A DNA stretch of 64,000 nt. Source: Pseudomonadota bacterium (lineage in GTDB: Bacteria; Desulfobacterota; Binatia; Binatales; Binataceae). A program made the position numbers and the translations under genes. Each line of letters starts with the position of its first letter. The first letter of the stretch is position 1. Positions 1 to 64,000 of the stretch are shown in pieces. A model generated the notes under the pieces. That model saw only the letters and a program-made list of their open reading frames with translations, was not told the DNA's origin and ran no database searches. The DNA lies in assembly GCA_021323945.1 (NCBI GenBank), contig JAJPKA010000003.1, positions 1 through 64,000 on the forward strand. Direction: 5' to 3'.

Positions 1-233
1 CCCTCGATCGAATCAATGTCCGGCTTTTCCATCTGCTCGAGAAATTGCCGCGCGTAGGCCGACAGTGACTCTACGTAGCGGCGCTGTCCCTCGGCATAAA
101 TCGTGTCGAACGCCAGTGAAGATTTGCCCGAGCCGCTCAGGCCGTTAATCACCACCAGCCGGTCGCGCGGGATCTCGATATCCAGGTTTTTTAGGTTGTG
201 TTCGCGCGCCCCTTTGATGACTATTCGATCCAT
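1..233 (-). CDS. uvrA: UvrA excinuclease subunit A, N-terminal fragment (cut by window edge)
   Basis: Translating the minus strand from the ATG at 233 gives the start of UvrA, the damage-recognition ATPase of nucleotide excision repair. The first 77 residues carry the family's opening ([14 protein letters not shown]) and the Walker A loop GLSGSGKSS at residues 31-39, then [20 protein letters not shown], a UvrA signature. The frame stays open to base 1, so the gene runs off the window. It lies in the same direction as mfd, surA and pdxA, 134 bp after pdxA, so two excision-repair genes (mfd, uvrA) bracket this group. Confidence 0.95.
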
Positions 234-367
234 CTTGGTCCCATGACCACCACGCCGGGCCTCAGCTCACAGCCTCGCCATCTTCAGACTACACCCGCCG
301 AAACCGCCGCATCCCTCGCGACCTCGGAAGGAACTCCCAACCATGATGGAATGATTATATAAGATCG

Positions 368-1531
368 TCACTTACCGCGGCTGGTGCGTTGTATGGTCGT
401 CGGGCCACGCCCACTCGCCAGATGCGAGACCCGACCGGTGACGGGCCTGGCAGCGCCGCCTATGGCTTTGGCCGCGTAATCGATTGCCGCAATCATGCTG
501 GCTGGGTTGGCAACACCTCGTCCCGCGATATCGTAGGCAGTGCCGTGGTCGGGCGAGGTACGGATAAAGGGCAGTCCCAACGTGATATTTACGGCGCGAT
601 CGAACTCCAAGGTCTTGAGCGCTATCAAACCTTGATCGTGATACATTGCAACAGCCCCGTCGAAATCAAAGCGGCCGGTGCGGTTGATGCGGACGAAAGC
701 CGTGTCCGGAGCCACCGGACCGTGAACTGCGATTCCTTGCGACTGCGCTAAGCGAATCGCCGGGGTTATAATTCTGCGCTCTTCATCACCGAACAGCCCG
801 TTCTCGCCCGCGTGGGGATTCAGCCCTAGGACCACGATTCGAGGCCGCTCGAGCCGCAGCTGGACCCGCAAGTGCTGATCAAGGAGAGTGATCGTTTCCA
901 ACACCCGCTTGCGCGTTAGCAACCGCGGGACCTCGGCGAGACCAACGTGAACCGTTACCAGTGCCACGCGCAGCATCCCACCGGCGAACATCATCCGCCA
1001 ATCTCGCACTGCCGCGAGCCGGGCCAGCAGTTCGGAGTGGCCGGGGAAGTGATGCCCAGCTCGATTTAGCCATTCTTTGTTAATCGGCCCGGTGACCAGC
1101 GCGCTGGTTTCACCGCGCATCGTCAGTCGCGCTCCTTCCAGCACATAGCGATAGGCAGCTTCGGCACCTTCGACAGTCGGTTTCCCCGGCATGGTAGCCT
1201 TTGTCGGCAAGCTGCCGATGCTGAGAACCGCCAGGCACCCACGAGACCAGCTAATGGGCATTCCGGGACGCCACTCGCATAGCCGCGGCGTATAGCCTCG
1301 CAGCCTGTCGGCGGTCGCTCGGAGCGTGCCGAGATCGCCGAGCACCACAATCGCAGGGGGTTTGGGCCGTCGAGCTATCGTGCCAACCGCCTTTAAAATA
1401 ACCTCCGGTCCGATGCCGGCCGGATCACCCATGCTGATCGCGATGGGCCGTGTGCTCGAAGCAGAGCGGGACCTCGCGCTGCTGGAACGTCTGGTTCGAT
1501 CGGCGGGCTGAGTGGCTTGTGGCTTGGTCAA
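368..1531 (-). CDS. pdxA: 4-hydroxythreonine-4-phosphate dehydrogenase PdxA
   Basis: NAD-dependent, metal-requiring enzyme of the DXP-dependent pyridoxal phosphate pathway, acting in the cytoplasm. The frame has the family's MGDPAGIGPEV start region and all three metal-binding histidine motifs: AGHHFPGHSE, GLNPHAGE and MYHDQGL. TSPDHGTAYDIAG near the C-terminus is also typical. I choose the TTG at 1531 as start (387 aa), because it overlaps the surA stop as TTGA; an upstream in-frame start at 1579 would lie inside surA. The N-terminus still has about 45 poorly conserved Ser/Arg-rich residues before the core, longer than the usual ~330 aa family length. The surA-pdxA order is the same as in E. 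coli. Confidence 0.93.
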   Translation of the reverse strand: MTKPQATQPADRTRRSSSARSRSASSTRPIAISMGDPAGIGPEVILKAVGTIARRPKPPAIVVLGDLGTLRATADRLRGYTPRLCEWRPGMPISWSRGCLAVLSIGSLPTKATMPGKPTVEGAEAAYRYVLEGARLTMRGETSALVTGPINKEWLNRAGHHFPGHSELLARLAAVRDWRMMFAGGMLRVALVTVHVGLAEVPRLLTRKRVLETITLLDQHLRVQLRLERPRIVVLGLNPHAGENGLFGDEERRIITPAIRLAQSQGIAVHGPVAPDTAFVRINRTGRFDFDGAVAMYHDQGLIALKTLEFDRAVNITLGLPFIRTSPDHGTAYDIAGRGVANPASMIAAIDYAAKAIGGAARPVTGRVSHLASGRGPTTIQRTSRGK

Positions 1532-2646
1532 TTGAGGGTTTCGATATCGTGGCGTCCGGCCAAGTCCTGCTCGACCCATTGCTCAAACTTGTCCTTGGCC
1601 TGCTCGTCAACGAGCTTTTCGCGGATCTGATCTCGAACTTCAGCCAGCGGCCGGACACCCGGCTGTTGATGCTCCTCGACCTTTAGGATGTGAAAGCCGT
1701 AGCGCGTGCGCACCAGCGGTGTGATATCACCGGGCTTGGTCTGCTTGACCGCCGCGGCGATTTGGTCGTTCAAATCGGAGGGGTTGAATTCACCCAACTC
1801 TCCGCCTTTGTCCTTCGAATCATCTTCGGAGTATTGGCGGGCCAGCTGGGCGAAATCCTTACCTTTGAGCGCGAGGTTGCGAACCTCGGTCGCCTTCTTC
1901 TGGGCCGCGGCGACCTTGTCGGCCGAAGCGCCATCGGGAACAGCGATCAGTATCTGCGCCAGTCGATATTTTTCCTGAGTGACCGTAAATTCTTCAGGAT
2001 GACTCTTGTAATAAGCTTCAATTGCAGAGTCTGGAACTTGGACCTTGGTCCGCACCTCATGCTGCACCATTTCCATCGTTTCGACTTGTTGCAAAGCTTT
2101 TTTGCGGAACGCTTCGTAGCTGATTCCTTCAGCCTGTAACTGGGCGCGCAGCTGGGCGTCAGTAAGATGATTTTGTTCCTCGATCTGGGCAATAAAACGA
2201 TCGACTTCGGCCTCATCCACGCGGTCGGCGTACTTTTGCGCCTCCTCATCGATGAGCTGTTGGGCGATTAACTGCTTGAGCATGCTCGCTGGATCCGTCC
2301 CGGCGGGATTGGTGCCGGAAGCGTTACCCCCCGGGCCAGGATTTTGGAGATCAAAGTCCGTTATCGGATTACCGTCCACGCTGGCCACTACGCGATCGAT
2401 GGTGTCGCCATATTGCGCGGTATTCTCCGGCAGTGGGGGCGAGCTAACCGGACCAACCGGTACCGGCGCATAGGGCGACGGTCGAGTTGCGGCGGGTTTT
2501 GCTTTTCCCCATGACATCTTGGGCACGTGAAGGGTGTTGGAGCTGCACCCAGCAAGGCCGATTGCCACAGCCACCCCGAGCAGGCTTTCAACCAGAACTC
2601 GATTCGAGCCCCCGTGCGAGCTGAAAAGTTTGCGAGCGCTCATCAT
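1528..2646 (-). CDS. surA: SurA-like periplasmic peptidyl-prolyl isomerase lipoprotein
   Basis: Chaperone/foldase for outer-membrane proteins. The first ~35 residues form a signal peptide ending in a lipobox (IGLAGC), so the protein is probably a lipoprotein facing the periplasm. The SurA N-domain starts at IDRVVASVDGNPIT. It is followed by one parvulin-type PpiC domain in the C-terminal half (YRLAQILIAVP, FAQLARQYSEDDS, GGELGEF, YGFHILKVEE). E. coli SurA has two parvulin domains, so this is the shorter one-domain form. It starts 17 bp after mfd and its stop overlaps the pdxA start, which supports one transcript. The symbol is given by family and synteny; it could also be called a PpiC-type foldase. 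Confidence 0.88.
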   Translation of the reverse strand: MMSARKLFSSHGGSNRVLVESLLGVAVAIGLAGCSSNTLHVPKMSWGKAKPAATRPSPYAPVPVGPVSSPPLPENTAQYGDTIDRVVASVDGNPITDFDLQNPGPGGNASGTNPAGTDPASMLKQLIAQQLIDEEAQKYADRVDEAEVDRFIAQIEEQNHLTDAQLRAQLQAEGISYEAFRKKALQQVETMEMVQHEVRTKVQVPDSAIEAYYKSHPEEFTVTQEKYRLAQILIAVPDGASADKVAAAQKKATEVRNLALKGKDFAQLARQYSEDDSKDKGGELGEFNPSDLNDQIAAAVKQTKPGDITPLVRTRYGFHILKVEEHQQPGVRPLAEVRDQIREKLVDEQAKDKFEQWVEQDLAGRHDIETLN

Positions 2647-2663
2647 CCCGATTCTGTCGCCCT

Positions 2664-5600
2664 CTAATTGACCAACGATCCTGCCGTGCGGTCAGAATTG
2701 TCTTCCAACTTTTCACAGGCTGCCAGAAGCTGCAATACGCTCTCTATTTGCGAAAAAAGCTGTGCATAGTCCTCGCTGACGTTGAGGGTAACAATCACTT
2801 GATAAGCAGGCGTGAGACGCATCACCTGGCGATTGGCCTGCGCGGTCGCTTCCAACCGGCTCGTGTCGACGGGTGCCTCGGGATGAAATTTGAGTTCGAG
2901 TTGATTCTTTTTGAGTAAGGCGCTGACGATCATCATCTGCCGCATTTGCCGGCGTAGATTCATTGCGGCGAGCAGGTTCTCGACCAGGGTGGGGACTGGC
3001 CCATAGCGGTCACGCATCTCGTCGCGAATTTCGTCGAGGTCCTCCGGTGAAGTCGCGCGCGCCATCCGGCGATAGAGGACCAATCGCTCATTCTCATCGG
3101 CCACAAAGCTGTCAGGAATGTATGCAGGGACGCCCAGGCGCAGCTCCGGTTCGAAATCCGGCCGCTGCGGTTGACCTCGCAATTCGCGTATCGCCTGTTC
3201 CATCATTTCGGTGTACAGCTCGAAGCCCACGGCCGCGATCTGGCCGGATTGTTCGCGTCCGAGCAGGTTCCCGGCGCCGCGATGTTCGAGGTCGCGAATC
3301 GCCAGCTTAAACCCGGTGCCGGTCTCCGCCTCAACTAGCTCACGCAGGGCCTCTATGCGCCTCTTGGCGTCCCGGGTAATAATGTGCTCGCCCGGAATCA
3401 GCAGATAAGCGTAAGCCTTGCGGCGCGAGCGCCCGACGCGACCCCGCAGCTGGTAGAGCTGGGCGAGGCCGAAGTGGTCCGCGCGATTAATCAACATCGT
3501 GTTCGCATTCGGAATATCGAGCCCTGATTCGATGATCGCTGAACAGACCAGGACATTGACCCGGTTCTCAATAAAGTCGCGCATCACGTGCTCGAGTTCC
3601 TGCTCCTTCATCTGTCCATGGGCGATTGCAATCCGGGCTTCCGGCACCAGGCCGCGCAGATGGCGCGCGATGATTTCAATATTTTCCACGCGGTTGTGGA
3701 CAAAGAAGACCTGTCCACCGCGGTTGAGTTCGCGCAGGATCGCGTCACGAATCAATCCGTCGTCAAAATGCGCTACAAAGGTGCGCACCGTCTGGCGATC
3801 GGGGGGAGGAGTCTGGATTACCGAGAGATCCCGAATTCCAAGCATAGCCATGTGCAAGGTGCGGGGAATCGGCGTTGCAGTCAGAGTTAATACCTCGACC
3901 AATTTGCGCAGGCGCTTGATCCGCTCCTTGTCCGCCACACCGAAACGGTGCTCCTCATCGATGATCAGGAGACCAAGCTTGGGAAATTCGACATCGTCCT
4001 GCAGCAGACGATGAGTCCCGATCACGATGTCCACCAACCCCTTGCGAACGTCTTCGATGGTTTTTCGATTTTCCCGGGCGGTGCGAAATCGCGATACCAT
4101 CTCGATCCGTACCGGATAATCCTTGAAGCGATTGCGAAAGTTGTTCCAGTGCTGCTCCGCCAGAATCGTCGTCGGCACCAGCACCGCCACCTGCCGCCCG
4201 TCCATCACCGCGATAAACGCCGCGCGCAGCGCAACCTCGGTCTTGCCGAATCCAGCATCGCCGCAAATCAGCCGGTCCATTGGCTTGGGTCGCGTCATGT
4301 CCCGAATCACATCGTCGATAGCGGCCTGCTGATCGGGCGTTTCTTCGAATTCGAAACGCTCGACAAATTCGTCATAGTCTCGCCCGGGAGGCGAGAACGC
4401 GTGGCCGTCGAGCGCTTCGCGCGCCGCGTAGATGTCGATCAGCTCCGCTGCCATTGCCATCACTGCTTCGCGCGTGCGCTTCTTGACCCGATCCCACGAG
4501 CCGCCTCCCAGGCGGTCCAATTTGGGCTCGCTGCCATCACCGCCGATATAGCGCTGGACCAGATTGATTCGTTCGACCGGCACGTACATTGTGTCGTTGC
4601 CAGCATACTCGAGGTTAAGAAAGTCGCCCTCGACGTCCGCAACTCTCATATGCTTCAGGCCGCGGTACCTGCCGATGCCGTGCTCGATATGGACCACGAA
4701 GTCGTTAGGCTGGATTTCCTCCAGATTCAGCAGCGCGCCCTTCGAGCTGCGGCGCACGCGCCGGCGCGCGCGAGGCTCACCAAACAGCTCCTCCTCGCTA
4801 TAGATGTAAATCCCGTCCTTCTCCAGAACGGTCCCGGCTGCGATTTCGCCCTGCATTATTGCCGGCCGGAAATCATTCGAGGTGATTAGTTCACTGAAGC
4901 TGTTACAGTCGCTATTGACTTCGAGGTTGTACGCTTCCAAATGACGCCGTAGTCGCGCCGCCTGATTAGGCCCTTCAACGATCAATACGGCGTGGCCATG
5001 ACTCCGACGGACCTCGTTGAGCTCGGTCACCAGAGGCTCAAACGAGGGTACCGACCGTCCGCCACTTAAATCGGTCGCAGCCAGGCGCAGGCTCGGCTTT
5101 GATTTTACTTCGATTGGTGTAGCCCAACCCTCGCGAGGTGTAGCCACAGTAATTAGCGAGCCGACCTCCACTGCCACCAGTGCATTCAGGTGGTGTTCAA
5201 ATTCCTCGACGTCCAAAAACAGTTCAGCGGGGGCCGGATAAAAGGCAGGCTTTGCTTGAGCGGCGGCGGCCTCGGCCGCAATTCGTTCCGCAAACCGTTG
5301 GGCCTCACCCAATATGCGACCGGGCTCGGTCATCCACGCCAGCGTGTTAGTCGGCAAATAATCGAAGAAACTCTGGAGGCCGGCCTCGAACATATAGGGG
5401 GCTAGGAGCTCGACCCCCGGGAACAGCAAGCCATTTTCCATGGTCTCGGTGAGTTCGGCCGTCTCCTTGCGCACCATCCCAATTTCGGCGCATCGCACGG
5501 CCACCCGGTCGATCACTCGCTTCTGACGCAGCATCGGGGCGGGCACCTGACGTGTCCGAATCACGATTGCTTCGTCGACCTCGCCGAGCGAGCGTTGGGT

Positions 5601-6242
5601 GGAGGGGTCGTAATGGCGCACCGAGGTTACCAGGTCCCCTTCTAACTCGAACCTCACTGGCAGGTGATATAAGGGGGAAAAGATATCAACAATGCCGCCG
5701 CGTACGCTGAAATCGCCCGGCTCTTCAGCTTGTGGCACGCGCTGATAACCTATCGAGGTCAAAGTCTCGACCAACGCTTCCAAATCGAGGCTATCGGCCA
5801 AGCCGATTCGCAACACGCTCTCATCGAACGCTCGCACCGGAATGGTCCGCATCATTAAGGCTTCGACCGAACTCACCACCACGGGCGCCGAGACTCGGCG
5901 CATGGCGAAGAGCGACGCAAGTTGGGCAGCCTGAAGGTCCGGAGGCGGCGACAGATGGGCGAAAGGCCGTAACTCCCAAGCTGGCAATAGGTAGACTCGA
6001 GCTTTGGCCGCATCACAGTCTGGTGCCTGGTCAAGGAAAAGTGCAAGTTCGCCGGCCAATGCTTCGGCCTCGGTCGCGAGCGGAGTAATAACCAGCAGCG
6101 GGCGCGGCATCATAGCTGCGGTCTCGCGTACCAGCAAAGCATTAGCCGCACCCTTTAATCCCATCACCGGAAATCTTCGGTGGTTCGCGGCCTCAATTCG
6201 CGCCTTGAGCTCGGCTGCCGCCTCTTTTAGACTTCGTTCCAT
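2664..6242 (-). CDS. mfd: Transcription-repair coupling factor Mfd
   Basis: DNA translocase that removes RNA polymerase stalled at lesions and recruits UvrA. At 1192 aa it is full length. The N-terminal half holds the UvrB-like module (LPAWELRPFAHLSPPPD). The RNA-polymerase-binding/CarD-like segment is at about residues 510-570 (PNDFVVHIEHGIGRYRG). The RecG-like helicase motor follows: Walker A GDAGFGKTEVA near residue 660, DEEHRFG near 762, TATPIPRTLHMAM, and LRGRVGRS. The C-terminal TRCF domain closes the protein. Walker A has Ala where most Mfd proteins have Val, and the DEEQ box reads DEEH; both are conservative. First gene of the leftward group. Confidence 0.98.
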   Translation of the reverse strand: MERSLKEAAAELKARIEAANHRRFPVMGLKGAANALLVRETAAMMPRPLLVITPLATEAEALAGELALFLDQAPDCDAAKARVYLLPAWELRPFAHLSPPPDLQAAQLASLFAMRRVSAPVVVSSVEALMMRTIPVRAFDESVLRIGLADSLDLEALVETLTSIGYQRVPQAEEPGDFSVRGGIVDIFSPLYHLPVRFELEGDLVTSVRHYDPSTQRSLGEVDEAIVIRTRQVPAPMLRQKRVIDRVAVRCAEIGMVRKETAELTETMENGLLFPGVELLAPYMFEAGLQSFFDYLPTNTLAWMTEPGRILGEAQRFAERIAAEAAAAQAKPAFYPAPAELFLDVEEFEHHLNALVAVEVGSLITVATPREGWATPIEVKSKPSLRLAATDLSGGRSVPSFEPLVTELNEVRRSHGHAVLIVEGPNQAARLRRHLEAYNLEVNSDCNSFSELITSNDFRPAIMQGEIAAGTVLEKDGIYIYSEEELFGEPRARRRVRRSSKGALLNLEEIQPNDFVVHIEHGIGRYRGLKHMRVADVEGDFLNLEYAGNDTMYVPVERINLVQRYIGGDGSEPKLDRLGGGSWDRVKKRTREAVMAMAAELIDIYAAREALDGHAFSPPGRDYDEFVERFEFEETPDQQAAIDDVIRDMTRPKPMDRLICGDAGFGKTEVALRAAFIAVMDGRQVAVLVPTTILAEQHWNNFRNRFKDYPVRIEMVSRFRTARENRKTIEDVRKGLVDIVIGTHRLLQDDVEFPKLGLLIIDEEHRFGVADKERIKRLRKLVEVLTLTATPIPRTLHMAMLGIRDLSVIQTPPPDRQTVRTFVAHFDDGLIRDAILRELNRGGQVFFVHNRVENIEIIARHLRGLVPEARIAIAHGQMKEQELEHVMRDFIENRVNVLVCSAIIESGLDIPNANTMLINRADHFGLAQLYQLRGRVGRSRRKAYAYLLIPGEHIITRDAKRRIEALRELVEAETGTGFKLAIRDLEHRGAGNLLGREQSGQIAAVGFELYTEMMEQAIRELRGQPQRPDFEPELRLGVPAYIPDSFVADENERLVLYRRMARATSPEDLDEIRDEMRDRYGPVPTLVENLLAAMNLRRQMRQMMIVSALLKKNQLELKFHPEAPVDTSRLEATAQANRQVMRLTPAYQVIVTLNVSEDYAQLFSQIESVLQLLAACEKLEDNSDRTAGSLVN

Positions 6243-6680
6243 TTATCCCGTAGCGAACACACAATCACGCACACCGTCGCACGATTGCGACGTGTACGTT
6301 GACCGCGATTTAGTTTCCACGGCCTCCTCCTTTCCTTGTGACCACCAAGGCGCGACCGTGGCCGTTAAATCTTAGCAGATGAAGCAGGTAACGATCAGAA
6401 GCGATGGGCCTTTAGAGGTCGAACACGTTGCCTCCCAAGTAGGAGACTGCCGCATCGCATAATTTCAGGAGAATCAGGCTCCGATCATTATTGGTTGATA
6501 CAAGAAGGATAGAGCCTCGCCAAAGTCCTACAAGCAACCCCGCCCCACCCATAGGACACCGCGAAACGGTGCCGAGGTGTCTCTTAGCCATTGCTGTAGC
6601 GGTCACGGCGGCTGTTGACCATTTGTCTGAAAGCGCTATAACCCGTCTTGCAATAGACGCTGTGGGCATGGAGGCCTCTG
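6243..6680. other. Divergent intergenic region between mfd and pmoC
   Basis: This 438-bp gap separates mfd (leftward) from the monooxygenase operon (rightward). No coding frame here resembles a protein. Two structures are visible: a nested inverted repeat at 6317-6361 (CCACGG...CCGTGG enclosing CCTTG, 7 nt, CAAGG), and a sigma70-like promoter at 6615-6642 listed separately. The nested repeat could be an operator or an mfd leader hairpin; nothing decides which. A copper- or substrate-responsive operator would be expected here, but I recognise no known binding motif. Confidence 0.5.
6615..6642 (+). promoter_or_regulatory. Sigma70-like promoter of the pmo operon
   Basis: TTGACC (6615-6620), a 16-bp spacer, then TATAAC (6637-6642): five of six matches to each consensus hexamer. 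Transcription would begin near 6649, leaving a ~30-nt leader. A strong GGAGG ribosome site (6670-6674) lies 6 nt before the pmoC ATG at 6681. Confidence 0.6.
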
Positions 6681-7493
6681 ATGGACTCAACTTTGGAAGC
6701 CATGGGCCTGGAGGAAGGGCGTTATCGTCCCACCGACTGGCTCGGCGGCTGGAAAACGTTGTTCTGGTCATGCGGATTGTTACTCCTGGCGAACGTATTT
6801 CTGTGGGTCTGGGATTATAAGTACGCATTCACTGCCGGCTTGAATTCGAACAGTCACGAGTTCACTCTTCGTTACCGCACTCTGTTCTGGGGAGAATTGC
6901 TGACTGTCGGCGCCTTCGCCGGCATTTGGTACGGATGGCTGGTTCGAACCGGCCGGGCCCTGCTCAATACCGAGATCACTCCCGCCGAGGAAGTGCGCAG
7001 AATCGCAGTGCTGTGGGGAATAATTGGAGCCACGAGCCTCTCTTTGTACATCGAGGCAAGCTTCTGGCCGAATTGGGACGGAGCCTGGCACCAGACTATG
7101 GTGCGTGATACAGCACTGACGCCTACTCATATTCCGATGTTCTATTTCTTCTTTCCGCTTTCCGTGGTGCTGGCATTGGGCGCCTACCTTTACGGTCGCT
7201 TTCGGATTCCAGCGGTTTATGGCGCTGATAAAGTCTTCCCCTGGTCGTTCTTCCTACTCATTGCGGCTGCGGTCCTTGAGTTCGTTCAGGTCGCGTTTAA
7301 CGAATGGGGACATAGCCTGTGGCTCTCGGAAGAATTCTTTGCGGTTCCGTTTCATTGGCCGTTTGTGACCTACGGATGGCTCGCTGGCGGAATGTTTGCA
7401 GTTTGGGGGGAGACTATCCTTCGCCTCTTCGACATTGAGAAAGCGATCCGAGTGGTCGAACTTCCTCGTCAGACGGCCGCTGCCGGCAGCTAA
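6681..7493 (+). CDS. pmoC: Particulate copper monooxygenase subunit C (PmoC/AmoC family)
   Basis: Membrane subunit of the copper-dependent methane/ammonia/short-alkane monooxygenase. The 270-aa product has about six hydrophobic segments. Both copper sites known from M. capsulatus PmoC are present with exact spacing. CuC (Asp156/His160/His173 there) corresponds to D133, H137 and H150 in DGAWHQTMVRDTALTPTH. CuD (Asn227/His231/His245) corresponds to N207, H211 and H225 in NEWGH...PFHWP. The start ATG has GGAGG six bases upstream. It is first in a C-A-(small ORF)-B operon. The intact ligands argue for a working enzyme. Substrate cannot be told from this subunit. Confidence 0.96.
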   Translation: MDSTLEAMGLEEGRYRPTDWLGGWKTLFWSCGLLLLANVFLWVWDYKYAFTAGLNSNSHEFTLRYRTLFWGELLTVGAFAGIWYGWLVRTGRALLNTEITPAEEVRRIAVLWGIIGATSLSLYIEASFWPNWDGAWHQTMVRDTALTPTHIPMFYFFFPLSVVLALGAYLYGRFRIPAVYGADKVFPWSFFLLIAAAVLEFVQVAFNEWGHSLWLSEEFFAVPFHWPFVTYGWLAGGMFAVWGETILRLFDIEKAIRVVELPRQTAAAGS

Positions 7494-7511
7494 AAGCGGA
7501 GGTAAAAAGCC

Positions 7512-8303
7512 ATGGCGAGCACGCCGGTTGCTCTTTCCGGTGCCGAGAGACAGCGCCGCCTCGAACTGCGCGAACTGCTCAATGCGAAGTACGTTTTCAT
7601 CGATCGTACCTGGGACGCCGTTTTCTGGATCACAGCGATTTTCATCGTTGCCGGGGCGGCTGATATCACGAAACTGTTGTTTGCGGGGGACTGGGATTTC
7701 TGGACTGATTGGAAAGATCCGCAATGGTGGCCAGTAGTGACTGCCTTCGCCACCATCATCATCCCTTCTGCACTCCAATACATTCAGTGGGTAGCCTGGC
7801 GCTTTCCAACCGGGGCGACCTATACCTGTTGTTGTCTGTTTCTGGCGACTTGGATAGGCCGATTTTTTCAATGGCACGTGGCCGAGAGCTATCCGATGAA
7901 CTTCGTCTGGCCAATCTCGACTGTGCCTGCTGGAATCATCCTCGACTGGATCCTGATGAAGACCCGCAGCTTCATCCTGACTTCGTTGATCGGTGGGGGA
8001 GCATGGGCCATTCTGGTGTGGGCATTCAATTACATCCCACTGGCCCCCTATCTGCAGCCGGCGCAGTTCATGCACCATGTCCTGACGGTTTCCGACGTTC
8101 AGGGTATTGCGTACATTCGTTCGCAAACTCCCGAGTATCTGCGCCATATTGAACGCGGAGCCTTGCGCAGCTTCCTGGGTGAAACCCAGTACGTTTCCCT
8201 GCTCTTCGGTGGCACTCTGGCGGCAGTGGGGTATTGGGTTGGCCAATTTATTGGGCGATATCTCGCAGTCTGGCCGATTCGTCGCTATATCAAAACCCTT
8301 TAG
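7512..8303 (+). CDS. pmoA: Particulate copper monooxygenase subunit A (PmoA/AmoA family)
   Basis: Integral membrane subunit A, 263 aa, slightly longer than the 247 aa of M. capsulatus PmoA. The hallmark block AGDWDFWTDWKD is at residues 58-69. NFVWP...GIILDWILM and the late block VSDVQGIAYIRSQTPEYLRHIE align with the methanotroph TLADLQGYHYVRTGTPEYIR region. A Cys triplet (106-108) sits in a membrane helix, which is unusual. The gene starts 18 bp after pmoC. From memory, GDWDFW is encoded with one mismatch to the A189f primer, while the mb661r region reads GETQYV and would not match, so PCR surveys could miss it. Confidence 0.96.
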   Translation: MASTPVALSGAERQRRLELRELLNAKYVFIDRTWDAVFWITAIFIVAGAADITKLLFAGDWDFWTDWKDPQWWPVVTAFATIIIPSALQYIQWVAWRFPTGATYTCCCLFLATWIGRFFQWHVAESYPMNFVWPISTVPAGIILDWILMKTRSFILTSLIGGGAWAILVWAFNYIPLAPYLQPAQFMHHVLTVSDVQGIAYIRSQTPEYLRHIERGALRSFLGETQYVSLLFGGTLAAVGYWVGQFIGRYLAVWPIRRYIKTL

Positions 8304-8339
8304 AGCGCATGTCCGCCATAACCGAGTGAGCAAAAGTCT

Positions 8340-8597
8340 ATGACGACCGTGATCAAAGTCATTCGCTGCCTGACCATCGCGCTACTTTGGCTAGGGCTGT
8401 TCTCTTCCAGCGGTTACGCGCATGGCGGGATTGCCGGACCGGACGAACTTGGCCCTCCGGTTATCACTGCGGCAGCCTTGGGCATTGTCGGTTACTGGTC
8501 TGTAATGCTGTGGCCAACGCGCAAGAAGTTGCGGGGCGGCAGCAACCACTCCAAACCTGTCAATACCAGACTGAATCGTCGAATCAGAACTTATTGA
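8340..8597 (+). CDS. Small exported one-TM protein between pmoA and pmoB (unknown, candidate accessory subunit)
   Basis: I do not recognise this 85-aa protein. Residues 1-27 look like a signal peptide (hydrophobic run, then SSSGYA followed by HGG). Cleavage after Ala would leave a mature N-terminal His, as in PmoB, where the N-terminal His is a copper ligand. A second hydrophobic helix (PVITAAALGIVGYWSVMLWP, about residues 40-59) is followed by a basic tail rich in Lys/Arg. The predicted layout is a short periplasmic N-terminus, one membrane helix and a cytoplasmic tail. It lies 36 bp after pmoA and 93 bp before pmoB on the same strand. It is too short to be the cupredoxin-like PmoD. Archaeal amo clusters carry comparable small one-TM genes (AmoX and others), but I claim no homology. 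Confidence 0.7.
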   Translation: MTTVIKVIRCLTIALLWLGLFSSSGYAHGGIAGPDELGPPVITAAALGIVGYWSVMLWPTRKKLRGGSNHSKPVNTRLNRRIRTY

Positions 8598-8690
8598 AGC
8601 AAATTGACGGCGTCGCCGAGCCTGATTTCGCCAAGGGCGAAGTGAAGATAGCGACTCTGCGAGCACTCAAGCAGATGAGGTGTGGCAGCA

Positions 8691-9947
8691 ATGCGAAGAT
8701 GGTTGCTAAGCGGTATTCTGACGCTGCTTGTCACCTGTTTTTCGGTGGCGCAAGCATTCGCCCACGGCGAGGCGGCTGACGAACCGTTCCTAAAGGATCT
8801 GACCGTCGCCTTCTATAATGTCCATGTCAGTCCAACGTCGATAACCGTTGGCCAACCCGTCACGATTACAGGCTCTCTGAAGATTCTCGAAACCTGGCCC
8901 TACACGCTTGACCCTCCCGTAACTGCCTACATAACGCCGGTCGTGCCCGGACCGGTATTCGCCTTGGTTGATCGTGAGGTGAACGGTCAACCGGCATTTG
9001 GCTCGATCACTGTCGAGCGCGGCGGAACCTACGATTTCAAGATGGTGATGAGAGGTCGTAACCCCGGCCGCTGGCACGTTCACCCCGGAATCGCGATCCA
9101 AGGAACGGGAACTCTCATCGGTCCGGGTGAGTGGGTCACGGTTTCTCCCAGTGACACACCGTTTAAACTTAACGTGATGCTGTTGAATGGGACCACCGTC
9201 GACCTGGAACATTTTGGTGGGGGTTTCGTGTGGTGGTGGTCGTTCGCGGGCTTTATCGTAGGATTGGTTTGGATGATCTATTGGACTGTCCCGAAGCGCA
9301 CGGTGACACGGCTTGCAGTAACCTCGCAGCTCGGCGCGAATGACGACGCCCCCGATATTGGTTTAATCACCCGCGAAGATCATAAGTGGATGAACGTGCT
9401 GGCCGCGATCACGATCCTGATGCTGGTGGGGGGATGGGCCTGGATGGCGGCAAAATATCCAGTGCGACTGCCGCAACAGACCGACCGCTTCGCGCCAACC
9501 TTGGACACCTCCTCTTATCACCTTGCTGAAGTAAGACCGGTAGGGTCACCAAACAACGCAACTTTCGACGAGAAAACCAACACGCTGACGATTAGCCTTG
9601 ACGTAAAAAACACCGGCACGCAGCCAATCATGCTCAAGCAATACTCCATGGCGATGGCAACCTTCGTCAACGGCAGCCAGCAGGAACTAGCGGAGGCGGG
9701 GCCGCATGACTTTGTTGGCTCTCTGCAGGTGGAACCGCCTGATCCAATCCCGGCGGGGCAAACTCGCCGCGTCGTGCTTAAAATGGCAAGTCCCATTTTT
9801 GACGAGGAGCGGCTGATTCCGCTGCACGATCCACAACAACTGATTGCTGGCCTGCTCGCAGTGCGCGACAACGTGGGTCGAGAAGAGAGGGTGACCGTCA
9901 AGTCCGTTCTCGTGCCGACAGAGTTCCAAGCGCAATACCTGCCATAA
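8691..9947 (+). CDS. pmoB: Particulate copper monooxygenase subunit B (PmoB/AmoB family)
   Basis: Subunit with two periplasmic cupredoxin domains. The signal peptide ends at AQAFA, leaving His25 as mature N-terminus (equivalent to His33 of M. capsulatus). The other two CuB ligands are H129 and H131 in GRWHVHPGI (His137/His139 there), followed by the family block GTGTLIGPGEWVTV. A TM pair flanks residues ~178-200 and ~245-265, then the second cupredoxin domain. I set the start at ATG 8691 (418 aa): GAGGTG at 8677-8682 is a well-placed ribosome site for it, whereas the GTG at 8682 overlaps that site. All three CuB ligands are intact. Confidence 0.96.
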   Translation: MRRWLLSGILTLLVTCFSVAQAFAHGEAADEPFLKDLTVAFYNVHVSPTSITVGQPVTITGSLKILETWPYTLDPPVTAYITPVVPGPVFALVDREVNGQPAFGSITVERGGTYDFKMVMRGRNPGRWHVHPGIAIQGTGTLIGPGEWVTVSPSDTPFKLNVMLLNGTTVDLEHFGGGFVWWWSFAGFIVGLVWMIYWTVPKRTVTRLAVTSQLGANDDAPDIGLITREDHKWMNVLAAITILMLVGGWAWMAAKYPVRLPQQTDRFAPTLDTSSYHLAEVRPVGSPNNATFDEKTNTLTISLDVKNTGTQPIMLKQYSMAMATFVNGSQQELAEAGPHDFVGSLQVEPPDPIPAGQTRRVVLKMASPIFDEERLIPLHDPQQLIAGLLAVRDNVGREERVTVKSVLVPTEFQAQYLP

Positions 9948-10026
9948 AAGGCCGAAGTCGAACCCTACCTGCCAGCACTTAGTATAAGGATACGCTACAT
10001 AGGGCGGGAGCCGTGAAGATTGAAAA

Positions 10027-11067
10027 ATGAAAGCAGCGATTCTTGCTGAGTACGACAGCACCCTCTCACGTCCCCAATTCGTCTCGTATCAAGATGTGCC
10101 AGATCCGAAAATAACTGGTGGTTCCGATGTCATCGTGCGGATTGGCGGAGCAGGTGTCTGCCGCACCGACTTGCACATAGTTGAAGGGCTGTGGCGGGAC
10201 CGCGTTAGGATAAAGTTGCCTTACATCATGGGTCACGAGAATGCCGGCTGGGTCGAGGCGGTCGGTGAATCGGTCCAAAGCGTCAAGGTGGGCGATCCCG
10301 TGATCTGCCATCCTTTGCTCAGCCGCGCTGACACTTTGGCTGCGCGCCGCGGTAACGATATGCACGCGGGTGGTGCCTTCCCGGGAATCGATTCAAACGG
10401 TGGCTACGCTGAGTTTCTGAAGACCTCAGAGCGGGCGCTCGTCAAATTGCCTCAAACACTCGCGCCCAAGGATGTCGCTCCCTACGCGGACGCGGGTCTC
10501 ACAGCGTATCATGCCGCGAAGAAGGCGGCCGCGATCCTGACCCCCGCTGACTGTGTGGTAGTGATCGGAGTTGGCGGACTGGGGCACATCGGAGTGCAGG
10601 TTCTCAAGGCGCTCAGTGCCGCTACCATAATCGCGGTGGACCGATCCGAAGTCGCGCTCAACCTGGCCAGCGAGAGCGGCGCAGACCGCGTCGTAAAGGC
10701 CGACGGCGGCGAAGTTGACCAGGTCCTCGCCTTGACCGACGGACTCGGAGCTCAAGCGGTCATCGATTTTGTCGGTGAAGGTGACTCGGTGAAAAACGGG
10801 TTACAAATGACCCGAAATGCAGGTTGCTACTATATTGTGGGTTATGGCGGCAAGGTGGAGATTTCGACGATGGACATGATCGTCTCAGAGAAATCGATCG
10901 TCGGCAACCTGGTGGGAACCTATCCCGATTTGGTGGAGTTGATGGCACTTGCCAACCGAGGGCTGGTCAAACTAGCGACCCAGGAATACCGCCTGGCCGA
11001 CGCTAACCTCGCCCTTCACGACCTGAAAAACGGGCGAATCAAGGGAAGGGCCGTACTGATCCCCTGA
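10027..11067 (+). CDS. Zinc-type NAD(P)-dependent alcohol dehydrogenase (MDR), structural zinc site lost
   Basis: Medium-chain dehydrogenase, 346 aa, expected to oxidise an alcohol to an aldehyde in the cytoplasm. Catalytic zinc ligands are C45 (GVCRTDLH), H70-E71 (GHENAG) and probably D155 (PYADAGLTAYHA). The Rossmann loop is GVGGLGHIG at residues 181-189. The lobe that normally holds four structural-zinc cysteines reads HPLLSRADTLAARRGNDMHA (95-114); the scaffold RRGNDMH is kept but every zinc Cys is replaced. The gene begins 79 bp after pmoB and ends 6 bp before the cytochrome gene, so it probably belongs to the same transcription unit and handles the alcohol made by the monooxygenase. The substrate is inferred from context. 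Confidence 0.9.
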   Translation: MKAAILAEYDSTLSRPQFVSYQDVPDPKITGGSDVIVRIGGAGVCRTDLHIVEGLWRDRVRIKLPYIMGHENAGWVEAVGESVQSVKVGDPVICHPLLSRADTLAARRGNDMHAGGAFPGIDSNGGYAEFLKTSERALVKLPQTLAPKDVAPYADAGLTAYHAAKKAAAILTPADCVVVIGVGGLGHIGVQVLKALSAATIIAVDRSEVALNLASESGADRVVKADGGEVDQVLALTDGLGAQAVIDFVGEGDSVKNGLQMTRNAGCYYIVGYGGKVEISTMDMIVSEKSIVGNLVGTYPDLVELMALANRGLVKLATQEYRLADANLALHDLKNGRIKGRAVLIP

Positions 11068-11073
11068 CGCGGC

Positions 11074-11520
11074 ATGCGTTTGCTGGCAGAGGAAAATCGG
11101 CCAATACGCAACCGCGGCGGATCGCTCACCCGCCTCATGGCGGCGATTTTCATGATCGGTGCGAACCTTGGCCCTGCAAGACCCCTCCCGGCCCGGGCTG
11201 CTGATAATTCCGCCAAGCCGACCATCACGGAGGAAGACCGCACCAAGGCTGGCGAGATTTTCAGCGAACGCTGCGCTACCTGCCACGGTGCTGACGGACG
11301 CGGCAACGGACCTGCCGCCGCGAATCTGAAGCCCAGGCCGATTGATTTCCATAATCAGAGTTGGCAGAAATCGGTGACCGACGACACCATGGCCAAAGCG
11401 ATAATCTTTGGGGGGCGCGCCGTTGGCAAAAGCGGTCAAATGGCACCTAATCCTGACCTCGAAGACGAGCCGGCGATTGTTGCGGCGCTGGTCGAAAAAA
11501 TTCGCAAATGGGCCCGATGA
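11074..11520 (+). CDS. Mono-heme c-type cytochrome, exported
   Basis: 148-aa class I cytochrome c. An N-terminal hydrophobic stretch (about residues 20-33) ending at PARAADN looks like a signal peptide; ATG 11137 (MAAIFMIGAN) is a possible shorter start. Heme attachment is CATCH at residues 67-71, and M123 in GQMAPNP is the likely second axial ligand. It lies between the alcohol dehydrogenase and the GMC dehydrogenase genes, so it is a natural electron acceptor for the GMC enzyme in the periplasm. It could instead feed electrons to or from the monooxygenase. GMC-type gluconate dehydrogenases use a tri-heme cytochrome subunit, so this single-heme version differs. Confidence 0.9.
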   Translation: MRLLAEENRPIRNRGGSLTRLMAAIFMIGANLGPARPLPARAADNSAKPTITEEDRTKAGEIFSERCATCHGADGRGNGPAAANLKPRPIDFHNQSWQKSVTDDTMAKAIIFGGRAVGKSGQMAPNPDLEDEPAIVAALVEKIRKWAR

Positions 11521-11604
11521 GAGCCGTATGCTTCGGCGCTGATTGAGATGGCTATGCCGGCGCAGTTTGAAGCTGCGCCTGTTGCCAACTTCAAATAGAT
11601 AACG

Positions 11605-12162
11605 GTGGACAACGTGAAGAAATTGAAACGGCGCGAGTTTTTGCAGAAAGGTGCACTGGTGGTTGCCGGTGCTGCAGCATTCGCCTCCGGAGTTACAGTT
11701 GTCGCGGGGGCCGAATCGTGGACCGCCCGGCTAAAAGCGCTCAACGCGCACCAGGGTCAGACGCTGCTAGCCATGTCACGCCAACTCTTCCCTCATCCGC
11801 AGCTTGATGACAGCTATTACATCCCAGTGGTTCAGGATCTCGATGCCGAAGCCGTCAATCGGCGCGACACGGCGAGACTCCTAGAGGAAGGCGTGGCACG
11901 GCTGGATTCGCTCAGGGGCGCTAAATTTGTCGCCCTCACCCCTGCCGAGCAAATCTCGGTGCTCAAGCAAGTGGAGAACAGCGACTTCTTTGTCAAAGTC
12001 CGCAATAGCGAGCTGGTCTCGCTTTATAATAATCATCGGGTGTGGAAAAAACTCGGCTATCCTGGAGCCTCCTACCCCATCGGCGGCTACTTGCATCACG
12101 GATTCAATGATTTGCACTGGCTGCCGGACCCGCCCGAGTCTGCCAGTCCGAAACCAGCTTGA
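11605..12162 (+). CDS. GMC dehydrogenase small subunit, Tat-exported (gluconate 2-dehydrogenase subunit 3 family)
   Basis: 185 aa. The N-terminus is a twin-arginine signal: KRREFLQKG followed by the hydrophobic stretch ALVVAGAAAFASGVTVVAGA. The body fits the gluconate 2-dehydrogenase subunit 3 family (TLLAMSRQLFPHPQLDDSYY, LTPAEQISVL, YNNHRVWKKLGYPGASYPIGG). In characterised relatives, this small subunit is required for Tat export of the flavoprotein partner, which has no signal of its own. The gene starts with GTG and precedes the GMC large subunit. Together they indicate a periplasmic FAD-dependent dehydrogenase next to the monooxygenase. Confidence 0.87.
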   Translation: MDNVKKLKRREFLQKGALVVAGAAAFASGVTVVAGAESWTARLKALNAHQGQTLLAMSRQLFPHPQLDDSYYIPVVQDLDAEAVNRRDTARLLEEGVARLDSLRGAKFVALTPAEQISVLKQVENSDFFVKVRNSELVSLYNNHRVWKKLGYPGASYPIGGYLHHGFNDLHWLPDPPESASPKPA

Positions 12163-12260
12163 AGCATCTCCCTAACTGTGAGCGCCGCTAAAAACCGGGA
12201 GCACATTAAAGCAATTCCGGCTGAATCAGCCCTGGGCGCTTTTCGCAAACGAGGACGATC

Positions 12261-13829
12261 GTGGCACGATATGATTACAATGACGATTCGGTGGTCGTAA
12301 TTGTCGGCTCTGGTGCCGGTGGCGGCACACTCGCCAACGAGCTGTGTCGCAAGGGACTAAAGGTCGTGCTGCTCGAGGCCGGAGCCGCTCAGTCGCCAGC
12401 CACTTTCCGCAATGATGAGTGGTTTGCCTTTAACCAGCTCGCTTGGCTGGACAAACGAACCACGTCAGGCTCCTGGCGGATCGCACGGGATTTCCCCAAT
12501 CTCCCCGCCTGGACTTGCAAGACCCTCGGCGGTACTACAGTTCATTGGGCCGGCGCAGCTCTGCGCTTCCAGGAACACGAATTCAGAGCGCGGACAGTAT
12601 ACTCGAATATCGCGGGAGCCAATCTACTCGACTGGCCGCTCACACTTGAAGAATTAAAGCCCTATTACGCCAAGGCCGAGGATAAGCTCGGAGTAACGCG
12701 TACCAACGACATCCCCGGTCTCCCTGGCAACAACAACTTCAAAGTCATGTACAACGGCGCCACGCGGGTCGGCTACCGCACCGTTCACACGGGCCGAATG
12801 GCGATTAATAGTCGTCCTCGTGACGACCGATCGGCCTGTTGGCAATTGGGCTTCTGCTTTCAGGGCTGCAAATCAGGAGCGAAATGGTCGACGCTATATA
12901 CCGAGATACCGAAAGCTCAGGAAACTGGCCGGCTCGATTTACGTACTCGCTCGCAGGTCCTCGCGGTTGAACATGACAAAAGTGGCAAAGCAACCAGCGT
13001 GGTCTACGCCGACAAAGATGGCAAGCAGGTGCGTCAAAAGGCTCGGCTGATTTGCCTCGCGTGCAACTCGATCGAAACCGCCAGATTGCTCCTCAACTCT
13101 CATTCATCGATGTTTCCGCATGGCCTGGCGAACTCCTCTGGGGAAGTTGGCAAAAACTACATGCGCCATACCACAGGCTCGGTCTTCGGTATCTTTAGAA
13201 AGCCGGTCCACATGTATCGCGGGACAGTAATGGCTGGCATCATTCAAGACGAAGCCGGATTGAACACGAAGCGGGGTTTCACCGGGGGCTTTGAGTTTGA
13301 AACGATCTCCCTGGGGTTGCCCTTTGCGGCTACTTTTCTCAGACCCGGCGCCTGGGGACGTGATTACACACGGCTCCTCGAACAGTACGATAACATGGCT
13401 GGCATGTGGATTGTCGGCGAAGACATGCCGCAGTCAACCAACGCCGTTACACTGCATCCAACCGAGAAGGACCAGTTCGGCTTGCCTATCCCCAACGTTC
13501 ACTACGATGACCATCCCAACGATGTGGCTATGCGACAATACGCGTATCGGCGTGGAGCCGCAGTTTACGAGGCGGTCGGCGCGGTTGAAACCATCGAAGT
13601 CCCCCCGTATCCTTCCACCCACAACCTGGGGACCTGCCGCATGAGCGCTAACCCGCGCGACGGTGTGTGTAACAAGTGGGGACAGACCCACGATATCAAA
13701 AATCTCTTTATTTCGGACGGAAGCCAGTTCACCACCAGTGGCGCGGAAAATCCCACTTTGACTATCGTGGCCTTGGCGATACGACAGGCAGACTATATTG
13801 CGGCCGAGTGTTCTCGCCACAATATTTGA
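12261..13829 (+). CDS. GMC-family FAD-dependent dehydrogenase, large subunit
   Basis: 522-aa flavoprotein of the glucose-methanol-choline family, closest in organisation to gluconate/alcohol dehydrogenase large subunits. The FAD-binding Rossmann motif VGSGAGGGTLANEL is at residues 15-28. The C-terminal GMC domain carries HNLGTCRMS (active-site His region) and SDGSQFTTSGAENPTLT. There is no signal peptide, so export would ride on the Tat signal of the small subunit encoded just upstream. The GTG start has GAGGA about 6 nt upstream. With the adjacent cytochrome c, this is a plausible PQQ-independent periplasmic alcohol dehydrogenase acting on the monooxygenase product. The actual substrate (alcohol, sugar acid or other) is not proven. 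Confidence 0.9.
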   Translation: MARYDYNDDSVVVIVGSGAGGGTLANELCRKGLKVVLLEAGAAQSPATFRNDEWFAFNQLAWLDKRTTSGSWRIARDFPNLPAWTCKTLGGTTVHWAGAALRFQEHEFRARTVYSNIAGANLLDWPLTLEELKPYYAKAEDKLGVTRTNDIPGLPGNNNFKVMYNGATRVGYRTVHTGRMAINSRPRDDRSACWQLGFCFQGCKSGAKWSTLYTEIPKAQETGRLDLRTRSQVLAVEHDKSGKATSVVYADKDGKQVRQKARLICLACNSIETARLLLNSHSSMFPHGLANSSGEVGKNYMRHTTGSVFGIFRKPVHMYRGTVMAGIIQDEAGLNTKRGFTGGFEFETISLGLPFAATFLRPGAWGRDYTRLLEQYDNMAGMWIVGEDMPQSTNAVTLHPTEKDQFGLPIPNVHYDDHPNDVAMRQYAYRRGAAVYEAVGAVETIEVPPYPSTHNLGTCRMSANPRDGVCNKWGQTHDIKNLFISDGSQFTTSGAENPTLTIVALAIRQADYIAAECSRHNI

Positions 13830-13887
13830 TCGCCGCCTTTTACTGCCGCATGGCGGGAAACTGTTAAAAAAGTTTATAATCAGAGCC

Positions 13888-14484
13888 ATGCGGACACATC
13901 AGGCAGTTGTCGGTCTCTTCGCGCTTTTACTCGCGATGGCAAGTGTCAATACTGGTCATGCGAGTAAGGGCGACTATTTGCCAGACATTCCGCTCACCGA
14001 CCAGAATTCTCATACCATCTCTTTGGCTGCGCTGCGCGGTAAACCGGTACTAGTCGGATTTATTCATACAACGTGCAAAGGCGTCTGCCAGATGATGACG
14101 GCCAATATGCGGTCCGTCACCTCGATGCTCCCGCCGCGTAGAGTGGCTAACGTGACGATGCTGCTGATAACGACCGATCCCGCCGACGACCATCCAGCGG
14201 AACTCCTGCACTATGCCAAGGCTCAGGCGCTAATGGGTAAGCAATGGGTGATTCTGACCGGCCCCGCTTCCAGCATCAGCCGAGTGATGCGCCTCTACGG
14301 AGTGAAGCATGAAGATAGCGACGACGCGATGATGCACGTAATGAAGCTATTTCTGATTGCGCCGGACGGCAGCCTTGCCCACGTGTACCCAGGCATGAAA
14401 TTATCGCCGCGTTTGGTTGCAGCGGACATAGAGAATTTGTCCCAACCCCATCAGGCGTCGGCCAAACCGCCAGCAACGAACTGA
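13888..14484 (+). CDS. Sco1/SenC-type copper chaperone
   Basis: Thioredoxin-fold copper carrier, 198 aa from the ATG at 13888. Residues 1-24 form a signal peptide or membrane anchor. Copper ligands of the Sco family are present: C63 and C67 (CKGVC; the usual CxxxCP has Gln in place of Pro) and H150 in MMHVMKLFLI. In other bacteria Sco proteins load the CuA centre of cytochrome oxidase. Its place at the end of the monooxygenase cluster suggests it may serve that copper enzyme. A perfect TATAAT at 13875-13880 ends 7 nt before the ATG, with no clear -35 and no ribosome site, so a leaderless transcript is possible. Confidence 0.9.
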   Translation: MRTHQAVVGLFALLLAMASVNTGHASKGDYLPDIPLTDQNSHTISLAALRGKPVLVGFIHTTCKGVCQMMTANMRSVTSMLPPRRVANVTMLLITTDPADDHPAELLHYAKAQALMGKQWVILTGPASSISRVMRLYGVKHEDSDDAMMHVMKLFLIAPDGSLAHVYPGMKLSPRLVAADIENLSQPHQASAKPPATN

Positions 14485-14542
14485 CCGAATATTCCTCTAC
14501 GTCACTCGCGCCGTGGCCACCCGCTGTCCGCGTCGACCCCGC

Positions 14543-14830
14543 TTAATAATTCAGAATCTCCAACTGCTCACCACCAAGCGGGGCCAGCCCCAGCGAATCG
14601 ATAAAATTGACGACCTCGCGCAAGGCTGAATCAACGAACGCCCGATCACTGCCGACCTGACAGATACCCAGTTCGGCGCGCTGCCACATGTCATGGCCAT
14701 CGGATTCGGCAATCGAAACGTTGAACTTGTTACGAACGCGGTCCTTGATCGCGCGGAGGACTTGTCGTTTGCCTTTAAGTGAATGATTCTCGGGCAGGAA
14801 AAGGGTAAGCCGCAGCACACCTACAACCAT
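14543..14830 (-). CDS. DUF503 family protein (YlxP-like)
   Basis: 95-aa cytoplasmic protein that fits DUF503 along its length: MVVGVLRLTLFLPENHSLKGKR at the start, then RNKFNVSIAESDGHDMWQRAELGI. In many bacteria this gene sits near infB/rbfA, and the B. subtilis homologue is YlxP; a ribosome-related role is suggested in the literature but not established. Here it stands alone, convergent with sco, without a translation cluster around it. Confidence 0.88.
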   Translation of the reverse strand: MVVGVLRLTLFLPENHSLKGKRQVLRAIKDRVRNKFNVSIAESDGHDMWQRAELGICQVGSDRAFVDSALREVVNFIDSLGLAPLGGEQLEILNY

Positions 14831-15194
14831 TGCAGATGCTCTCTCCCATCGCGAAGACGTCGCCGATTTAGACTAGCCAATGTGAAGAACCACGGCAAAG
14901 AGGCTGGCTCTCGAGACCGTAACGAAAAACCGCCTCGTCGGCCGAATCCTGATCAAACTGAAAAAAGCGTCAACCATGATCACTGTACCAGCAAGCTCGA
15001 GCGCAGCCTGGTCCCTTAGGCTGGCCCGATTTCCGTTGCGCGCCGCAGTTGCCATTCTGGTCAGGGTATGAAAGGCGAACCATTCGACCCTGTGGCGCCC
15101 GCTGTCGAACAGTCACTGCTGGTCAAAGGTTGGGTGACATGCTATCGCTTGCGTCGCATCAGGTACGGGGCCTCGGGTATCGGCTCATAGTGCG
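14831..15194. other. Intergenic region, no recognisable gene
   Basis: This 364-bp gap lies between the DUF503 gene start and the end of the glycosyltransferase cluster. A 40-codon frame at 15068-15190 (plus strand) begins MKGEPFDPVAPAVEQ but resembles nothing I know and has only a weak ribosome site. I see no RNA gene or strong hairpin. The promoter of the DUF503 gene should lie near its left edge. Confidence 0.4.
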
Positions 15195-16826
15195 CTAGCA
15201 AGAATGCTGTGACCGACACGAGATGGACAACATCGCCTGATTCGGCACGATAATCTCGGGCGCAATCTGCCCTGATTGTAGTCCCTCCAGAAGCTGATTG
15301 CGCTCCTCCTGCTTAAGCATCAACGGGATGTCACCATGTATGAACGGGTAGTGCCATGCAGAGCGACGAAACACTCCCAGACCGGACCAGCCATCCATTA
15401 CGCTATCGGTGGGCGACGTGTTTGTCAGCAGGTAGCGTAGTCTCTTCAACTGCGGCTCGTTCGTCGAGCCCAATTCCTTATACATGTGATCAATTTGATG
15501 GAGGCTCAGAGCGATTAACAAAACCGCCACTCCAACATCGCGGAACTTGATCAATAACGCGGTACCACTGATCAGCAGAATCGCGAACAAAATATGCATC
15601 GTCGGGGGCCGTCGTGCCGATAACAGGGCAATGGCTCCGTAGAGCAGCGATATCAAGCCCGCCGCCGCGGCAGCCTTGGCGACGCTCTTCGCGGCAGCAA
15701 AACGCTTCGTATAGATCCGGTCAGCAAAGGTGCTGAGCAGGTCGCCTGCGTAAAGGGCTAACAGAGGCAGAAAAAGCAGGTAATTCTGTGGCCATGGCGT
15801 CGGTAGCGCAAAGACGCCGCCGATTGTCCCAATCGTGCTCAAGAACAGCAGCCAATCGGCCGAGAATCGCCGGTCGCGAGGAATCGCACGGAACAGGCCT
15901 ATCGAGCCGAGCACCGCAAGAACTGCGTCATGTGCGATGCATTGGTGAAGTATAGGGTCAGGTACAGGATGAATTTTCCATCGCAGGTTCAGCAGCATGT
16001 GAGCCAAAAAGGCGCCCAATGAATTATGGAGAGCAAAGTACAGGCCTGTAATCAAAATCGGCGCAAAGAATGCCACGAGCTGCAGCAGGCAACGCAGCGA
16101 GCGTTTGCGCACGGACTCAGCACCGGCAAGCAAATACCAGAGCATTGCCGATGCGAACCCGGGAAGGACCGCCACTATCTTCAGCAAGCACATTAGTGCG
16201 CCGCCGAGTAAAAAGCCGCTCAACATGAACGGCTCAAGGCTGCTATACCCCCGCTCCTTACCGTCCACCGCTCGCACGGTAGCAGCGAGGCAACCAAGCC
16301 AGAGCACCAGTGCGAGTCCATCTGGGCGAACCTCGAGCGTCTTATGGGTGAGAATCACCGATGTGCTGAGCAACACCGCAGACAACCAGGCAACTTGCTG
16401 CCCACGCCACATGCGTCCAAGAACGAAGGTCAGGAAGACTGTGATGGCGCTGAATGAGACCATGAGTCGCCGCGCCAAAAAGATCAACGCGGCTGCATAG
16501 TCAGGATTGATTTCAACTTGGTAAAAATGGAAAAGCGGTGCCAGCAGAAAATAAAACCAAGGCGTATGATGCTCGAAGAAGTCCCGATAGGGTATGAGCC
16601 CATGCCAAACGGACCACGCGGCGTGAAGATGCCAGAATTCGTCAGGATTGAAGGCGACGCTGCGCGCCCGCACCACGCGCCACAGACCCAGACCGCCAAC
16701 TATCGCGAATGCGGTGAACTCGAACGGTCGCGATGAAAGGGACTTCGCGCAAGTCTCGCGGCTGGCCAGGTCCCGCAGTCGTGAAGTTCGGATCGGCGTT
16801 TGGACCTCATGTCTATGCGTTATCAC
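15195..16826 (-). CDS. Membrane glycosyltransferase-like protein (GT-C / ArnT-PMT type)
   Basis: 543 aa with about ten hydrophobic helices. After the first helix, the loop NPDEFWHLHAAW (about residues 60-71) and FEHHTPWFYFLLAPL match the acidic first loop of lipid-linked-sugar GT-C enzymes, which move a sugar from a polyprenyl carrier on the outer face of the membrane. I place the start at GTG 16826, which overlaps the upstream gene's TGA as GTGA, in preference to a TTG 75 bp further up. It is the last of three coupled leftward genes. Donor and acceptor are unknown. Confidence 0.72.
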   Translation of the reverse strand: MITHRHEVQTPIRTSRLRDLASRETCAKSLSSRPFEFTAFAIVGGLGLWRVVRARSVAFNPDEFWHLHAAWSVWHGLIPYRDFFEHHTPWFYFLLAPLFHFYQVEINPDYAAALIFLARRLMVSFSAITVFLTFVLGRMWRGQQVAWLSAVLLSTSVILTHKTLEVRPDGLALVLWLGCLAATVRAVDGKERGYSSLEPFMLSGFLLGGALMCLLKIVAVLPGFASAMLWYLLAGAESVRKRSLRCLLQLVAFFAPILITGLYFALHNSLGAFLAHMLLNLRWKIHPVPDPILHQCIAHDAVLAVLGSIGLFRAIPRDRRFSADWLLFLSTIGTIGGVFALPTPWPQNYLLFLPLLALYAGDLLSTFADRIYTKRFAAAKSVAKAAAAAGLISLLYGAIALLSARRPPTMHILFAILLISGTALLIKFRDVGVAVLLIALSLHQIDHMYKELGSTNEPQLKRLRYLLTNTSPTDSVMDGWSGLGVFRRSAWHYPFIHGDIPLMLKQEERNQLLEGLQSGQIAPEIIVPNQAMLSISCRSQHSC

Positions 16827-18481
16827 CGCTTTTCCGATTTCAAGACAAACAGTGGCCGAACTCCGACCCCGAGCGGACCGCAACCGGAGAACTGACGCCA
16901 AATCGCTGTGTTGGGCATTCGTGAAAGCGCGATGAGATAAGGTGAGCGGCTTGATCCGATTACCAGCGGTATCGGAGGCTCCTGTTCCGGTTCATGGTTG
17001 GCCGGATAAACATAAAGGTCGCGTCCATTCAACGAATACCCGGCATCTAACTGTCGCCGTGGAACGCCTTGCCTCAGCAGGCTTTCGGTCTGGTTCACCA
17101 CGGCCTGCATCGAGCAATGATACGACGCGGTGCCGCCAGCTGACACCAATGCCAGTGCGAGAATCATGGCTGCGGTCGCTATGCTCGCGCGCCACTGCGG
17201 TGGCCGGGTCAACGCCAGTACGAGGCTGGCCGCCGGAACTATGACCAGGTCATAGCGATCTGAAAAGAACCACAAACACGGCATCATCAGCCAATAAAGT
17301 GCACTTCCAAATAGCAGGGCAAGCACGATCCGATTACCACCACGCGCAGCCTCCCAAGCGGCGCTGCAGATCCCAGCGAAGCCAATTACCCCAAGTCCCA
17401 GCATTGGCCATTCGAGCCCTTTCGGGAGCTCGGTACACGGCTTTCCGCTCAGCACCAAGGCAGAATAGGAGCCGCCGAAACAGCTTATCGCCGTCAGATC
17501 CGCCACTGATCTTCGGCTAAGCCGCACTGTCACAGCGATGATCGCTATCACACTTCTGACCAGGCTTGAGCGCCATCGCCCGATTGCGTGCACTGCTGCC
17601 AGGGGACTCAAGACGAGACCAAGATAGATCGCTGGGGCCAGAACACCGCGAACCAGGTAAGTGCGCAGAGGTACCAGCCAAAAGCCACTCCGTAATCGAT
17701 CCATCTGATATTTGAGCATCCAGGGTTCCGGAGTGAGCATGGTAATCCATAGCCAAAAGCCAGCGGACGCGATTATGGCGAGGATTAGAGGAGTTATGCT
17801 GACGAATCTCGAAAGTCCCTTCTCCCCATCCTTATACCCCCGCATCAGCAGCACCGCTCCCTGACCGGCGATCGCGATAACGGCAAAGGGCCGTATCGCA
17901 AACCCGACCACCGCGGCACAACCCGAGAGCCACAGCCACTTTCGTGACCCCGCTAGTGAATAGGCAAACGCTGCATACGAAGCGAGCAGTGTCGTGATGA
18001 ACGGGACCTCGGTCATGAACGAGAAACTCAGAAAGAGGTAGCATGGATTGCACACAAGCAGCGCTGCCGCGACAAAAGAAGAGCCGCTATTCCCCCCACA
18101 TCTGCGCCCCAGGTAATAGAGCAGGATGCCCCCGATGATGCCGAGTCCAGCAGTTGAAAGGTCAAGTGCGCGCGAGCTTTCGCCGAAAACCCTGCTCCAG
18201 AGCGCACCATAAAGCACTTGTGCCACTGGCAACGCCTGCGTGAAACCTGCAAACTGAATTTCGCCGGTTCGGTTGAAATGCGCCACAGCGTGCTCATAAA
18301 CCCACGAATCCCCCACCGGTGCCGCGCTCAACGGCCAAACAACGCAGTAAACTACGCCGTACCATGCGAGGATCGCCGCACCCACCAGCACGATCTCGCG
18401 CCAGCTGGCATCGGCGTCAATTCTGGTCGCGCGGAAGAAGGATGCGAAATTTCGCGGAGAGGCGTCTTCAGGACCGCTCAT
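16823..18481 (-). CDS. Membrane glycosyltransferase-like protein (GT-C fold), second copy
   Basis: 552 aa from ATG 18481 (an in-frame GTG at 18499 would overlap the upstream gene by 10 bp). It is a polytopic membrane protein with a soluble C-terminal tail. The first periplasmic loop has an acidic/aromatic pattern (PVGDSWVYEHAVAHF) as in GT39/GT83-like enzymes. Sequence similarity to the downstream neighbour is only at the level of layout, so these are probably not recent duplicates. Its stop overlaps the next start, indicating coupled translation. Likely role: cell-surface glycan or lipid modification, inferred from family only. Confidence 0.68.
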   Translation of the reverse strand: MSGPEDASPRNFASFFRATRIDADASWREIVLVGAAILAWYGVVYCVVWPLSAAPVGDSWVYEHAVAHFNRTGEIQFAGFTQALPVAQVLYGALWSRVFGESSRALDLSTAGLGIIGGILLYYLGRRCGGNSGSSFVAAALLVCNPCYLFLSFSFMTEVPFITTLLASYAAFAYSLAGSRKWLWLSGCAAVVGFAIRPFAVIAIAGQGAVLLMRGYKDGEKGLSRFVSITPLILAIIASAGFWLWITMLTPEPWMLKYQMDRLRSGFWLVPLRTYLVRGVLAPAIYLGLVLSPLAAVHAIGRWRSSLVRSVIAIIAVTVRLSRRSVADLTAISCFGGSYSALVLSGKPCTELPKGLEWPMLGLGVIGFAGICSAAWEAARGGNRIVLALLFGSALYWLMMPCLWFFSDRYDLVIVPAASLVLALTRPPQWRASIATAAMILALALVSAGGTASYHCSMQAVVNQTESLLRQGVPRRQLDAGYSLNGRDLYVYPANHEPEQEPPIPLVIGSSRSPYLIALSRMPNTAIWRQFSGCGPLGVGVRPLFVLKSEKR

Positions 18482-18489
18482 TGCGCGCG

Positions 18490-19674
18490 TTAACCGCACT
18501 GTGCGACTAGTCGGCTCAACACCTTGTCCGAGTCGAAATACTCGCGGGCAATCTCATAGGCCGCTTGAGCGTGATGCTGTGGATTCGCGAGCACCGCTTC
18601 GATTGCCTCACATGCCTCATCGAGCGTCGAGAATTTTAAGACTCCGTCGCCGGTTGGCACCGCGCATCCGAAACCGGTGTCCTGAACCACCGCGGGAACT
18701 CCGAGCGCCAGATAACATGCCGTTCGGCATGAGAACCATCCGCTACGACTGCGGACGTAGGCGTTCTTGGCAACACTCCATTCGCCGTAAGAATTCGCCA
18801 GATATTGGCGATAGCGCCATGGGTCGGCTGACGCCTGATAGCCATCGATCAGCTTCCAACCAGCTTGGACTAACTGTTCATGCGGCGGTCGCCCACTCAT
18901 AGCGATCTCGAACGCGGCTGGCGTCCTTCGTGGCAGGTCGATAAATTGCAAGAATTCGCCACTCTTGCCGGAATATGTGACTCCATTAACCGTTGGCCCC
19001 TGCTCGCGCGGGTCCCAGGACATCACCGTTGTAAAGACGCGCCGACGAGCCGAGAGCGGCACCTGGTCCTTGAACTGATCCATTACGATGGGCTGACGGG
19101 TAGGAGCCCAGTTGAACAACTCGCGGGGCACTTTGCAATCCGGCTGTAAGATGTTTTCGGCGAAGGTCAGAAAGACGTCGTGCTTAAACAGCATCCCCAT
19201 CCGATAGAGGAGGTCGGGATCGCTAATCCGGCCTGCGACGTACTCCGGAATGATGGCCTGCGTGTACATCGGGTCACTGTCGATGAAAACCACGCGCCTG
19301 GCGGCGAAATATTCTTCGCGCATATTGCAAGATCCGGAAATATGCACGAACAGGTCAGCTGAACGACAAAACTCAACAACTCGTTGCCAGTCCTGACCCC
19401 AACTGGCGCCTGTTGCATCTCGGAAAAACCATCTCTCGGTCATTCGCGGGCTGAGCCGCGCCAGTTCACGCGCCAAATAGACGGCATTCTGTGCTCCAGA
19501 TTCAATGAAGGTTTGAAGACGCGGCTCGTAGCACCACCGTCCGGTATCTTCGATGTACATGACGTCGTGGCCCAAGCGCATAAACCCGAGAACATACTGA
19601 AGATAGTCCCAAAATGGTCCGCCGAGCGGGAAGGTAGCCGCCAAGCCGGTTACCACTATGCGAAGTCGTGACAC
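18490..19674 (-). CDS. Soluble glycosyltransferase family 1-like protein
   Basis: 394 aa from GTG 19674, where the glycosyltransferase fold begins (VSRLRIVVTGLAATFPLGG). This is followed by FWDYLQYVLGFMRLGHDVMYIEDTG, typical of GT-B enzymes acting on nucleotide sugars. The C-terminal half has a donor-site-like block (WFSCRTACYLALGVPAVVQDTGFG). A longer open frame reaches 19830 but the extra residues look non-coding. It is first of three genes with the two membrane glycosyltransferases downstream, so it may make a precursor that they extend. The substrate is unknown. Confidence 0.72.
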   Translation of the reverse strand: MSRLRIVVTGLAATFPLGGPFWDYLQYVLGFMRLGHDVMYIEDTGRWCYEPRLQTFIESGAQNAVYLARELARLSPRMTERWFFRDATGASWGQDWQRVVEFCRSADLFVHISGSCNMREEYFAARRVVFIDSDPMYTQAIIPEYVAGRISDPDLLYRMGMLFKHDVFLTFAENILQPDCKVPRELFNWAPTRQPIVMDQFKDQVPLSARRRVFTTVMSWDPREQGPTVNGVTYSGKSGEFLQFIDLPRRTPAAFEIAMSGRPPHEQLVQAGWKLIDGYQASADPWRYRQYLANSYGEWSVAKNAYVRSRSGWFSCRTACYLALGVPAVVQDTGFGCAVPTGDGVLKFSTLDEACEAIEAVLANPQHHAQAAYEIAREYFDSDKVLSRLVAQCG

Positions 19675-19725
19675 GCCCTGCACTCTTCCGATTATCTCCG
19701 CAGCTACACCACCAGTGAGCCAGAA

Positions 19726-19754
19726 GCTTGGATATTGCAGTATCGTATCCAAGC
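19726..19754. promoter_or_regulatory. Perfect inverted repeat in the divergent imuA/glycosyltransferase promoter region
   Basis: GCTTGGATA (19726-19734), an 11-bp spacer, then TATCCAAGC (19746-19754): nine-base perfect arms. It sits between the leftward glycosyltransferase start (19674) and the rightward imuA (about 19887). The spacing fits an operator for a dimeric regulator; an SOS-type repressor would suit imuAB, but the sequence is not a LexA box I recognise. Confidence 0.45.
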
Positions 19755-19886
19755 CCAGAGTGAGAAGGCAGCTTTCTTGAGCGGCTTTCGAGGAGGAGGG
19801 CGCCGGCTTGGAATGCTGGCGTCGAAGCACATATTGGTGCGCCGGAGGAGAGGGATTTTTGGTTGGCCGTTGACAGATGCGAAGAA

Positions 19887-20789
19887 ATGGCGAAAATACA
19901 TGCCATGGCCGTCATGGGAACTATCGCCTGGAAGCCCGAGGCCGAAGCTCAGGCGCTTGTCTCTGCCCATTCTTCACCATCTACCAGCGTTGCCGATAAT
20001 CGAACCAAAATCCTTGAATTTAAAGCAGTTTTTCGGGGGCACGAACTAACTCGCAAGGGCTATAGAATCTCATCCGGTATTCCTCCGGTCGATAATCTCA
20101 TTGGAGGTGGCATTGTAAAGGGAAGAATTAGCGAAATTATTGGCGCCCACGGTACAGGTAAAACCTCTCTGGCCGCAGCCTTCGCCGCTCATGTTACGCA
20201 GAATCAAGCAGTTGCATGGATCGATACTTCGAACAACTTTGATCCTCTCAGTATTGCTGCCGCCGGAGTTGAGTTATCCCGGCTATTATGGGTGTCATGC
20301 CGACAGGCCGAAGTAACACGGGCAGCGTCAGAAAACTTTGCATATGGCTTACGAGTTCGAACTGCCAGTCTCAAGGTCGCCGAATGGATTCTCGCGGCTG
20401 GGGAATTTGGCCTGATAATACTCGATTTCGGCTCTAATCCACCTCAATTGTCACACAGCGCCATGCTCAGGCTGGCGCGAGCCGCCGAACGATGCGGGGC
20501 AGGAGTCCTGGTCCTCGCACCGCACCGAATATGTGGGACGTTCGCTGTACTAACGATCGCACTACGATGCAAACGCGCTCGTTTCAGTCGTTTGTGGGCA
20601 GGCGGGCCAAGCTTATTCGAAGCTCTTCATTTGGAAGCTTTGGTGTTGCGCAACAAATTGGGTGGGTCGGGTCGGAGCGCCGAATGGCGAGCGATAATTG
20701 AAGGGTCAAGCGGAAGGCAACGGGACCGGGGTCGGCACCAAATCGGGCAAATGCGACCGGCTCAACCCGCCGAAGCCGTTAGCTATTGA
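19887..20789 (+). CDS. imuA: ImuA-like RecA-fold protein (SOS mutagenesis)
   Basis: RecA-related ATPase fold, 300 aa from ATG 19887; a TTG at 19863 and ATGs at 19902/19911 are alternatives. It begins like RecA/ImuA (SSGIPPVDNLIGGGIVKGRISEIIG) with Walker A GAHGTGKT near residues 86-93, then AVAWIDTSNNFDPLS. ImuA proteins work with ImuB and usually DnaE2 in error-prone lesion bypass. imuB follows after 34 bp, which supports the call. No dnaE2 follows within the window. Confidence 0.82.
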   Translation: MAKIHAMAVMGTIAWKPEAEAQALVSAHSSPSTSVADNRTKILEFKAVFRGHELTRKGYRISSGIPPVDNLIGGGIVKGRISEIIGAHGTGKTSLAAAFAAHVTQNQAVAWIDTSNNFDPLSIAAAGVELSRLLWVSCRQAEVTRAASENFAYGLRVRTASLKVAEWILAAGEFGLIILDFGSNPPQLSHSAMLRLARAAERCGAGVLVLAPHRICGTFAVLTIALRCKRARFSRLWAGGPSLFEALHLEALVLRNKLGGSGRSAEWRAIIEGSSGRQRDRGRHQIGQMRPAQPAEAVSY

Positions 20790-20823
20790 AGGCTAATCCT
20801 AATCAGTTGCACTGACGCGTTCG

Positions 20824-22716
20824 ATGTATCGTGGCAGACTCATTCCTGACAAAGATCCTGGCGGTCGAGTTAATTCTCCTCCCTTGCTTCGCAACCGCCC
20901 TCCTCTGACCACTTCCGCAAACTTTTCTCACACCAAGAGAATCGCATGTCTGTTGGTGGCGGACTTTGCCATTGCGGCACTTACACGAGCCAACCCCGAT
21001 TTGCGCGATCGTGCGTTTGCACTCATCCGGATGCCGACGACAGGCAGGCGGGCAGCCTATCAGCCCCACAGTGAGCTCAGTCAGGTCTCACCTGCCGCAC
21101 GCGCCGCAGGAGTGCGGCCGGCAATGACCGTGGCGCAAGCTCGTGCGCTGATTCCTGATTTGATCGTGCGGTGTCCATCGCCGGCGGCTGAACGCGCGGC
21201 CGCTGATGCTCTGCTTGACATGGCTGAATCTATCTCGCCGGTGGTTGAAGAAGGCAAACCTGGGTGTATCTGGCTCGACCTGACCGGCGTGGAGCAGCTT
21301 TATGGATTTCCCAGGGACACCGAAAAGCCAGCCGAAAATTTGGAGGCTACGATCGCTCAGGAGCTAATCCGGCGAGCACGCCGAATTGGACTGGAAGCGG
21401 CAGCCGGGATTGCTGCCAACAAAGAGATTGCTCATCTGGCAGCACGATGCGGAGGGGCGAGAGTAATCGCCGCTGGAATGGAACGAGAATTCCTCAATTG
21501 GATGCCGCTCGACTTGCTCGAACTGGATTCGAACGGACGCGGAGAAGAGGTTGAATTAATGCTGCAGCGGCTTGGAATCCGTCGCCTCGGCGATATTGCC
21601 CGGATCGATAGCCGTCAGCTCGGCAGCCGCCTCGGGCGTTATGGAGTGCAACTGGCTCGGCTGGCCCGTGGTGAGGGTTCAGCCACCATCATTACCCGAC
21701 CTCGTACGGAGAATTTCGTCGAAGTAGCCGAACTCGACTACGGCATCGATCAGCTGGAACCGTTGGGATTTGTCCTGCATGGAATGCTCAAGCAACTCAC
21801 CGCAAGACTCCAGATGCGCGGTCTGGCTGCCGGTGATCTGATACTTACGCTGGAGCTGGCCGACCACCGACATGATACTCGTCGGGTGGCGGTTAGCGCT
21901 GCCACCCTCGAAACACGTTCATTACTGACGCTACTTAAATTACACCTGGAAAAATCACCGCCTGCCGCCGCAGTTGAGGGAATTCGCTTAACAATTGAAG
22001 CGCGCACTCGCCGCCCGATGCAAAATGATCTGTTCCTGCCACCTGCGCCAGCGCCAGATCGACTGGAGACGGCAATTGCGCGCATTGCCGCCTTATGCGG
22101 GCCTGACTGTGTCGGGACTCTCGTCCCCGCTGATTCCTATCGGCCCGAGGCGGTACGCCTTACCAAGTTCGTGCCGCCACCTCCTTCACCGCCAACCGAA
22201 TTGTCTGCAGATGAATCCGCAGAACGGCAATCATCGTTTCCTACCGGAATTATTGGGCAGCAAGGCTTTTCTTCTGCCGGGTCAGCCCCGGTAACTAATA
22301 AAAAGAGCGATAACCCACAGCATCATAACGCGGCAGCTTCTTCAACTGCGACCCCGGATCAAGAGGGCATTAACAAGAGGGCCGCCGGTCTCGCCAATAG
22401 TCATGACTGTACGCCGATCGTGCTGCGGGCGATTCGTCCAGCGGTAGAGGTTGAAGTGATATGTATTCGGAATTCGCCGGAATTCGTGCGGGGTGCCGGT
22501 ATCTGCGCTCGTGTGGTCTCGTCGGCAGGACCCTGGCGCCGCCAAGGTGAATGGTGGGCAGCAACGCAATCAACCGCCGATCCTGCGATGACCAATAGTG
22601 CATCGCTCGCCTATCAGCGCGATTATTATGAACTCGCACTGGCCGATGGCGCTGTCTATCGAATCTATCTGGACTTATCCAGTGGCAGATGGTTCGCAGA
22701 TGGCATTTACGATTAA
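20824..22716 (+). CDS. imuB: ImuB Y-family DNA polymerase-like protein
   Basis: 630 aa. The Y-family core begins around residue 39 (RIACLLVADFAIAALTRANP), with SPAARAAGVRPAMTVAQARAL, CIWLDLTGVEQLYG, the helix-hairpin-helix part (LQRLGIRRLGDIARID) and the little-finger region after residue 290. ImuB proteins lack part of the catalytic acidic set and act as scaffold linking ImuA, the beta clamp and DnaE2. The ~38 residues before the core are atypical, so the start may be further in, but I see no better codon. The tail contains extra low-complexity sequence (about residues 455-520), longer than usual. Confidence 0.88.
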   Translation: MYRGRLIPDKDPGGRVNSPPLLRNRPPLTTSANFSHTKRIACLLVADFAIAALTRANPDLRDRAFALIRMPTTGRRAAYQPHSELSQVSPAARAAGVRPAMTVAQARALIPDLIVRCPSPAAERAAADALLDMAESISPVVEEGKPGCIWLDLTGVEQLYGFPRDTEKPAENLEATIAQELIRRARRIGLEAAAGIAANKEIAHLAARCGGARVIAAGMEREFLNWMPLDLLELDSNGRGEEVELMLQRLGIRRLGDIARIDSRQLGSRLGRYGVQLARLARGEGSATIITRPRTENFVEVAELDYGIDQLEPLGFVLHGMLKQLTARLQMRGLAAGDLILTLELADHRHDTRRVAVSAATLETRSLLTLLKLHLEKSPPAAAVEGIRLTIEARTRRPMQNDLFLPPAPAPDRLETAIARIAALCGPDCVGTLVPADSYRPEAVRLTKFVPPPPSPPTELSADESAERQSSFPTGIIGQQGFSSAGSAPVTNKKSDNPQHHNAAASSTATPDQEGINKRAAGLANSHDCTPIVLRAIRPAVEVEVICIRNSPEFVRGAGICARVVSSAGPWRRQGEWWAATQSTADPAMTNSASLAYQRDYYELALADGAVYRIYLDLSSGRWFADGIYD

Positions 22717-22764
22717 AGCAACTCTGACCATGCGCCATTCAACATCACCCACCAGCCGCAAATC

Positions 22765-23796
22765 TCAATTGCGCGCCAACGCTTTGCGCAAGGCCGCAAC
22801 GTTATGTACGAGCTGGCTCGGCAAATTCAGCGTACCGGCCACGTTGGAATATGGATACAAGCGCCCATTGACGTGCGCGTGGAGCGGCACCCCCGGACCC
22901 TGATGGATCTCATAATCGAGCGGCAGCGGCCCGAGGATGTGCACCAGGCGAAAAATTGCGCGCGCAAACCTACGCAGCTCATCGCCGTCCAATTCCGTCA
23001 AACTTCCACGAAACGCGGGCATGATGACATCGTAGCTCCGCGGGAAGGCTCCGATCGGACTCGCATAGCTAATCACCCCGTCGCGCTGCTCGATCATCAA
23101 TCCGGCGCGATCGACAATCTCGAGCAATTGTTCCCATAATCCCGGGTTTTCGCGTTCTGCCCGCCGCTCAGCTTCGATCGCCGGCAACAATTGTGGCGCG
23201 CCTATCACTTGTTGATGTGGATGTGGCTGCGACGCACCCGATTCACGCCCCTGATTTTTGCGGATGACCACGGACCGGACCGCAGGATTTTCCAGTACTC
23301 GGCGAATCAGCCGTACATCCGTCAACAACAACTGATAGAAATGCTCCTCCCCTAATGCAGCCGTGCACATCAGATCGTTAATCGAGCGCGGATGGTCACT
23401 AAAGTGTCGTGGATCCTCCACAACGATATACGACTCGTTGCGGCCACCCGTTAGACTCTCCGGAATGCGCGGGAAGCGATTGTTGAAGACGCGGATAACC
23501 CAGCCTGCCCCTTCGCAGAGTCCGCGCCCGTGCCAGCGTGGAAATTCGGCGGGCGTGACGCGCATCAGCTCCGGCGGCGCCAGGCTCTCGTTGCCGGGAC
23601 AAAACGGACAGGTGCGCATCGCGTGGTCGAGCGCTTTGGGGTCAGGGAGCGGGGCTTCGGGATTCAATTCCTCGCGACCACCTAGGGTAAAGGCGAAGCT
23701 TTTGCCCCGGACGTCGACCACGTACGAAATAACTCCCGTGATCGGGCTCTTGATCCAAAGCAGCGCGCCGTCGCGCATCTCATATTCGATCGGCAT
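22765..23796 (-). CDS. galT: Galactose-1-phosphate uridylyltransferase family protein
   Basis: 343-aa HIT-superfamily nucleotidyl transferase. CPFCPGNE (C63, C66) is the zinc motif at the N-terminal domain, and SQPHPHQQVIG holds the His-Pro-His nucleophile region. NQGRESGASQPHPHQQ and the later HAHVNGRLYPYSN fit GalT. GalT moves UMP from UDP-glucose to galactose-1-phosphate. Related archaeal and bacterial GalT-like proteins may be ADP-sugar or AMP transferases, so the exact donor is open. Stands alone, converging on imuB. Confidence 0.82.
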   Translation of the reverse strand: MPIEYEMRDGALLWIKSPITGVISYVVDVRGKSFAFTLGGREELNPEAPLPDPKALDHAMRTCPFCPGNESLAPPELMRVTPAEFPRWHGRGLCEGAGWVIRVFNNRFPRIPESLTGGRNESYIVVEDPRHFSDHPRSINDLMCTAALGEEHFYQLLLTDVRLIRRVLENPAVRSVVIRKNQGRESGASQPHPHQQVIGAPQLLPAIEAERRAERENPGLWEQLLEIVDRAGLMIEQRDGVISYASPIGAFPRSYDVIMPAFRGSLTELDGDELRRFARAIFRLVHILGPLPLDYEIHQGPGVPLHAHVNGRLYPYSNVAGTLNLPSQLVHNVAALRKALARN

Positions 23797-23967
23797 AGTG
23801 CTAAGTCTAGCAACTGTCAGACTGCGGGTGCGAATCTCTGATCTTCAATCCTCAACCTCAGCAGCGGCCACTCGAGGCTCATTCTCCAATCGCAGTCTTC
23901 ACCGCTGTGAGCATGCATGGTTCGTCAGCTTGAGTAAATCTGGGTGAAATCGCAAAGTTAGAAGCTG

Positions 23968-25833
23968 GTGCCATCACGAACGATCCATATTCTGCCCGAA
24001 CAGGTCGCCAGCCAAATCGCGGCCGGCGAAGTGGTCGAACGACCGGCATCGGCTGTCAAGGAGCTCGTCGAAAATTCGCTCGACGCCGGTGCCGGCTCCG
24101 TTACGGTCGAAATCGAACGTGGCGGGACGAGCCTGATCAGCGTCGTCGACGACGGCTGCGGAATGAGCCGTGAAGATGCGCTGCTGTCAGTCCGACGCCA
24201 CGCGACGTCCAAAATTCGGGAGGCCGCGGATCTAATGGCCATCCGCACCTTTGGCTTTCGCGGCGAGGCGCTGGCGTCAATCGCCAGCGTGGCCGAGATG
24301 CGCCTTCAAACTCGTCGCCGGGGCGAGGATTGTGGCGTTGAGATGTTGATCAACGGCGGACACGTCGAGCAGATTCGTGATTGCCCGCTCGCTCCCGGGA
24401 CTCGGGTTGAGGTGCGCAACCTTTTCTTCAATACGCCCGCGCGGCTAAAGTTCCTGAAGACCGCGGTGACCGAGCAAACCGTGGTGGGCGAAGTGATCCA
24501 GCGGGCGGCGCTGGCAAATCGTCGCGTCGCTTTTCGTCTCAACGCGGATGGGCGCGTAATCTTTGAATTGTCTCGAGCGAGCTCGTTGCTCGAGCGAGCG
24601 CGACAGCTTTTTGGCGCCAGGCTTGCTGAGCGCCTGCTGAGCTTTGTCTTCAGCTGCGGTTCGGTATCAATTAGTGGTCTGACCTCGATCAGCCAGGAAT
24701 CATTCGCTACGCCCCGCCTCGTCTTCACCTACGTTAACAACCGCCCCGTGCGCGATCGGATGCTCTTGCGCGCCATCGCGCGTGCTTACGAGTCGCTGCT
24801 TCCCCGAGGGCGGCACCCGGCGGTGGCCTTGTTCATTGAGCTGCCCGCCGCTGAGGTCGACGTCAATGTTCATCCGATGAAAACGGAGGTACGCTTTCGC
24901 CAGAGCGGCCGCATTTTTGAACTGGTTTATTCGGTCTTGCGGGAACGGCTCAAGGATCAAACCTGCAGCGAGATCGCGTTAAAAGTCAACGCTGACGAAA
25001 CCGACGAGTCGCCATCGCTGCCTACTCCCTCCCTGGGGTCGACCGCCTGCGACGTCGGGGTCTCTACGGCTGGCGGGCCGATTCTGCCTCCTAGCCCAAT
25101 TCCTGATGACGCCGCCGATCAGGCTTCCAGCCGACCTCTTCGGCTTGTCGCCGACCCAGTTAACGGCGCAACTCAATTCCCCCTGGGACTCGGTTTCCTC
25201 CATGGCAGTAATCCGCACGACCTCGAGCCGATACCGGCAACGACCCGGCCTGTTCCCCAGTATTCGAGCTTGCGCGTAGTCGGTCAGTTGTTCGCTGGCT
25301 TCATCGCTCTCGAGGGTGACGATGAGTTCATTCTGGTAGACCAGCACGCCGCGCATGAGCGAGTAACATTCGAGCGCCTGCGCGCCGAGCTGCGCGCTGG
25401 CGCAATCCAAGTTCAACCGCTGCTGACGCCCATCGTATTCGAACTGAATCCCAGCCGCGCCGCCCCCACGATCGCAGCTCTGCCCGAATTACGAGTAATG
25501 GGCTTCGAGGTCGAGCCGTTCGGACCAACGACTGTACTGCTCAAGGGTACACCGGCGGTCTTCGGCGCGACGGACGGACGCCAACTGTTTTCCGACTTTC
25601 TTGACAGCATTGGTGAAAGCGGCTTGCGTTTGCACGAGGTCGAGCTGGAAAACTGGCTGAAAACCATCGCCTGCCATGGTTCACTGCGAATTGGTCGTGC
25701 GCTCGACATGCGTGAAATCTCGTCCCTGCTTGAGCAGCTCGACCGGACCGAATTCAAAACCAACTGCCCGCATGGTCGCCCTGTGCATATCGAGTTTCGT
25801 CGAACGCAGCTCGAGCGAATGTTCCGCCGCTAA
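23968..25833 (+). CDS. mutL: DNA mismatch repair protein MutL
   Basis: GHKL ATPase of mismatch repair, 621 aa, GTG start. N-terminal motifs: QIAAGEVVERPASAVKELVENSLDAG split over residues 16-41 (E35, N36), DDGCG at 61-65, and GFRGEALASIASV. The C-terminal domain carries the endonuclease set: DQHAAHER with a downstream Glu (about 457-468), ACHGSLRIGRAL, and CPHGRPVHIEF. This is therefore the nicking MutL type found in bacteria without MutH. Between lies a Pro/Ser-rich linker (about residues 345-430). Promoter region is shared with divergent galT. Confidence 0.97.
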   Translation: MPSRTIHILPEQVASQIAAGEVVERPASAVKELVENSLDAGAGSVTVEIERGGTSLISVVDDGCGMSREDALLSVRRHATSKIREAADLMAIRTFGFRGEALASIASVAEMRLQTRRRGEDCGVEMLINGGHVEQIRDCPLAPGTRVEVRNLFFNTPARLKFLKTAVTEQTVVGEVIQRAALANRRVAFRLNADGRVIFELSRASSLLERARQLFGARLAERLLSFVFSCGSVSISGLTSISQESFATPRLVFTYVNNRPVRDRMLLRAIARAYESLLPRGRHPAVALFIELPAAEVDVNVHPMKTEVRFRQSGRIFELVYSVLRERLKDQTCSEIALKVNADETDESPSLPTPSLGSTACDVGVSTAGGPILPPSPIPDDAADQASSRPLRLVADPVNGATQFPLGLGFLHGSNPHDLEPIPATTRPVPQYSSLRVVGQLFAGFIALEGDDEFILVDQHAAHERVTFERLRAELRAGAIQVQPLLTPIVFELNPSRAAPTIAALPELRVMGFEVEPFGPTTVLLKGTPAVFGATDGRQLFSDFLDSIGESGLRLHEVELENWLKTIACHGSLRIGRALDMREISSLLEQLDRTEFKTNCPHGRPVHIEFRRTQLERMFRR

Positions 25834-25858
25834 TCCGCGGAAGGAGGAACAGGCAACC

Positions 25859-26962
25859 TTAACCGGATGTAAAAAGTCTCATCACAGAATCTGGCGCCGG
25901 TGGACACCGCAGGGTGGCAAGGTTATGGGCAACGTGGGCCGCCGAGCTCATACCCACCAAGGCGACACTGACACCAGGCGTGGAGCGAGCAAACTGGATA
26001 GAGCGCTGCGCGTCGGATTCCAGTCCCGGAAAAGCTGTCTGCAACATCGCAGGCAGGCGGCTGGTTAGTTGGCCCTGCAGCAGGGTTGCGCTGGTACAGA
26101 CTGCGATTCCCATCGCATCAGCGGCTGCAAGCAAACTGACCTGGCTGCCATCAGCCAGTCGCTGATTGCGCAAACTGAGCGCTTCGGTCATCGCGAGATT
26201 GTAAGGCAGCTGGATGACCTTGAAGTGATGACTCGAGCCGCCAACATCGTGGGCGGCGTTGACTAATTCAGTTAACGACAAATAGGCGCGCTCGCCCGAC
26301 CTGAGACGAAATCCATTCCAGGTTGCTACGCCGTAGCAACCGATCTGCCCGCGCTCGACCGCCTGCTCCAGAAACTCAAACGCGTTGCGGGTGCGAGCCA
26401 TGGATTCGTCACGGGTGATTTCAGCCAGTTGTGTCTCGGGATTATGAATATAATAGATGTCGAGGGTTTGGAGTTGCAGATTCGAGCGGCTGAGCTCGAG
26501 CATCGCGCCTAGATAGCGCGGTGTCATACAATGCATGCCCTGAACCAAATCGCCCTGCGCAATGATGCCCGGTCTGATAAAATTGTCCTCGAACCAGACT
26601 CGCGGATTGGCGGGCATTGACTCATCGAAGGGGATGTAACCCCCTTTGGTCGCGACCATGACGTGGTTGCGTTTGAGCTCACCATTGCGGATAAGCTCAT
26701 TAAGCACCCTGCCGATCACGCGTTCGCTCCGCTGGCATCGATAATTTACCGCCGTATCAATCAGGTTGATCCCGCCGGTGACGGCGGCTCTGAGCGCGGC
26801 AAAGTACGCTTCATCGGTGGCCGCGTCCTCCTCGCCCAGGTACGTTCCGATCCCTAAAGACGAGATAGAGCAATTGAGCACCGAGCGGTAGTTTTGCGGG
26901 TAAACAGCAAAACGGCGCGCATAAGCCGCAGTGCCCTCAGCTGTTGCGTGTTCGTTCAGCAT
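25859..26962 (-). CDS. Aldo/keto reductase
   Basis: 367-aa NADPH-type (alpha/beta)8 barrel oxidoreductase. The catalytic tetrad is visible: Asp in NLIDTAVNYR, the following Tyr, Lys in VATKGGY, and His in YYIHNPE. The long insert FDESMPANPRVWFEDNFIRPG and the C-terminal nucleotide-binding part (SVALVGMSSAAHVAHNL) are consistent with a larger AKR subgroup. Substrate unknown. Ends convergently 25 bp from mutL. Confidence 0.88.
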   Translation of the reverse strand: MLNEHATAEGTAAYARRFAVYPQNYRSVLNCSISSLGIGTYLGEEDAATDEAYFAALRAAVTGGINLIDTAVNYRCQRSERVIGRVLNELIRNGELKRNHVMVATKGGYIPFDESMPANPRVWFEDNFIRPGIIAQGDLVQGMHCMTPRYLGAMLELSRSNLQLQTLDIYYIHNPETQLAEITRDESMARTRNAFEFLEQAVERGQIGCYGVATWNGFRLRSGERAYLSLTELVNAAHDVGGSSHHFKVIQLPYNLAMTEALSLRNQRLADGSQVSLLAAADAMGIAVCTSATLLQGQLTSRLPAMLQTAFPGLESDAQRSIQFARSTPGVSVALVGMSSAAHVAHNLATLRCPPAPDSVMRLFTSG

Positions 26963-27081
26963 TGGTAACGCTCCGCTTGCTTTTTGCGAGCTTCAACGAC
27001 TTTGCCTGAGCGCATCGCCTGCGACAAGCAGCACTTGCCACAATCTGCCGCACCTGAGCGGCAGGATCAGCGGCAAAGGTG

Positions 27082-27474
27082 CTAACGTATGTTCATCGCA
27101 CTGATCGAAGGTTCATACAGTACTTGGATTACGTTGCCGTCTGGATCGCGAAGGTAATACGAGACTGAGCCGTCACGATGGCGCCGGAGCGGTCGAAAAA
27201 TCTCAAGATTGTTTTCCTGAGCCCATTGATAACTCGCCTGCAGATCCGCGATGGACGCTACCACAAAGCCTAGGTGGTCAAGGGATTGTCCCGTCCGCTC
27301 AGCCACTGTGCCGCGATGGAGCGCGAGGTTGTCAGAGCCGGAACTGAGGTAGGCATTGTCCGGATCGGGCTGCCATACCACCCTCATCCCAAAGACTCGT
27401 TGGTAGAAGTCGACTGCCCGTGCAACATCCCTGACATTCAGCGCGAGATGCCGTAATCCCTGATGTTTTATCAT
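27082..27474 (-). CDS. VOC-family (glyoxalase/dioxygenase fold) protein
   Basis: 130 aa with two beta-alpha-beta-beta-beta halves: RHLALNVRDVARAVDFYQRVFGM at the start and LDHLGFVVASIADLQ in the middle, ending YLRDPDGNVIQVLYEP. The N-terminal His and LDH His are metal-ligand candidates; the last ligand position has Gln instead of the common Glu, so metal binding is uncertain. It starts 4 bp after the upstream methyltransferase gene ends, so the two are co-transcribed. Function unassigned. Confidence 0.85.
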   Translation of the reverse strand: MIKHQGLRHLALNVRDVARAVDFYQRVFGMRVVWQPDPDNAYLSSGSDNLALHRGTVAERTGQSLDHLGFVVASIADLQASYQWAQENNLEIFRPLRRHRDGSVSYYLRDPDGNVIQVLYEPSISAMNIR

Positions 27475-27478
27475 TTTG

Positions 27479-28120
27479 TTAATCGGCTACCTTGAGAGTT
27501 TTGTAACCGACCACTGCCCAAATCGGGTCCGATCCCACCCCTGCTTGCCGGCTTCGGTCGATAAGTTCAATCCGCTCAAAGGCATCCGCTTGAACAAAGT
27601 ATCGTTTGACGATTTCCGGCCGTTGCTGCTCACTCGCCATCAGCCAAAACGCTATGGCCTTGGTGGGGAACATGCGGTTGGAAAATGTCACGATGAAAGG
27701 CGCCCCTGTCCTGAGTACCCGCCCGGTTTCCGCAAAAACCTCAAACGGGTGTACCAAATACTGCACGGAAACGGTCATGACCGCGCCGTCGAAGGTAGCA
27801 TCGTCGAAGGGGAGTCGCGGCTGCCGGTTGAGGTTATGGATTACGATGTCGGTAAGGGCCGGGTTGTCCGCCATCTCAGCCCGATTTAGCCCGAGACCGA
27901 CAACCCGTTTGGGTCGCAGGCTCGATGGCAAATGGGACCGCCAGCTGCTCATCAGGTCGAGGATCGCGGCCTCCTTTGGAAGGAGTCGCTCGTAAATCCT
28001 GACGACTTCAGCAATCGCTTGCTGGTCGATATGCACCACAAAGCGCGGCTGCTCGTAGAAAAGCTCATCATCCGACTCGTCGAGTCGGCGGCGCAGCTCT
28101 GGAGGCAAAAGATCTGCCAT
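27479..28120 (-). CDS. SAM-dependent methyltransferase-like protein
   Basis: 213 aa of the class I methyltransferase fold. The region LPKEAAILDLMSSWRSHLP replaces the usual glycine-rich motif I, then VVGLGLNRAEM, LPFDDATFDGAVMTVSVQYL and VFAETGRVLRTGAPFIVTFS match motifs II-IV/V. The glycine-poor motif I is a feature of a common uncharacterised subgroup. Upstream partner of the VOC gene. Confidence 0.8.
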   Translation of the reverse strand: MADLLPPELRRRLDESDDELFYEQPRFVVHIDQQAIAEVVRIYERLLPKEAAILDLMSSWRSHLPSSLRPKRVVGLGLNRAEMADNPALTDIVIHNLNRQPRLPFDDATFDGAVMTVSVQYLVHPFEVFAETGRVLRTGAPFIVTFSNRMFPTKAIAFWLMASEQQRPEIVKRYFVQADAFERIELIDRSRQAGVGSDPIWAVVGYKTLKVAD

Positions 28121-28185
28121 TTCGGTTCTTCCGACTTACTGAGCCGATACCTTGTTCCTGGGATCGTTCCGGGTAAAGACCGGCG

Positions 28186-28215
28186 TTGACATTGTTTGCA
28201 GGCAGGGCCTAAATT
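28186..28215 (+). promoter_or_regulatory. Possible promoter of the iclR-type gene
   Basis: A perfect TTGACA (28186-28191), 18-bp spacer and TAAATT (28210-28215, four of six). It would start transcription about 60 nt before the regulator's ATG at 28284. The -10 is weak. Confidence 0.35.
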
Positions 28216-28283
28216 AAAACACCTTTCCAGAATCGCCTAAAGCTGATCCTGGTGCTTTCGGGCCTCTGAGAAGCTTAGTTTCC

Positions 28284-29066
28284 ATGATCCGGCGGGATAA
28301 AACAAACTATGTTATTCAATCGGTAGCGCATTCTCTCGACGTGCTCGAACAGTTCGCCGGCGAAGCCGAGGAGCTCGGCGTCACGGAGCTATCTAAACGG
28401 CTCAAACTTCACAAAAACAATGTCTTTCGCCTGCTCGCGACCCTTGAGGCACGTGGCTACATCGAGCAAAACCGTGCGAGCGAGAACTACCGGCTCGGAA
28501 TCAAGTGCCTCCAACTGGGCCGCCACTACATCGAGCGGATGGGACTAGTGAAACAGGCACGCCCTCTTCTCGAAGATATCGCTCGCAGAGCTCGCGAGAC
28601 CGCCTTCGTTGCAATCGCGCGGGGAGACGGCGTGGTCGCCATCGAAGCGGCCGAACCAGTCGACCGCATGGTTCGCATTGCTCCCCCCATCGGCCATGTA
28701 CTTCCACTTCATTGCACAGCCATGGGCAAGGCTTGCCTCGCTTTTGACACCCAGGAACACCTTCGCATGGGACTACCGGAACAGCTGGAACGGTTCACGC
28801 CACGCACTATAACCGAGCGCAGCGCTTTGCTCGAACAGCTCAATTGTATCGCCAGCCAAGGCTATTCGGTCGACTTCGGCGAATACTTCGAGGATGTGAC
28901 GTCTCTGGCGGTGCCGGTCCGCGATTACACTCGTGCGGTCATTGGCTCTCTGGCACTCGCCGGCCCCTGCTACCGTATCTCGACCGACCGGATCAAGCAG
29001 GAACTCGCGCCATTGGTACTGGAGGTCGGGCGAGAGCTTTCCTACCGCCTCGGTTACAATGAATAA
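28284..29066 (+). CDS. IclR-family transcriptional regulator
   Basis: 260 aa: N-terminal winged helix-turn-helix (SVAHSLDVLEQFAGEAEELG, VTELSKRLKLHKNNVFRLLATLEARGYIEQ) and the C-terminal IclR effector domain (ARETAFVAIARGDGVVAIEAAEP, LPLHCTAMGKACLA, GYSVDFGEYFEDVTSLAVPV). IclR regulators often bind carboxylic acids. It precedes etfB by 204 bp on the same strand, so it may control the electron-transfer flavoprotein operon; that is inferred from position only. Confidence 0.93.
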   Translation: MIRRDKTNYVIQSVAHSLDVLEQFAGEAEELGVTELSKRLKLHKNNVFRLLATLEARGYIEQNRASENYRLGIKCLQLGRHYIERMGLVKQARPLLEDIARRARETAFVAIARGDGVVAIEAAEPVDRMVRIAPPIGHVLPLHCTAMGKACLAFDTQEHLRMGLPEQLERFTPRTITERSALLEQLNCIASQGYSVDFGEYFEDVTSLAVPVRDYTRAVIGSLALAGPCYRISTDRIKQELAPLVLEVGRELSYRLGYNE

Positions 29067-29094
29067 TAGCTAGCATCGAGCGGGCAGTGCGGCT

Positions 29095-29212
29095 GGCCGC
29101 GGAGAGCGGCCGTCGGCCGTGCGACTCGGCCGTCTGCAGTCCGTTCCCGAACGGAATCTTGACCGGTAGAAATTTAACCGTGCTCATCCACCGACCCCGC
29201 GAATGCGGGTCG
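29095..29212 (+). repeat. Four consecutive hairpins between iclR and etfB
   Basis: Four inverted repeats follow one another: GGCCGC/GCGGCC (29095-29111), GGCCG/CGGCC (29115-29131), TCCGTT/AACGGA with a 4-nt loop (29140-29155), and CGACCCCGC/GCGGGTCG with a 4-nt loop and one bulged C (29192-29212). None has a clear T-tract. They may stop iclR transcription or form a structured leader of etfB. Confidence 0.45.
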
Positions 29213-29270
29213 AAAGTTGAGTCATCGACGACAAAAATCACAAATCAGCATAATTTAGGGTCCCATCATT

Positions 29271-30020
29271 ATGAAAATCCTGGTTCCCATAAAACGCGTG
29301 CCCGACCCGGCAACCACCATTCGCGTACTACCAGACGGCAGCGGCATAGCGACGGACAACATCAAATGGGTAATCAATCCGTTCGACGAGATTGCTTTGG
29401 AAGAAGCGCTTCGGATCAAAGAACGGCAAGGTGCGGGTGACGTGGTCCTGGTCTCTATCGGCCAGCAGAGCTGGCAGGAACAATTGCGCACCGGTTTGGC
29501 GATGGGCGCCGATCGCGCCATCCTGGTCAAAGCAGAGCAACCCGTTGATACCTTCGCCGTCGCCCGTATTCTCGCCAAAATAGTCGCCGATGAGAAACCC
29601 GAACTAGTCATAATTGGCAAGCAAGCGATCGACGACGACTCCAACCAGGTCGGGCAGATCTTGGCCGAGCTCCTGGGCTGGCCTCAGGCGACCTTTGCGT
29701 CGAAAATCGAGATTGCCGACGGACGTTGCACGGTGATCCGAGAGGCGGACGGAGGCTTGGAAACGGTCGCCTTTACGCTGCCGGCCGTAATTACCACTGA
29801 CTTGCGCCTGAATGAGCCCCGATATGCATCGTTACCGGGCATTATGAAGGCTCGCAAAAAGCCCCTCAAAGAGATCGCGGTCGACACCCTAGGTCTTGAC
29901 CTGCATCCGAGAGTGAAGATCAAGGCGATGAAGGCTCCCCAAAAACGGCAGGCGGGCCGTAAACTCAGCTCCGTTCAGGAATTGGTGCAAGCACTCCACA
30001 CCGAGGCCAAGGTAATTTAA
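29271..30020 (+). CDS. etfB: Electron transfer flavoprotein beta subunit
   Basis: 249 aa, full length. It opens MKILVPIKRVPDP and has the signature IKWVINPFDEIALEEALRI and the loop VIIGKQAIDDDSNQVGQILAELLGWPQ (split around residues 112-138). EtfB pairs with EtfA to take electrons from acyl-CoA and related dehydrogenases. etfA follows after 144 bp and a membrane Fe-S quinone reductase after that. Nothing in sequence marks it as the bifurcating type with confidence. Confidence 0.97.
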   Translation: MKILVPIKRVPDPATTIRVLPDGSGIATDNIKWVINPFDEIALEEALRIKERQGAGDVVLVSIGQQSWQEQLRTGLAMGADRAILVKAEQPVDTFAVARILAKIVADEKPELVIIGKQAIDDDSNQVGQILAELLGWPQATFASKIEIADGRCTVIREADGGLETVAFTLPAVITTDLRLNEPRYASLPGIMKARKKPLKEIAVDTLGLDLHPRVKIKAMKAPQKRQAGRKLSSVQELVQALHTEAKVI

Positions 30021-30164
30021 TCCGTCGTGCAACGTCCCGACCACGCAGAGAGACCTTACCAGCTCTCTTATCTCTTCGACTCGGAGAGCTTCGCGGACCG
30101 ACGGCCCCACTGCAGAACCTGGGGTGATGACGCTTTCTTGTGTACTTGTAAAGGATGAAAATCG

Positions 30165-31136
30165 ATGGGTGACGTACTCGTTCTTGCCGAACATCGCGAT
30201 GGCCACTTCCCGAAGACGACCCTGGTAGGCATCAACGCCGGTCTCGAGATGGCGCGTAAACAAGGCGGCAATTGTCTGGCTGTCGCGCTCGGTGACAATC
30301 TCGACGGCCTGCTTGCGGACCTGGCTCGGTACGGTACCGCAAAGGTTATCGGACTTGAAGATGCACGCCTCGTCCATCCGATGGCGGATGCTGTGGCTCA
30401 GGCCGTAGCTGCGTTAGTTAAGAAAATCGGCATCCAAACCGTGATGGCCACGGCGACAGCCATGGCCAAGGATGTGATGCCGCGCATTGCTGCCCGCCTC
30501 GACGCTCCGATGGCCTCGGAAATCATCGCAATCAACGACGATGGAAGTCTGGTCCGGCCGATGTACGCCGGCAACGTGCTGGCGACGATCGAGCTGGAGG
30601 GCCCGGTGCGGGTGGTTACTGTTCGTAGCACCGCCTTCGACGCCGCAGCTGTGAGCGACAAGCCTGCCCCGATTGAGAAGCTAAAGGCCGAACTCGATCC
30701 TTCCAACCTGAAGATGGAATTTGTCGCATTCAACCAGACCAAGAGTGATCGACCCCAGCTGACCGAGGCGAGGATTGTCGTTTCGGGAGGGCGTGGGTTG
30801 CGCTCTGGTGAGAACTTCAAGACAGTCCTGGAACCGCTGGTCGACGAACTCGGCGCTGCCATGGGAGCCAGCCGAGCTGCCGTAGACGCTGGCTTCGTCC
30901 CGAATGATTTACAGGTCGGTCAAACTGGCAAGGTGGTGGCCCCTGAGCTGTACGTCGCAGTTGGTATCTCCGGCGCGATCCAACACTTAGCCGGGATGAA
31001 AGATTCCAAGACAATCGTCGCAATCAACAAAGACGAAGAAGCGCCGATCTTCAGCGTCGCCGATTTCGGGTTGGTGGCTGATCTGTTCAAAGCAGTCCCG
31101 GAAATGACCGAAGAGCTGAAGAAGCTGAAGCACTGA
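30165..31136 (+). CDS. etfA: Electron transfer flavoprotein alpha subunit
   Basis: 323 aa. Starts [20 protein letters not shown]. The C-terminal FAD-binding domain is clear: [78 protein letters not shown] (each read in order from about residue 205). AAGGATG lies just before the ATG. Together with EtfB it forms the soluble carrier that reduces the membrane protein encoded downstream. Confidence 0.97.
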
Positions 31137-31201
31137 CCCGCTCCGGAACGGTGCGGCTTGTCAATTTCCTCATTGCCCTTAGCAGGACGTAGTGGAACAC
31201 G

Positions 31202-33265
31202 ATGATTACGGCGATTCTCTTTACGCTTTGCATGGCGGTTGCCGTGGGGGTCTTCTTCTACCAGCTCTGGCGCCGCTTCCAGTTGCTGCGTAGTGCCGCG
31301 CCGGTCTCACGTTTCGATCGCATTCCGGAACGGATCCGCACGGTACTGGTGTACGCGTTTGGTCAGCGGAAGTTCGTGCGCAGGAATCCAGGAGCCGAGC
31401 GGTCTGCCGGATGGATGCACTTTTTTATCTTTTGGGGCTTTTTCGTCCTTAGCATCCAGATTCTGACGATGTTCGGCCGCGCGTATTCCGATTCATTCGT
31501 GGTCCCGGGCTTCGGCCCGCATCTTCTGGGCCGCCCTTATTCTCTGCTGCGCGACTTCATGGAAGTGGCAGTCCTGTTCTGGGTGGGAGTGGGGCTGGTC
31601 CGCTGGATCTCACATGCGCCTCGACTTTACGGCTTTCTTCCACCCGAGAGGGGTGTGCGCGACAAATCGCACCTGGAGGCCTACGTAATTCTGATTTTCA
31701 TCGGGCTAATCATGGTGGCCGGCCTGATCTACGACGGCGGGCGAATCGCGGCTCGTTCCGAAAACGCACAGCAGATTGGCGGGGCGCAGTGGGCACCCTT
31801 CTCCACCTTGGTTGGCCTCGGCCTAGTGAAAACTCTCGGCGTAACTTACGCCCATCAGGCGAGCGACGTCGCCTGGTGGGTGCACAATCTCATTGTTCTA
31901 GTCTTTCTGGACCTGCTGCCGCCGTCGAAACACTTCCATATTATCACCGCAATTCCAAACATCTTCTTCTCCAAACTTGAGCCCAAGGGGCAGCTATCGA
32001 AGCAGGACCTCGAAAATGCTTCACGCTTCGGCACCTCGCACATTGATCACTTCACGTGGAAACAGGTGCTCGATATGTTCAGTTGCACCGAATGTGGTCG
32101 CTGCTCCTCGAATTGCCCCGCCACCGCCACCCAAAAGCCCTTGGCTCCGCGCCAACTGCTTCTCGATTTGCGGGACTATCTCTACCGGCATCAGGACGAG
32201 ATGATTAAAAAGCGAAGTCGTCGGGGTAGCGAGAATGACACGGATGTGGCGGAGGTCGGCGAAAACATCGTTGGTTCGGTGATCCAAGACGAAACGCTCT
32301 GGTCGTGTCTCACTTGCCGGGCCTGCGAAGAGGCATGCCCCCCGATGATCGAGTACGTGGATAAGATCGTTGACATGCGCCGTCATTTGGTACAAGAGGA
32401 ATCACGTTTTCCCAAGGAACTTACCCGCACCTTCAAAAACATGGAAACACAGTCTAATCCTTGGGGGATCGATTCCGAGCAACGCTTCGAATGGGCTGCG
32501 GGGATGAATATACCAACTCTCGCGGACAAGCCTGACGCCGAATTCCTTTACTACGTCGGCTGCGCCGGCTCCTACGACGACCGCAACAAAAAAACGACGC
32601 AGGCGTTCGTCCGTGTGCTCCAAAAAGCCGGGGTAGATTTTGCCTGCCTCGGGCGCGAGGAACTTTGCAACGGCGAAACCGCACGCCGGCTCGGTAACGA
32701 GTACCTATATCAATCGATGGCGCAGATGCTGATTGAAACCCTCAACAACTACCGCGTTCGCAAGATCATCGTGAACTGTCCCCATTGCTTCAACACCATC
32801 AAAAACGAGTTTCCGCAATTCGGCGGCTCGTACGAGGTCATTCATGCCTCCGACCTGGTTCATCAACTGGTCACTTCGGGACGTCTCAAGATCGCACCGG
32901 AATTCTCCAAGCGAACCGTCTATCACGACTCCTGTTACTATGGCCGATACAACGACGTATTCGATGAGCCCAGGATGTTGCTCAGCCGCGCGGGAGCTCG
33001 GGTTCACGAAATGCAACGCCATCGTAAATTCGCTATGTGCTGCGGTGCTGGCGGCGGCCGGATGTGGATCGAGGAAGACCCGAACAAACGGGTAAATCTG
33101 CTTCGCACCGAGCAGGCGCTGCAAACCGATCCCGAAGTCATCGCCGTCTCCTGTCCCTACTGTATGACGATGCTTAGCGACGGCATTAAGGCCAAGCAGC
33201 TCGAAGACAAGGTCCAGACCCTCGACGTGATGGAAATCATAGACCAAGCCACTAGGTCGGCCTGA
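31202..33265 (+). CDS. Membrane Fe-S ETF:quinone oxidoreductase (EtfD/EMO type)
   Basis: 687 aa. The N-terminal ~270 residues hold about six membrane helices of a NarI-like heme b domain with several His. Two 4Fe-4S motifs follow: [13 protein letters not shown] at about 294 and [13 protein letters not shown] at about 368. The C-terminal half has two CCG (HdrB-type) domains: [52 protein letters not shown] and [12 protein letters not shown]. This is the architecture of the membrane oxidoreductases that link EtfAB to (mena)quinone, as in M. tuberculosis EtfD and syntrophic fatty-acid degraders. It lies 65 bp after etfA. It replaces the flavin-type ETF-QO in this context. Confidence 0.9.
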
Positions 33266-33633
33266 GGCAGCGTCGTAAAGAAGCGTTCAGAGGCCAATCA
33301 AATTTACTCGACGGCTTGATATGGGGCGTCGGTTGTGTGACCGGGATGCTCGCGTTTCAGAAGGTGTTCTGACATACCGTAACTCGCCGAGCGCGGCGGC
33401 AGGCTTGTCAGTCAGCCCGTTCCTTCACTCCTTTTGCTCTGCTCGGAGGCGCGCGGGCAGACCTCGCAAGCTAATCTTGGAGCCCATCGGCGTGACCTTT
33501 TTGTTGAGTCGTCGGCGATAGTTCAGTCGATCCCAACCAGCGACTATCCGCCCAGCCAACTTCGGGCGCTCAGAACGAAACGGGCGGATGGATTAATGCG
33601 CGAGATTGCCGCCGACTAGAAAAAACCCCTTTG
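33266..33633. other. Intergenic region downstream of the etf operon
   Basis: No frame in this first part of the 636-bp convergent gap looks like a protein; the longest is a 66-codon frame at 33321-33521 without a ribosome site. Bases 33620-33625 are an A-run that would read as a U-run on the minus strand. The remainder of the gap holds the candidate RNA and repeats listed next. Confidence 0.4.
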
Positions 33634-33788
33634 ACCGCTGTCAGCCTATCCAAGGCTGTGCTTGCAAGGTTAGCTTCGGAAATGCTATCGGGAGTCACCG
33701 GCCACACGCTGGGGGACCACACCTTCCCAAGCTCGGGGGATCGATATCGGGAAGGAATGACAGCGGTGGCACGGTGCTCACCTTTCTT
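33634..33788 (+). ncRNA. Candidate structured RNA with multistem fold
   Basis: A 10-bp perfect closing stem joins ACCGCTGTCA (33634-33643) and TGACAGCGGT (33758-33767). Inside it are a GCCT/AGGC hairpin (33644-33656), a TAGC/GCTA hairpin near 33671-33687, a GTC...GAC stem near 33694-33717, and a 7-bp stem CCTTCCC/GGGAAGG (33722-33755) two bases before the closing strand. A terminator-like hairpin follows at once. Nested, adjoining stems like this suggest a folded RNA rather than chance. It matches no class I can name (not tmRNA, RNase P or SRP by their signature sequences). The minus strand is possible too, with a U-run after the closing stem. No neighbouring gene starts downstream, so a riboswitch is unlikely and a stand-alone RNA is favoured. 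Confidence 0.4.
33765..33788 (+). terminator. Rho-independent terminator-like hairpin
   Basis: GGTGGCA, loop CGG, then TGC-T-CACC (33765-33782, one bulged T) followed by TTTCTT. It shares three bases with the closing stem of the candidate RNA. It could end that RNA or the etf operon transcript. Confidence 0.5.
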
Positions 33789-33815
33789 AATTAATTAATC
33801 GACAGCCCGCGCAAC

Positions 33816-33850
33816 ACTGGCATTTTTTATACTGGTATTGTCAATGCCAG
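33816..33850. repeat. Direct plus inverted repeat cluster
   Basis: ACTGGCATT (33816-33824) is repeated as ACTGGTATT 15 bp on (33831-33839) and inverted as AATGCCAG (33843-33850). It lies between two convergent genes just after a TTAATTAATTAA run. It looks like an operator, but no gene starts next to it. Confidence 0.35.
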
Positions 33851-33901
33851 CGACCCTAGCGTTCAACGTGCCTTAAGCACATCTCTGAGCCAGTTCCGGC
33901 A

Positions 33902-34729
33902 TCAGTTCAAACGCGATACCTGCTGAGTAAGCCGAATAATCGCGTCGCGAACCGTATCGGCGGCGGGGTGATCAGGCGCTTGGGCCAGAAAACTCTGAAA
34001 GTCTTCGCGTGCCGCCGCAAAACACTCCATTCGTTCGTAAAGTATCGCTCGCTCAAGTAGCTCGTCGAGGGCTCGCGGATCGAGTATTAGAATGCGATCA
34101 AGGGCTGACAGCGTCCGCTGCCAATCAGCGCTCCGCGCATAGATGTTTTTAAGATTCCGCAGCATCCGCGTCAGAATGTGACGAGTGCTGACTGGTTTCA
34201 ACATGTCCGGATGGAGATCCACCGGCTGCCGATAGATTTGCTCCAGGCGCGACCGAATCTCGTCGAGATCGAGGATCACACCTTCGTTAAACGGATCGAT
34301 CACCAATTCGCCGCGATCGTCGATGGCTTTGACCAAAAAATGCGCGGGAAAGGAGACTCCGTAAAGGTTCAGGCCAAGGCGGCGTCCCACCTCGATATAA
34401 ATGACGGAGAGCGAGATTGGTATCCCGAGACGGCGCTCTAATACGTCGTTGAGAAAGGAATTACGGGGATCGCCGTATTGTTCGCGATTGCCTTCAAAGC
34501 CCTTTTGGTCAAACAGGAATTCGGAAAGGCTTTGGATCTTCTCGACGGTATCGTTAGCCTTGCGCACGGCGGGCTCGGCCTCGCGAGAGAGCTCAGCCAA
34601 CTTATCCAAATATTTTTCCAGATCGAGGTCGGGGTATTCTTCTTTGGCAATGAGCAGAGCACCGCGCGCCAGGGGGATTGGCTCTCGTGCCCCTAGCATT
34701 GTAAATTCGCGCCGCAAACTCTCGTTCAT
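33902..34729 (-). CDS. SirB1-family transglutaminase-like protein with TPR-like C-terminus
   Basis: 275 aa. The core LFDQKGFEGNREQYGDPRNS, then FLNDVLERRLGIPISLSVIY, GLNLYGVSFPAHFLVK and ELVIDPFNEG are the conserved SirB1 (YchA) blocks, a transglutaminase-like fold. The C-terminal ~90 residues form helical repeats (NLKNIYARSADWQRTLSALDRI, ALDELLERAILYERM). Family function is not settled. Leftward, downstream of queG by about 100 bp. Confidence 0.9.
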   Translation of the reverse strand: MNESLRREFTMLGAREPIPLARGALLIAKEEYPDLDLEKYLDKLAELSREAEPAVRKANDTVEKIQSLSEFLFDQKGFEGNREQYGDPRNSFLNDVLERRLGIPISLSVIYIEVGRRLGLNLYGVSFPAHFLVKAIDDRGELVIDPFNEGVILDLDEIRSRLEQIYRQPVDLHPDMLKPVSTRHILTRMLRNLKNIYARSADWQRTLSALDRILILDPRALDELLERAILYERMECFAAAREDFQSFLAQAPDHPAADTVRDAIIRLTQQVSRLN

Positions 34730-34828
34730 ACGGCTACCTCGTATCGAGCATACGACGATTCCACTTCACAGAACAGTTATTCCAGATGCGCTCCGCTACT
34801 CAAGGGCAACATGGGTCGCTCTCCTCGG

Positions 34829-35989
34829 TCACGTGGTAGTACAACTTGGTGTCGCGCTGGGCACTTTGGCCGCCGATTGCGAGCATATAGCCGCTTCTAT
34901 CTCCGCCTTCACCATAGGATCGGGCTCATGCGCTCTCGCCCAAAAGAGAGCCTCTCGTGCAATGCGACCCTCGAATTGACCGACTGCCCACGCAGCGTGC
35001 GCACGAACCAGAGGTTCGGGTTCGTGCTCGAGCGTATACTTGAGCAACGGAATCGCTGCGGGATTACCGCTATTCCCTAGGGCGACGGCAGCATTGCGCA
35101 GTAGTCCACGCCGCTTGGTCCGCGTGACGGCTGTCTTGCCGAACCGCTGGCGGAACAGGTGGTCGTCGAGCTTCATCAGTTCAGCCAACGAGGGAGCCAG
35201 GTCGGGGTTAACCGCCGCCGCCTTCGTAGCATCGTTGTTCCAGGGACAGACTTCCTGACAGATGTCGCAGCCGAAGATCCAGTTACCTAGTTGTGGACGC
35301 AACTTTATTGGGATGGGGCCGCGATGCTCGATAGTTAGATACGATATGCACAAGCGAGGCTCGATTTTAAAATCATTCGCCAGTGCTTTTGTCGGACAGC
35401 GCTGCAAGCAGTTGCGGCAACTCCCACAGTGCTCACGATAAGGCTCTGAGGGAGCGTCGAATTCGATGTTGGTAAGGATCTCGGCGAGAAAGAAATAAGA
35501 ACCATGGTACCGATTGATTAGATTAGTATTGCGGCCAAACCATCCAAGCCGCGCAGCTGCCGCCCATTCCCGCTCGAACACTGGACCCGTATCCACGTAA
35601 ACACGGGTAACTGCCTCGGGCATTTCCGCCGTTAGGGTATCGGCAATTAGCCGAGCCTTTCGCAGGACGACGTCGTGATAATCGGGACCCAGTGCATAGG
35701 CCGCAATCCGACCGCGCAACTCGGACGGCCAATCAATTAGCGGCGGTCTTGGAGCTGGGTACGGATAGGCAAGGCTGATCACACTGCGAAGGCGCGCATC
35801 GAGGATGCGTGGATCAAGCCGACGCTCTGGCTCACGCTCAAGCCATGTCATCTCACCGGCGCGACCCTCTGCAAGCCATTGCTTGAAGAAATCCTCGCGA
35901 TTGTCGAGTCTTTGGATTCGACAGAATCCGACCAGCACGAACCCCAGTTGCTGCGCCCAAAGCGTCAGATTCTGCTCCAGTTGCGCCAT
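34829..35989 (-). CDS. queG: Epoxyqueuosine reductase QueG
   Basis: Cobalamin- and Fe-S-dependent enzyme for the last step of queuosine formation in tRNA. 386 aa from ATG 35989 (MAQLEQNLTLWAQQLGF); a 25-residue upstream extension looks non-coding. Seen: MTWLEREPERRLDPR, the catalytic-Asp region YVDTGPVFEREWA, GWFGRNTNLI, and two 4Fe-4S motifs HCGSCRNCLQRCP and GCDICQEVCPW. The C-terminal ~75 residues form HEAT-like repeats (AAIPLLKYTLEHEPEPLVRAHAA split around 330-352), the tRNA-binding part. Confidence 0.95.
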   Translation of the reverse strand: MAQLEQNLTLWAQQLGFVLVGFCRIQRLDNREDFFKQWLAEGRAGEMTWLEREPERRLDPRILDARLRSVISLAYPYPAPRPPLIDWPSELRGRIAAYALGPDYHDVVLRKARLIADTLTAEMPEAVTRVYVDTGPVFEREWAAAARLGWFGRNTNLINRYHGSYFFLAEILTNIEFDAPSEPYREHCGSCRNCLQRCPTKALANDFKIEPRLCISYLTIEHRGPIPIKLRPQLGNWIFGCDICQEVCPWNNDATKAAAVNPDLAPSLAELMKLDDHLFRQRFGKTAVTRTKRRGLLRNAAVALGNSGNPAAIPLLKYTLEHEPEPLVRAHAAWAVGQFEGRIAREALFWARAHEPDPMVKAEIEAAICSQSAAKVPSATPSCTTT

Positions 35990-36183
35990 CGCTTTTATGC
36001 TACCATGAAGAAGAGCGTGGACAGGAACCACCAAACTACGCGGTCGGCGGTAGACTTCGACCATATTGCCTTAACGTCGTAACAGCCCCCATGCCCGCTA
36101 CCAGGCGAGACGAACACATTTTTCCGCAGGAGATCTTCGCGTAAAATCATCTCGAACCAGGCAATTTGCTACGGAGGTTTTAA

Positions 36184-36567
36184 ATGGCTGAGGAACTTCA
36201 CGAGCCAGCTTCCCAGGACAAAGGCGCTCCCGTCAATTTACCCAGCGTGAATCTTACCCCGCGCGCGGTCGAAGCGGTGCGGAGGATGCATCAGAAAGAA
36301 GGCCTCAGCTCCGCGCATGGTCTGCGGATTTCAGTAGTCGGCGGCGGCTGTTCGGGCTTTCAATACTCGATGAACTTCGATCTCGCGAAAGAGGACGACA
36401 TCGTTACTGAACTGGACGGGGTGAAGGTGTTTGTAGATCAGATTTCACTACCCTATATCGCCGGAACTACGCTGGATTACGTTGAAGGATTGCATAATGC
36501 CGGTTTTCGGTTTGACAATCCCCGGGCAACCCGTACCTGTGGTTGCGGGTCGTCCTTCAGCGTTTGA
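36184..36567 (+). CDS. erpA: A-type Fe-S cluster carrier (IscA/ErpA family)
   Basis: 127 aa. VNLTPRAVEAVRRMHQKEG begins the HesB/IscA domain; the three cluster-binding cysteines are C56 (GGGCSGFQY), C119 and C121 (TCGCGSSFSV). It has a GGAGG ribosome site 10 nt before the ATG. The ~20 N-terminal residues ahead of the domain are extra. ErpA is chosen over IscA because no isc operon is nearby; the two cannot be separated firmly by sequence. Confidence 0.9.
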   Translation: MAEELHEPASQDKGAPVNLPSVNLTPRAVEAVRRMHQKEGLSSAHGLRISVVGGGCSGFQYSMNFDLAKEDDIVTELDGVKVFVDQISLPYIAGTTLDYVEGLHNAGFRFDNPRATRTCGCGSSFSV

Positions 36568-36690
36568 AAGCGACTGCGCAAATTCCACGATTTTGCAGCG
36601 ACAAAAAGCTCCGGACTTGCGCGCTTTTGGCGAGGAGCCGTCTTTGGCTGAGCTCAAGCACGCTGCTCCGCACCCTTCTGGAGGTCGTCG

Positions 36691-37446
36691 ATGGTCACGA
36701 CATGTGACCTGACCGGCAAAAGCCTTATTGTCAGCGGCGCGAGTCGCGGCATCGGTCGGGCAATTGCCCTTGAAGCAGCGCGTTGCGGTGCCAATATAGC
36801 TTTCAACTATCTGCAAAGCGAACAACACGCCGCTCAGCTGCACCGTGAGATCGAAGCGCTCGGGCGCCGTGCCTTGGCCTTCAAACTGGACGTCGGTGAC
36901 TTCGACGGGGTGCGGGAGATGGTTAATCAGGTCAAAAAGGACTTCGGTGCCATCGATGGTCTTGTCAACAACGCCGGACTAACACGTGACAAGCTATTGA
37001 TGGCAATGAAAGAGGAAGATTGGGCGGAGGTGATCCGTACCAATCTTACCGGAGCTTTTAATTTCGCCCGCGCCGCGATCTTTATGATGATGAAAGCGCG
37101 GCGAGGGTCCATCGTTAATGTCAGCTCGGTCAGCGGCATCGCAGGAATGGCGGGGCAGGTCAACTATTCGGCGGCCAAAGCCGGCCTGATTGGGATGACC
37201 AAAGCCATGGCGAAAGAGGTCGCTCGGATGGGAGTCCGAGTCAACGCCTTGGCCCTCGGCTTTATCGAGACTGATATGACAGCCTCCTTGTCACCCGAGC
37301 AGCGCAGTGCTGCACTGAACCTGATTCCCCTCGGTCGCTTCGGCACGGTAGAGGAGGTTGCGCCCATCGCCACTTTTCTCCTTTCTGATGCAGCCTCGTA
37401 TGTTACCGGTGCTGTCATTCAGGTCGACGGTGGTTTGGCGATGTAG
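36691..37446 (+). CDS. fabG: 3-oxoacyl-ACP reductase FabG-like SDR
   Basis: 251-aa short-chain dehydrogenase: cofactor loop SGASRGIGR (about residues 12-20), NNAG, catalytic Ser in VNVSSVSG, and YSAAKAG with the Tyr-Lys pair. It ends with GAVIQVDGGLAM. GGAGG lies 6 nt before the ATG at 36691. FabG is the best family match (DFGAIDGLVNNAGLTRDKLL); a catabolic 3-hydroxyacyl-CoA reductase is an alternative since no other fatty-acid synthesis genes are next to it. Confidence 0.85.
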   Translation: MVTTCDLTGKSLIVSGASRGIGRAIALEAARCGANIAFNYLQSEQHAAQLHREIEALGRRALAFKLDVGDFDGVREMVNQVKKDFGAIDGLVNNAGLTRDKLLMAMKEEDWAEVIRTNLTGAFNFARAAIFMMMKARRGSIVNVSSVSGIAGMAGQVNYSAAKAGLIGMTKAMAKEVARMGVRVNALALGFIETDMTASLSPEQRSAALNLIPLGRFGTVEEVAPIATFLLSDAASYVTGAVIQVDGGLAM

Positions 37447-37693
37447 TTGAGCCCTTGTGGAACAAAATATCTTGTGGCTTGGCCGTCCGCGCGGGAAAAT
37501 AGAAGCGGTGCAGGCGAACGTCCAGAATACAAACCTCTGACTCAGGAAGGCATCATAAGTATTGCAAACCAGCCGAAGCGCAGCACAGCCGCATGATTGG
37601 TAGCTCTGGTAGCGCCCCCTACAACCTCTGGGCTGTCGGGAGCGAAGGCAAGGTTCGACAATGATCATGCGAAATTGCGCCTCGGGAAAATAC

Positions 37694-37727
37694 CGCGCGC
37701 TGCGCGCCAGGAGATGCGCAGTGCGCG
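37694..37727 (+). promoter_or_regulatory. Strong GC hairpin in the leader of the LeuA-domain gene
   Basis: CGCGCGCTGCGC (37694-37705) pairs with GCGCAGTGCGCG (37716-37727): 12 pairs with a single G-U, 10-nt loop containing AGGAG. It lies 21 nt before the GTG start at 37749, in an otherwise featureless 302-bp gap after fabG. No T-tract follows, so it is more likely a translation or leader element than a terminator. Confidence 0.45.
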
Positions 37728-37748
37728 CTCTCGTTCGTAGGTAGTACG

Positions 37749-38261
37749 GTGGCTGAGACCGAGTCGATATTTTATGAAACTGAGACGCCGCAGGCCTCGC
37801 GCGAGCTTGCTGAACTACGGACGTCTGTCGACTACGTTGCGCCTTTCGAGATTATCCGCCGGCGCGTAATCGATGATTGGCTGGAAGGTCGCATGACCAT
37901 TGACGCCACGGTTGTAATCCGCGTAGGCGCCGTCGAAGAGACCGAAGCCGCGCGTGGGATCGGCGTGGTTAATGCGCTTGATACTGCGTTACGCAAGGCC
38001 TTGATGAAATACTTCCCGTTCCTGGATTCGGTACGGGTGACCGAAACGTACATGCACGCTAGCGGCGAATCGACCGAAGCGGAAGTCATGTCAATCAAGA
38101 AGTTTTCCGATGGTCACCTGAATTGGGCAACCCTGGCGAAATCAACTAATTCGGTGGAGGCTGGCTGGAAGTCGCTGGTCGATGGTTACGAGTGGCGCAT
38201 AATCCAGGAGACCGCCCGACGCCGCCGCCAGACCGAAAATCCCAAATTTTCGCGTCGCTGA
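37749..38261 (+). CDS. Stand-alone LeuA/CimA C-terminal regulatory-domain protein
   Basis: 170 aa. Residues ~30-155 match the allosteric (dimerisation) domain at the end of 2-isopropylmalate and citramalate synthases: FEIIRRRVIDDW, ATVVIRVGAVEETEAARGIG, VNALDTALRKALMKYFP, and NWATLAKSTNSVEAGWKSL. The catalytic TIM barrel is absent, and the 302 bp upstream do not encode one. GTG start. It may regulate a separate synthase, bind an amino acid, or be a relic; the frame is intact with conserved glycine and asparagine motifs, so I favour a functional protein. Confidence 0.8.
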   Translation: MAETESIFYETETPQASRELAELRTSVDYVAPFEIIRRRVIDDWLEGRMTIDATVVIRVGAVEETEAARGIGVVNALDTALRKALMKYFPFLDSVRVTETYMHASGESTEAEVMSIKKFSDGHLNWATLAKSTNSVEAGWKSLVDGYEWRIIQETARRRRQTENPKFSRR

Positions 38262-38342
38262 AGCGCCGGCGAAAGGTGCGGTTCTGCGCGGAGCGTGACC
38301 GGTTGTGGCAGGCTGTGTAGCGCGATAGTCTATTGCTCGCTT

Positions 38343-39779
38343 GTGAAACCCTTCTACATCTTCAACACCTTAAGCCGCAACGTTGAACAGTTTCGGCCTG
38401 GTCACCCGCCCACCGTAACCTATTACTCCTGCGGGCCGACCGTCTATCTGCCGCAACATCTCGGCAACATGCGCGCCTATGTCTTCGTCGATACGCTCAA
38501 GCGTGCGCTCCGCTTCAACGGTTTCCAGGTTCACCATGTAATGAATATTACTGATGTCGGCCATATGACCTCCGATGCGGACGGCGGCGAAGATAAGATC
38601 GAGAAGACCGCGCGAGCCGAGCACAAGACTCCCCAGGAGGTCGCCGATTTTTATATCGCCCAATTCAAACGCGACTGCGCGAGGCTAAACATTGAGCTGC
38701 CCCAACCGCCGATGTTATGCCGGGCAACAGACCATATCGGCGACATGATTGACTTGATCAAGCGGATTCTGGACCGTGGCTTGGCATACGTGACGCCCTC
38801 GGGAGTCTATTTCGATGTCGAAAAATGGCGGGGACCAAGTCAATTGGGGCGGCTATCGCGGCAAAGCTTAGCGGAGCAGGATGCGGGGCAGCGCCTCGAG
38901 CATTCGCCTGACAAGAAGAGTCCGCACGACTTCGCATTATGGGTGCTCAATCAACCCAACCATTTGATGCAATGGGATTCGCCGTGGGGTCGGGGATATC
39001 CAGGGTGGCATATCGAGTGCTCGGCAATGTCGATGAAGTATTTGGGCCCGACGCTCGATATCCATTCAGGCGGCCTCGACCACATTCCGGTACATCACGA
39101 AAACGAGATAGCTCAATCCGAAGCCGCCACTGGCCGGCCATTCGTGCGCTACTTTGTGCACAACGCCTTCCTGGTGGGGATGGAGGGCGTCAAGATCAGT
39201 AAGAGTGCCGGCAAGTTCCCTGTACTTGACGACCTGACGGATGAGGGATTGAACCCGCTTGCCTTTCGTCTGCTGTGCTTTGGTGCCAAATACCGCTCGG
39301 AGCTGGCGTTCAGCCTCGAAGCAGTCCGGGCGGCACAGCGTAACCTGGACTACTTGCTTGAATTCGTCAGAAACCTCGGAGGAGAGGCTGTCGATACGGT
39401 TGATGACAGCGGATGGGTATCTGCTTACGCTGAACGCTTTCATGAGGCGATTAACAATGACCTCAATACCCCGCAAGCTCTGGCATGTACGCTCGAGATG
39501 GTCGCGGAAAGCTACCGCCGTCGCGACTTCCGGGTGTGGAATACTTTGAGGCGTTTCGACACATTGCTTGGATTGAATCTGGAACAGTTTCTGCAGCAGA
39601 CGCGTGAGGCGATTTTTCCGGCCGAGATCTTGCGATTGCGCGACGAGCGGGAACAGGCACGACGAGCGCGCGACTTCGATCGCGCCGACCAATTGCGCCG
39701 CGAGCTCGAGGCTCGCGGTTATCAAATACGCGACAGCAAGACCGGCTCTGTCCTGATGCCCAAACGAGTCGCTCCTTGA
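38343..39779 (+). CDS. cysS: Cysteinyl-tRNA synthetase
   Basis: 478 aa from GTG 38343 (MKPFYIFNTLSRN); an upstream GTG at 38295 adds 16 unlikely residues. Class I motifs: zinc Cys C30 in CGPTVY, HIGH variant QHLGN at about 38-42, zinc ligands in WHIECSAMSM and GLDHIPVHHENEIAQSEA, and KMSKS variant KISKS near residue 283. The C-terminal DALR-like domain is complete (LRDEREQARRARDFDRADQL). Essential gene for charging tRNA-Cys. Confidence 0.96.
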   Translation: MKPFYIFNTLSRNVEQFRPGHPPTVTYYSCGPTVYLPQHLGNMRAYVFVDTLKRALRFNGFQVHHVMNITDVGHMTSDADGGEDKIEKTARAEHKTPQEVADFYIAQFKRDCARLNIELPQPPMLCRATDHIGDMIDLIKRILDRGLAYVTPSGVYFDVEKWRGPSQLGRLSRQSLAEQDAGQRLEHSPDKKSPHDFALWVLNQPNHLMQWDSPWGRGYPGWHIECSAMSMKYLGPTLDIHSGGLDHIPVHHENEIAQSEAATGRPFVRYFVHNAFLVGMEGVKISKSAGKFPVLDDLTDEGLNPLAFRLLCFGAKYRSELAFSLEAVRAAQRNLDYLLEFVRNLGGEAVDTVDDSGWVSAYAERFHEAINNDLNTPQALACTLEMVAESYRRRDFRVWNTLRRFDTLLGLNLEQFLQQTREAIFPAEILRLRDEREQARRARDFDRADQLRRELEARGYQIRDSKTGSVLMPKRVAP

Positions 39780-39845
39780 TGATGCAGCGTCGCCTTTCCT
39801 AGAATCGAGTTACGCCGAAAGCGCTGTGCATAAGACGGGACTAAC

Positions 39846-40721
39846 ATGCCTATTGAATTAAAAACCTTTGATACTCGCCGCCAGGGAAGCCGAGAAGGTG
39901 CCGAAGTGCGGCATCTCGATCCTCACCAGGCTCCGTACTACCTGCCAATTGGCGACGAAGTCGCGATCTTCGAGGCGGCTTATAAGGCGCGCCTGCCGGT
40001 GCTGCTAAAAGGGCCGACCGGATGCGGAAAGACACGCTTCGTCGAGCACATGGCACATCATCTATCGGCCCTACCTGACGGACCGAAGGAATTGATCACG
40101 GTAGCGTGCCATGAAGACCTGACTGGTAGTGACCTGGTGGGACGTTACCTGATTACTGCCGATGAAACCGTATGGGTCGACGGACCGCTGACACAGGCGG
40201 TCCGTCGCGGCGCGATTTGTTATCTCGACGAAATCGTCGAAGCCCGCAAAGACACCACCGTCCTCATCCACCCGCTGTCGGATCACCGGCGCATTCTGCC
40301 CATCGAAAAACGCGGCGAAACACTCGAAGCGCACGTCGGCTTCCTGCTGGTGATTTCATATAATCCGGGTTATCAGAGCATCCAGAAAAACCTGAAACAC
40401 TCCACCCGACAGCGCTTCGTCACCATCGAGTTCAACTACCCGCCGGCCGAAAAAGAGGTCGAAATCATCTCCCACGAATCGGGTGTTGATCGCGATATGG
40501 CTTACCAGCTGGCGCTGCTGGGCGAGAAGGTGCGCAATTTAAAGGCGTCGGGGCTGGAGGAAGGTGTATCCACCAGACTGCTGATTTACGCCGGCGAGCT
40601 GATTCGCCAGGGTATCGCGCCGCGCCGGGCCGCCACCGTCGCGGTCACTTGGTCATTGACCGACGAGCTCGACAGCAAGCGCGCGATCGACGAGGTTGTC
40701 AAAGCGATCATGCCGGAATAG
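39846..40721 (+). CDS. CbbQ/NirQ/NorQ-type MoxR AAA+ ATPase (orphan)
   Basis: 291 aa: Walker A GPTGCGKT (56-63), Walker B ICYLDEI (about 128-134), ISYNPGYQSIQKNLKHSTRQRF and the C-terminal lid (GVSTRLLIYAGELI). These ATPases remodel metalloenzymes (Rubisco activation, nitric oxide reductase) together with a von Willebrand-domain partner CbbO/NorD. Such a partner is not adjacent: cysS is upstream, threonine aldolase downstream. Its target is unknown; it is tempting, but unproven, to consider the copper monooxygenase 30 kb away. Confidence 0.88.
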   Translation: MPIELKTFDTRRQGSREGAEVRHLDPHQAPYYLPIGDEVAIFEAAYKARLPVLLKGPTGCGKTRFVEHMAHHLSALPDGPKELITVACHEDLTGSDLVGRYLITADETVWVDGPLTQAVRRGAICYLDEIVEARKDTTVLIHPLSDHRRILPIEKRGETLEAHVGFLLVISYNPGYQSIQKNLKHSTRQRFVTIEFNYPPAEKEVEIISHESGVDRDMAYQLALLGEKVRNLKASGLEEGVSTRLLIYAGELIRQGIAPRRAATVAVTWSLTDELDSKRAIDEVVKAIMPE

Positions 40722-40755
40722 ATCGCAAGCGCCTATACCGTCTCGTTACCCGCAA

Positions 40756-41817
40756 GTGAGCGTATCAAAAATCATCGACCTGCGCAGCGACACCGTCACT
40801 TTGCCCACCGACGAGATGCGCGAAGCGATCGCACGGGCAGCGCTGGGCGATGATGTTTACGGCGAGGATCCCACTGTCAACCGGCTGGAAGCAATAGCCG
40901 CCGCGATGATGGGCAAGCAGGCCGCGATGCTCGTGCCCAGCGGCACTATGGCCAACCTTGCAGCATTGCTGACCCATTGCCCGCGCGGCACCAAGGCTTT
41001 CGTCGGCTCACTGGCGCACACCTACGTCTATGAGGGAGGTGGTGCCTCGGCGCTGGGCGGTGTCGTGATGACGCCGATTGAGAACCGGCCGGGTGGCGAG
41101 CTGGATCTTGATCAATTGCAGGCGGAGCTCGAAAGGCCGCCAGACGCTCACTTTGCGCCGCCGGCGCTGGTCACACTCGAAAATACGCACAACCTTTGCG
41201 CGGGAGCCGCAGTCGATTTGTCTCATGTCAGCGCGGTGGCCGAGCTTGCTCATCGGCATTCACTGCCTGTCCACCTCGACGGCGCCAGAATCTTTAACGC
41301 GGCCCTCGCTCTCGAGACCTCGGTTGACAAAATCGCCGCTCTGGCCGACTCCGTTTCGTTCTGTCTGTCCAAGGGGCTCGCCTGTCCGGTCGGCTCGTTA
41401 TTGTGTGGAACGGCGGAATTTATCGACCGAGCCCGCCGTATCCGAAAGATACTCGGCGGGGGAATGAGACAGGCAGGAATCATTGCCGCCGCCGGCATTG
41501 TAGCGCTCAAGACGATGGTCGAGCGGCTCGCTGAGGATCATCTAAACGCACGGGCATTGGCCGAAGGCCTCTCACTCATCGCCGGCCTGGAGGTGCGGCC
41601 CGTTAAAAGGCGCACCAATATGGTGGTATTCGATATTACGGGTGATGCCAGAGCGGCCGCCGCGTTCACCGCCGCTCTCAAGCAGCGTGGCATCCTGATC
41701 GGTTCGCGCGGGCCCACCGCGTTCCGTGCTGTAACACACTACGGGATCAGTCGCGCTGATGTCGATCATGCCGTTGCGGTAGCGGCCGAGGCGGCAGCCC
41801 AAGTACTGACTGGCTGA
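40756..41817 (+). CDS. ltaE: Low-specificity L-threonine aldolase
   Basis: 353 aa from GTG 40756 (SVSKIIDLRSDTVTLPTDEM); a longer frame begins inside the ATPase gene. PLP enzyme splitting threonine/allo-threonine into glycine and acetaldehyde. Seen: DDVYGEDPTVNRLE, VPSGTMANLAALL, VHLDGARIFNAA, and the PLP-lysine region SFCLSKGLACPVGSLLCG (about residue 205). It overlaps no neighbour and is followed by an SDR gene 29 bp on. Confidence 0.92.
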   Translation: MSVSKIIDLRSDTVTLPTDEMREAIARAALGDDVYGEDPTVNRLEAIAAAMMGKQAAMLVPSGTMANLAALLTHCPRGTKAFVGSLAHTYVYEGGGASALGGVVMTPIENRPGGELDLDQLQAELERPPDAHFAPPALVTLENTHNLCAGAAVDLSHVSAVAELAHRHSLPVHLDGARIFNAALALETSVDKIAALADSVSFCLSKGLACPVGSLLCGTAEFIDRARRIRKILGGGMRQAGIIAAAGIVALKTMVERLAEDHLNARALAEGLSLIAGLEVRPVKRRTNMVVFDITGDARAAAAFTAALKQRGILIGSRGPTAFRAVTHYGISRADVDHAVAVAAEAAAQVLTG

Positions 41818-41846
41818 AGAGCAAAGCCAAGGCCTCATCTGGGCAG

Positions 41847-42629
41847 ATGGAAACGCTCCACGAACTATTCTCGCTAACAGGTCATATTGGTCTGGTAACT
41901 GGTGCTTCATCGGGTCTCGGGGTCGAATGTGCGCACGCTCTCGCGTTGGCTGGAGCCGACGTTGCGCTCGCAGCTCGTCGGGGCGAACGCCTTGCGCGGC
42001 TGGCCGAGGAGCTTGCCGCCCGCTACGGCATCAAAACCGTCCACGTGCCGACCGACATCACCTCTGATGACGAGCTCGATCGCCTGATCGATGCCGTTCA
42101 AAGCAAGCTTGGGATACCCGATATTCTGGTTAATAACGCTGGAATTTCTCCAACTGGTCGCGCGGAAATGCTCCCCCGTTCGACCTGGGACGCAGCACTG
42201 GCAACCAACCTCACCGCTCCCATGATGCTGGCACAGCGAGTCGCACGCTCACTTATCGAGGCACGCAAACCCGGTCGCATTATCAACATGGTTTCTATCT
42301 ATGGACTGGTAGCCAGTTCCATTTATCGACTCTCCGCCTATACCGCGACCAAGGCGGGACTGGCCAACCTGACCCGTCAACTCGCGGTCGAATGGGCCCC
42401 ATACGGAATACTGGTCAACGCGATTGCTCCGGGATGGATTCCAACGGAAGCCACGGAGGCAGGAATGGCCAAATCCCACAACCGCGAGCGAATGGAGAGG
42501 GCGACGCCACTAGGTCGCCTCGGACAGCCGCAGGAGATTCGTGGCGCTGTAATCTATCTAGCCAGCGCCGCTTCGAGTTACGTAACCGGTACGGTCTTGT
42601 CTATCGATGGGGGCTATGTCGCCTGGTAG
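41847..42629 (+). CDS. Short-chain dehydrogenase/reductase
   Basis: 260 aa classical SDR: VTGASSGLG (about 17-25), DITSDDELDRL, NNAGISPTG, Ser in NMVSIYG, YTATKAG with Tyr/Lys, and the end TVLSIDGGYVAW. Similar to gluconate 5-dehydrogenase and 3-oxoacyl reductase branches; substrate not readable. Probably co-transcribed with the threonine aldolase gene. Confidence 0.9.
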   Translation: METLHELFSLTGHIGLVTGASSGLGVECAHALALAGADVALAARRGERLARLAEELAARYGIKTVHVPTDITSDDELDRLIDAVQSKLGIPDILVNNAGISPTGRAEMLPRSTWDAALATNLTAPMMLAQRVARSLIEARKPGRIINMVSIYGLVASSIYRLSAYTATKAGLANLTRQLAVEWAPYGILVNAIAPGWIPTEATEAGMAKSHNRERMERATPLGRLGQPQEIRGAVIYLASAASSYVTGTVLSIDGGYVAW

Positions 42630-42945
42630 CCTTTGAGGCGGTATCCGTGCCTGACACCCTCGTCACAGCATTAATTTCCGCGTAACAACGGCTCACGGTG
42701 GCGAACCATCTAGCAAGCTGATTTGGCGTAGCCGCGAGTTGCATCGCCCGTGAGAACCCAAGTACACTCGCCCAAGCAATGTGCGAGCGGTCGCTTTGGA
42801 CCTCACGAGATAAACTCCTGCAGCTGTTTCAGTTGGCCTAATTCACGAGTAGGGTGCGGCGAGTGCCGCTCCCGGCGCTTCACTGGTCGAACCCATAGAA
42901 CTATGCATTGTCTGTTGCAGAAATCCGCGAAGGCACTGCGAAATT
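42630..42945. other. Intergenic region before the CoA-transferase gene
   Basis: This 316-bp gap shows no coding frame that I can support. A small GC hairpin (GCGGC, 4 nt, GCCGC at 42856-42869) lies about 75 bp before the next start. No tRNA-like fold, despite a GGTCGAACCC string near 42890. Confidence 0.4.
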
Positions 42946-44223
42946 ATGCCCAAGGAAATCGCTCTCGAGAATCTCGATCTCGCCGCTATCATTCGTGAAG
43001 GTGACCACATTGTGTGGGGCAGCGCCACGGGCGAGCCAGTTCAACTGATCAAGCGGTTCCTGGAACAACGGCATCGCATTGGTCACACCAACGTTTTCCT
43101 GGGCGGGATCTCCTATACCGACACACTTAAGCCCGAACACGCTGACGTAGTGAACTTCACTGGGTTCGCCGCGATGGCTCGTTTGCGCGGACTTGGCCGT
43201 GCCGGCCTTCTGCGCATCATCCCCTGCCATTTGTCGGCGCTGTGTGGGTACTTCGAAACCGGCTTGCTTCGAAGTGACGTGGTATTTCTCAAACTCAGCG
43301 CACCTGACTCGTCTGGTCAGTACAGCTTCTCGCTTGAAAATGATTATTTACAGGCAGCGATGGCACGAGCCCGGGTCGTGATCGCGGAAGTCAACGATCA
43401 GCTGCCATGGACTCATTTCGATGGCCAACTAAAGACTGCGCGTCTTGATTACATTGTGCCCGTCTCCGAGCCGCCGATCGAAGTCCCGTCGGCAACCTTT
43501 GGTACGGTCGAAAAGCAGATCGCGCAGCACATCAGCAATTACATCGAGGACGGCTCGACAATTGAAATCGGAATCGGAGCGATACCCGACGCTGTGCTTG
43601 CCGACCTTGGGGATCGTCGTGATTTGGGAGTTCACTCAGGACTGATCGGGGATCGGGTTGCCGATTTAATGGAGCGCGGCATAATTACCAATGAGCGCAA
43701 ACCCATCGATACCGGTATTACGGTGTGTGGCACTTTGCGCGGTACGCAGCGCCTTTACCGATTCGCCCACCGCAACCCGGCAGTTCGTCTGTTTACATTT
43801 ATGCATACCCATCGACCTGAAGTTCTGAGCCAGCTAGACAATTTCGTGGCAATCAATTCAGCGCTCGAAGTCGACCTAACCGGACAAATCAATGCCGAAG
43901 TGGCGTCCGGGGTGACAGTCGGCGGAGTGGGCGGCCAGGGAGACTTTCTGCGCGGGGCTAACCTCGCCCGGCGTGGCCGCGGGATTGTGGCGATGCCGTC
44001 GACAGCACTCGACGGCAAAGCCAGCCGTATCGTAGCGCGGCTCAGTGGTGTCGTAACGACCGCACGCAGCGACGCCGATATAGTCGTCACGGAATTCGGG
44101 GCGGCCGAATTGCGCGGTCAGCCGCTTGAGGAGCGTGCTCGGCGCATGATTCGAATCGCACACCCGGCTTTCAGGGAATCGCTCGAACGTGACGCGCGCG
44201 AGATCCGAAGACGTGGAGTCTAA
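42946..44223 (+). CDS. Acetyl-CoA hydrolase/transferase family CoA-transferase (4-hydroxybutyrate CoA-transferase-like)
   Basis: 425 aa class I CoA-transferase. Residues up to ~190 form domain 1 (GDHIVWGSATGEP, NFTGFAAMARLRG, FLKLSAPDSSGQYSFSLEND). The second domain has EIGIGAIPDAVL, the catalytic-Glu segment NSALEVDLTGQ (Glu near 308), and VGGVGGQGDFLRGA, the CoA-binding glycines. Acts on a short carboxylate/acyl-CoA pair, not identifiable. Its TAA overlaps the stop of the convergent gene by sharing bases 44221-44222. Confidence 0.9.
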   Translation: MPKEIALENLDLAAIIREGDHIVWGSATGEPVQLIKRFLEQRHRIGHTNVFLGGISYTDTLKPEHADVVNFTGFAAMARLRGLGRAGLLRIIPCHLSALCGYFETGLLRSDVVFLKLSAPDSSGQYSFSLENDYLQAAMARARVVIAEVNDQLPWTHFDGQLKTARLDYIVPVSEPPIEVPSATFGTVEKQIAQHISNYIEDGSTIEIGIGAIPDAVLADLGDRRDLGVHSGLIGDRVADLMERGIITNERKPIDTGITVCGTLRGTQRLYRFAHRNPAVRLFTFMHTHRPEVLSQLDNFVAINSALEVDLTGQINAEVASGVTVGGVGGQGDFLRGANLARRGRGIVAMPSTALDGKASRIVARLSGVVTTARSDADIVVTEFGAAELRGQPLEERARRMIRIAHPAFRESLERDAREIRRRGV

Positions 44224-45464
44224 CGGTCGGTCTCGTAGCGTCTTTTAGTGGTTGCGGGGTCGGCAGCACGTCGCCGCATCAGAACGTTCCGCAGCGAACC
44301 CAACAACAGCCGCCAGCCCGGCGGAAATTCCAGCTCTACCAGGTCGAGAGTCGGCTCCGGACGAATTATCACCTTACGCCCCTGATGCCATTGGACAACC
44401 AACATTCGGTGGGCGACCTGCTCTCCGCTGACCGGTTCGATGGCAAAGTCACCGAATAATGTCGAGGTGCGCAGACGGCTAAAAGCTTCTCGGACGCGCG
44501 CCGACTCGAGCGAGTTGGCCGCCCGCACGGCTGTGATCGTCAGCAGTCCTGCTGCGTAAGCCTGAGCGGCGGGATAGTCAGGTTCACAGCCACAGAGCGC
44601 ACGAAACCGCGCAACAAACTCGGTCGGCGTCGGTCCCAGCAACGGTCGGACCTGCAGCGACGGATCCCATTGCGCGGGACCTATTATTCCTTCCGCTTTG
44701 CTCCCCAGATCCGCCGAAAACTGGTTTATGCCGGCGGCAACACATCCTAAGACCGGGATGGAGAGCGGTTCCGCACTGGCGAACCGCATGACGTCGACAT
44801 CATGCTGGTAGCTACCAACGCTCAACAAAACGTTGATTCGATTTCGCCGCAGCACTCGGTAGAAATGCCCACCGTCGAACTGCTGGTCGAAGCGGCCACG
44901 GAACTTAACCCGAATCCTTGTTCCTCGGCGCCGGATCGAACGCTGCGCGCAGGCTCTTTCAGCACCTTGCGCAACGGCAGTGGCGAAAGGCGAATCCGCT
45001 GCAACGATTGCAACGCGCTTACGCCAGAATTTCAGGGAGCTGACCAGCTGTATCAGCTCCGTCATGTATCGGCTCGCGGGCGTCAAAACACCAACCAACA
45101 ACCGGTAACCGCGCTGATAGATTCGCTCGTCGGCGCCACCATGATTCACATAAAGCAAGCCTGCGTTCTCGGCAATCGGCGCCGTGAGCCGGACCAGGCC
45201 GCTTCCATACGGACCGAAAAGCAGGTCGGCCTTATGGGTGGCGCATAACTCTTGGTAAATCGACGCGGCCCGGCGTTGCTCACCTCTATCATCAACGCAT
45301 TGGAGCTCGATCCGATGGCGTTGCCCCTTAATCTCGATCCCGCCGCCAGCGTTGGTCTCGGCGACGAAAAGGCGCAAAGCGGATTCCGCCTGCGATCCCA
45401 TTGCCGCGTATGGTCCTGACAGCGACAGCGATAAGCCAATAGTGAGCTTGTTAGCTCTGGTCAC
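44220..45464 (-). CDS. LivK-type (branched-chain amino-acid family) binding protein without signal peptide
   Basis: 414 aa of the type I periplasmic binding fold: LTIGLSLSLSGPYAAMGSQAE at residues 7-27, then NAGGGIEIKGQRHRIEL, LLFGPYGSGL and GPTPTEFVARF. The GTG start falls exactly where the mature domain of exported relatives begins. An in-frame TGA (45474-45476) four codons upstream rules out a longer leader. So the protein is either cytoplasmic (a sensor, like AmiC) or has lost its export signal. No ABC transporter genes are adjacent. The last ~50 residues are basic (RNVLMRRRAADPATTKRR), also unusual. Confidence 0.8.
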   Translation of the reverse strand: MTRANKLTIGLSLSLSGPYAAMGSQAESALRLFVAETNAGGGIEIKGQRHRIELQCVDDRGEQRRAASIYQELCATHKADLLFGPYGSGLVRLTAPIAENAGLLYVNHGGADERIYQRGYRLLVGVLTPASRYMTELIQLVSSLKFWRKRVAIVAADSPFATAVAQGAERACAQRSIRRRGTRIRVKFRGRFDQQFDGGHFYRVLRRNRINVLLSVGSYQHDVDVMRFASAEPLSIPVLGCVAAGINQFSADLGSKAEGIIGPAQWDPSLQVRPLLGPTPTEFVARFRALCGCEPDYPAAQAYAAGLLTITAVRAANSLESARVREAFSRLRTSTLFGDFAIEPVSGEQVAHRMLVVQWHQGRKVIIRPEPTLDLVELEFPPGWRLLLGSLRNVLMRRRAADPATTKRRYETDR

Positions 45465-45517
45465 GGCACTGTTTCATCCGCGACGGAATTGCATGATCGT
45501 TACGCAACGGACCGAAC

Positions 45518-46372
45518 CTAAAGGGTAGTCTGAGCCCGGCCCTCGCGGATCACTGCTATTTGCGCCTCATTGTAGGTCTCAAAAGAAAACGACCTGGTAC
45601 CGGCCGCGTCCGTCTCAGGGTAGAGTACCGTGGTGATCGTGTCACCGGGAAAAACGGGACGCGAAAAACTGACTGTTAGACGTTTTAATCGCTCGGGATT
45701 CCCGCCACATAGATGATCCACGATGAGCTTGGAAATCAATGCCATGGTACAAAGACCATGCACGATAATTCCGGGTAGACCCGCCAGCCGCGCCACGTTT
45801 TCGTCGAGATGTATTGGGTTCCGGTCGCCCGACGCCTCGGCATAGCGATAGGTTTGATCAAGGCTGATCGCCTGCGACACTCTTAGTAGTGGTTCGCGTG
45901 AAGCCATTCCCGGCGCAGTGAGTCGTGGCGCGACGACCGAGTCGCGCTCGCGGCGACCTCGAATCAAAGCTGTGAAGCGGCTGCGGCTGACCAGCCGTCG
46001 GTGCTGATTCGACGCTTCAAGCCCGATGGTGATCGTTTCGCCCTGAGCTTCATCCTTGATCGCAAGGATCGAAGCGCGTGTCGCTATCCGGTCACCGGCT
46101 CGGATCGCGGCGAGAAATTCCATGTCCTGGCTTTTGTGCAGCAAGCGCAGCAAGTCGACACGCAACTCCGGATCGCCAATTGCCGTTATCAGCGCGAGCC
46201 AGGTCGCTACGGCATGGTACATTGGGGGCGCAATTATTCCATTGGCGGCGGGCGCGAAGTAGAGAGGGTTGTCATCGCCATATGCGCGAGCATATTTTTG
46301 CAGCGCATCGGCACTAATTTCAGTAATGACCGGGGGGTAGCTCTTGCCAACCAAAGATCGATTCAGAGGCAT
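45518..46372 (-). CDS. MaoC-family dehydratase with two hot-dog domains
   Basis: 284 aa from ATG 46372; a GTG at 46411 would add 13 residues. N-terminal half: VGKSYPPVITEISADALQKYARAYGDDNPLY split over the first 40 residues, like FAS1-type dehydratase domains. C-terminal half has the hydratase motif YAEASGDRNPIHLDENVARLAG and GIIVHGLCTMAL (catalytic Asp and His). Acts on enoyl-CoA/3-hydroxyacyl-CoA. Fits the acyl-CoA genes nearby. Confidence 0.87.
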   Translation of the reverse strand: MPLNRSLVGKSYPPVITEISADALQKYARAYGDDNPLYFAPAANGIIAPPMYHAVATWLALITAIGDPELRVDLLRLLHKSQDMEFLAAIRAGDRIATRASILAIKDEAQGETITIGLEASNQHRRLVSRSRFTALIRGRRERDSVVAPRLTAPGMASREPLLRVSQAISLDQTYRYAEASGDRNPIHLDENVARLAGLPGIIVHGLCTMALISKLIVDHLCGGNPERLKRLTVSFSRPVFPGDTITTVLYPETDAAGTRSFSFETYNEAQIAVIREGRAQTTL

Positions 46373-46547
46373 AGATGCTTTTAAATCCGGGTGATCACAA
46401 TTCGCCGACACAGCCGCCCGGCGTTTCTGCTCCTACCATTTTCAGTCAGTGTCCCACGCCACCCCAGGGGTCGCGGCCCGGCTAAACTCTCTGCGCCTCC
46501 AGGCAAGGACGAAACTGCTTGGCGCTTAACAACGATTTTCGGACCGT

Positions 46548-46799
46548 TCAGTTTGCGCGGAAGCGCTCCGCCAGCAATCGCGAAAAGCGTGGTAAATAGA
46601 TCAGGTCAAACGTCTGCTCCTTGCCAGGAAACATCGCCACCGCGGCGGCCTTCAGCGCTTTCACATGCTCCCACGCCTGTTCCAATGTCAGGGAATGATC
46701 CTGGGCAATTGTCGCGAAGGTAAGTTCTACCAGGAACCGCAGTCGCCGAATCATCTTGTTTTCATGGGCGATGAGTGCAGCTCGGTCTTCGTCGCTCAT
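46548..46799 (-). CDS. Small conserved-looking hypothetical protein
   Basis: 83 aa, largely helical by composition, starting MSDEDRAALIAHENKMIRRL and ending YLPRFSRLLAERFRAN. I do not recognise a family. Charge pattern and codon use look like a real gene, and no other frame is plausible here. It lies 175 bp upstream of, and in line with, the MaoC gene. Function unknown. Confidence 0.6.
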   Translation of the reverse strand: MSDEDRAALIAHENKMIRRLRFLVELTFATIAQDHSLTLEQAWEHVKALKAAAVAMFPGKEQTFDLIYLPRFSRLLAERFRAN

Positions 46800-46979
46800 A
46801 GCAAAACAGGTCCGAGATTTTCGAAGTCGCCCCGACGGCCTCCGGCCAGAGTTCTCCTCCCGGCGATCGGGCGTCCGATCGCTTCAATCAAGAAAACAGG
46901 ACCAGGGAGTTAGTCCTTCTCGCGGCGCGCTTTGAGTATAGCCGATTAAGGCGATGGTTGTCGCCGCTGTCTCTTCACC

Positions 46980-47981
46980 TTGTCTTACAGCCGAAGCGAT
47001 GGCATTCTGGTCATTCTTGTGGCATCGCAGACGCGGTTAAAGAGCAGCTTCATCTATCTGGCCAATGCTGTTAACGATTTGCGTGACAATTGGCGCACCT
47101 TCGCGCTCGTGCTATCACCTCTGATCTTTTTGGGAGCGCTCTGCCTGTTACCGGACGCGCTCACTTTGCAGCACCAACTAGCGGAGAAATTCGCGCCGGG
47201 GGTTCATAATGTCGTTGCGCCGCTCGGGTATTTACCGGTTCTGCAGGCGGGTCCTGTTCTGCCGTGGTGGACATCGCTGATTGCGCACCTGCTTCTTCTC
47301 ATATTGGCTCTGGCGGCAGACCTGGTGGTCCTTTGCGCGATTCGACGCGATCGCGCAGGGCTTAAGCATCAACGACTGCTGAGTGAGGTCTTAGCTGTCT
47401 ATCGAGAGGCCGTTCTCTTGGCGCCGTCCTTCTATTGGATCGTTTTTCTGCAGATCCTGGCACCCTTGATTGCCTTGGCGACCTTGCGCGTGAGTTTCGA
47501 CACTTCTGATGCTGCGCTTATGGCCATACTCTATGTGACCGAGATAGCCGTGCTGGTCTTTGGCGCGCTTGCGTACCTTTGGCTTTATTTCGCGCGATAT
47601 GCGCTGGTGTTTGACGCGCATCGAAGTTTTCACGGCCTGCTGTTCAGTCGGGATTTGATGCGCAAGCGATTCTTTCGCGTGGCCACTCGCATTGTGGTCT
47701 TTCTTGCCGTGTGGTCGGGTTACAATTCGTGGGCCGCTGGAGCCTTTATTTTTGTCAGTGTGATTCTGGGACCGGTCGGGGCCCTGACCGGTTATCTATG
47801 GTTCACCATCTTTTTGCTGGGCCTGGTGATTACGGCCGTGACCTACCTGACTACAACCTTCTTTGCCGCCGCGGGTGTTCGCCTGTATCAAGATGTTACG
47901 GCTAGCGCTTTGGTCACGGCACAGGAGACAAGCGCCGGTGTCCTGAACACGCGAACCGAACCGCTCAGCGTGGGTGGTTAG
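46980..47981 (+). CDS. Polytopic membrane protein of unknown function
   Basis: 333 aa with about six hydrophobic segments (near residues 40-58, 95-125, 150-168, 180-205, 238-262, 265-292). No family recognised. The layout (long N-terminal helix NDLRDNWRTFALVLSPLIFLG, several TM pairs) recalls DUF4013/YihY-like membrane proteins only loosely. The TTG start is uncertain. Its stop overlaps that of convergent purM by sharing bases 47979-47980. Confidence 0.65.
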   Translation: MSYSRSDGILVILVASQTRLKSSFIYLANAVNDLRDNWRTFALVLSPLIFLGALCLLPDALTLQHQLAEKFAPGVHNVVAPLGYLPVLQAGPVLPWWTSLIAHLLLLILALAADLVVLCAIRRDRAGLKHQRLLSEVLAVYREAVLLAPSFYWIVFLQILAPLIALATLRVSFDTSDAALMAILYVTEIAVLVFGALAYLWLYFARYALVFDAHRSFHGLLFSRDLMRKRFFRVATRIVVFLAVWSGYNSWAAGAFIFVSVILGPVGALTGYLWFTIFLLGLVITAVTYLTTTFFAAAGVRLYQDVTASALVTAQETSAGVLNTRTEPLSVGG

Positions 47982-49120
47982 GGGTAAGCCGGCGGCTTCT
48001 CGGTGGTCACGCGGAAGGCCCCGTTGAGACCGACCAGTCGGCTCGAAGGCAGCCATACGCGGCGCTGGGAATCCTGCACGGCATAGCCAATCACCGCGGC
48101 CCGCCGATGATGATCCCGCGCGATTTGTTCAACTCGTGGTGCGTCCCCGGGACGGCAAACCACGCAGAACCCGATGCCCATGTTGAAGACTCGGTACATC
48201 TCGGCAATATCGACGTTACCGCAACTCTGAATCAAAGAAAAAATTGGTTGAGGCGGCAGCGGATGCTCGATGACGTAGCCGATCTGCGAAGCCACCCGTT
48301 GCAGATTAAGCAGCCCGTCGCCCGTTATATGAATCAGCGCCTTCAGTGGAATTTCGGCCTTGAGCATCGCCAGCACCTCGCGCACATAGATGTTGGTTGG
48401 CGTTAGCAATTCGTCGCCTAAAGTCCGGCCGAGCTCACTACTGTACTGGCGCCATCTGGAGACGTCGTCCTGCCCTGTCAAACCCAACGCCCGCCTCGCC
48501 AGGGTCAAGCCATTGCTATGTATGCCACTGCTCTCAATGCCTACCACCAGGTCTCCGGGCTCGATGTTCTGCCCAATTACCAGGCGTCGCGGATCGACTG
48601 TGCCCACGCACGTGCCGACAAGGTCAAATGTGAATCGCTGCCCGTTTTCGTGCAGGAGCTCGCGCACCTGGGCAATCTCGCCGCCAGGAATATTTATCCC
48701 GGCGAGTTCAGCTCCCTTGTAAAGCCCCTTAGCGATTTCCCCCAGGATTGCAGCCTCTATCGTGGACACCGCGATATAGTCGACCATCGCGACGGGAACA
48801 GCACCAACGCAGAGGACGTCATTAACATTCATCGCAACGCAATCAATCCCGACCGTGTCATATCGCTGTAGAGCGCGAGCCACCAGTAGCTTGGTTCCAA
48901 CTCCGTCGGTCGATATTGCTAAACCGATTTCGTCGGAGAGCTGCAGAACGTTGGCAAAGAATCCCAGTGGAAGCATCGGCTTTATCTGACTGAAGCCGAA
49001 GGTCTTCTTCACCCATGAGCCGAGTTCGCCCAGTGCAGCTTCTTCATCCGCACTGTGAACGCCGACCGCATCATAAGTTAAAAGATCTTTTGAAAACGGC
49101 GAGCTGACCCTGGAACTCAT
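47978..49120 (-). CDS. purM: Phosphoribosylformylglycinamidine cyclo-ligase (AIR synthetase)
   Basis: 380 aa. LTYDAVGVHSADEEAAL, ISTDGVGTKLLVA, DCVAMNVNDVLCVGAVPVAM and the C-terminal domain (IESSGIHSNGLTLAR, HITGDGLLNLQRV, MGIGFCVV) give the PurM fold and ATP-binding residues. Fifth step of purine synthesis. The opening differs from the common YxxAGVD start, placing it in the more diverged PurM branch; a PurM-like paralogue cannot be fully excluded. No other pur genes in the window. Confidence 0.85.
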   Translation of the reverse strand: MSSRVSSPFSKDLLTYDAVGVHSADEEAALGELGSWVKKTFGFSQIKPMLPLGFFANVLQLSDEIGLAISTDGVGTKLLVARALQRYDTVGIDCVAMNVNDVLCVGAVPVAMVDYIAVSTIEAAILGEIAKGLYKGAELAGINIPGGEIAQVRELLHENGQRFTFDLVGTCVGTVDPRRLVIGQNIEPGDLVVGIESSGIHSNGLTLARRALGLTGQDDVSRWRQYSSELGRTLGDELLTPTNIYVREVLAMLKAEIPLKALIHITGDGLLNLQRVASQIGYVIEHPLPPQPIFSLIQSCGNVDIAEMYRVFNMGIGFCVVCRPGDAPRVEQIARDHHRRAAVIGYAVQDSQRRVWLPSSRLVGLNGAFRVTTEKPPAYP

Positions 49121-49547
49121 TCACAATTCCCCTTTTGCTGAACCGACTGTTTGAGCTCATGAGCCGGCGTTCGTCGAGAAATGTGCCGCAATTTTGAACA
49201 TTAATAATCGGAGTTTACCGTTTCGATTTTTTTAAGCCACAAACGGTGCTCCCGGTTAAACTGCTGATCCCAAAGAGCGCCACCCAACCAGCTACGCTCG
49301 CTCGATCTTAGCCATTAAGCCCACCAATCATTACCCCGATTGGTGGGCCATATCGACGCTTTGCAGTATCAACCTTTAACGAGTCCCAAGGAACCCGCAG
49401 CCGAAGCGCTCAGTATTACGGCTCTGATGACGGCATGCAACGTGCTTCCCGCTGTGGTTGAAAGATTCGCTTCGCGCCGATTCGCTTGAGCGTGTGCGCC
49501 GATGGAGTATTCGACGCTGCGATTGTTCACTGAAAGGAGGTCGGGCG
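49121..49547. other. Divergent intergenic region between purM and the lipoprotein gene
   Basis: 427 bp without a credible gene. It contains a perfect 11-bp inverted repeat at 49319-49348 (listed separately) and an AT-rich stretch near 49222-49234. Promoters for both divergent genes should lie here. Confidence 0.45.
49319..49348. repeat. Perfect 11-bp inverted repeat, 8-nt loop
   Basis: GCCCACCAATC (49319-49329) and GATTGGTGGGC (49338-49348). The flanking genes diverge, so it is not an expected terminator. No T-tract on either side. Could be an operator, a stable RNA hairpin in an unrecognised transcript, or a small repeat element. Confidence 0.5.
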
Positions 49548-49829
49548 ATGCAGTACAGGCGGCTGGCTACTCTCCTAATGTCGATACCAATGATCGTGGC
49601 AGTAGTTGGCTGTTACGGCCAGCCATTGAGCACTCGCGAGAAAAGCACGTTATTAGGTGGAGCGGCTGGGGTTGGCGCCGGGGCTCTGATCGGGAGCGCT
49701 GTTGGTGCGCCTGGCGCTGGCGCCGCTATCGGTGGCATTGGCGGCGCACTGGCCGGCTATGGGATCGGCAACGAGTTGCAAAACGAGCAGATCTGGCGGC
49801 CTCACCACCATCACCATTATTACTACTAG
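49548..49829 (+). CDS. Glycine-zipper lipoprotein with natural poly-His/Tyr tail
   Basis: 93 aa from ATG 49548, chosen because AAAGGAGG (49533-49540) precedes it; a longer frame from 49458 lacks this. Signal peptide with lipobox VVGC (C22). Residues ~37-75 are a glycine zipper (LGGAAGVGAGALIGSAVGAPG, GGIGGALAGYGIGN), as in outer-membrane-associated small lipoproteins. It ends RPHHHHHYYY: five His then three Tyr, which could bind metal. Role unknown. The secreted protease gene follows after 27 bp. Confidence 0.82.
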   Translation: MQYRRLATLLMSIPMIVAVVGCYGQPLSTREKSTLLGGAAGVGAGALIGSAVGAPGAGAAIGGIGGALAGYGIGNELQNEQIWRPHHHHHYYY

Positions 49830-49856
49830 GGTTTCAGTGCTGAACAGGAACTCAAG

Positions 49857-50528
49857 GTGGGAGTCCCGCTCCCAAATAGCACGCGCCGGTTGCATAGCCT
49901 ACGACCCATATTACCTTTAGCGCTGACGCTGACTTTAGCGCCACTGGTGTCGGCAAGTGACGTCCGGGGTATGCGCAATCAACTCGTGGGCCATCCCCGA
50001 TCTCGCTTTCCCCTAAAGGTTTATGTGGAAGATCGAGCTGCAGGAGCTTCGAATTCAGCTATCTGGGACGCGGTCACGCAATGGAATAAAGTGTCGGAAC
50101 GCGCCTTGAAGACCCCCGTATTCGCCCGTACTGACAACCGCGCCAAAGCGGAGATTGTGATTCGGGTGGCTGCATCAGGCGGCGGCAGCCGTGAGATGGG
50201 CGTGACGGATCTCAACGCGGACCAGCGAGGCGTGATTCGGCTGCCGGTTAAGATTCAACTTAATACGCCCAAACCGCGCGGGGGCACTGCCGCCCAGCAA
50301 ATGTTATTTGACGTTACCGCCCACGAGCTTGGCCATGCTCTCGGCCTGCCGCACATCAATGAACCCAACTCAATAATGTGTTGCGACCCAAAAGGGATCA
50401 ATTTTCGCGACCCGGCGATCCGCGCGGCGTATATCGACGCCCGTCGGCATCCCAAGCTTGAATCGCTCGCACCAGAATTAGCCAGCCACTACCATAAGTT
50501 CTGGCGGGAGAGTGCGTCCGGCCTCTAA
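49857..50528 (+). CDS. Secreted matrixin-type zinc metalloprotease
   Basis: 223 aa. A hydrophobic stretch (PILPLALTLTLAPLVSAS) near residues 17-34 is a signal peptide. The zinc motif HELGHALGLPH (about 156-166) is followed by a Met-turn NSIMCC, the metzincin arrangement. Upstream strands (FPLKVYVED, AEIVIRVA) fit the peptidase_M10-like fold. No propeptide cysteine switch seen. Likely acts outside the inner membrane; substrate unknown. Probably co-transcribed with the His-tailed lipoprotein. Confidence 0.85.
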   Translation: MGVPLPNSTRRLHSLRPILPLALTLTLAPLVSASDVRGMRNQLVGHPRSRFPLKVYVEDRAAGASNSAIWDAVTQWNKVSERALKTPVFARTDNRAKAEIVIRVAASGGGSREMGVTDLNADQRGVIRLPVKIQLNTPKPRGGTAAQQMLFDVTAHELGHALGLPHINEPNSIMCCDPKGINFRDPAIRAAYIDARRHPKLESLAPELASHYHKFWRESASGL

Positions 50529-50558
50529 TCCTGAGCGAAAAAACCCCAAGACAACAGG

Positions 50559-51557
50559 CTAGCGAAAGTTGGGCATGACTTTATGGGCGAAAAGCTCGAG
50601 ACTCTCCATCACCAGCTTCATTTGGATCCCTGGCGGCGACAACATCATCGTATACATCTCAAGCGGGACCTCGCTCATTCGATGCCTTATTAGGGCTGTG
50701 GCGGCTTCCGGAGTAACCACGTTTACCAAGTGTCGCGACCTCAGTTCTTCAGGTTGGTCGATGCGGGACCAGGGCTGCGTGTCGGTTCCCTCGAACCATT
50801 TCCAGTAAGAATTAAACCAGTACATCAAGTGTGGCGCATAGGCAGCGAAGGTGCGGTCTGGATCCTCTGAAACGACGAGCCACAAGTCGCCCCCGATTAC
50901 TCTTGCGCTCGCTGCCGACTTACCCGCCAGACGCAATTGCTCTCGGTACAGATCGTACATGCTCTTGCTGGTTGGCCCAATGTAACCATCACCATAGCGG
51001 GCGGCTCGCCGCGCAGCCCCCCGACTGAAGCCGCCGACCCAGATCGGCGGATTGGGTTTTTGGACCGGCCGGGGTGATAGGCGAGCCTGTTCGACATCAA
51101 AGTGCTTGCCATGAAAAGTAACAATGTCGCCCTGCCACAGGCGTCTGAGTATTTGCAGAGCTTCATCGGCGCGCGAGCTCTTATCTTTGATCTGTAAACC
51201 GTAACCGGCGAATTCCTCGGGCCGGTAGCCCAAGCCAACTCCGAAATCGAGCCTCCCGTTGGAGATGAGATCGAGTACGGCGCCGTCTTCAGCAGCTTTG
51301 ACGGGGTTATACAACGGCAAGATTGTGATATCAGGGCCAATTCGCATGCGCTGGGTCCGCGCCGCGATTGCGGCTGCTGCAATGAGGGGAGATGACACGT
51401 AGTCGTCCTCGGCAAAGTGATGCTCGAAAATATAGGCGCCCTCAAAACCGAGCGACTCGGCAAACACCAGCGCCTCGATTATTTCTGCGTATACCTGAAC
51501 CGAGCTCTTACCTGAATCCGGCGGATTGCGAAAATCGGTTGTCAACCCAAAACGCAT
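50559..51557 (-). CDS. Luciferase-like (LLM) flavin-dependent oxidoreductase
   Basis: 332 aa from ATG 51557 (MRFGLTTDFRNP), preceded by AGGAGA; the open frame extends 58 codons upstream without support. TIM-barrel motifs: GFEGAYIFEHHFAEDDY, MRIGPDITILPLYNPVKAAED, RLDFGVGLGYRPEEFAGYG, PNPPIWVGGFSRGAARRAARYGDG. These enzymes use FMN or F420; the sequence alone does not decide. Substrate unknown; relatives oxidise or reduce organic compounds. Confidence 0.88.
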   Translation of the reverse strand: MRFGLTTDFRNPPDSGKSSVQVYAEIIEALVFAESLGFEGAYIFEHHFAEDDYVSSPLIAAAAIAARTQRMRIGPDITILPLYNPVKAAEDGAVLDLISNGRLDFGVGLGYRPEEFAGYGLQIKDKSSRADEALQILRRLWQGDIVTFHGKHFDVEQARLSPRPVQKPNPPIWVGGFSRGAARRAARYGDGYIGPTSKSMYDLYREQLRLAGKSAASARVIGGDLWLVVSEDPDRTFAAYAPHLMYWFNSYWKWFEGTDTQPWSRIDQPEELRSRHLVNVVTPEAATALIRHRMSEVPLEMYTMMLSPPGIQMKLVMESLELFAHKVMPNFR

Positions 51558-51786
51558 AAGACGTCTCCTGTCTAGTCTGCCAACCTGAGCTGGATTTGGC
51601 TCCTTTGCGGAATCCTGCTTTCGATTCGACAAATTTTGCACCCTCGATCTTTTACGTGACGGCCCAACTGTGATACCGACAAAAGATGGATGGAATCTCA
51701 AACCGGACCGGTGACCGAGGCACAATAACAATTATTTGATAAGCCCGAGGAGTCGGTTGCGCCCAAACTAATCCTTCGGAGGAACG

Positions 51787-52692
51787 ATGGCCAGCGAACA
51801 ACTCAAGAAGGTGCTTGAAATCATCAAATCTCAGCCAGTCGGCGGCAGTGGCGGCGGCAAGCCCACGATCGAGCAAATGCGGTCGGGCATGGAGAAAGTC
51901 GCCGAGCGTGTAGCCAGCGACATTAATTGCCAACCGGTTGACGCTGGCGGAGTCAAAGCCGAATGGATCGTGCCACCGAACGCGGCTGCCGACCGAGTTA
52001 TTCTTTATTTTCATGGCGGCGGTTACGTGATGGGCTCCATCAACACACATCGCGCAATGGTCGCACGCATCGCCCGGGCATCACAGGCCCGTGCCTTGGC
52101 GCTCGATTACCGTCTCGCTCCCGAGCATCCGTTCCCCGCTGCAGTCGAAGATGCCACGGCAGGATATCGGTGGTTGCTAGCTCAAGGGTACAAACCGAAC
52201 AAGATTGCGATTGCGGGCGATTCAGCCGGCGGCGGTTTGGTGCTTGCTACTCTGGTAGCGCTGAGAGACGCCAAAACTCCCCTGCCAGCTTGTGCTATCC
52301 CAATTTCACCGTGGACGGACATGGAAGGCACCGGCGCGTCCATGAAGACCAACGCGAGCAAAGACCCGATGGTTGCCGCCAGCGGCAGCGGCGGCCTTTT
52401 CAGCATGGCCAAAGCCTACGTAGGCAACGCCGACCCCAAAAATCCGCTGGCCTCACCCCTGCACGCCAACTATGAGGGATTGCCGCCGCTGCTAATTCAG
52501 GTTGGCGCGACAGAGACCTTGCTGGATGATTCAACCCGAGTAGCCGAAAAAGCCAGGGCCGCGGGAGTGAAGGTCGACCTTGAGGTCTGGGACGAGATGA
52601 TTCACGTATGGCACGTCTTCGCCAAGTTGTTACCTGAGGGGCAACAGGCAATTGATCGGATTGGTCAGTACGTGCTCCAGCATACGGCCTGA
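51787..52692 (+). CDS. Alpha/beta hydrolase, HSL-type esterase/lipase
   Basis: 301 aa. Oxyanion motif FHGGGYVMGS (about 75-84), nucleophile GDSAGGG (about 144-150), acid and His near the C-terminus (ATETLLDDST, IHVWHVF). This is the hormone-sensitive lipase family IV of bacterial esterases. No signal peptide: cytoplasmic. Preceded by GGAGG near 51777. Substrate unknown. Confidence 0.92.
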   Translation: MASEQLKKVLEIIKSQPVGGSGGGKPTIEQMRSGMEKVAERVASDINCQPVDAGGVKAEWIVPPNAAADRVILYFHGGGYVMGSINTHRAMVARIARASQARALALDYRLAPEHPFPAAVEDATAGYRWLLAQGYKPNKIAIAGDSAGGGLVLATLVALRDAKTPLPACAIPISPWTDMEGTGASMKTNASKDPMVAASGSGGLFSMAKAYVGNADPKNPLASPLHANYEGLPPLLIQVGATETLLDDSTRVAEKARAAGVKVDLEVWDEMIHVWHVFAKLLPEGQQAIDRIGQYVLQHTA

Positions 52693-52796
52693 GTTGCATA
52701 CGTTGTGGCGGCTCAAAAGAGCCGCCTCTGTTTGGTCTGAACCTCTACGCCTGCTACCTCCTCTTTCGAGCGCCCAAAACATTTGGGGAATCGGCG

Positions 52797-53603
52797 ATGG
52801 ATTACAGCGCATATGAGTTTCTCACGGTCGAGGTCTCGCAACGGGTGGCGACGGTAACTCTCAACCGCCCAGAGGCGCGCAACGCAGTCACCTCCGCGAT
52901 GCACCATGAGATCGAGCAGATCTGGCTTGACCTGGCTGAGGATCGCGAAGTTAATGCAATCCTCCTAACCGGTGCCGGTGACACCTTTTCCATCGGCGGG
53001 GATGTGCTAAGCAGAGTGCGCCCCACTAAACCAAAAGGGCGCGGCGGCAGGCGCATCTTCATGGCCGACGGACGTCGAGTTATCGAGAACCTCCTCGACG
53101 TCGAGCAGCCGATTGTCGCGGCCATTAATGGCGACGCGCTCGGTTTCGCGGCTAACATCGCGCTCTTGTGTGATATCACGGTGGCCGCGGAGACCGCCAA
53201 GCTGGCTGATACTCACGTCGCCTTGGGGGCAGTCGCAGGAGATGGTGGCGCGGTGATCTGGCCCTTGTTAATCGGCCCTAATCGGGCCAAGGAATTTCTG
53301 ATGCTGGGCGATACGATTACGGGCGCCGATGCCGCCCGGATCGGCCTAGTCAACTACGCATTGCCTGCGGCGCAGGTGGTACCCAAGGCCCGGGAGCTGG
53401 CTCAGAGGTTGGCTGATGGCCCTACTTGGGCTATCCGATGGAGCAAACTCGCAGTTAACAAATGGTTAAAGCAGCAGGCCAACCTGATCATGGACGCCGG
53501 ACTCGCATACGAGGCGGTCAGCCTTATGGCAAAAGATCATCAGGAAGCCCTTCAGGCCCTGCGGGAAAAGCGCAAGCCCAACTTCGTGAGGGTTGCAAAA
53601 TGA
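52797..53603 (+). CDS. Enoyl-CoA hydratase/isomerase (crotonase family)
   Basis: 268 aa. VATVTLNRPEARNAVTSAM, FSIGGDV (oxyanion hole), NGDALGFAANIALLCDITVA, and LGAVAGDGGAVIWPLLIG show the crotonase fold. The positions that hold the two catalytic Glu of classical hydratases are not both acidic here, so another crotonase reaction (isomerase, hydrolase) is possible. Part of a run of acyl-CoA enzymes. Confidence 0.9.
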   Translation: MDYSAYEFLTVEVSQRVATVTLNRPEARNAVTSAMHHEIEQIWLDLAEDREVNAILLTGAGDTFSIGGDVLSRVRPTKPKGRGGRRIFMADGRRVIENLLDVEQPIVAAINGDALGFAANIALLCDITVAAETAKLADTHVALGAVAGDGGAVIWPLLIGPNRAKEFLMLGDTITGADAARIGLVNYALPAAQVVPKARELAQRLADGPTWAIRWSKLAVNKWLKQQANLIMDAGLAYEAVSLMAKDHQEALQALREKRKPNFVRVAK

Positions 53604-53741
53604 GTAGCAGCTGAGATTGTCTGCTATCTCCCTCTCACCAGAACACCACAGAACAGGAGTAAAGCTGCGGGCGTGTACAGTCACGCGTGGGGATGTCGTT
53701 CCGCAAACCTCAATTAACCGTTATCTAGGGAGGAAATCTCG

Positions 53742-54512
53742 ATGAGGGTCGCGGGCCAGGTTGAGCAACCTGAACTTCTGCTTACACAGGAAGTCAGCTT
53801 TCGCAGTGAAGGTGTCAAGATTCCGGCTTACCTAGCGCGTCCGCGCGCAAGCGGGCGATACCCTGGGGTCATCCTTCTTCATGATATCTTCGGAGTTAGT
53901 GATCATGCCCGAGACGTAGCGCGACGCTTCGCTAACGTGGGCTTTCTGGCAATGGTCCCGGACTGTTTCGCGCGGATCGATCTTGGGTTTGGCGATTCAC
54001 TCGAAGATATACGACCGCGCGCCGCTAGTCTTGATGACCGCCTGACCGTAGCTGATATCGAGAATGGAGCCGGTGCACTGCGCAGTCTACCCTATTGTAA
54101 TGGCAAGGTCGGCACGGTCGGGTTTTGCATGGGGGGCCGGTCTGCGCTGTTGTTCGCATGCCGCAGCGACAGGGTTGACGCGACGATCGACTGCTGGGGT
54201 GGCGGCATCAGCTCGGATTCGCCAGTCACGCCCAATCACCCAGTGCCGATCGTCGATCTCGTCGGAAATCTAAAACGGCCGGTGTACGCGGTCTTCGGAG
54301 CCGAGGATGAAAATCCGTCGCCGGCGCACACCCGCGAGTTGCGCGCGCGCCTGGAACGCGCCGGCACGTTGGGACTCGTCACGATGGAGACATTCGAAAA
54401 CGCCGGCCATGCGTTCTTCGCCGATGTCCGCCCCGAGCGCTACAGAGAGAAAGCTGCATTCGAGCTGTGGCCGAAGATGGTCCGGTTCTTCAAAACGCAT
54501 CTCGCCGATTGA
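53742..54512 (+). CDS. Dienelactone hydrolase family protein
   Basis: 256 aa. Triad: Cys in GTVGFCMGGRSAL (about residue 128), Asp in FGAEDENPS, His in NAGHAFFADVRPERY. VILLHDIFGVSDHARDVARRFA is the family opening. An AGGGAGGA ribosome site precedes the ATG. In aromatic degradation the family opens dienelactones; here no other ring-cleavage genes are seen, so a wider ester/lactone role is as likely. Confidence 0.9.
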   Translation: MRVAGQVEQPELLLTQEVSFRSEGVKIPAYLARPRASGRYPGVILLHDIFGVSDHARDVARRFANVGFLAMVPDCFARIDLGFGDSLEDIRPRAASLDDRLTVADIENGAGALRSLPYCNGKVGTVGFCMGGRSALLFACRSDRVDATIDCWGGGISSDSPVTPNHPVPIVDLVGNLKRPVYAVFGAEDENPSPAHTRELRARLERAGTLGLVTMETFENAGHAFFADVRPERYREKAAFELWPKMVRFFKTHLAD

Positions 54513-54626
54513 CAGCCTCTCGATCCATTCGGCGAGGGAGTCTCGAGCGGCCCGCCGCGAGTGACGGTTTGCCTCGCTCCCGGGACCACAGGCCCAGCGG
54601 CTGAGCCGATCTGGCAACTGAAAGCA

Positions 54627-55793
54627 CTAAATTACTCCCGCCGCCTTCCACTCATCCAGCTCCAACGGATTATGCCCTAGTAATTCACAGTAGATCTCGT
54701 GGTTGTGTTCTCCGGGCTTGGGGATAGGACCGACGGTTCCTGGTGTGTCGGAAAACTTAACGGTTAACCCTGCAACATAAGTCCTTCCACCATTGCGATC
54801 GTCGGTCTCGACCAACATTTGCCGTTCCCACAGATGGGGATCTCGTGACGCCTGGGCTATCGTTTGCACAGGGGCGACAGGGACGCCAGCAGGCGCAAGC
54901 TTTTCGACTACTTCGGCGACGGTGCGCTCTTTCACCCACGACGCAATTTGATCGTCCACCCAATTCGCATGTGAGGCACGGGAGTGCGGGCTGGCGGCAC
55001 GTGGGTCTGACATGAGTTCCTCCAGCCCGGCGGCGCGGCATAATCTCTCCCACATCCTCTGTTGTACCGCGATTATGTAGACCCATCCGTCACTCGCGCG
55101 ATAGGTATTGGCAGGCGCCAGGTTGCCGGCGCGATTGCCGTAACGCACGGGCTCACGCCCGGTGGTCAAATACTGTGCAATCGGGATTTCAGTCAGTGTA
55201 AAGGCGGAATCGAGCAGACACACGTCCAGTGCCTGCCCAAGTCCCGTCATGTCACGGCGATGCAGCGCGGCGAGCGCACCAATTGTGGCGTGCAGAGCGG
55301 TAATGCGATCGATAATCGGGGGACCGCAGCGTATCGGCGGGTCGCCTTCGCCGCCCGTATCGAACATCACTCCAGCCATCGCCTGGCCGATTGGATCAAA
55401 CGCCCGGCGGTCGCGGTACGGGCCGTATTGACCGAAGCCCGAGACGTTGATCAGTATAATTCCAGGATTGAGTTCTCGCAGTGTCTCGTAGCCAAAGCCC
55501 ATCTCGTCCATTACACCTGGGCTGAAATTCTGCAGGAGCATATCCGACTTCACTATAAGTTCCCGCAGAATCTTTTTGCCTGTGTCACTGCGCAGATTGA
55601 GCGTTATGCTTTTCTTGCCGCGGTTGTACTGCGACCAGTAGACCATCCCCAGCCGCCGCGATTCGTCACCGTCTGGTGGCGCTTCAACTTTGATTACCTC
55701 GGCACCCAAATCGCCCAGTATGAGCGAACATCGAGGACCAGCTTGGTAACGCCCGAGGTCGATTACTCTGATACCGTCGAGACATCCAGCCAT
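54627..55793 (-). CDS. Family III CoA-transferase (CaiB/BaiF)
   Basis: 388 aa. DLGRYQAGPRCSLILGDLGAEVIKVE is the family N-terminus; the catalytic Asp is D162 in GPPIIDRITALHA; DVCLLDSAF and RNLAPANTY-like blocks follow. These enzymes exchange CoA between carboxylic acids (formyl-CoA/oxalate, carnitine, bile acids and others). It lies 105 bp downstream of a ThDP enzyme on the same strand, recalling the formyl-CoA transferase/oxalyl-CoA decarboxylase pair, but substrate is not determined. Confidence 0.9.
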   Translation of the reverse strand: MAGCLDGIRVIDLGRYQAGPRCSLILGDLGAEVIKVEAPPDGDESRRLGMVYWSQYNRGKKSITLNLRSDTGKKILRELIVKSDMLLQNFSPGVMDEMGFGYETLRELNPGIILINVSGFGQYGPYRDRRAFDPIGQAMAGVMFDTGGEGDPPIRCGPPIIDRITALHATIGALAALHRRDMTGLGQALDVCLLDSAFTLTEIPIAQYLTTGREPVRYGNRAGNLAPANTYRASDGWVYIIAVQQRMWERLCRAAGLEELMSDPRAASPHSRASHANWVDDQIASWVKERTVAEVVEKLAPAGVPVAPVQTIAQASRDPHLWERQMLVETDDRNGGRTYVAGLTVKFSDTPGTVGPIPKPGEHNHEIYCELLGHNPLELDEWKAAGVI

Positions 55794-55898
55794 TCGGTTT
55801 GCTCCCTAAGGAAGAGCGCTGATGAGAAGAAGCTCTCTGTTTGATACGTGTGTCCGACTGTCAGCTGCGGTCTCAATTGCCTCCCCGAGGGCACCAGC

Positions 55899-57446
55899 TC
55901 ATAGTAGAATCTCGATCAGGTTCGGACCTGGTTCGGCCAGTGCGCGCTCGAGCTGCAGGCACAATGCTTCTGCGCTTTCGACCCTTACGGCTGGAACGCC
56001 CATGGCTGCCGCGAGGCGACTCCAGTGAATCTCTGGATTATCCAGGCTCGTAAGCGAGCGCGCCTTGCGTCCCGGCTCGCTTATGCCTGCTCGCGCGAGC
56101 TCGACCTGCAAGATTCGATAGCGGCGGTTATTGCAGATTAGCGTCGTTACGTTGAGCCCTTCGCGGGCCTGCGTCCACAGGGCCTGGAGAGTATACATAC
56201 CACTCCCATCAGCTTGAAATGCGATCACCCTGCGATCGGGGCACGCGACCGCGGCGCCGGTAGCGCAAGGCAGGCCCTGCCCGATCGCACCGCCCGTCAG
56301 CGAAAGATAAGTGTGAGGTGCCGAACCACTCGATGCAGCAAAGAAAGGTAGCCCTGTGGTCGCTGCCTCATCCATCACGATACAATTTTCGGGCAGCAGC
56401 GCCGCCAACGCCTGCCCAACCGTCGCGGAATCCAGCTTACCGGTCGGCCGCTGCGGCTGTTGGACCGGAGCTCGTAAAACTGGACCGTCTCGAGCGCCGA
56501 GCTCATCAGCTAACGCTTGCAAAGCGCTGATAGCATCTTGTTCCGGTGTCGCCAGTGTCTCGCTGGCGCAGCCCTGCGGGACCAGAGAACTGGGCAAATT
56601 CGGATAACCGAAGAAAGCTACCGGCGCTAAGGCTCCAGCGAGGACGATTGCCTCAAACTTTGAAAGCATCTCGAGCGCCTGCTCCGGGAAATAGGGAAGT
56701 TTTTCGACTGCCGGATAGATAGAGCCGCGTTCAAGCCGTGATGGAAAGGTTTCACAAATCAAACAGCAGCCAGTTTTCATCGCTATCCGGTTGGCCGCGG
56801 CGAGTCCCGACGACCTCATTGCCTGGGCTCCCAGAAATATCGCCGCTTTATCGCGACTCTTGCGGAGGGTTGCGGCTGAACGTTTCACTGCCTCGTCAGC
56901 AACTACCGTCGGGTAGGGCACCTGCAGTGGCGCGGCGATTCCGCCTCCCTCACCCCACAGACAATCCGACGGCACAATCAGAGTCGACACGCGCCCAGGC
57001 GTACGGCCGGCTGCGGCGATCGCCTCAGCGATGTCGGAAGCGACCGTAGAAGCGCTCTTGACTTCGCGCACCCAGCCTGAAACTGGACGGGCCAGCGAAG
57101 CTATATCTGAAGTCAGGGGTGCGTCAGCTGCCAAATGCCACGTCGCCTGATCGCCGACCACATTGACTACGGGCGAACGCGCACGGCGTGCGTTGTGCAG
57201 ATTCGCGATCCCGTTAGCGAAGCCCGGCCCCAGGTGCGTTAAGGTCAAGGCCGGTTTATCCGCCATGCGAGCATACCCGTCTGCCGCGCCAGTGCAGACT
57301 CCTTCGAACAAACCAAGAACTGCCCTGATTTCGCTCACCATATCGAGAGCGGCCACCAGTGGCATCTCGGTCGTCCCCGGGTTGGCAAAGCAAACCTCGA
57401 TGCCTGCGGCGAGCGCTGTCCTGAGGAGACTTTCAGCCCCATTCAT
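55899..57446 (-). CDS. Thiamine diphosphate-dependent enzyme (acetolactate synthase/benzoylformate decarboxylase-like)
   Basis: 515 aa with the three-domain ThDP layout. Catalytic Glu E48 in LFEGVCTGAADGYARM; pyrimidine-domain FANPGTTEMPLV; C-terminal ThDP site ADGSGMYTLQALWTQAREG ending ICNNRRY. Shorter than true acetolactate synthases and without an ilvN neighbour. ATP/ADP- or FAD-specific residues are not obvious to me. Could be a 2-oxo acid decarboxylase or a 2-hydroxyacyl-CoA lyase-type enzyme, given the CoA-transferase next door. Confidence 0.87.
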   Translation of the reverse strand: MNGAESLLRTALAAGIEVCFANPGTTEMPLVAALDMVSEIRAVLGLFEGVCTGAADGYARMADKPALTLTHLGPGFANGIANLHNARRARSPVVNVVGDQATWHLAADAPLTSDIASLARPVSGWVREVKSASTVASDIAEAIAAAGRTPGRVSTLIVPSDCLWGEGGGIAAPLQVPYPTVVADEAVKRSAATLRKSRDKAAIFLGAQAMRSSGLAAANRIAMKTGCCLICETFPSRLERGSIYPAVEKLPYFPEQALEMLSKFEAIVLAGALAPVAFFGYPNLPSSLVPQGCASETLATPEQDAISALQALADELGARDGPVLRAPVQQPQRPTGKLDSATVGQALAALLPENCIVMDEAATTGLPFFAASSGSAPHTYLSLTGGAIGQGLPCATGAAVACPDRRVIAFQADGSGMYTLQALWTQAREGLNVTTLICNNRRYRILQVELARAGISEPGRKARSLTSLDNPEIHWSRLAAAMGVPAVRVESAEALCLQLERALAEPGPNLIEILL

Positions 57447-57650
57447 TTATCCTAAACCCTGCTATCGCGAACCGCTTAAGAGCCACCAATCGTCCCACAC
57501 AATCACCTGTTCGAAAACCCTAACTGATCACACTTCTCAGATCGTGCCGGCCTGCCGGAGACATCCTGGCTCAGATGGGAAAACCTACGGTCAGTTTGTT
57601 CCAGGGTCAGTCAACCCTGACAAAAATACAGACGGTGAACTGTGTATCAC

Positions 57651-57947
57651 TCAAAGTTCCTTGACGGTCTTTTCTACGGTCGACCAGTCGACGATAGGTG
57701 ACAGGCGGCGTCGCGCGACGATACCTCTGGCCATCGCGCCGCTGAACGGAGTGAAAGTCAGAGAATGGTCCTGGATATCCAGGATTAGGACCACCTTGGC
57801 CTCCTCATTTGAAAACCATGGACCAGCTTTCAACGTCACGCCTTGCGGAAATCCGCTCTTCATCGCCCCGCTGATAAGCTCGTGCACTTGCTTGAGCGAC
57901 TCTTTGTTGGAGACATTGAAGTAAATTTCGTCCAGATATAGCGGCAT
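57651..57947 (-). CDS. Small hypothetical protein
   Basis: 98 aa: MPLYLDEIYFNVSNKESLKQV, then GVTLKAGPWFSNEEAKVVLI and ARRRLSPIVDW. An alpha/beta ferredoxin-like fold is plausible by pattern. A strong GGGAGG lies 7 nt before the ATG, which supports a real gene. No family recognised with confidence. Confidence 0.72.
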   Translation of the reverse strand: MPLYLDEIYFNVSNKESLKQVHELISGAMKSGFPQGVTLKAGPWFSNEEAKVVLILDIQDHSLTFTPFSGAMARGIVARRRLSPIVDWSTVEKTVKEL

Positions 57948-58098
57948 TTTCAGCCTCCCAAGATCAATTTTTGTAGACCCGTCCTACCCTGGCCTTTGAC
58001 ACTTTCAGCGGCAGGCACCGCGAACTCATTCCTTATACAACCAAACGAGGCCATTTTGGCAACCGCAATCTCCATGCCCAGCTCTAACCCCGGTCCGG

Positions 58099-58827
58099 TT
58101 AGGGAACCCCAGGAGACGCCAGGCTACTTGAAGCCGACCGTGGCGGAGCGCCGGATAGGGTTCGCAGAAGCTGATCGATCTGGTCCCGCAGTTGTTGCGC
58201 TTGAGCAGTCCGCCCCTGATTGATCAGTTGCCGCTCAAGCGCAGCAGCCGATTGATTTATCTGCCGCAGTTGTTGCGCAAGCGCTGCCGCGTTGCGGGTT
58301 CCATTTATGACGTACCAGTTCTGCACTGCATTAAGTTGCTGCTGAAGTGCGTTCGCTGCCGGTCCGGTCGCCGCTCCGGGCGGCACCGCAGCCATGGTCC
58401 CGGCCGCGCTTGCGATTGCAGCCAAACCGGCGCTGAAACCGGGCATCCTGGAGGCTACCAGCAAATTTGCCTCCTGCTCGTTGGCGGCTCCTTCTATTGT
58501 GGCTCCCGCGGGTGCGCGCAAGCTTATGGGGTTGGTATTGAGTAGTTCGAGACTGGAGCTCTTGCCTGGGCGCAGGACCATGATCGAATCCTGCAAAACC
58601 AATCTCGCGTCTGGATGAGCGACATCGAAGTCGACCCGGGAATTACCATCCGGCAATGAACTGATGCTGGCAACCGAACCGATCCGTGCGCCCAGGCTGG
58701 TAACCGGATCGCCAGGAGCAAGATTACCCGTGCTGCTCAATTCCGTATTGAATCGAACCGGCGAACATGAGATGAGCAGCGCCGCAAACAACGCCGCAAC
58801 GATGGCCCGGATGGCGAAGCGGTCCAC
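58099..58827 (-). CDS. Short MCE/MlaD-domain lipoprotein
   Basis: 242 aa, GTG start. Signal peptide with lipobox ALLISC (C21). Residues ~25-115 match one MCE domain (GNLAPGDPVTSLGARIGSVASI, then FDVAHPDARLVLQDSIMVLR). The rest is a Gln/Ala-rich helical region (LAQQLRQINQSAAALERQL, about 175-215), likely coiled coil. MCE proteins bridge membranes for lipid transport with an MlaEF-type permease, absent here. Could be an accessory lipoprotein of a transporter encoded elsewhere. Confidence 0.75.
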   Translation of the reverse strand: MDRFAIRAIVAALFAALLISCSPVRFNTELSSTGNLAPGDPVTSLGARIGSVASISSLPDGNSRVDFDVAHPDARLVLQDSIMVLRPGKSSSLELLNTNPISLRAPAGATIEGAANEQEANLLVASRMPGFSAGLAAIASAAGTMAAVPPGAATGPAANALQQQLNAVQNWYVINGTRNAAALAQQLRQINQSAAALERQLINQGRTAQAQQLRDQIDQLLRTLSGAPPRSASSSLASPGVP

Positions 58828-58937
58828 GCTAATTCAAGCTCCAAGGCAATCAGATAGTACGCCAGAACAAGCTGGCACATCGCTAATGTGCGAGGGCGCG
58901 AGCGCAGAGAAGCTGACGGTTACGACTACTGCTTGCG

Positions 58938-59852
58938 TCAAGCAAATGCTGGCTTCACCTCGCGCGCAAACAGTTCGATACTCTGACTCGAATTCATATC
59001 GCCAAAGATGACCGTAAAAAAGGTGATGCCCCTGGCCACTCGCTCGCGCAGCTGCTCGATAATTTGTGGTGGGGTACCCTTTATCGCGGTCCGCCAAAAG
59101 GGCAGACGCTGCGCGATCTTCCATTTTTCTTCAACTTCAGCCTGATTTGCACCGAGACAAACCAGCAGCTGCTCGGAGATGTTGATCTGCCGGATGTCAC
59201 GCCCGACCGCCTCACAATGCTCCTTAAGCACAGCCAGCTTGTGCTCGAAATTTCGGTACCCCGCGGGACAATTCCAACGATCGGCATACTTGGCGACAAT
59301 CCTCAGCATCAGCTTTTCCCCGCTGCCGCCAATGGTAAATGGTGGATGTGGCTTTTGAACTGGCTTGGGGTAACAATACGCTTCGTTCAGCTTGTAATAG
59401 CGGCCGTCAAACGTGGCCCGTTTTTCGGTCATGAGGAGCTTTACAACCTGTATTCCCTCTTCAAGCTGCCGCAAACGAGTCGCGGTCGAAGGGAATTCAT
59501 AGCCGTAGGCCCGATACTCCTCCTCCATCCAGCCGGCACCGAGGCCGATTTCCAGTCGCCCGTTGCTTATGTTATCAAGGGTCGCCAGGAGCTTCGCGAG
59601 TAGTCCCGGACTTCGAAACGAATTACACAGCACCAATGAACCAATCCGGAGTTTTTCAGTCACCACACTCAGGGCAGTCATCGCCGAGGTGCACTCGAGC
59701 ACGTCGGCTTCGGGCACGCCACGGTTCCAAAAATGGTCCGTGACCCAAATGGAATGGTAGCCAAGCTCTTCAACTTTGACGGCACGTTCCCTCACCGCCT
59801 TCCACGATAAGCCTGCAAGCGGCGAAAACAGTCCAAATTCGATCTGGGCCAT
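58938..59852 (-). CDS. LLM-class (F420- or FMN-dependent) oxidoreductase
   Basis: 304 aa from ATG 59852 (MAQIEFGLFSPLAGLSW), preceded by CGGAG; a TTG two codons earlier is possible. VKVEELGYHSIWVTDHFW, LRIGSLVLCNSFRSPGLLAKLLATLD, GRLEIGLGAGWMEEEYRAYG and HPPFTIGGSGEKLMLRIVAKYAD are typical of the F420-dependent subgroup. This is the second such enzyme in the window, but the two are only distantly alike. Substrate unknown. Confidence 0.9.
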   Translation of the reverse strand: MAQIEFGLFSPLAGLSWKAVRERAVKVEELGYHSIWVTDHFWNRGVPEADVLECTSAMTALSVVTEKLRIGSLVLCNSFRSPGLLAKLLATLDNISNGRLEIGLGAGWMEEEYRAYGYEFPSTATRLRQLEEGIQVVKLLMTEKRATFDGRYYKLNEAYCYPKPVQKPHPPFTIGGSGEKLMLRIVAKYADRWNCPAGYRNFEHKLAVLKEHCEAVGRDIRQINISEQLLVCLGANQAEVEEKWKIAQRLPFWRTAIKGTPPQIIEQLRERVARGITFFTVIFGDMNSSQSIELFAREVKPAFA

Positions 59853-60058
59853 TATCAACTCCGTTCCTCGATCTGACCATATTGGAAAAGCGCAATACTC
59901 TACTCCCGAGTAAACGTACAGCGTATCCTTCGGCGATGGAAATACCTGGTCGGGAGCGTGCTCGTTAATTTGCCGCGCGGCGTCGTGAGGATGATCGGTA
60001 GTCGTGTCACATCAAAGGGTACATGCTTTCGAATAGCAGTCCAGAGTTCATTTAATAA

Positions 60059-61219
60059 ATGCCGCGCGTGAGAGAGCAGCCAGACTTTGCAAAAATGCCA
60101 GCCGTTGCCCTGCTGATATTATCCAGCTTCATTTTTCTCTCCCAGCGGTGCGCGCTGGGAGCGCCTGCGACCACGGGCTTTCAGTTGGTCGGCGAGCCGA
60201 CGAGGTTTGCCCGAGCACCTTCGGTGGAACAAACCGTTTTTCAGGCGCAGCGAGGTCCTTCGGCCTTCGATCGGGTGGGATTGCACCACCTAACGCAACT
60301 GTCGGCCAGAGCTAATGCCGTGGTGCTGTACCTGCCGGGCACCAATATGAACGGCGAGGTGGCCGTCGATGATCCGCGGTATTCTTTACCGCTTTATCTC
60401 GCTTCTCACCGGGTGGATTTTTGGGCGTTCGATTACCGCACTCACTTCGTCCCGGCTTCTGTTAAGCCGTTTCAGTTGAGTGAACTGCAGAGTTGGACCA
60501 ACGAGCTGTTCGAGGCGGATATTTCGGCCGCGGTGCGATTTATCCTGGCTAGGACTGGGCAGCAACGGATTTTTGTTGCTGGCTTCAGCCGTGGCTCCGC
60601 CTTTGCCCTACTTTATGCGGCAGCCCATCCTGAGAGCGTCAAGGGGTTGATAATTATTGATGGTATCATTGGAGCCGGGCGCCCTGGGTCACCTCCGGCT
60701 GGCGTGTACGCCAATGATGTGAGCGGCAAACAATTGACGTGGGATAAACGGCAGGCGCTCATGCGCCGAGTGATCGAAGAACCGGAGGGACCTGCCCCGC
60801 TTCCTCAGTTTAAATCCGCGGCTGACTGTCTCGATCACGTCGTCTATCATTCGTCGGCGTTTGGAGGCAATGGCGGGTTGGCCAATCCACTAGGCGGTTT
60901 CAGCAACGCATCCGTGCTGGCCCGGGTATTGATCCTCTATGACCGCTATTGGCCCAACGTGCAGGATTACGAAGATTCTTTCACGCCCGAGATCAGAGAG
61001 TCGCTGAGCAAGTCGAGGATTCCAGTGCTTGCTTTCAGCAGTACCAATATCTCGGCTGAGTGGCCCCGGCTGGTGGCAGCTACCGCGACCTCAACCGGCA
61101 ACCGGGATGTAACGGTTAAAACCTTGCACAATTGGGGCCATCTGGACCTAATCTGTGGCACCTACGCAGAGCATGAGGTCTTCGCGCCTATATTGCGCTG
61201 GCTCCTCCAGCATTCTTAA
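60059..61219 (+). CDS. Exported alpha/beta hydrolase
   Basis: 386 aa. Hydrophobic leader (VALLILSSFIFLSQRCALGA) suggests export; ATG 60095 is a possible shorter start. Nucleophile elbow GFSRGSAFALLY near residue 178, preceded by VVLYLPGTNMNGE (oxyanion region); the acid and His are likely near LAFSSTN and NWGHLDL. Peptidase-S9/DLH-like shape. Substrate unknown. Contains ~200 residues between elbow and the end, including a lid-like insert. Confidence 0.82.
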   Translation: MPRVREQPDFAKMPAVALLILSSFIFLSQRCALGAPATTGFQLVGEPTRFARAPSVEQTVFQAQRGPSAFDRVGLHHLTQLSARANAVVLYLPGTNMNGEVAVDDPRYSLPLYLASHRVDFWAFDYRTHFVPASVKPFQLSELQSWTNELFEADISAAVRFILARTGQQRIFVAGFSRGSAFALLYAAAHPESVKGLIIIDGIIGAGRPGSPPAGVYANDVSGKQLTWDKRQALMRRVIEEPEGPAPLPQFKSAADCLDHVVYHSSAFGGNGGLANPLGGFSNASVLARVLILYDRYWPNVQDYEDSFTPEIRESLSKSRIPVLAFSSTNISAEWPRLVAATATSTGNRDVTVKTLHNWGHLDLICGTYAEHEVFAPILRWLLQHS

Positions 61220-61233
61220 GCTGTTTGCGATCG

Positions 61234-61497
61234 TCAGGACCGACTGTCACGATCCTGGCGGGAAATGATCAGTACCACCAGAAGAGCCCACAGTCCGAAG
61301 CAAAATCCCAGGAGAAGCCAAAGCCGCCAAGCTCGCGCATGGCGTGCCGCGATGGTCGCGGTTAGAGGCGCCAGTGTCGCATCGATCGCAAGCGAGGTGG
61401 CGATCAGGCAGTACGTCGGTTCGGGGTAACGAAGTACCGCAAAACCCGAGGTGAGCGCCAGCACGAGTGCAACAGTTGCCATTGTAAAGACGCTCAC
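61234..61497 (-). CDS. Small membrane protein, unknown
   Basis: 87 aa with about three hydrophobic helices (residues ~4-20, 28-48, 58-78). The end RHARAWRLWLLLGFCFGLWALLVVLI recalls small two- or three-helix membrane proteins found in many genomes. GTG start at 61497 or ATG at 61482. Its 3' end lies 14 bp from the convergent hydrolase. Function unknown. Confidence 0.6.
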   Translation of the reverse strand: MSVFTMATVALVLALTSGFAVLRYPEPTYCLIATSLAIDATLAPLTATIAARHARAWRLWLLLGFCFGLWALLVVLIISRQDRDSRS

Positions 61498-61611
61498 TCC
61501 AAGTGGCTTGTGAAGTCGTCGCGCCGCGCGCGTTTTTCTTGGGGGGTGATGCAGTCAGGTGGGGTTTCGGCGCTTCTCTCCTGCCATGGCCGACCGCTAT
61601 AGTTGAAGGCG

Positions 61612-61962
61612 ATGGCACGCGGCGAGGCCGAAAGTTTGCTCAACCGACTACGGCAGATGAGCGAGGAGGGTGTTGCCAGCTTCCTCAACGAACTGATGGC
61701 AAATGAAGCTTGGCGCCAGCGCTTGGGACGCGCAGGGGAGCGACTGCTGGCCAACAAACAGAGCTTCGACCGCAACGTCGAGACGGTTTTGGATTTCGTC
61801 AATCTACCATCCAAGCGCGATATTCGAGAGTTAAAGTCTCGACTTGACCATCTTAACGGGCAATTGGTCACGCTGAGCATGAAGATCGATCGTCTGCTGG
61901 CGGGGGTGGGGCCACGTCCCGAGCAGAAGGCCGCGCCATCCCGCGCTCGCCGCAAAAAATAG
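61612..61962 (+). CDS. Phasin/PhaF-like coiled-coil protein
   Basis: 116 aa from ATG 61612. Helical throughout: EAESLLNRLRQMSEEGVASF, then SFDRNVETVLDFVNLPSKRDI and RELKSRLDHLNGQLVTLSM, a heptad-rich segment; ends in a basic PSRARRKK tail. Resembles polyhydroxyalkanoate-granule-associated proteins with a Lys/Arg tail, but no PHA synthase is in the window, so the family link is tentative. Confidence 0.65.
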   Translation: MARGEAESLLNRLRQMSEEGVASFLNELMANEAWRQRLGRAGERLLANKQSFDRNVETVLDFVNLPSKRDIRELKSRLDHLNGQLVTLSMKIDRLLAGVGPRPEQKAAPSRARRKK

Positions 61963-62022
61963 TCTTTGTAGCGCAACTCCGGCTTGGGTTCTCGGGGCAG
62001 GTTGCGATTGGCCCAATTGGAG

Positions 62023-62640
62023 TCAAAACATCCGGCTCAAAAGGGTTGGCAGCTCATCCAGACCTGCGATCCGATTCTCATGGTTGACGCGACTGCCCAC
62101 TCCAACAAACCTTATTCGCGCCGCCTGTGATGCGATGCGATCCGTTTCGCTGTCACCCACGTAAACCGCATCCGTGGGCAGCACGCTGGCTCGTCTCAGG
62201 CACAATTCAAGGATATCGGGGGCCGGTTTCGGTCGGACCTTGTCCCGCACACTGGCGACGACATCAAAAACGTCGTTAAGCCTGAGATAATCGATAATCG
62301 CCGGAACGGTGGTCGAGCGGTTGGTCGCGAGTCCGATCCGATAGTTTCGTTTAATCGCCATTAGGAACGAATGGAGACCGGGAAACGGCCGTAGCATTTT
62401 GAGAAAAGGAGCCGGATCCATCTCACGAGCTGCCGCACGCATCCGAGCGATACGCTGAGTGTCGCCAGCCGCTCGCAACTCAAATACCTGCATCGCGGAC
62501 ATAAAGATTGCCGCTCTTTCTTCTGCTGGATTCATCAGGGGTTCACCGACTCGGGCGAAAATCGCATTATAATAGGCTACGTTCGACTCAGTGGAATCGA
62601 ACAGCACCCCATCAGCATCAAAAATCACTAATTCCAGCAT
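62023..62640 (-). CDS. HAD-superfamily phosphatase (phosphoglycolate phosphatase-like)
   Basis: 205 aa. Motif I FDADGVLFDS (D8, D10), motif II TNRST, Lys in VRPKPAPDIL, motif III VGDSETD. The cap is alpha-helical between residues ~18 and 85. Hydrolyses a small phosphate ester; Gph-like but substrate open. Leftward gene in its own unit. Confidence 0.88.
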   Translation of the reverse strand: MLELVIFDADGVLFDSTESNVAYYNAIFARVGEPLMNPAEERAAIFMSAMQVFELRAAGDTQRIARMRAAAREMDPAPFLKMLRPFPGLHSFLMAIKRNYRIGLATNRSTTVPAIIDYLRLNDVFDVVASVRDKVRPKPAPDILELCLRRASVLPTDAVYVGDSETDRIASQAARIRFVGVGSRVNHENRIAGLDELPTLLSRMF

Positions 62641-62933
62641 CTTCTGATTTTTATCCGTTCCGGATGGTATTAGCTGCGACCTAAAACGTAACAGTTGACA
62701 GGATCTTTTTCACCTCAAAGCCAGTCCCGCAGCTGCCCCTCGGTCACTCCAAGCTGGTTGCACTGTTCGAAACGATTTTGCCATTCTTGGTTGGCAACTA
62801 ACCGACAAATGCAGCGCGGCGCCCTCTGCAACCGATTGAGACGAGTCGAGCGACCGCACCTGTTCAAGAACCCGTAGAGTTCAGGTCCTGCAAGCGATTG
62901 CGAGGTGTACCTAAACCCGGAGGTCACAAGAGC

Positions 62934-63902
62934 GTGAAGGCAATTCAGTTCAACGAAGTTGGCGGTCCCGATGTCATGAAGATTGTTGACATTCCAAAAC
63001 CGGAACTGCGCCCCAGAATGGTGCGGGTGCGGAATCATGCCATCGGGATAAATTTCGCGGATAACTTCTTTCGCCAAGGCACCTACCTCGTCCGGCCCAA
63101 ACTGCCCGATACGCCCGGCATGGAGGCCGCGGGTGTAATCGATGAGGTAGGACCTGAGGTGAAATCGCTTAAGCCTGGAATGCGTGTGGCCGGCATCGGC
63201 CTGAAGACCTACGCTGAATACTCGCTCTTTTATGAAAACCAGACCATCCCGTTGCCGGACTTTGTCAGCTTCGAAGAAGGTGCTGCTTTTCCGATTCAAA
63301 CCCTGACCGCCTGGTTCATGATCCACGTCAGCCATCGTCTAAGTCCTGGCCAAACCGTGTTGGTCCATTCCGCCGCGGGTGGCGTCGGTTTGGTAGCAAT
63401 CCAAATTGCCAAAGCCGCCGGAGCCCGTGTGATCGGCACCGTGTCGAGCGATGCAAAGATTGCCATCGCGAAACAATATGGCGCGGACGAAGTGATCAAC
63501 TACGAAACCCAGGATTTCGCCAAGGAAGTGATGCGGCTGACCGATGGGAAAGGCGTTGACCTCAACCTCGATGCAATCGGCAAACCAACCTTTGAAAAAG
63601 GGCTCGAGTGTGCGGCGTCGTTTGGCCATATAATTCTGTACGGACGTGCCGGCGGCCCTCCTGACAAGCTCGACCTCAACCGCCTTTTCCCGAAGGCCTT
63701 GAAGGTCAGTGGTTTCGTGTTATTCACCGCATCCTCTCAGCACGACTTGATGCGTCAAGGAACGGAAGCCTGCTTCAACTTGATGAAGGAAGGGAAACTG
63801 AAGATGGTGGTGGGCAAGACCTTTCCCTTGGAACAGGCACCCGAGGCACATCGCTTCATGCAATCTCGACAATCAGTGGGCAAACTCCTGTTGCTCCCTT
63901 AA
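62934..63902 (+). CDS. Quinone oxidoreductase-like MDR enzyme (zinc-independent)
   Basis: 322 aa from GTG 62934, chosen because GGAGG (62919-62923) sits 10 nt upstream and the fold starts at VKAIQFNEVGGPDVM. An upstream start at 62898 adds 12 residues. IGINFADNFFRQGTY, the MDR core TPGMEAAGVIDEVG and the nucleotide loop AAGGVGLVAIQIAKAAGARV identify the QOR branch; no zinc cysteines. NADPH-dependent reduction of quinones or enones. Followed by a hairpin at 63945. Confidence 0.9.
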   Translation: MKAIQFNEVGGPDVMKIVDIPKPELRPRMVRVRNHAIGINFADNFFRQGTYLVRPKLPDTPGMEAAGVIDEVGPEVKSLKPGMRVAGIGLKTYAEYSLFYENQTIPLPDFVSFEEGAAFPIQTLTAWFMIHVSHRLSPGQTVLVHSAAGGVGLVAIQIAKAAGARVIGTVSSDAKIAIAKQYGADEVINYETQDFAKEVMRLTDGKGVDLNLDAIGKPTFEKGLECAASFGHIILYGRAGGPPDKLDLNRLFPKALKVSGFVLFTASSQHDLMRQGTEACFNLMKEGKLKMVVGKTFPLEQAPEAHRFMQSRQSVGKLLLLP

Positions 63903-63944
63903 TCTCGGCTGTGACTCTTCTCTCCCAGCGTCCCATTTTGAACA

Positions 63945-63973
63945 CAGCGGCACCCTGGCACGTGGTGCCGCTG
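63945..63973 (+). terminator. Hairpin downstream of the MDR gene
   Basis: Ten-base perfect arms, CAGCGGCACC (63945-63954) and GGTGCCGCTG (63964-63973), 9-nt loop. It starts 43 bp after the stop codon. There is no T-tract on the plus strand, so termination is likely but not certain. Confidence 0.45.
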
Positions 63974-64000
63974 CGCTTACATAATCCAAAGGCAATCCTG

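Follow-up and report, generated by a model that had tools for sequence, protein, structure and literature searches.

Does the gap between two genes of an uncultured soil bacterium hold a structured RNA, and if so, what kind of RNA is it? The host belongs to the Binataceae (class Binatia, Candidatus Binatota), and the window is the whole stretch of 64,000 nucleotides that we analysed. A literature search found no work on regulatory RNA in Binatota; noncoding RNA was named only within an annotation pipeline. The first-pass annotation of positions 33634-33788 had proposed a stand-alone RNA between convergent genes, closed by a perfect 10-bp stem and followed by its own terminator. On one flank lies an Fe-S oxidoreductase gene (31202-33265, plus strand) and on the other a SirB1-type gene (33902-34729, minus strand) encoding a transglutaminase-like core with TPR (PF13369, E 2e-51; PF13371, E 1.9e-21). 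These two genes do converge in the window, but the arrangement does not extend to the single congener (G001) that carries a related sequence: there, beyond the element, lies an MFS transporter gene codirectional with the SirB1-type gene. The SirB1-type protein shares 84 per cent identity with its counterpart in the congener and is the only neighbour that we saw in common, and the Fe-S oxidoreductase finds only a weak partial match there (25 per cent identity). The linkage of element and SirB1-type gene is kept while the gene on the opposite flank differs. As a side observation, an IclR-like regulator, EtfB/EtfA-like genes and the Fe-S oxidoreductase are clustered at 28284-33265, the IclR-like and EtfB/EtfA-like genes being named by eye from their translations.

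The letters of the 10-bp stem are present (ACCGCTGTCA at 33634-33643 and TGACAGCGGT at 33758-33767, spaced by 114 nt), but the stem does not hold up as a structure. Long pairing of this kind had been called rare by chance; with gaps of up to 130 nt we counted 14 perfect 10-bp inverted repeats in the window, and 20 resamples of it under a first-order Markov model held between 4 and 18. The pairing probability was 0.0 at all ten of its pairs, and enforcing the stem moved the minimum free energy from -68.7 to -59.9 kcal/mol, a cost of 8.8 kcal/mol. The 3' arm is also used by a more stable hairpin, and the stem is absent from the congener sequence. Given its chance-level frequency, its zero pairing probability and its absence from the congener, we rejected it. 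The proposed plus-strand terminator fared similarly: TTTCTT (33783-33788) does follow a 5-pair hairpin (33765-33782), but such arrangements number one in the window against 0.9 expected, and nothing like this T run immediately follows the hairpin of the congener, so this candidate was dropped as well. Nevertheless, the 191-nt region as a whole folds better than its shuffles (z -2.46 on the plus strand and -4.35 on the minus strand), owing to a hairpin at 33690-33782 and not to the 10-bp stem. A stem spotted by eye may thus overlie an element that is real but different.

This main conserved hairpin, supported by conservation, kept pairs and z-scores, we place tentatively on the minus strand. 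Its irregular lower stem of 20 bp has arms at 33690-33711 and 33761-33782 (plus coordinates); in plus letters, GGGAG, CACCG, GCCAC and CGCTG pair with CAGCG, GTGGC, CGGTG and CTC-CC. Above the lower stem comes an asymmetric bubble and then an upper stem formed by 33722-33728 with 33749-33755. This inner stem is the CCTTCCC/GGGAAGG pairing of 7 bp that had been picked out correctly beforehand; in the congener it is broken by a deletion. Across the core (33686-33784), 86 of 97 ungapped columns are identical in the two genomes, with 3 gap columns. For comparison, the codons of the SirB1-type gene are identical at 239 of 276 first positions, 262 of 276 second positions and 112 of 276 third positions, and at 45 of 116 fourfold sites. 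With silent sites near saturation, such identity in the core indicates strong selection, and the element must therefore be useful to the genus.

The differences that do occur in the lower stem respect its pairing. Four unambiguous substitutions form two compensatory pairs. The changes run from C-G to U-A, from A-U to G-C and from G-C to A-U. Every lower-stem substitution in alignment A2 sits in a kept pair (three pairs), the third of which depends on gap placement: it is counted in A2 and falls in an unpaired cell in alignment A3, whereas the other two are independent of gaps. The chance of obtaining two kept pairs from four random substitutions in a 20-bp stem is about 2e-4, a figure calculated post hoc with the data already seen. 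When the partner strand was slid by 1-3 columns, pairing fell from 97.4-100 per cent to 32.5-54.0 per cent and no doubly changed pair was left. In the shuffle controls, 57 of 500 randomizations in one set and 127 of 500 in the other reached the observed scores; such controls are powerless because there are only two sequences. Conserved structure in this element is well supported, with the whole claim resting on the window and its congener. What lies here is a real, conserved, structured element that differs from the one first described, and this short hairpin, kept under strong conservation, is most likely a small RNA specific to the genus, so far in two genomes only.

What might such an RNA do? 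The predicted minus-strand fold leaves two UCCCCC runs open. One is in the bubble (33711-33716, minus strand), with its first five bases unpaired at a probability of 0.98-1.0 in both sequences, and the other is in the apical loop (33735-33740, minus strand), with its first five bases unpaired at a probability of 1.0 in both sequences and within a stretch identical in the two genomes. C runs on the minus strand are G runs on the plus strand, so the argument from the loops hinges on the strand. Both genomes also seem to do without two of the best-known post-transcriptional regulators, as Hfq and CsrA were found in neither (G000 and G001, at E 0.01; completeness 95.5 and 91 per cent), and another mode of action is therefore needed.

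The reading that we tentatively prefer is a minus-strand small RNA or 3'-UTR element whose C runs act as antisense to G-rich mRNA sites, similar in action to the 6C/B11 RNAs without being a member of that family. It would be transcribed codirectionally with the SirB1-type gene, whether as part of that gene's 3'-UTR, from which it may be cut out, or from its own promoter near a TATAAA. In the folded transcript, a small hairpin at the 5' end would be joined by a linker to a long irregular hairpin exposing both unpaired UCCCCC runs, and these runs could pair with G-rich sites, for example the Shine-Dalgarno sequences of mRNAs, without Hfq. Transcription, RNA ends, targets and effect are all what we infer here. 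It would be a bolder step, and one we regard as unlikely, to see in the element a new antisense RNA class that works independently of chaperones and belongs to one Binataceae genus, with two UCCCCC runs per hairpin, kept beside a SirB1-type gene in genomes where Hfq and CsrA were not found.

Among the genomes searched, the element is limited to two, both of one genus. A DNA search gave one convincing relative, the congener, at 79 per cent identity over 182 query bases, and a search of genome contigs returned the congener as its sole match. At E 0.5 and under stricter filters, model R1 matched two of 148 genomes from the class, both in the same genus and none in the family's other genera. The same count, two of 148, came from a 30-base pattern allowing 3 mismatches, which had no match among viral contigs. 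There was one match to the element per genome. In a sample of 395 phylum genomes that probably did not include the congener, model R1 at E 0.1 found the window's own genome and G432 (E 0.098); the latter match overlaps three listed open reading frames and was taken as chance. At E 1, the DNA search gave matches in 26 of the 41 family genomes, of which the best beyond the pair matched at E 0.0038 over 27 bases (G024). We took this as chance, together with a second match in the element's own genome (E 0.0076 over 42 bases). A 35-base match in G010 fell on 33514-33548, outside the element, and was dropped.

This distribution bears on a possible though improbable alternative, namely that the hairpin works only in cis, within the 3'-UTR of the SirB1-type mRNA, where it would protect the end or determine the stability of the message and have no trans target. 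The position would suit such a role: past the stop codon, a second, smaller hairpin begins at about 50 nt and the main hairpin at about 120 nt, in the same direction as the gene under the minus-strand reading, and the arrangement is linked in the congener. On the other hand, a hairpin with a protective role does not require loop sequence to be conserved, yet the apical loop is identical in both genomes and the bubble nearly so. Moreover, the element occurs in none of the 28 other SirB1-type loci of the family. The gene is present in 35 of the 41 genomes, and these 28 loci exclude the window and congener (2) and five without a locus. Their downstream stretches (700 nt each, apart from two of 498 and 691 nt) align to the element no better than shuffled sequence does, and model R1 gave no match in them below E 4.

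We turn next to the strand on which the antisense reading depends. The first-pass annotation had implied the plus strand; folding and the second hairpin favour minus. The main hairpin scored z -6.69 in the window and -5.27 in the congener on the minus strand, and -3.25 and -2.62, respectively, on the plus strand, though in longer minus-strand transcripts the scores drop to -3.45 and -3.96. The second hairpin lies at 33817-33850, on the 5' side of the main hairpin as read on the minus strand, and is identical at 30 of 37 columns, compared with 16 of 33 for the linker between the two. Its loop side carries ACCAGTATAAAA, common to window and congener, and folded alone it reached z -2.86 and -2.65. 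Two of its U-A pairs become U-G in the congener, so that pairing is kept on the minus strand and turns to mismatches on the plus strand. Its probability in the longer congener transcript was just 0.39-0.47. By our own estimate the minus strand, on which the SirB1-type gene also lies, is moderately favoured, with a sizeable minority of the weight left to the plus strand. As for the stand-alone RNA first proposed, a structured RNA is what the evidence supports, but on the minus strand, where it follows the SirB1-type gene, it could be a 3'-UTR element or an sRNA derived from a 3'-UTR instead of standing alone.

Neither a clear promoter nor a clear terminator was found on the minus strand. A TATAAA at 33826-33831 (minus strand), common to both genomes, is a possible -10 box; we saw no convincing -35 box near it, and a promoter scan gave no matches. 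A run of six Ts at 33620-33625 (minus strand) is a possible 3' end, and the congener too has a downstream T6, but the stretches preceding these runs do not outdo their shuffles in folding (z -0.43; 0.27 and 0.83). Separately, 33832-33850, beside the TATAAA, reads CTGGTATTGTCAATGCCAG, a near-perfect 19-bp palindrome of operator-like appearance whose symmetry is poorly kept in the congener.

A stand-alone RNA on the plus strand that presents GGA motifs is accordingly an explanation to which we give little weight. The hairpin forms on that strand too, as the z-scores above show, and in the window TTTCTT follows it. Against this stand the weaker fold in both species, the lack of a comparable T run in the congener, the two mismatched pairs in the second hairpin and the failure to find CsrA in either genome. 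In addition, on the upstream side of a plus-strand transcript only about 37 columns adjoining the core align.

Slightly less weight still goes to an element acting as DNA, such as a protein-binding inverted repeat, a recombination site or a cruciform. The compensatory changes would also fit a DNA hairpin, and the two genomes carry different genes on the far side of the element. A single match per genome speaks against it, as does a shared segment whose sole gene is the SirB1-type one, with no mobile gene in it, and the U-G pairs of the second hairpin suit RNA. A short peptide is likewise unlikely from the sequence, because the core contains indels that throw it out of frame. A minus-strand frame at about 33710-33782 does share its stop and some 18 preceding codons between the genomes, but a 2-nt indel shifts the frame ahead of these codons, two of the three substitutions within them alter the residue, and no common ATG, GTG or TTG start was seen.

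Returning to the small RNA reading, we compared the element with known classes and agree with the earlier view that it lies outside them. The Rfam search that had been suggested found no family at the gathering cut-off in the window, where there is also no tmRNA or tRNA. At E 10, the region and its homologue gave only chance-level matches to unrelated families, far below gathering scores (UCA1, snoTBR6 and mir-103 for the region; isrA and eiav_FSE for the homologue). The genome's SRP RNA (RF00169) is elsewhere, at C17:216032-216130, and has no match in the region.

The least probable explanation, which we consider very remote, is a strongly diverged 6S RNA of the Binataceae: none of 40 Binataceae genomes reaches the Rfam cut-off for 6S, while two of 38 genomes in the class have a 6S match (a clear one in G035, of another family, and a weak one in G045, of a third family), and the candidate resembles 6S RNA in forming a long hairpin interrupted by an internal bubble, but even at E 10 neither the region nor its homologue matches RF00013. 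In the genome itself RF00013 gave two weak matches (E 3.89 and 5.17), both on other contigs. The 6S RNA of the Binataceae is either lost or too diverged. In dimensions the two also differ: 6S RNA forms a hairpin some 180 nt long (187 model positions) with a large central bubble, whereas the candidate has a core of about 95 nt and a predicted bubble of about 5 by 12 nt, and was found in two genomes only, not in the family's other genera.

CsrA is the usual reader of GGA motifs, and RNAs of the CsrB/RsmZ type titrate it. The candidate's loops would show GGA motifs on the plus strand, but this strand is disfavoured, and with no CsrA found in either genome we rejected titration. The best-studied sRNAs derived from 3'-UTRs use Hfq or ProQ, whereas Hfq was not found here. 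The candidate does resemble such sRNAs, a group reviewed in PMC9438474, in being a structured RNA just 3' of a stop codon and, if on the minus strand, in having the same orientation as the gene.

The candidate is also like 6C and B11 in being a small RNA with two single-stranded C runs, on the minus strand only. B11 is a member of the 6C family, and these RNAs have two separate stem-loops with one C-rich loop each. In its account of B11 from M. abscessus, PMC10470900 describes two C-rich loops, either of which could be bound by a six-G tract in the 5' UTR of a target. The title of a study cited there has M. tuberculosis 6C binding its targets via C-rich loops without RNA chaperones (PMC10470900). 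The candidate comes from a phylum unrelated to the Actinobacteria of 6C and B11 and has no Rfam match, and its two runs share one long hairpin, where the bubble holds the first and the apical loop the second. Because of this differing architecture and the missing Rfam match, we did not file it as a member of 6C/B11 and propose only that it may act in a similar way.
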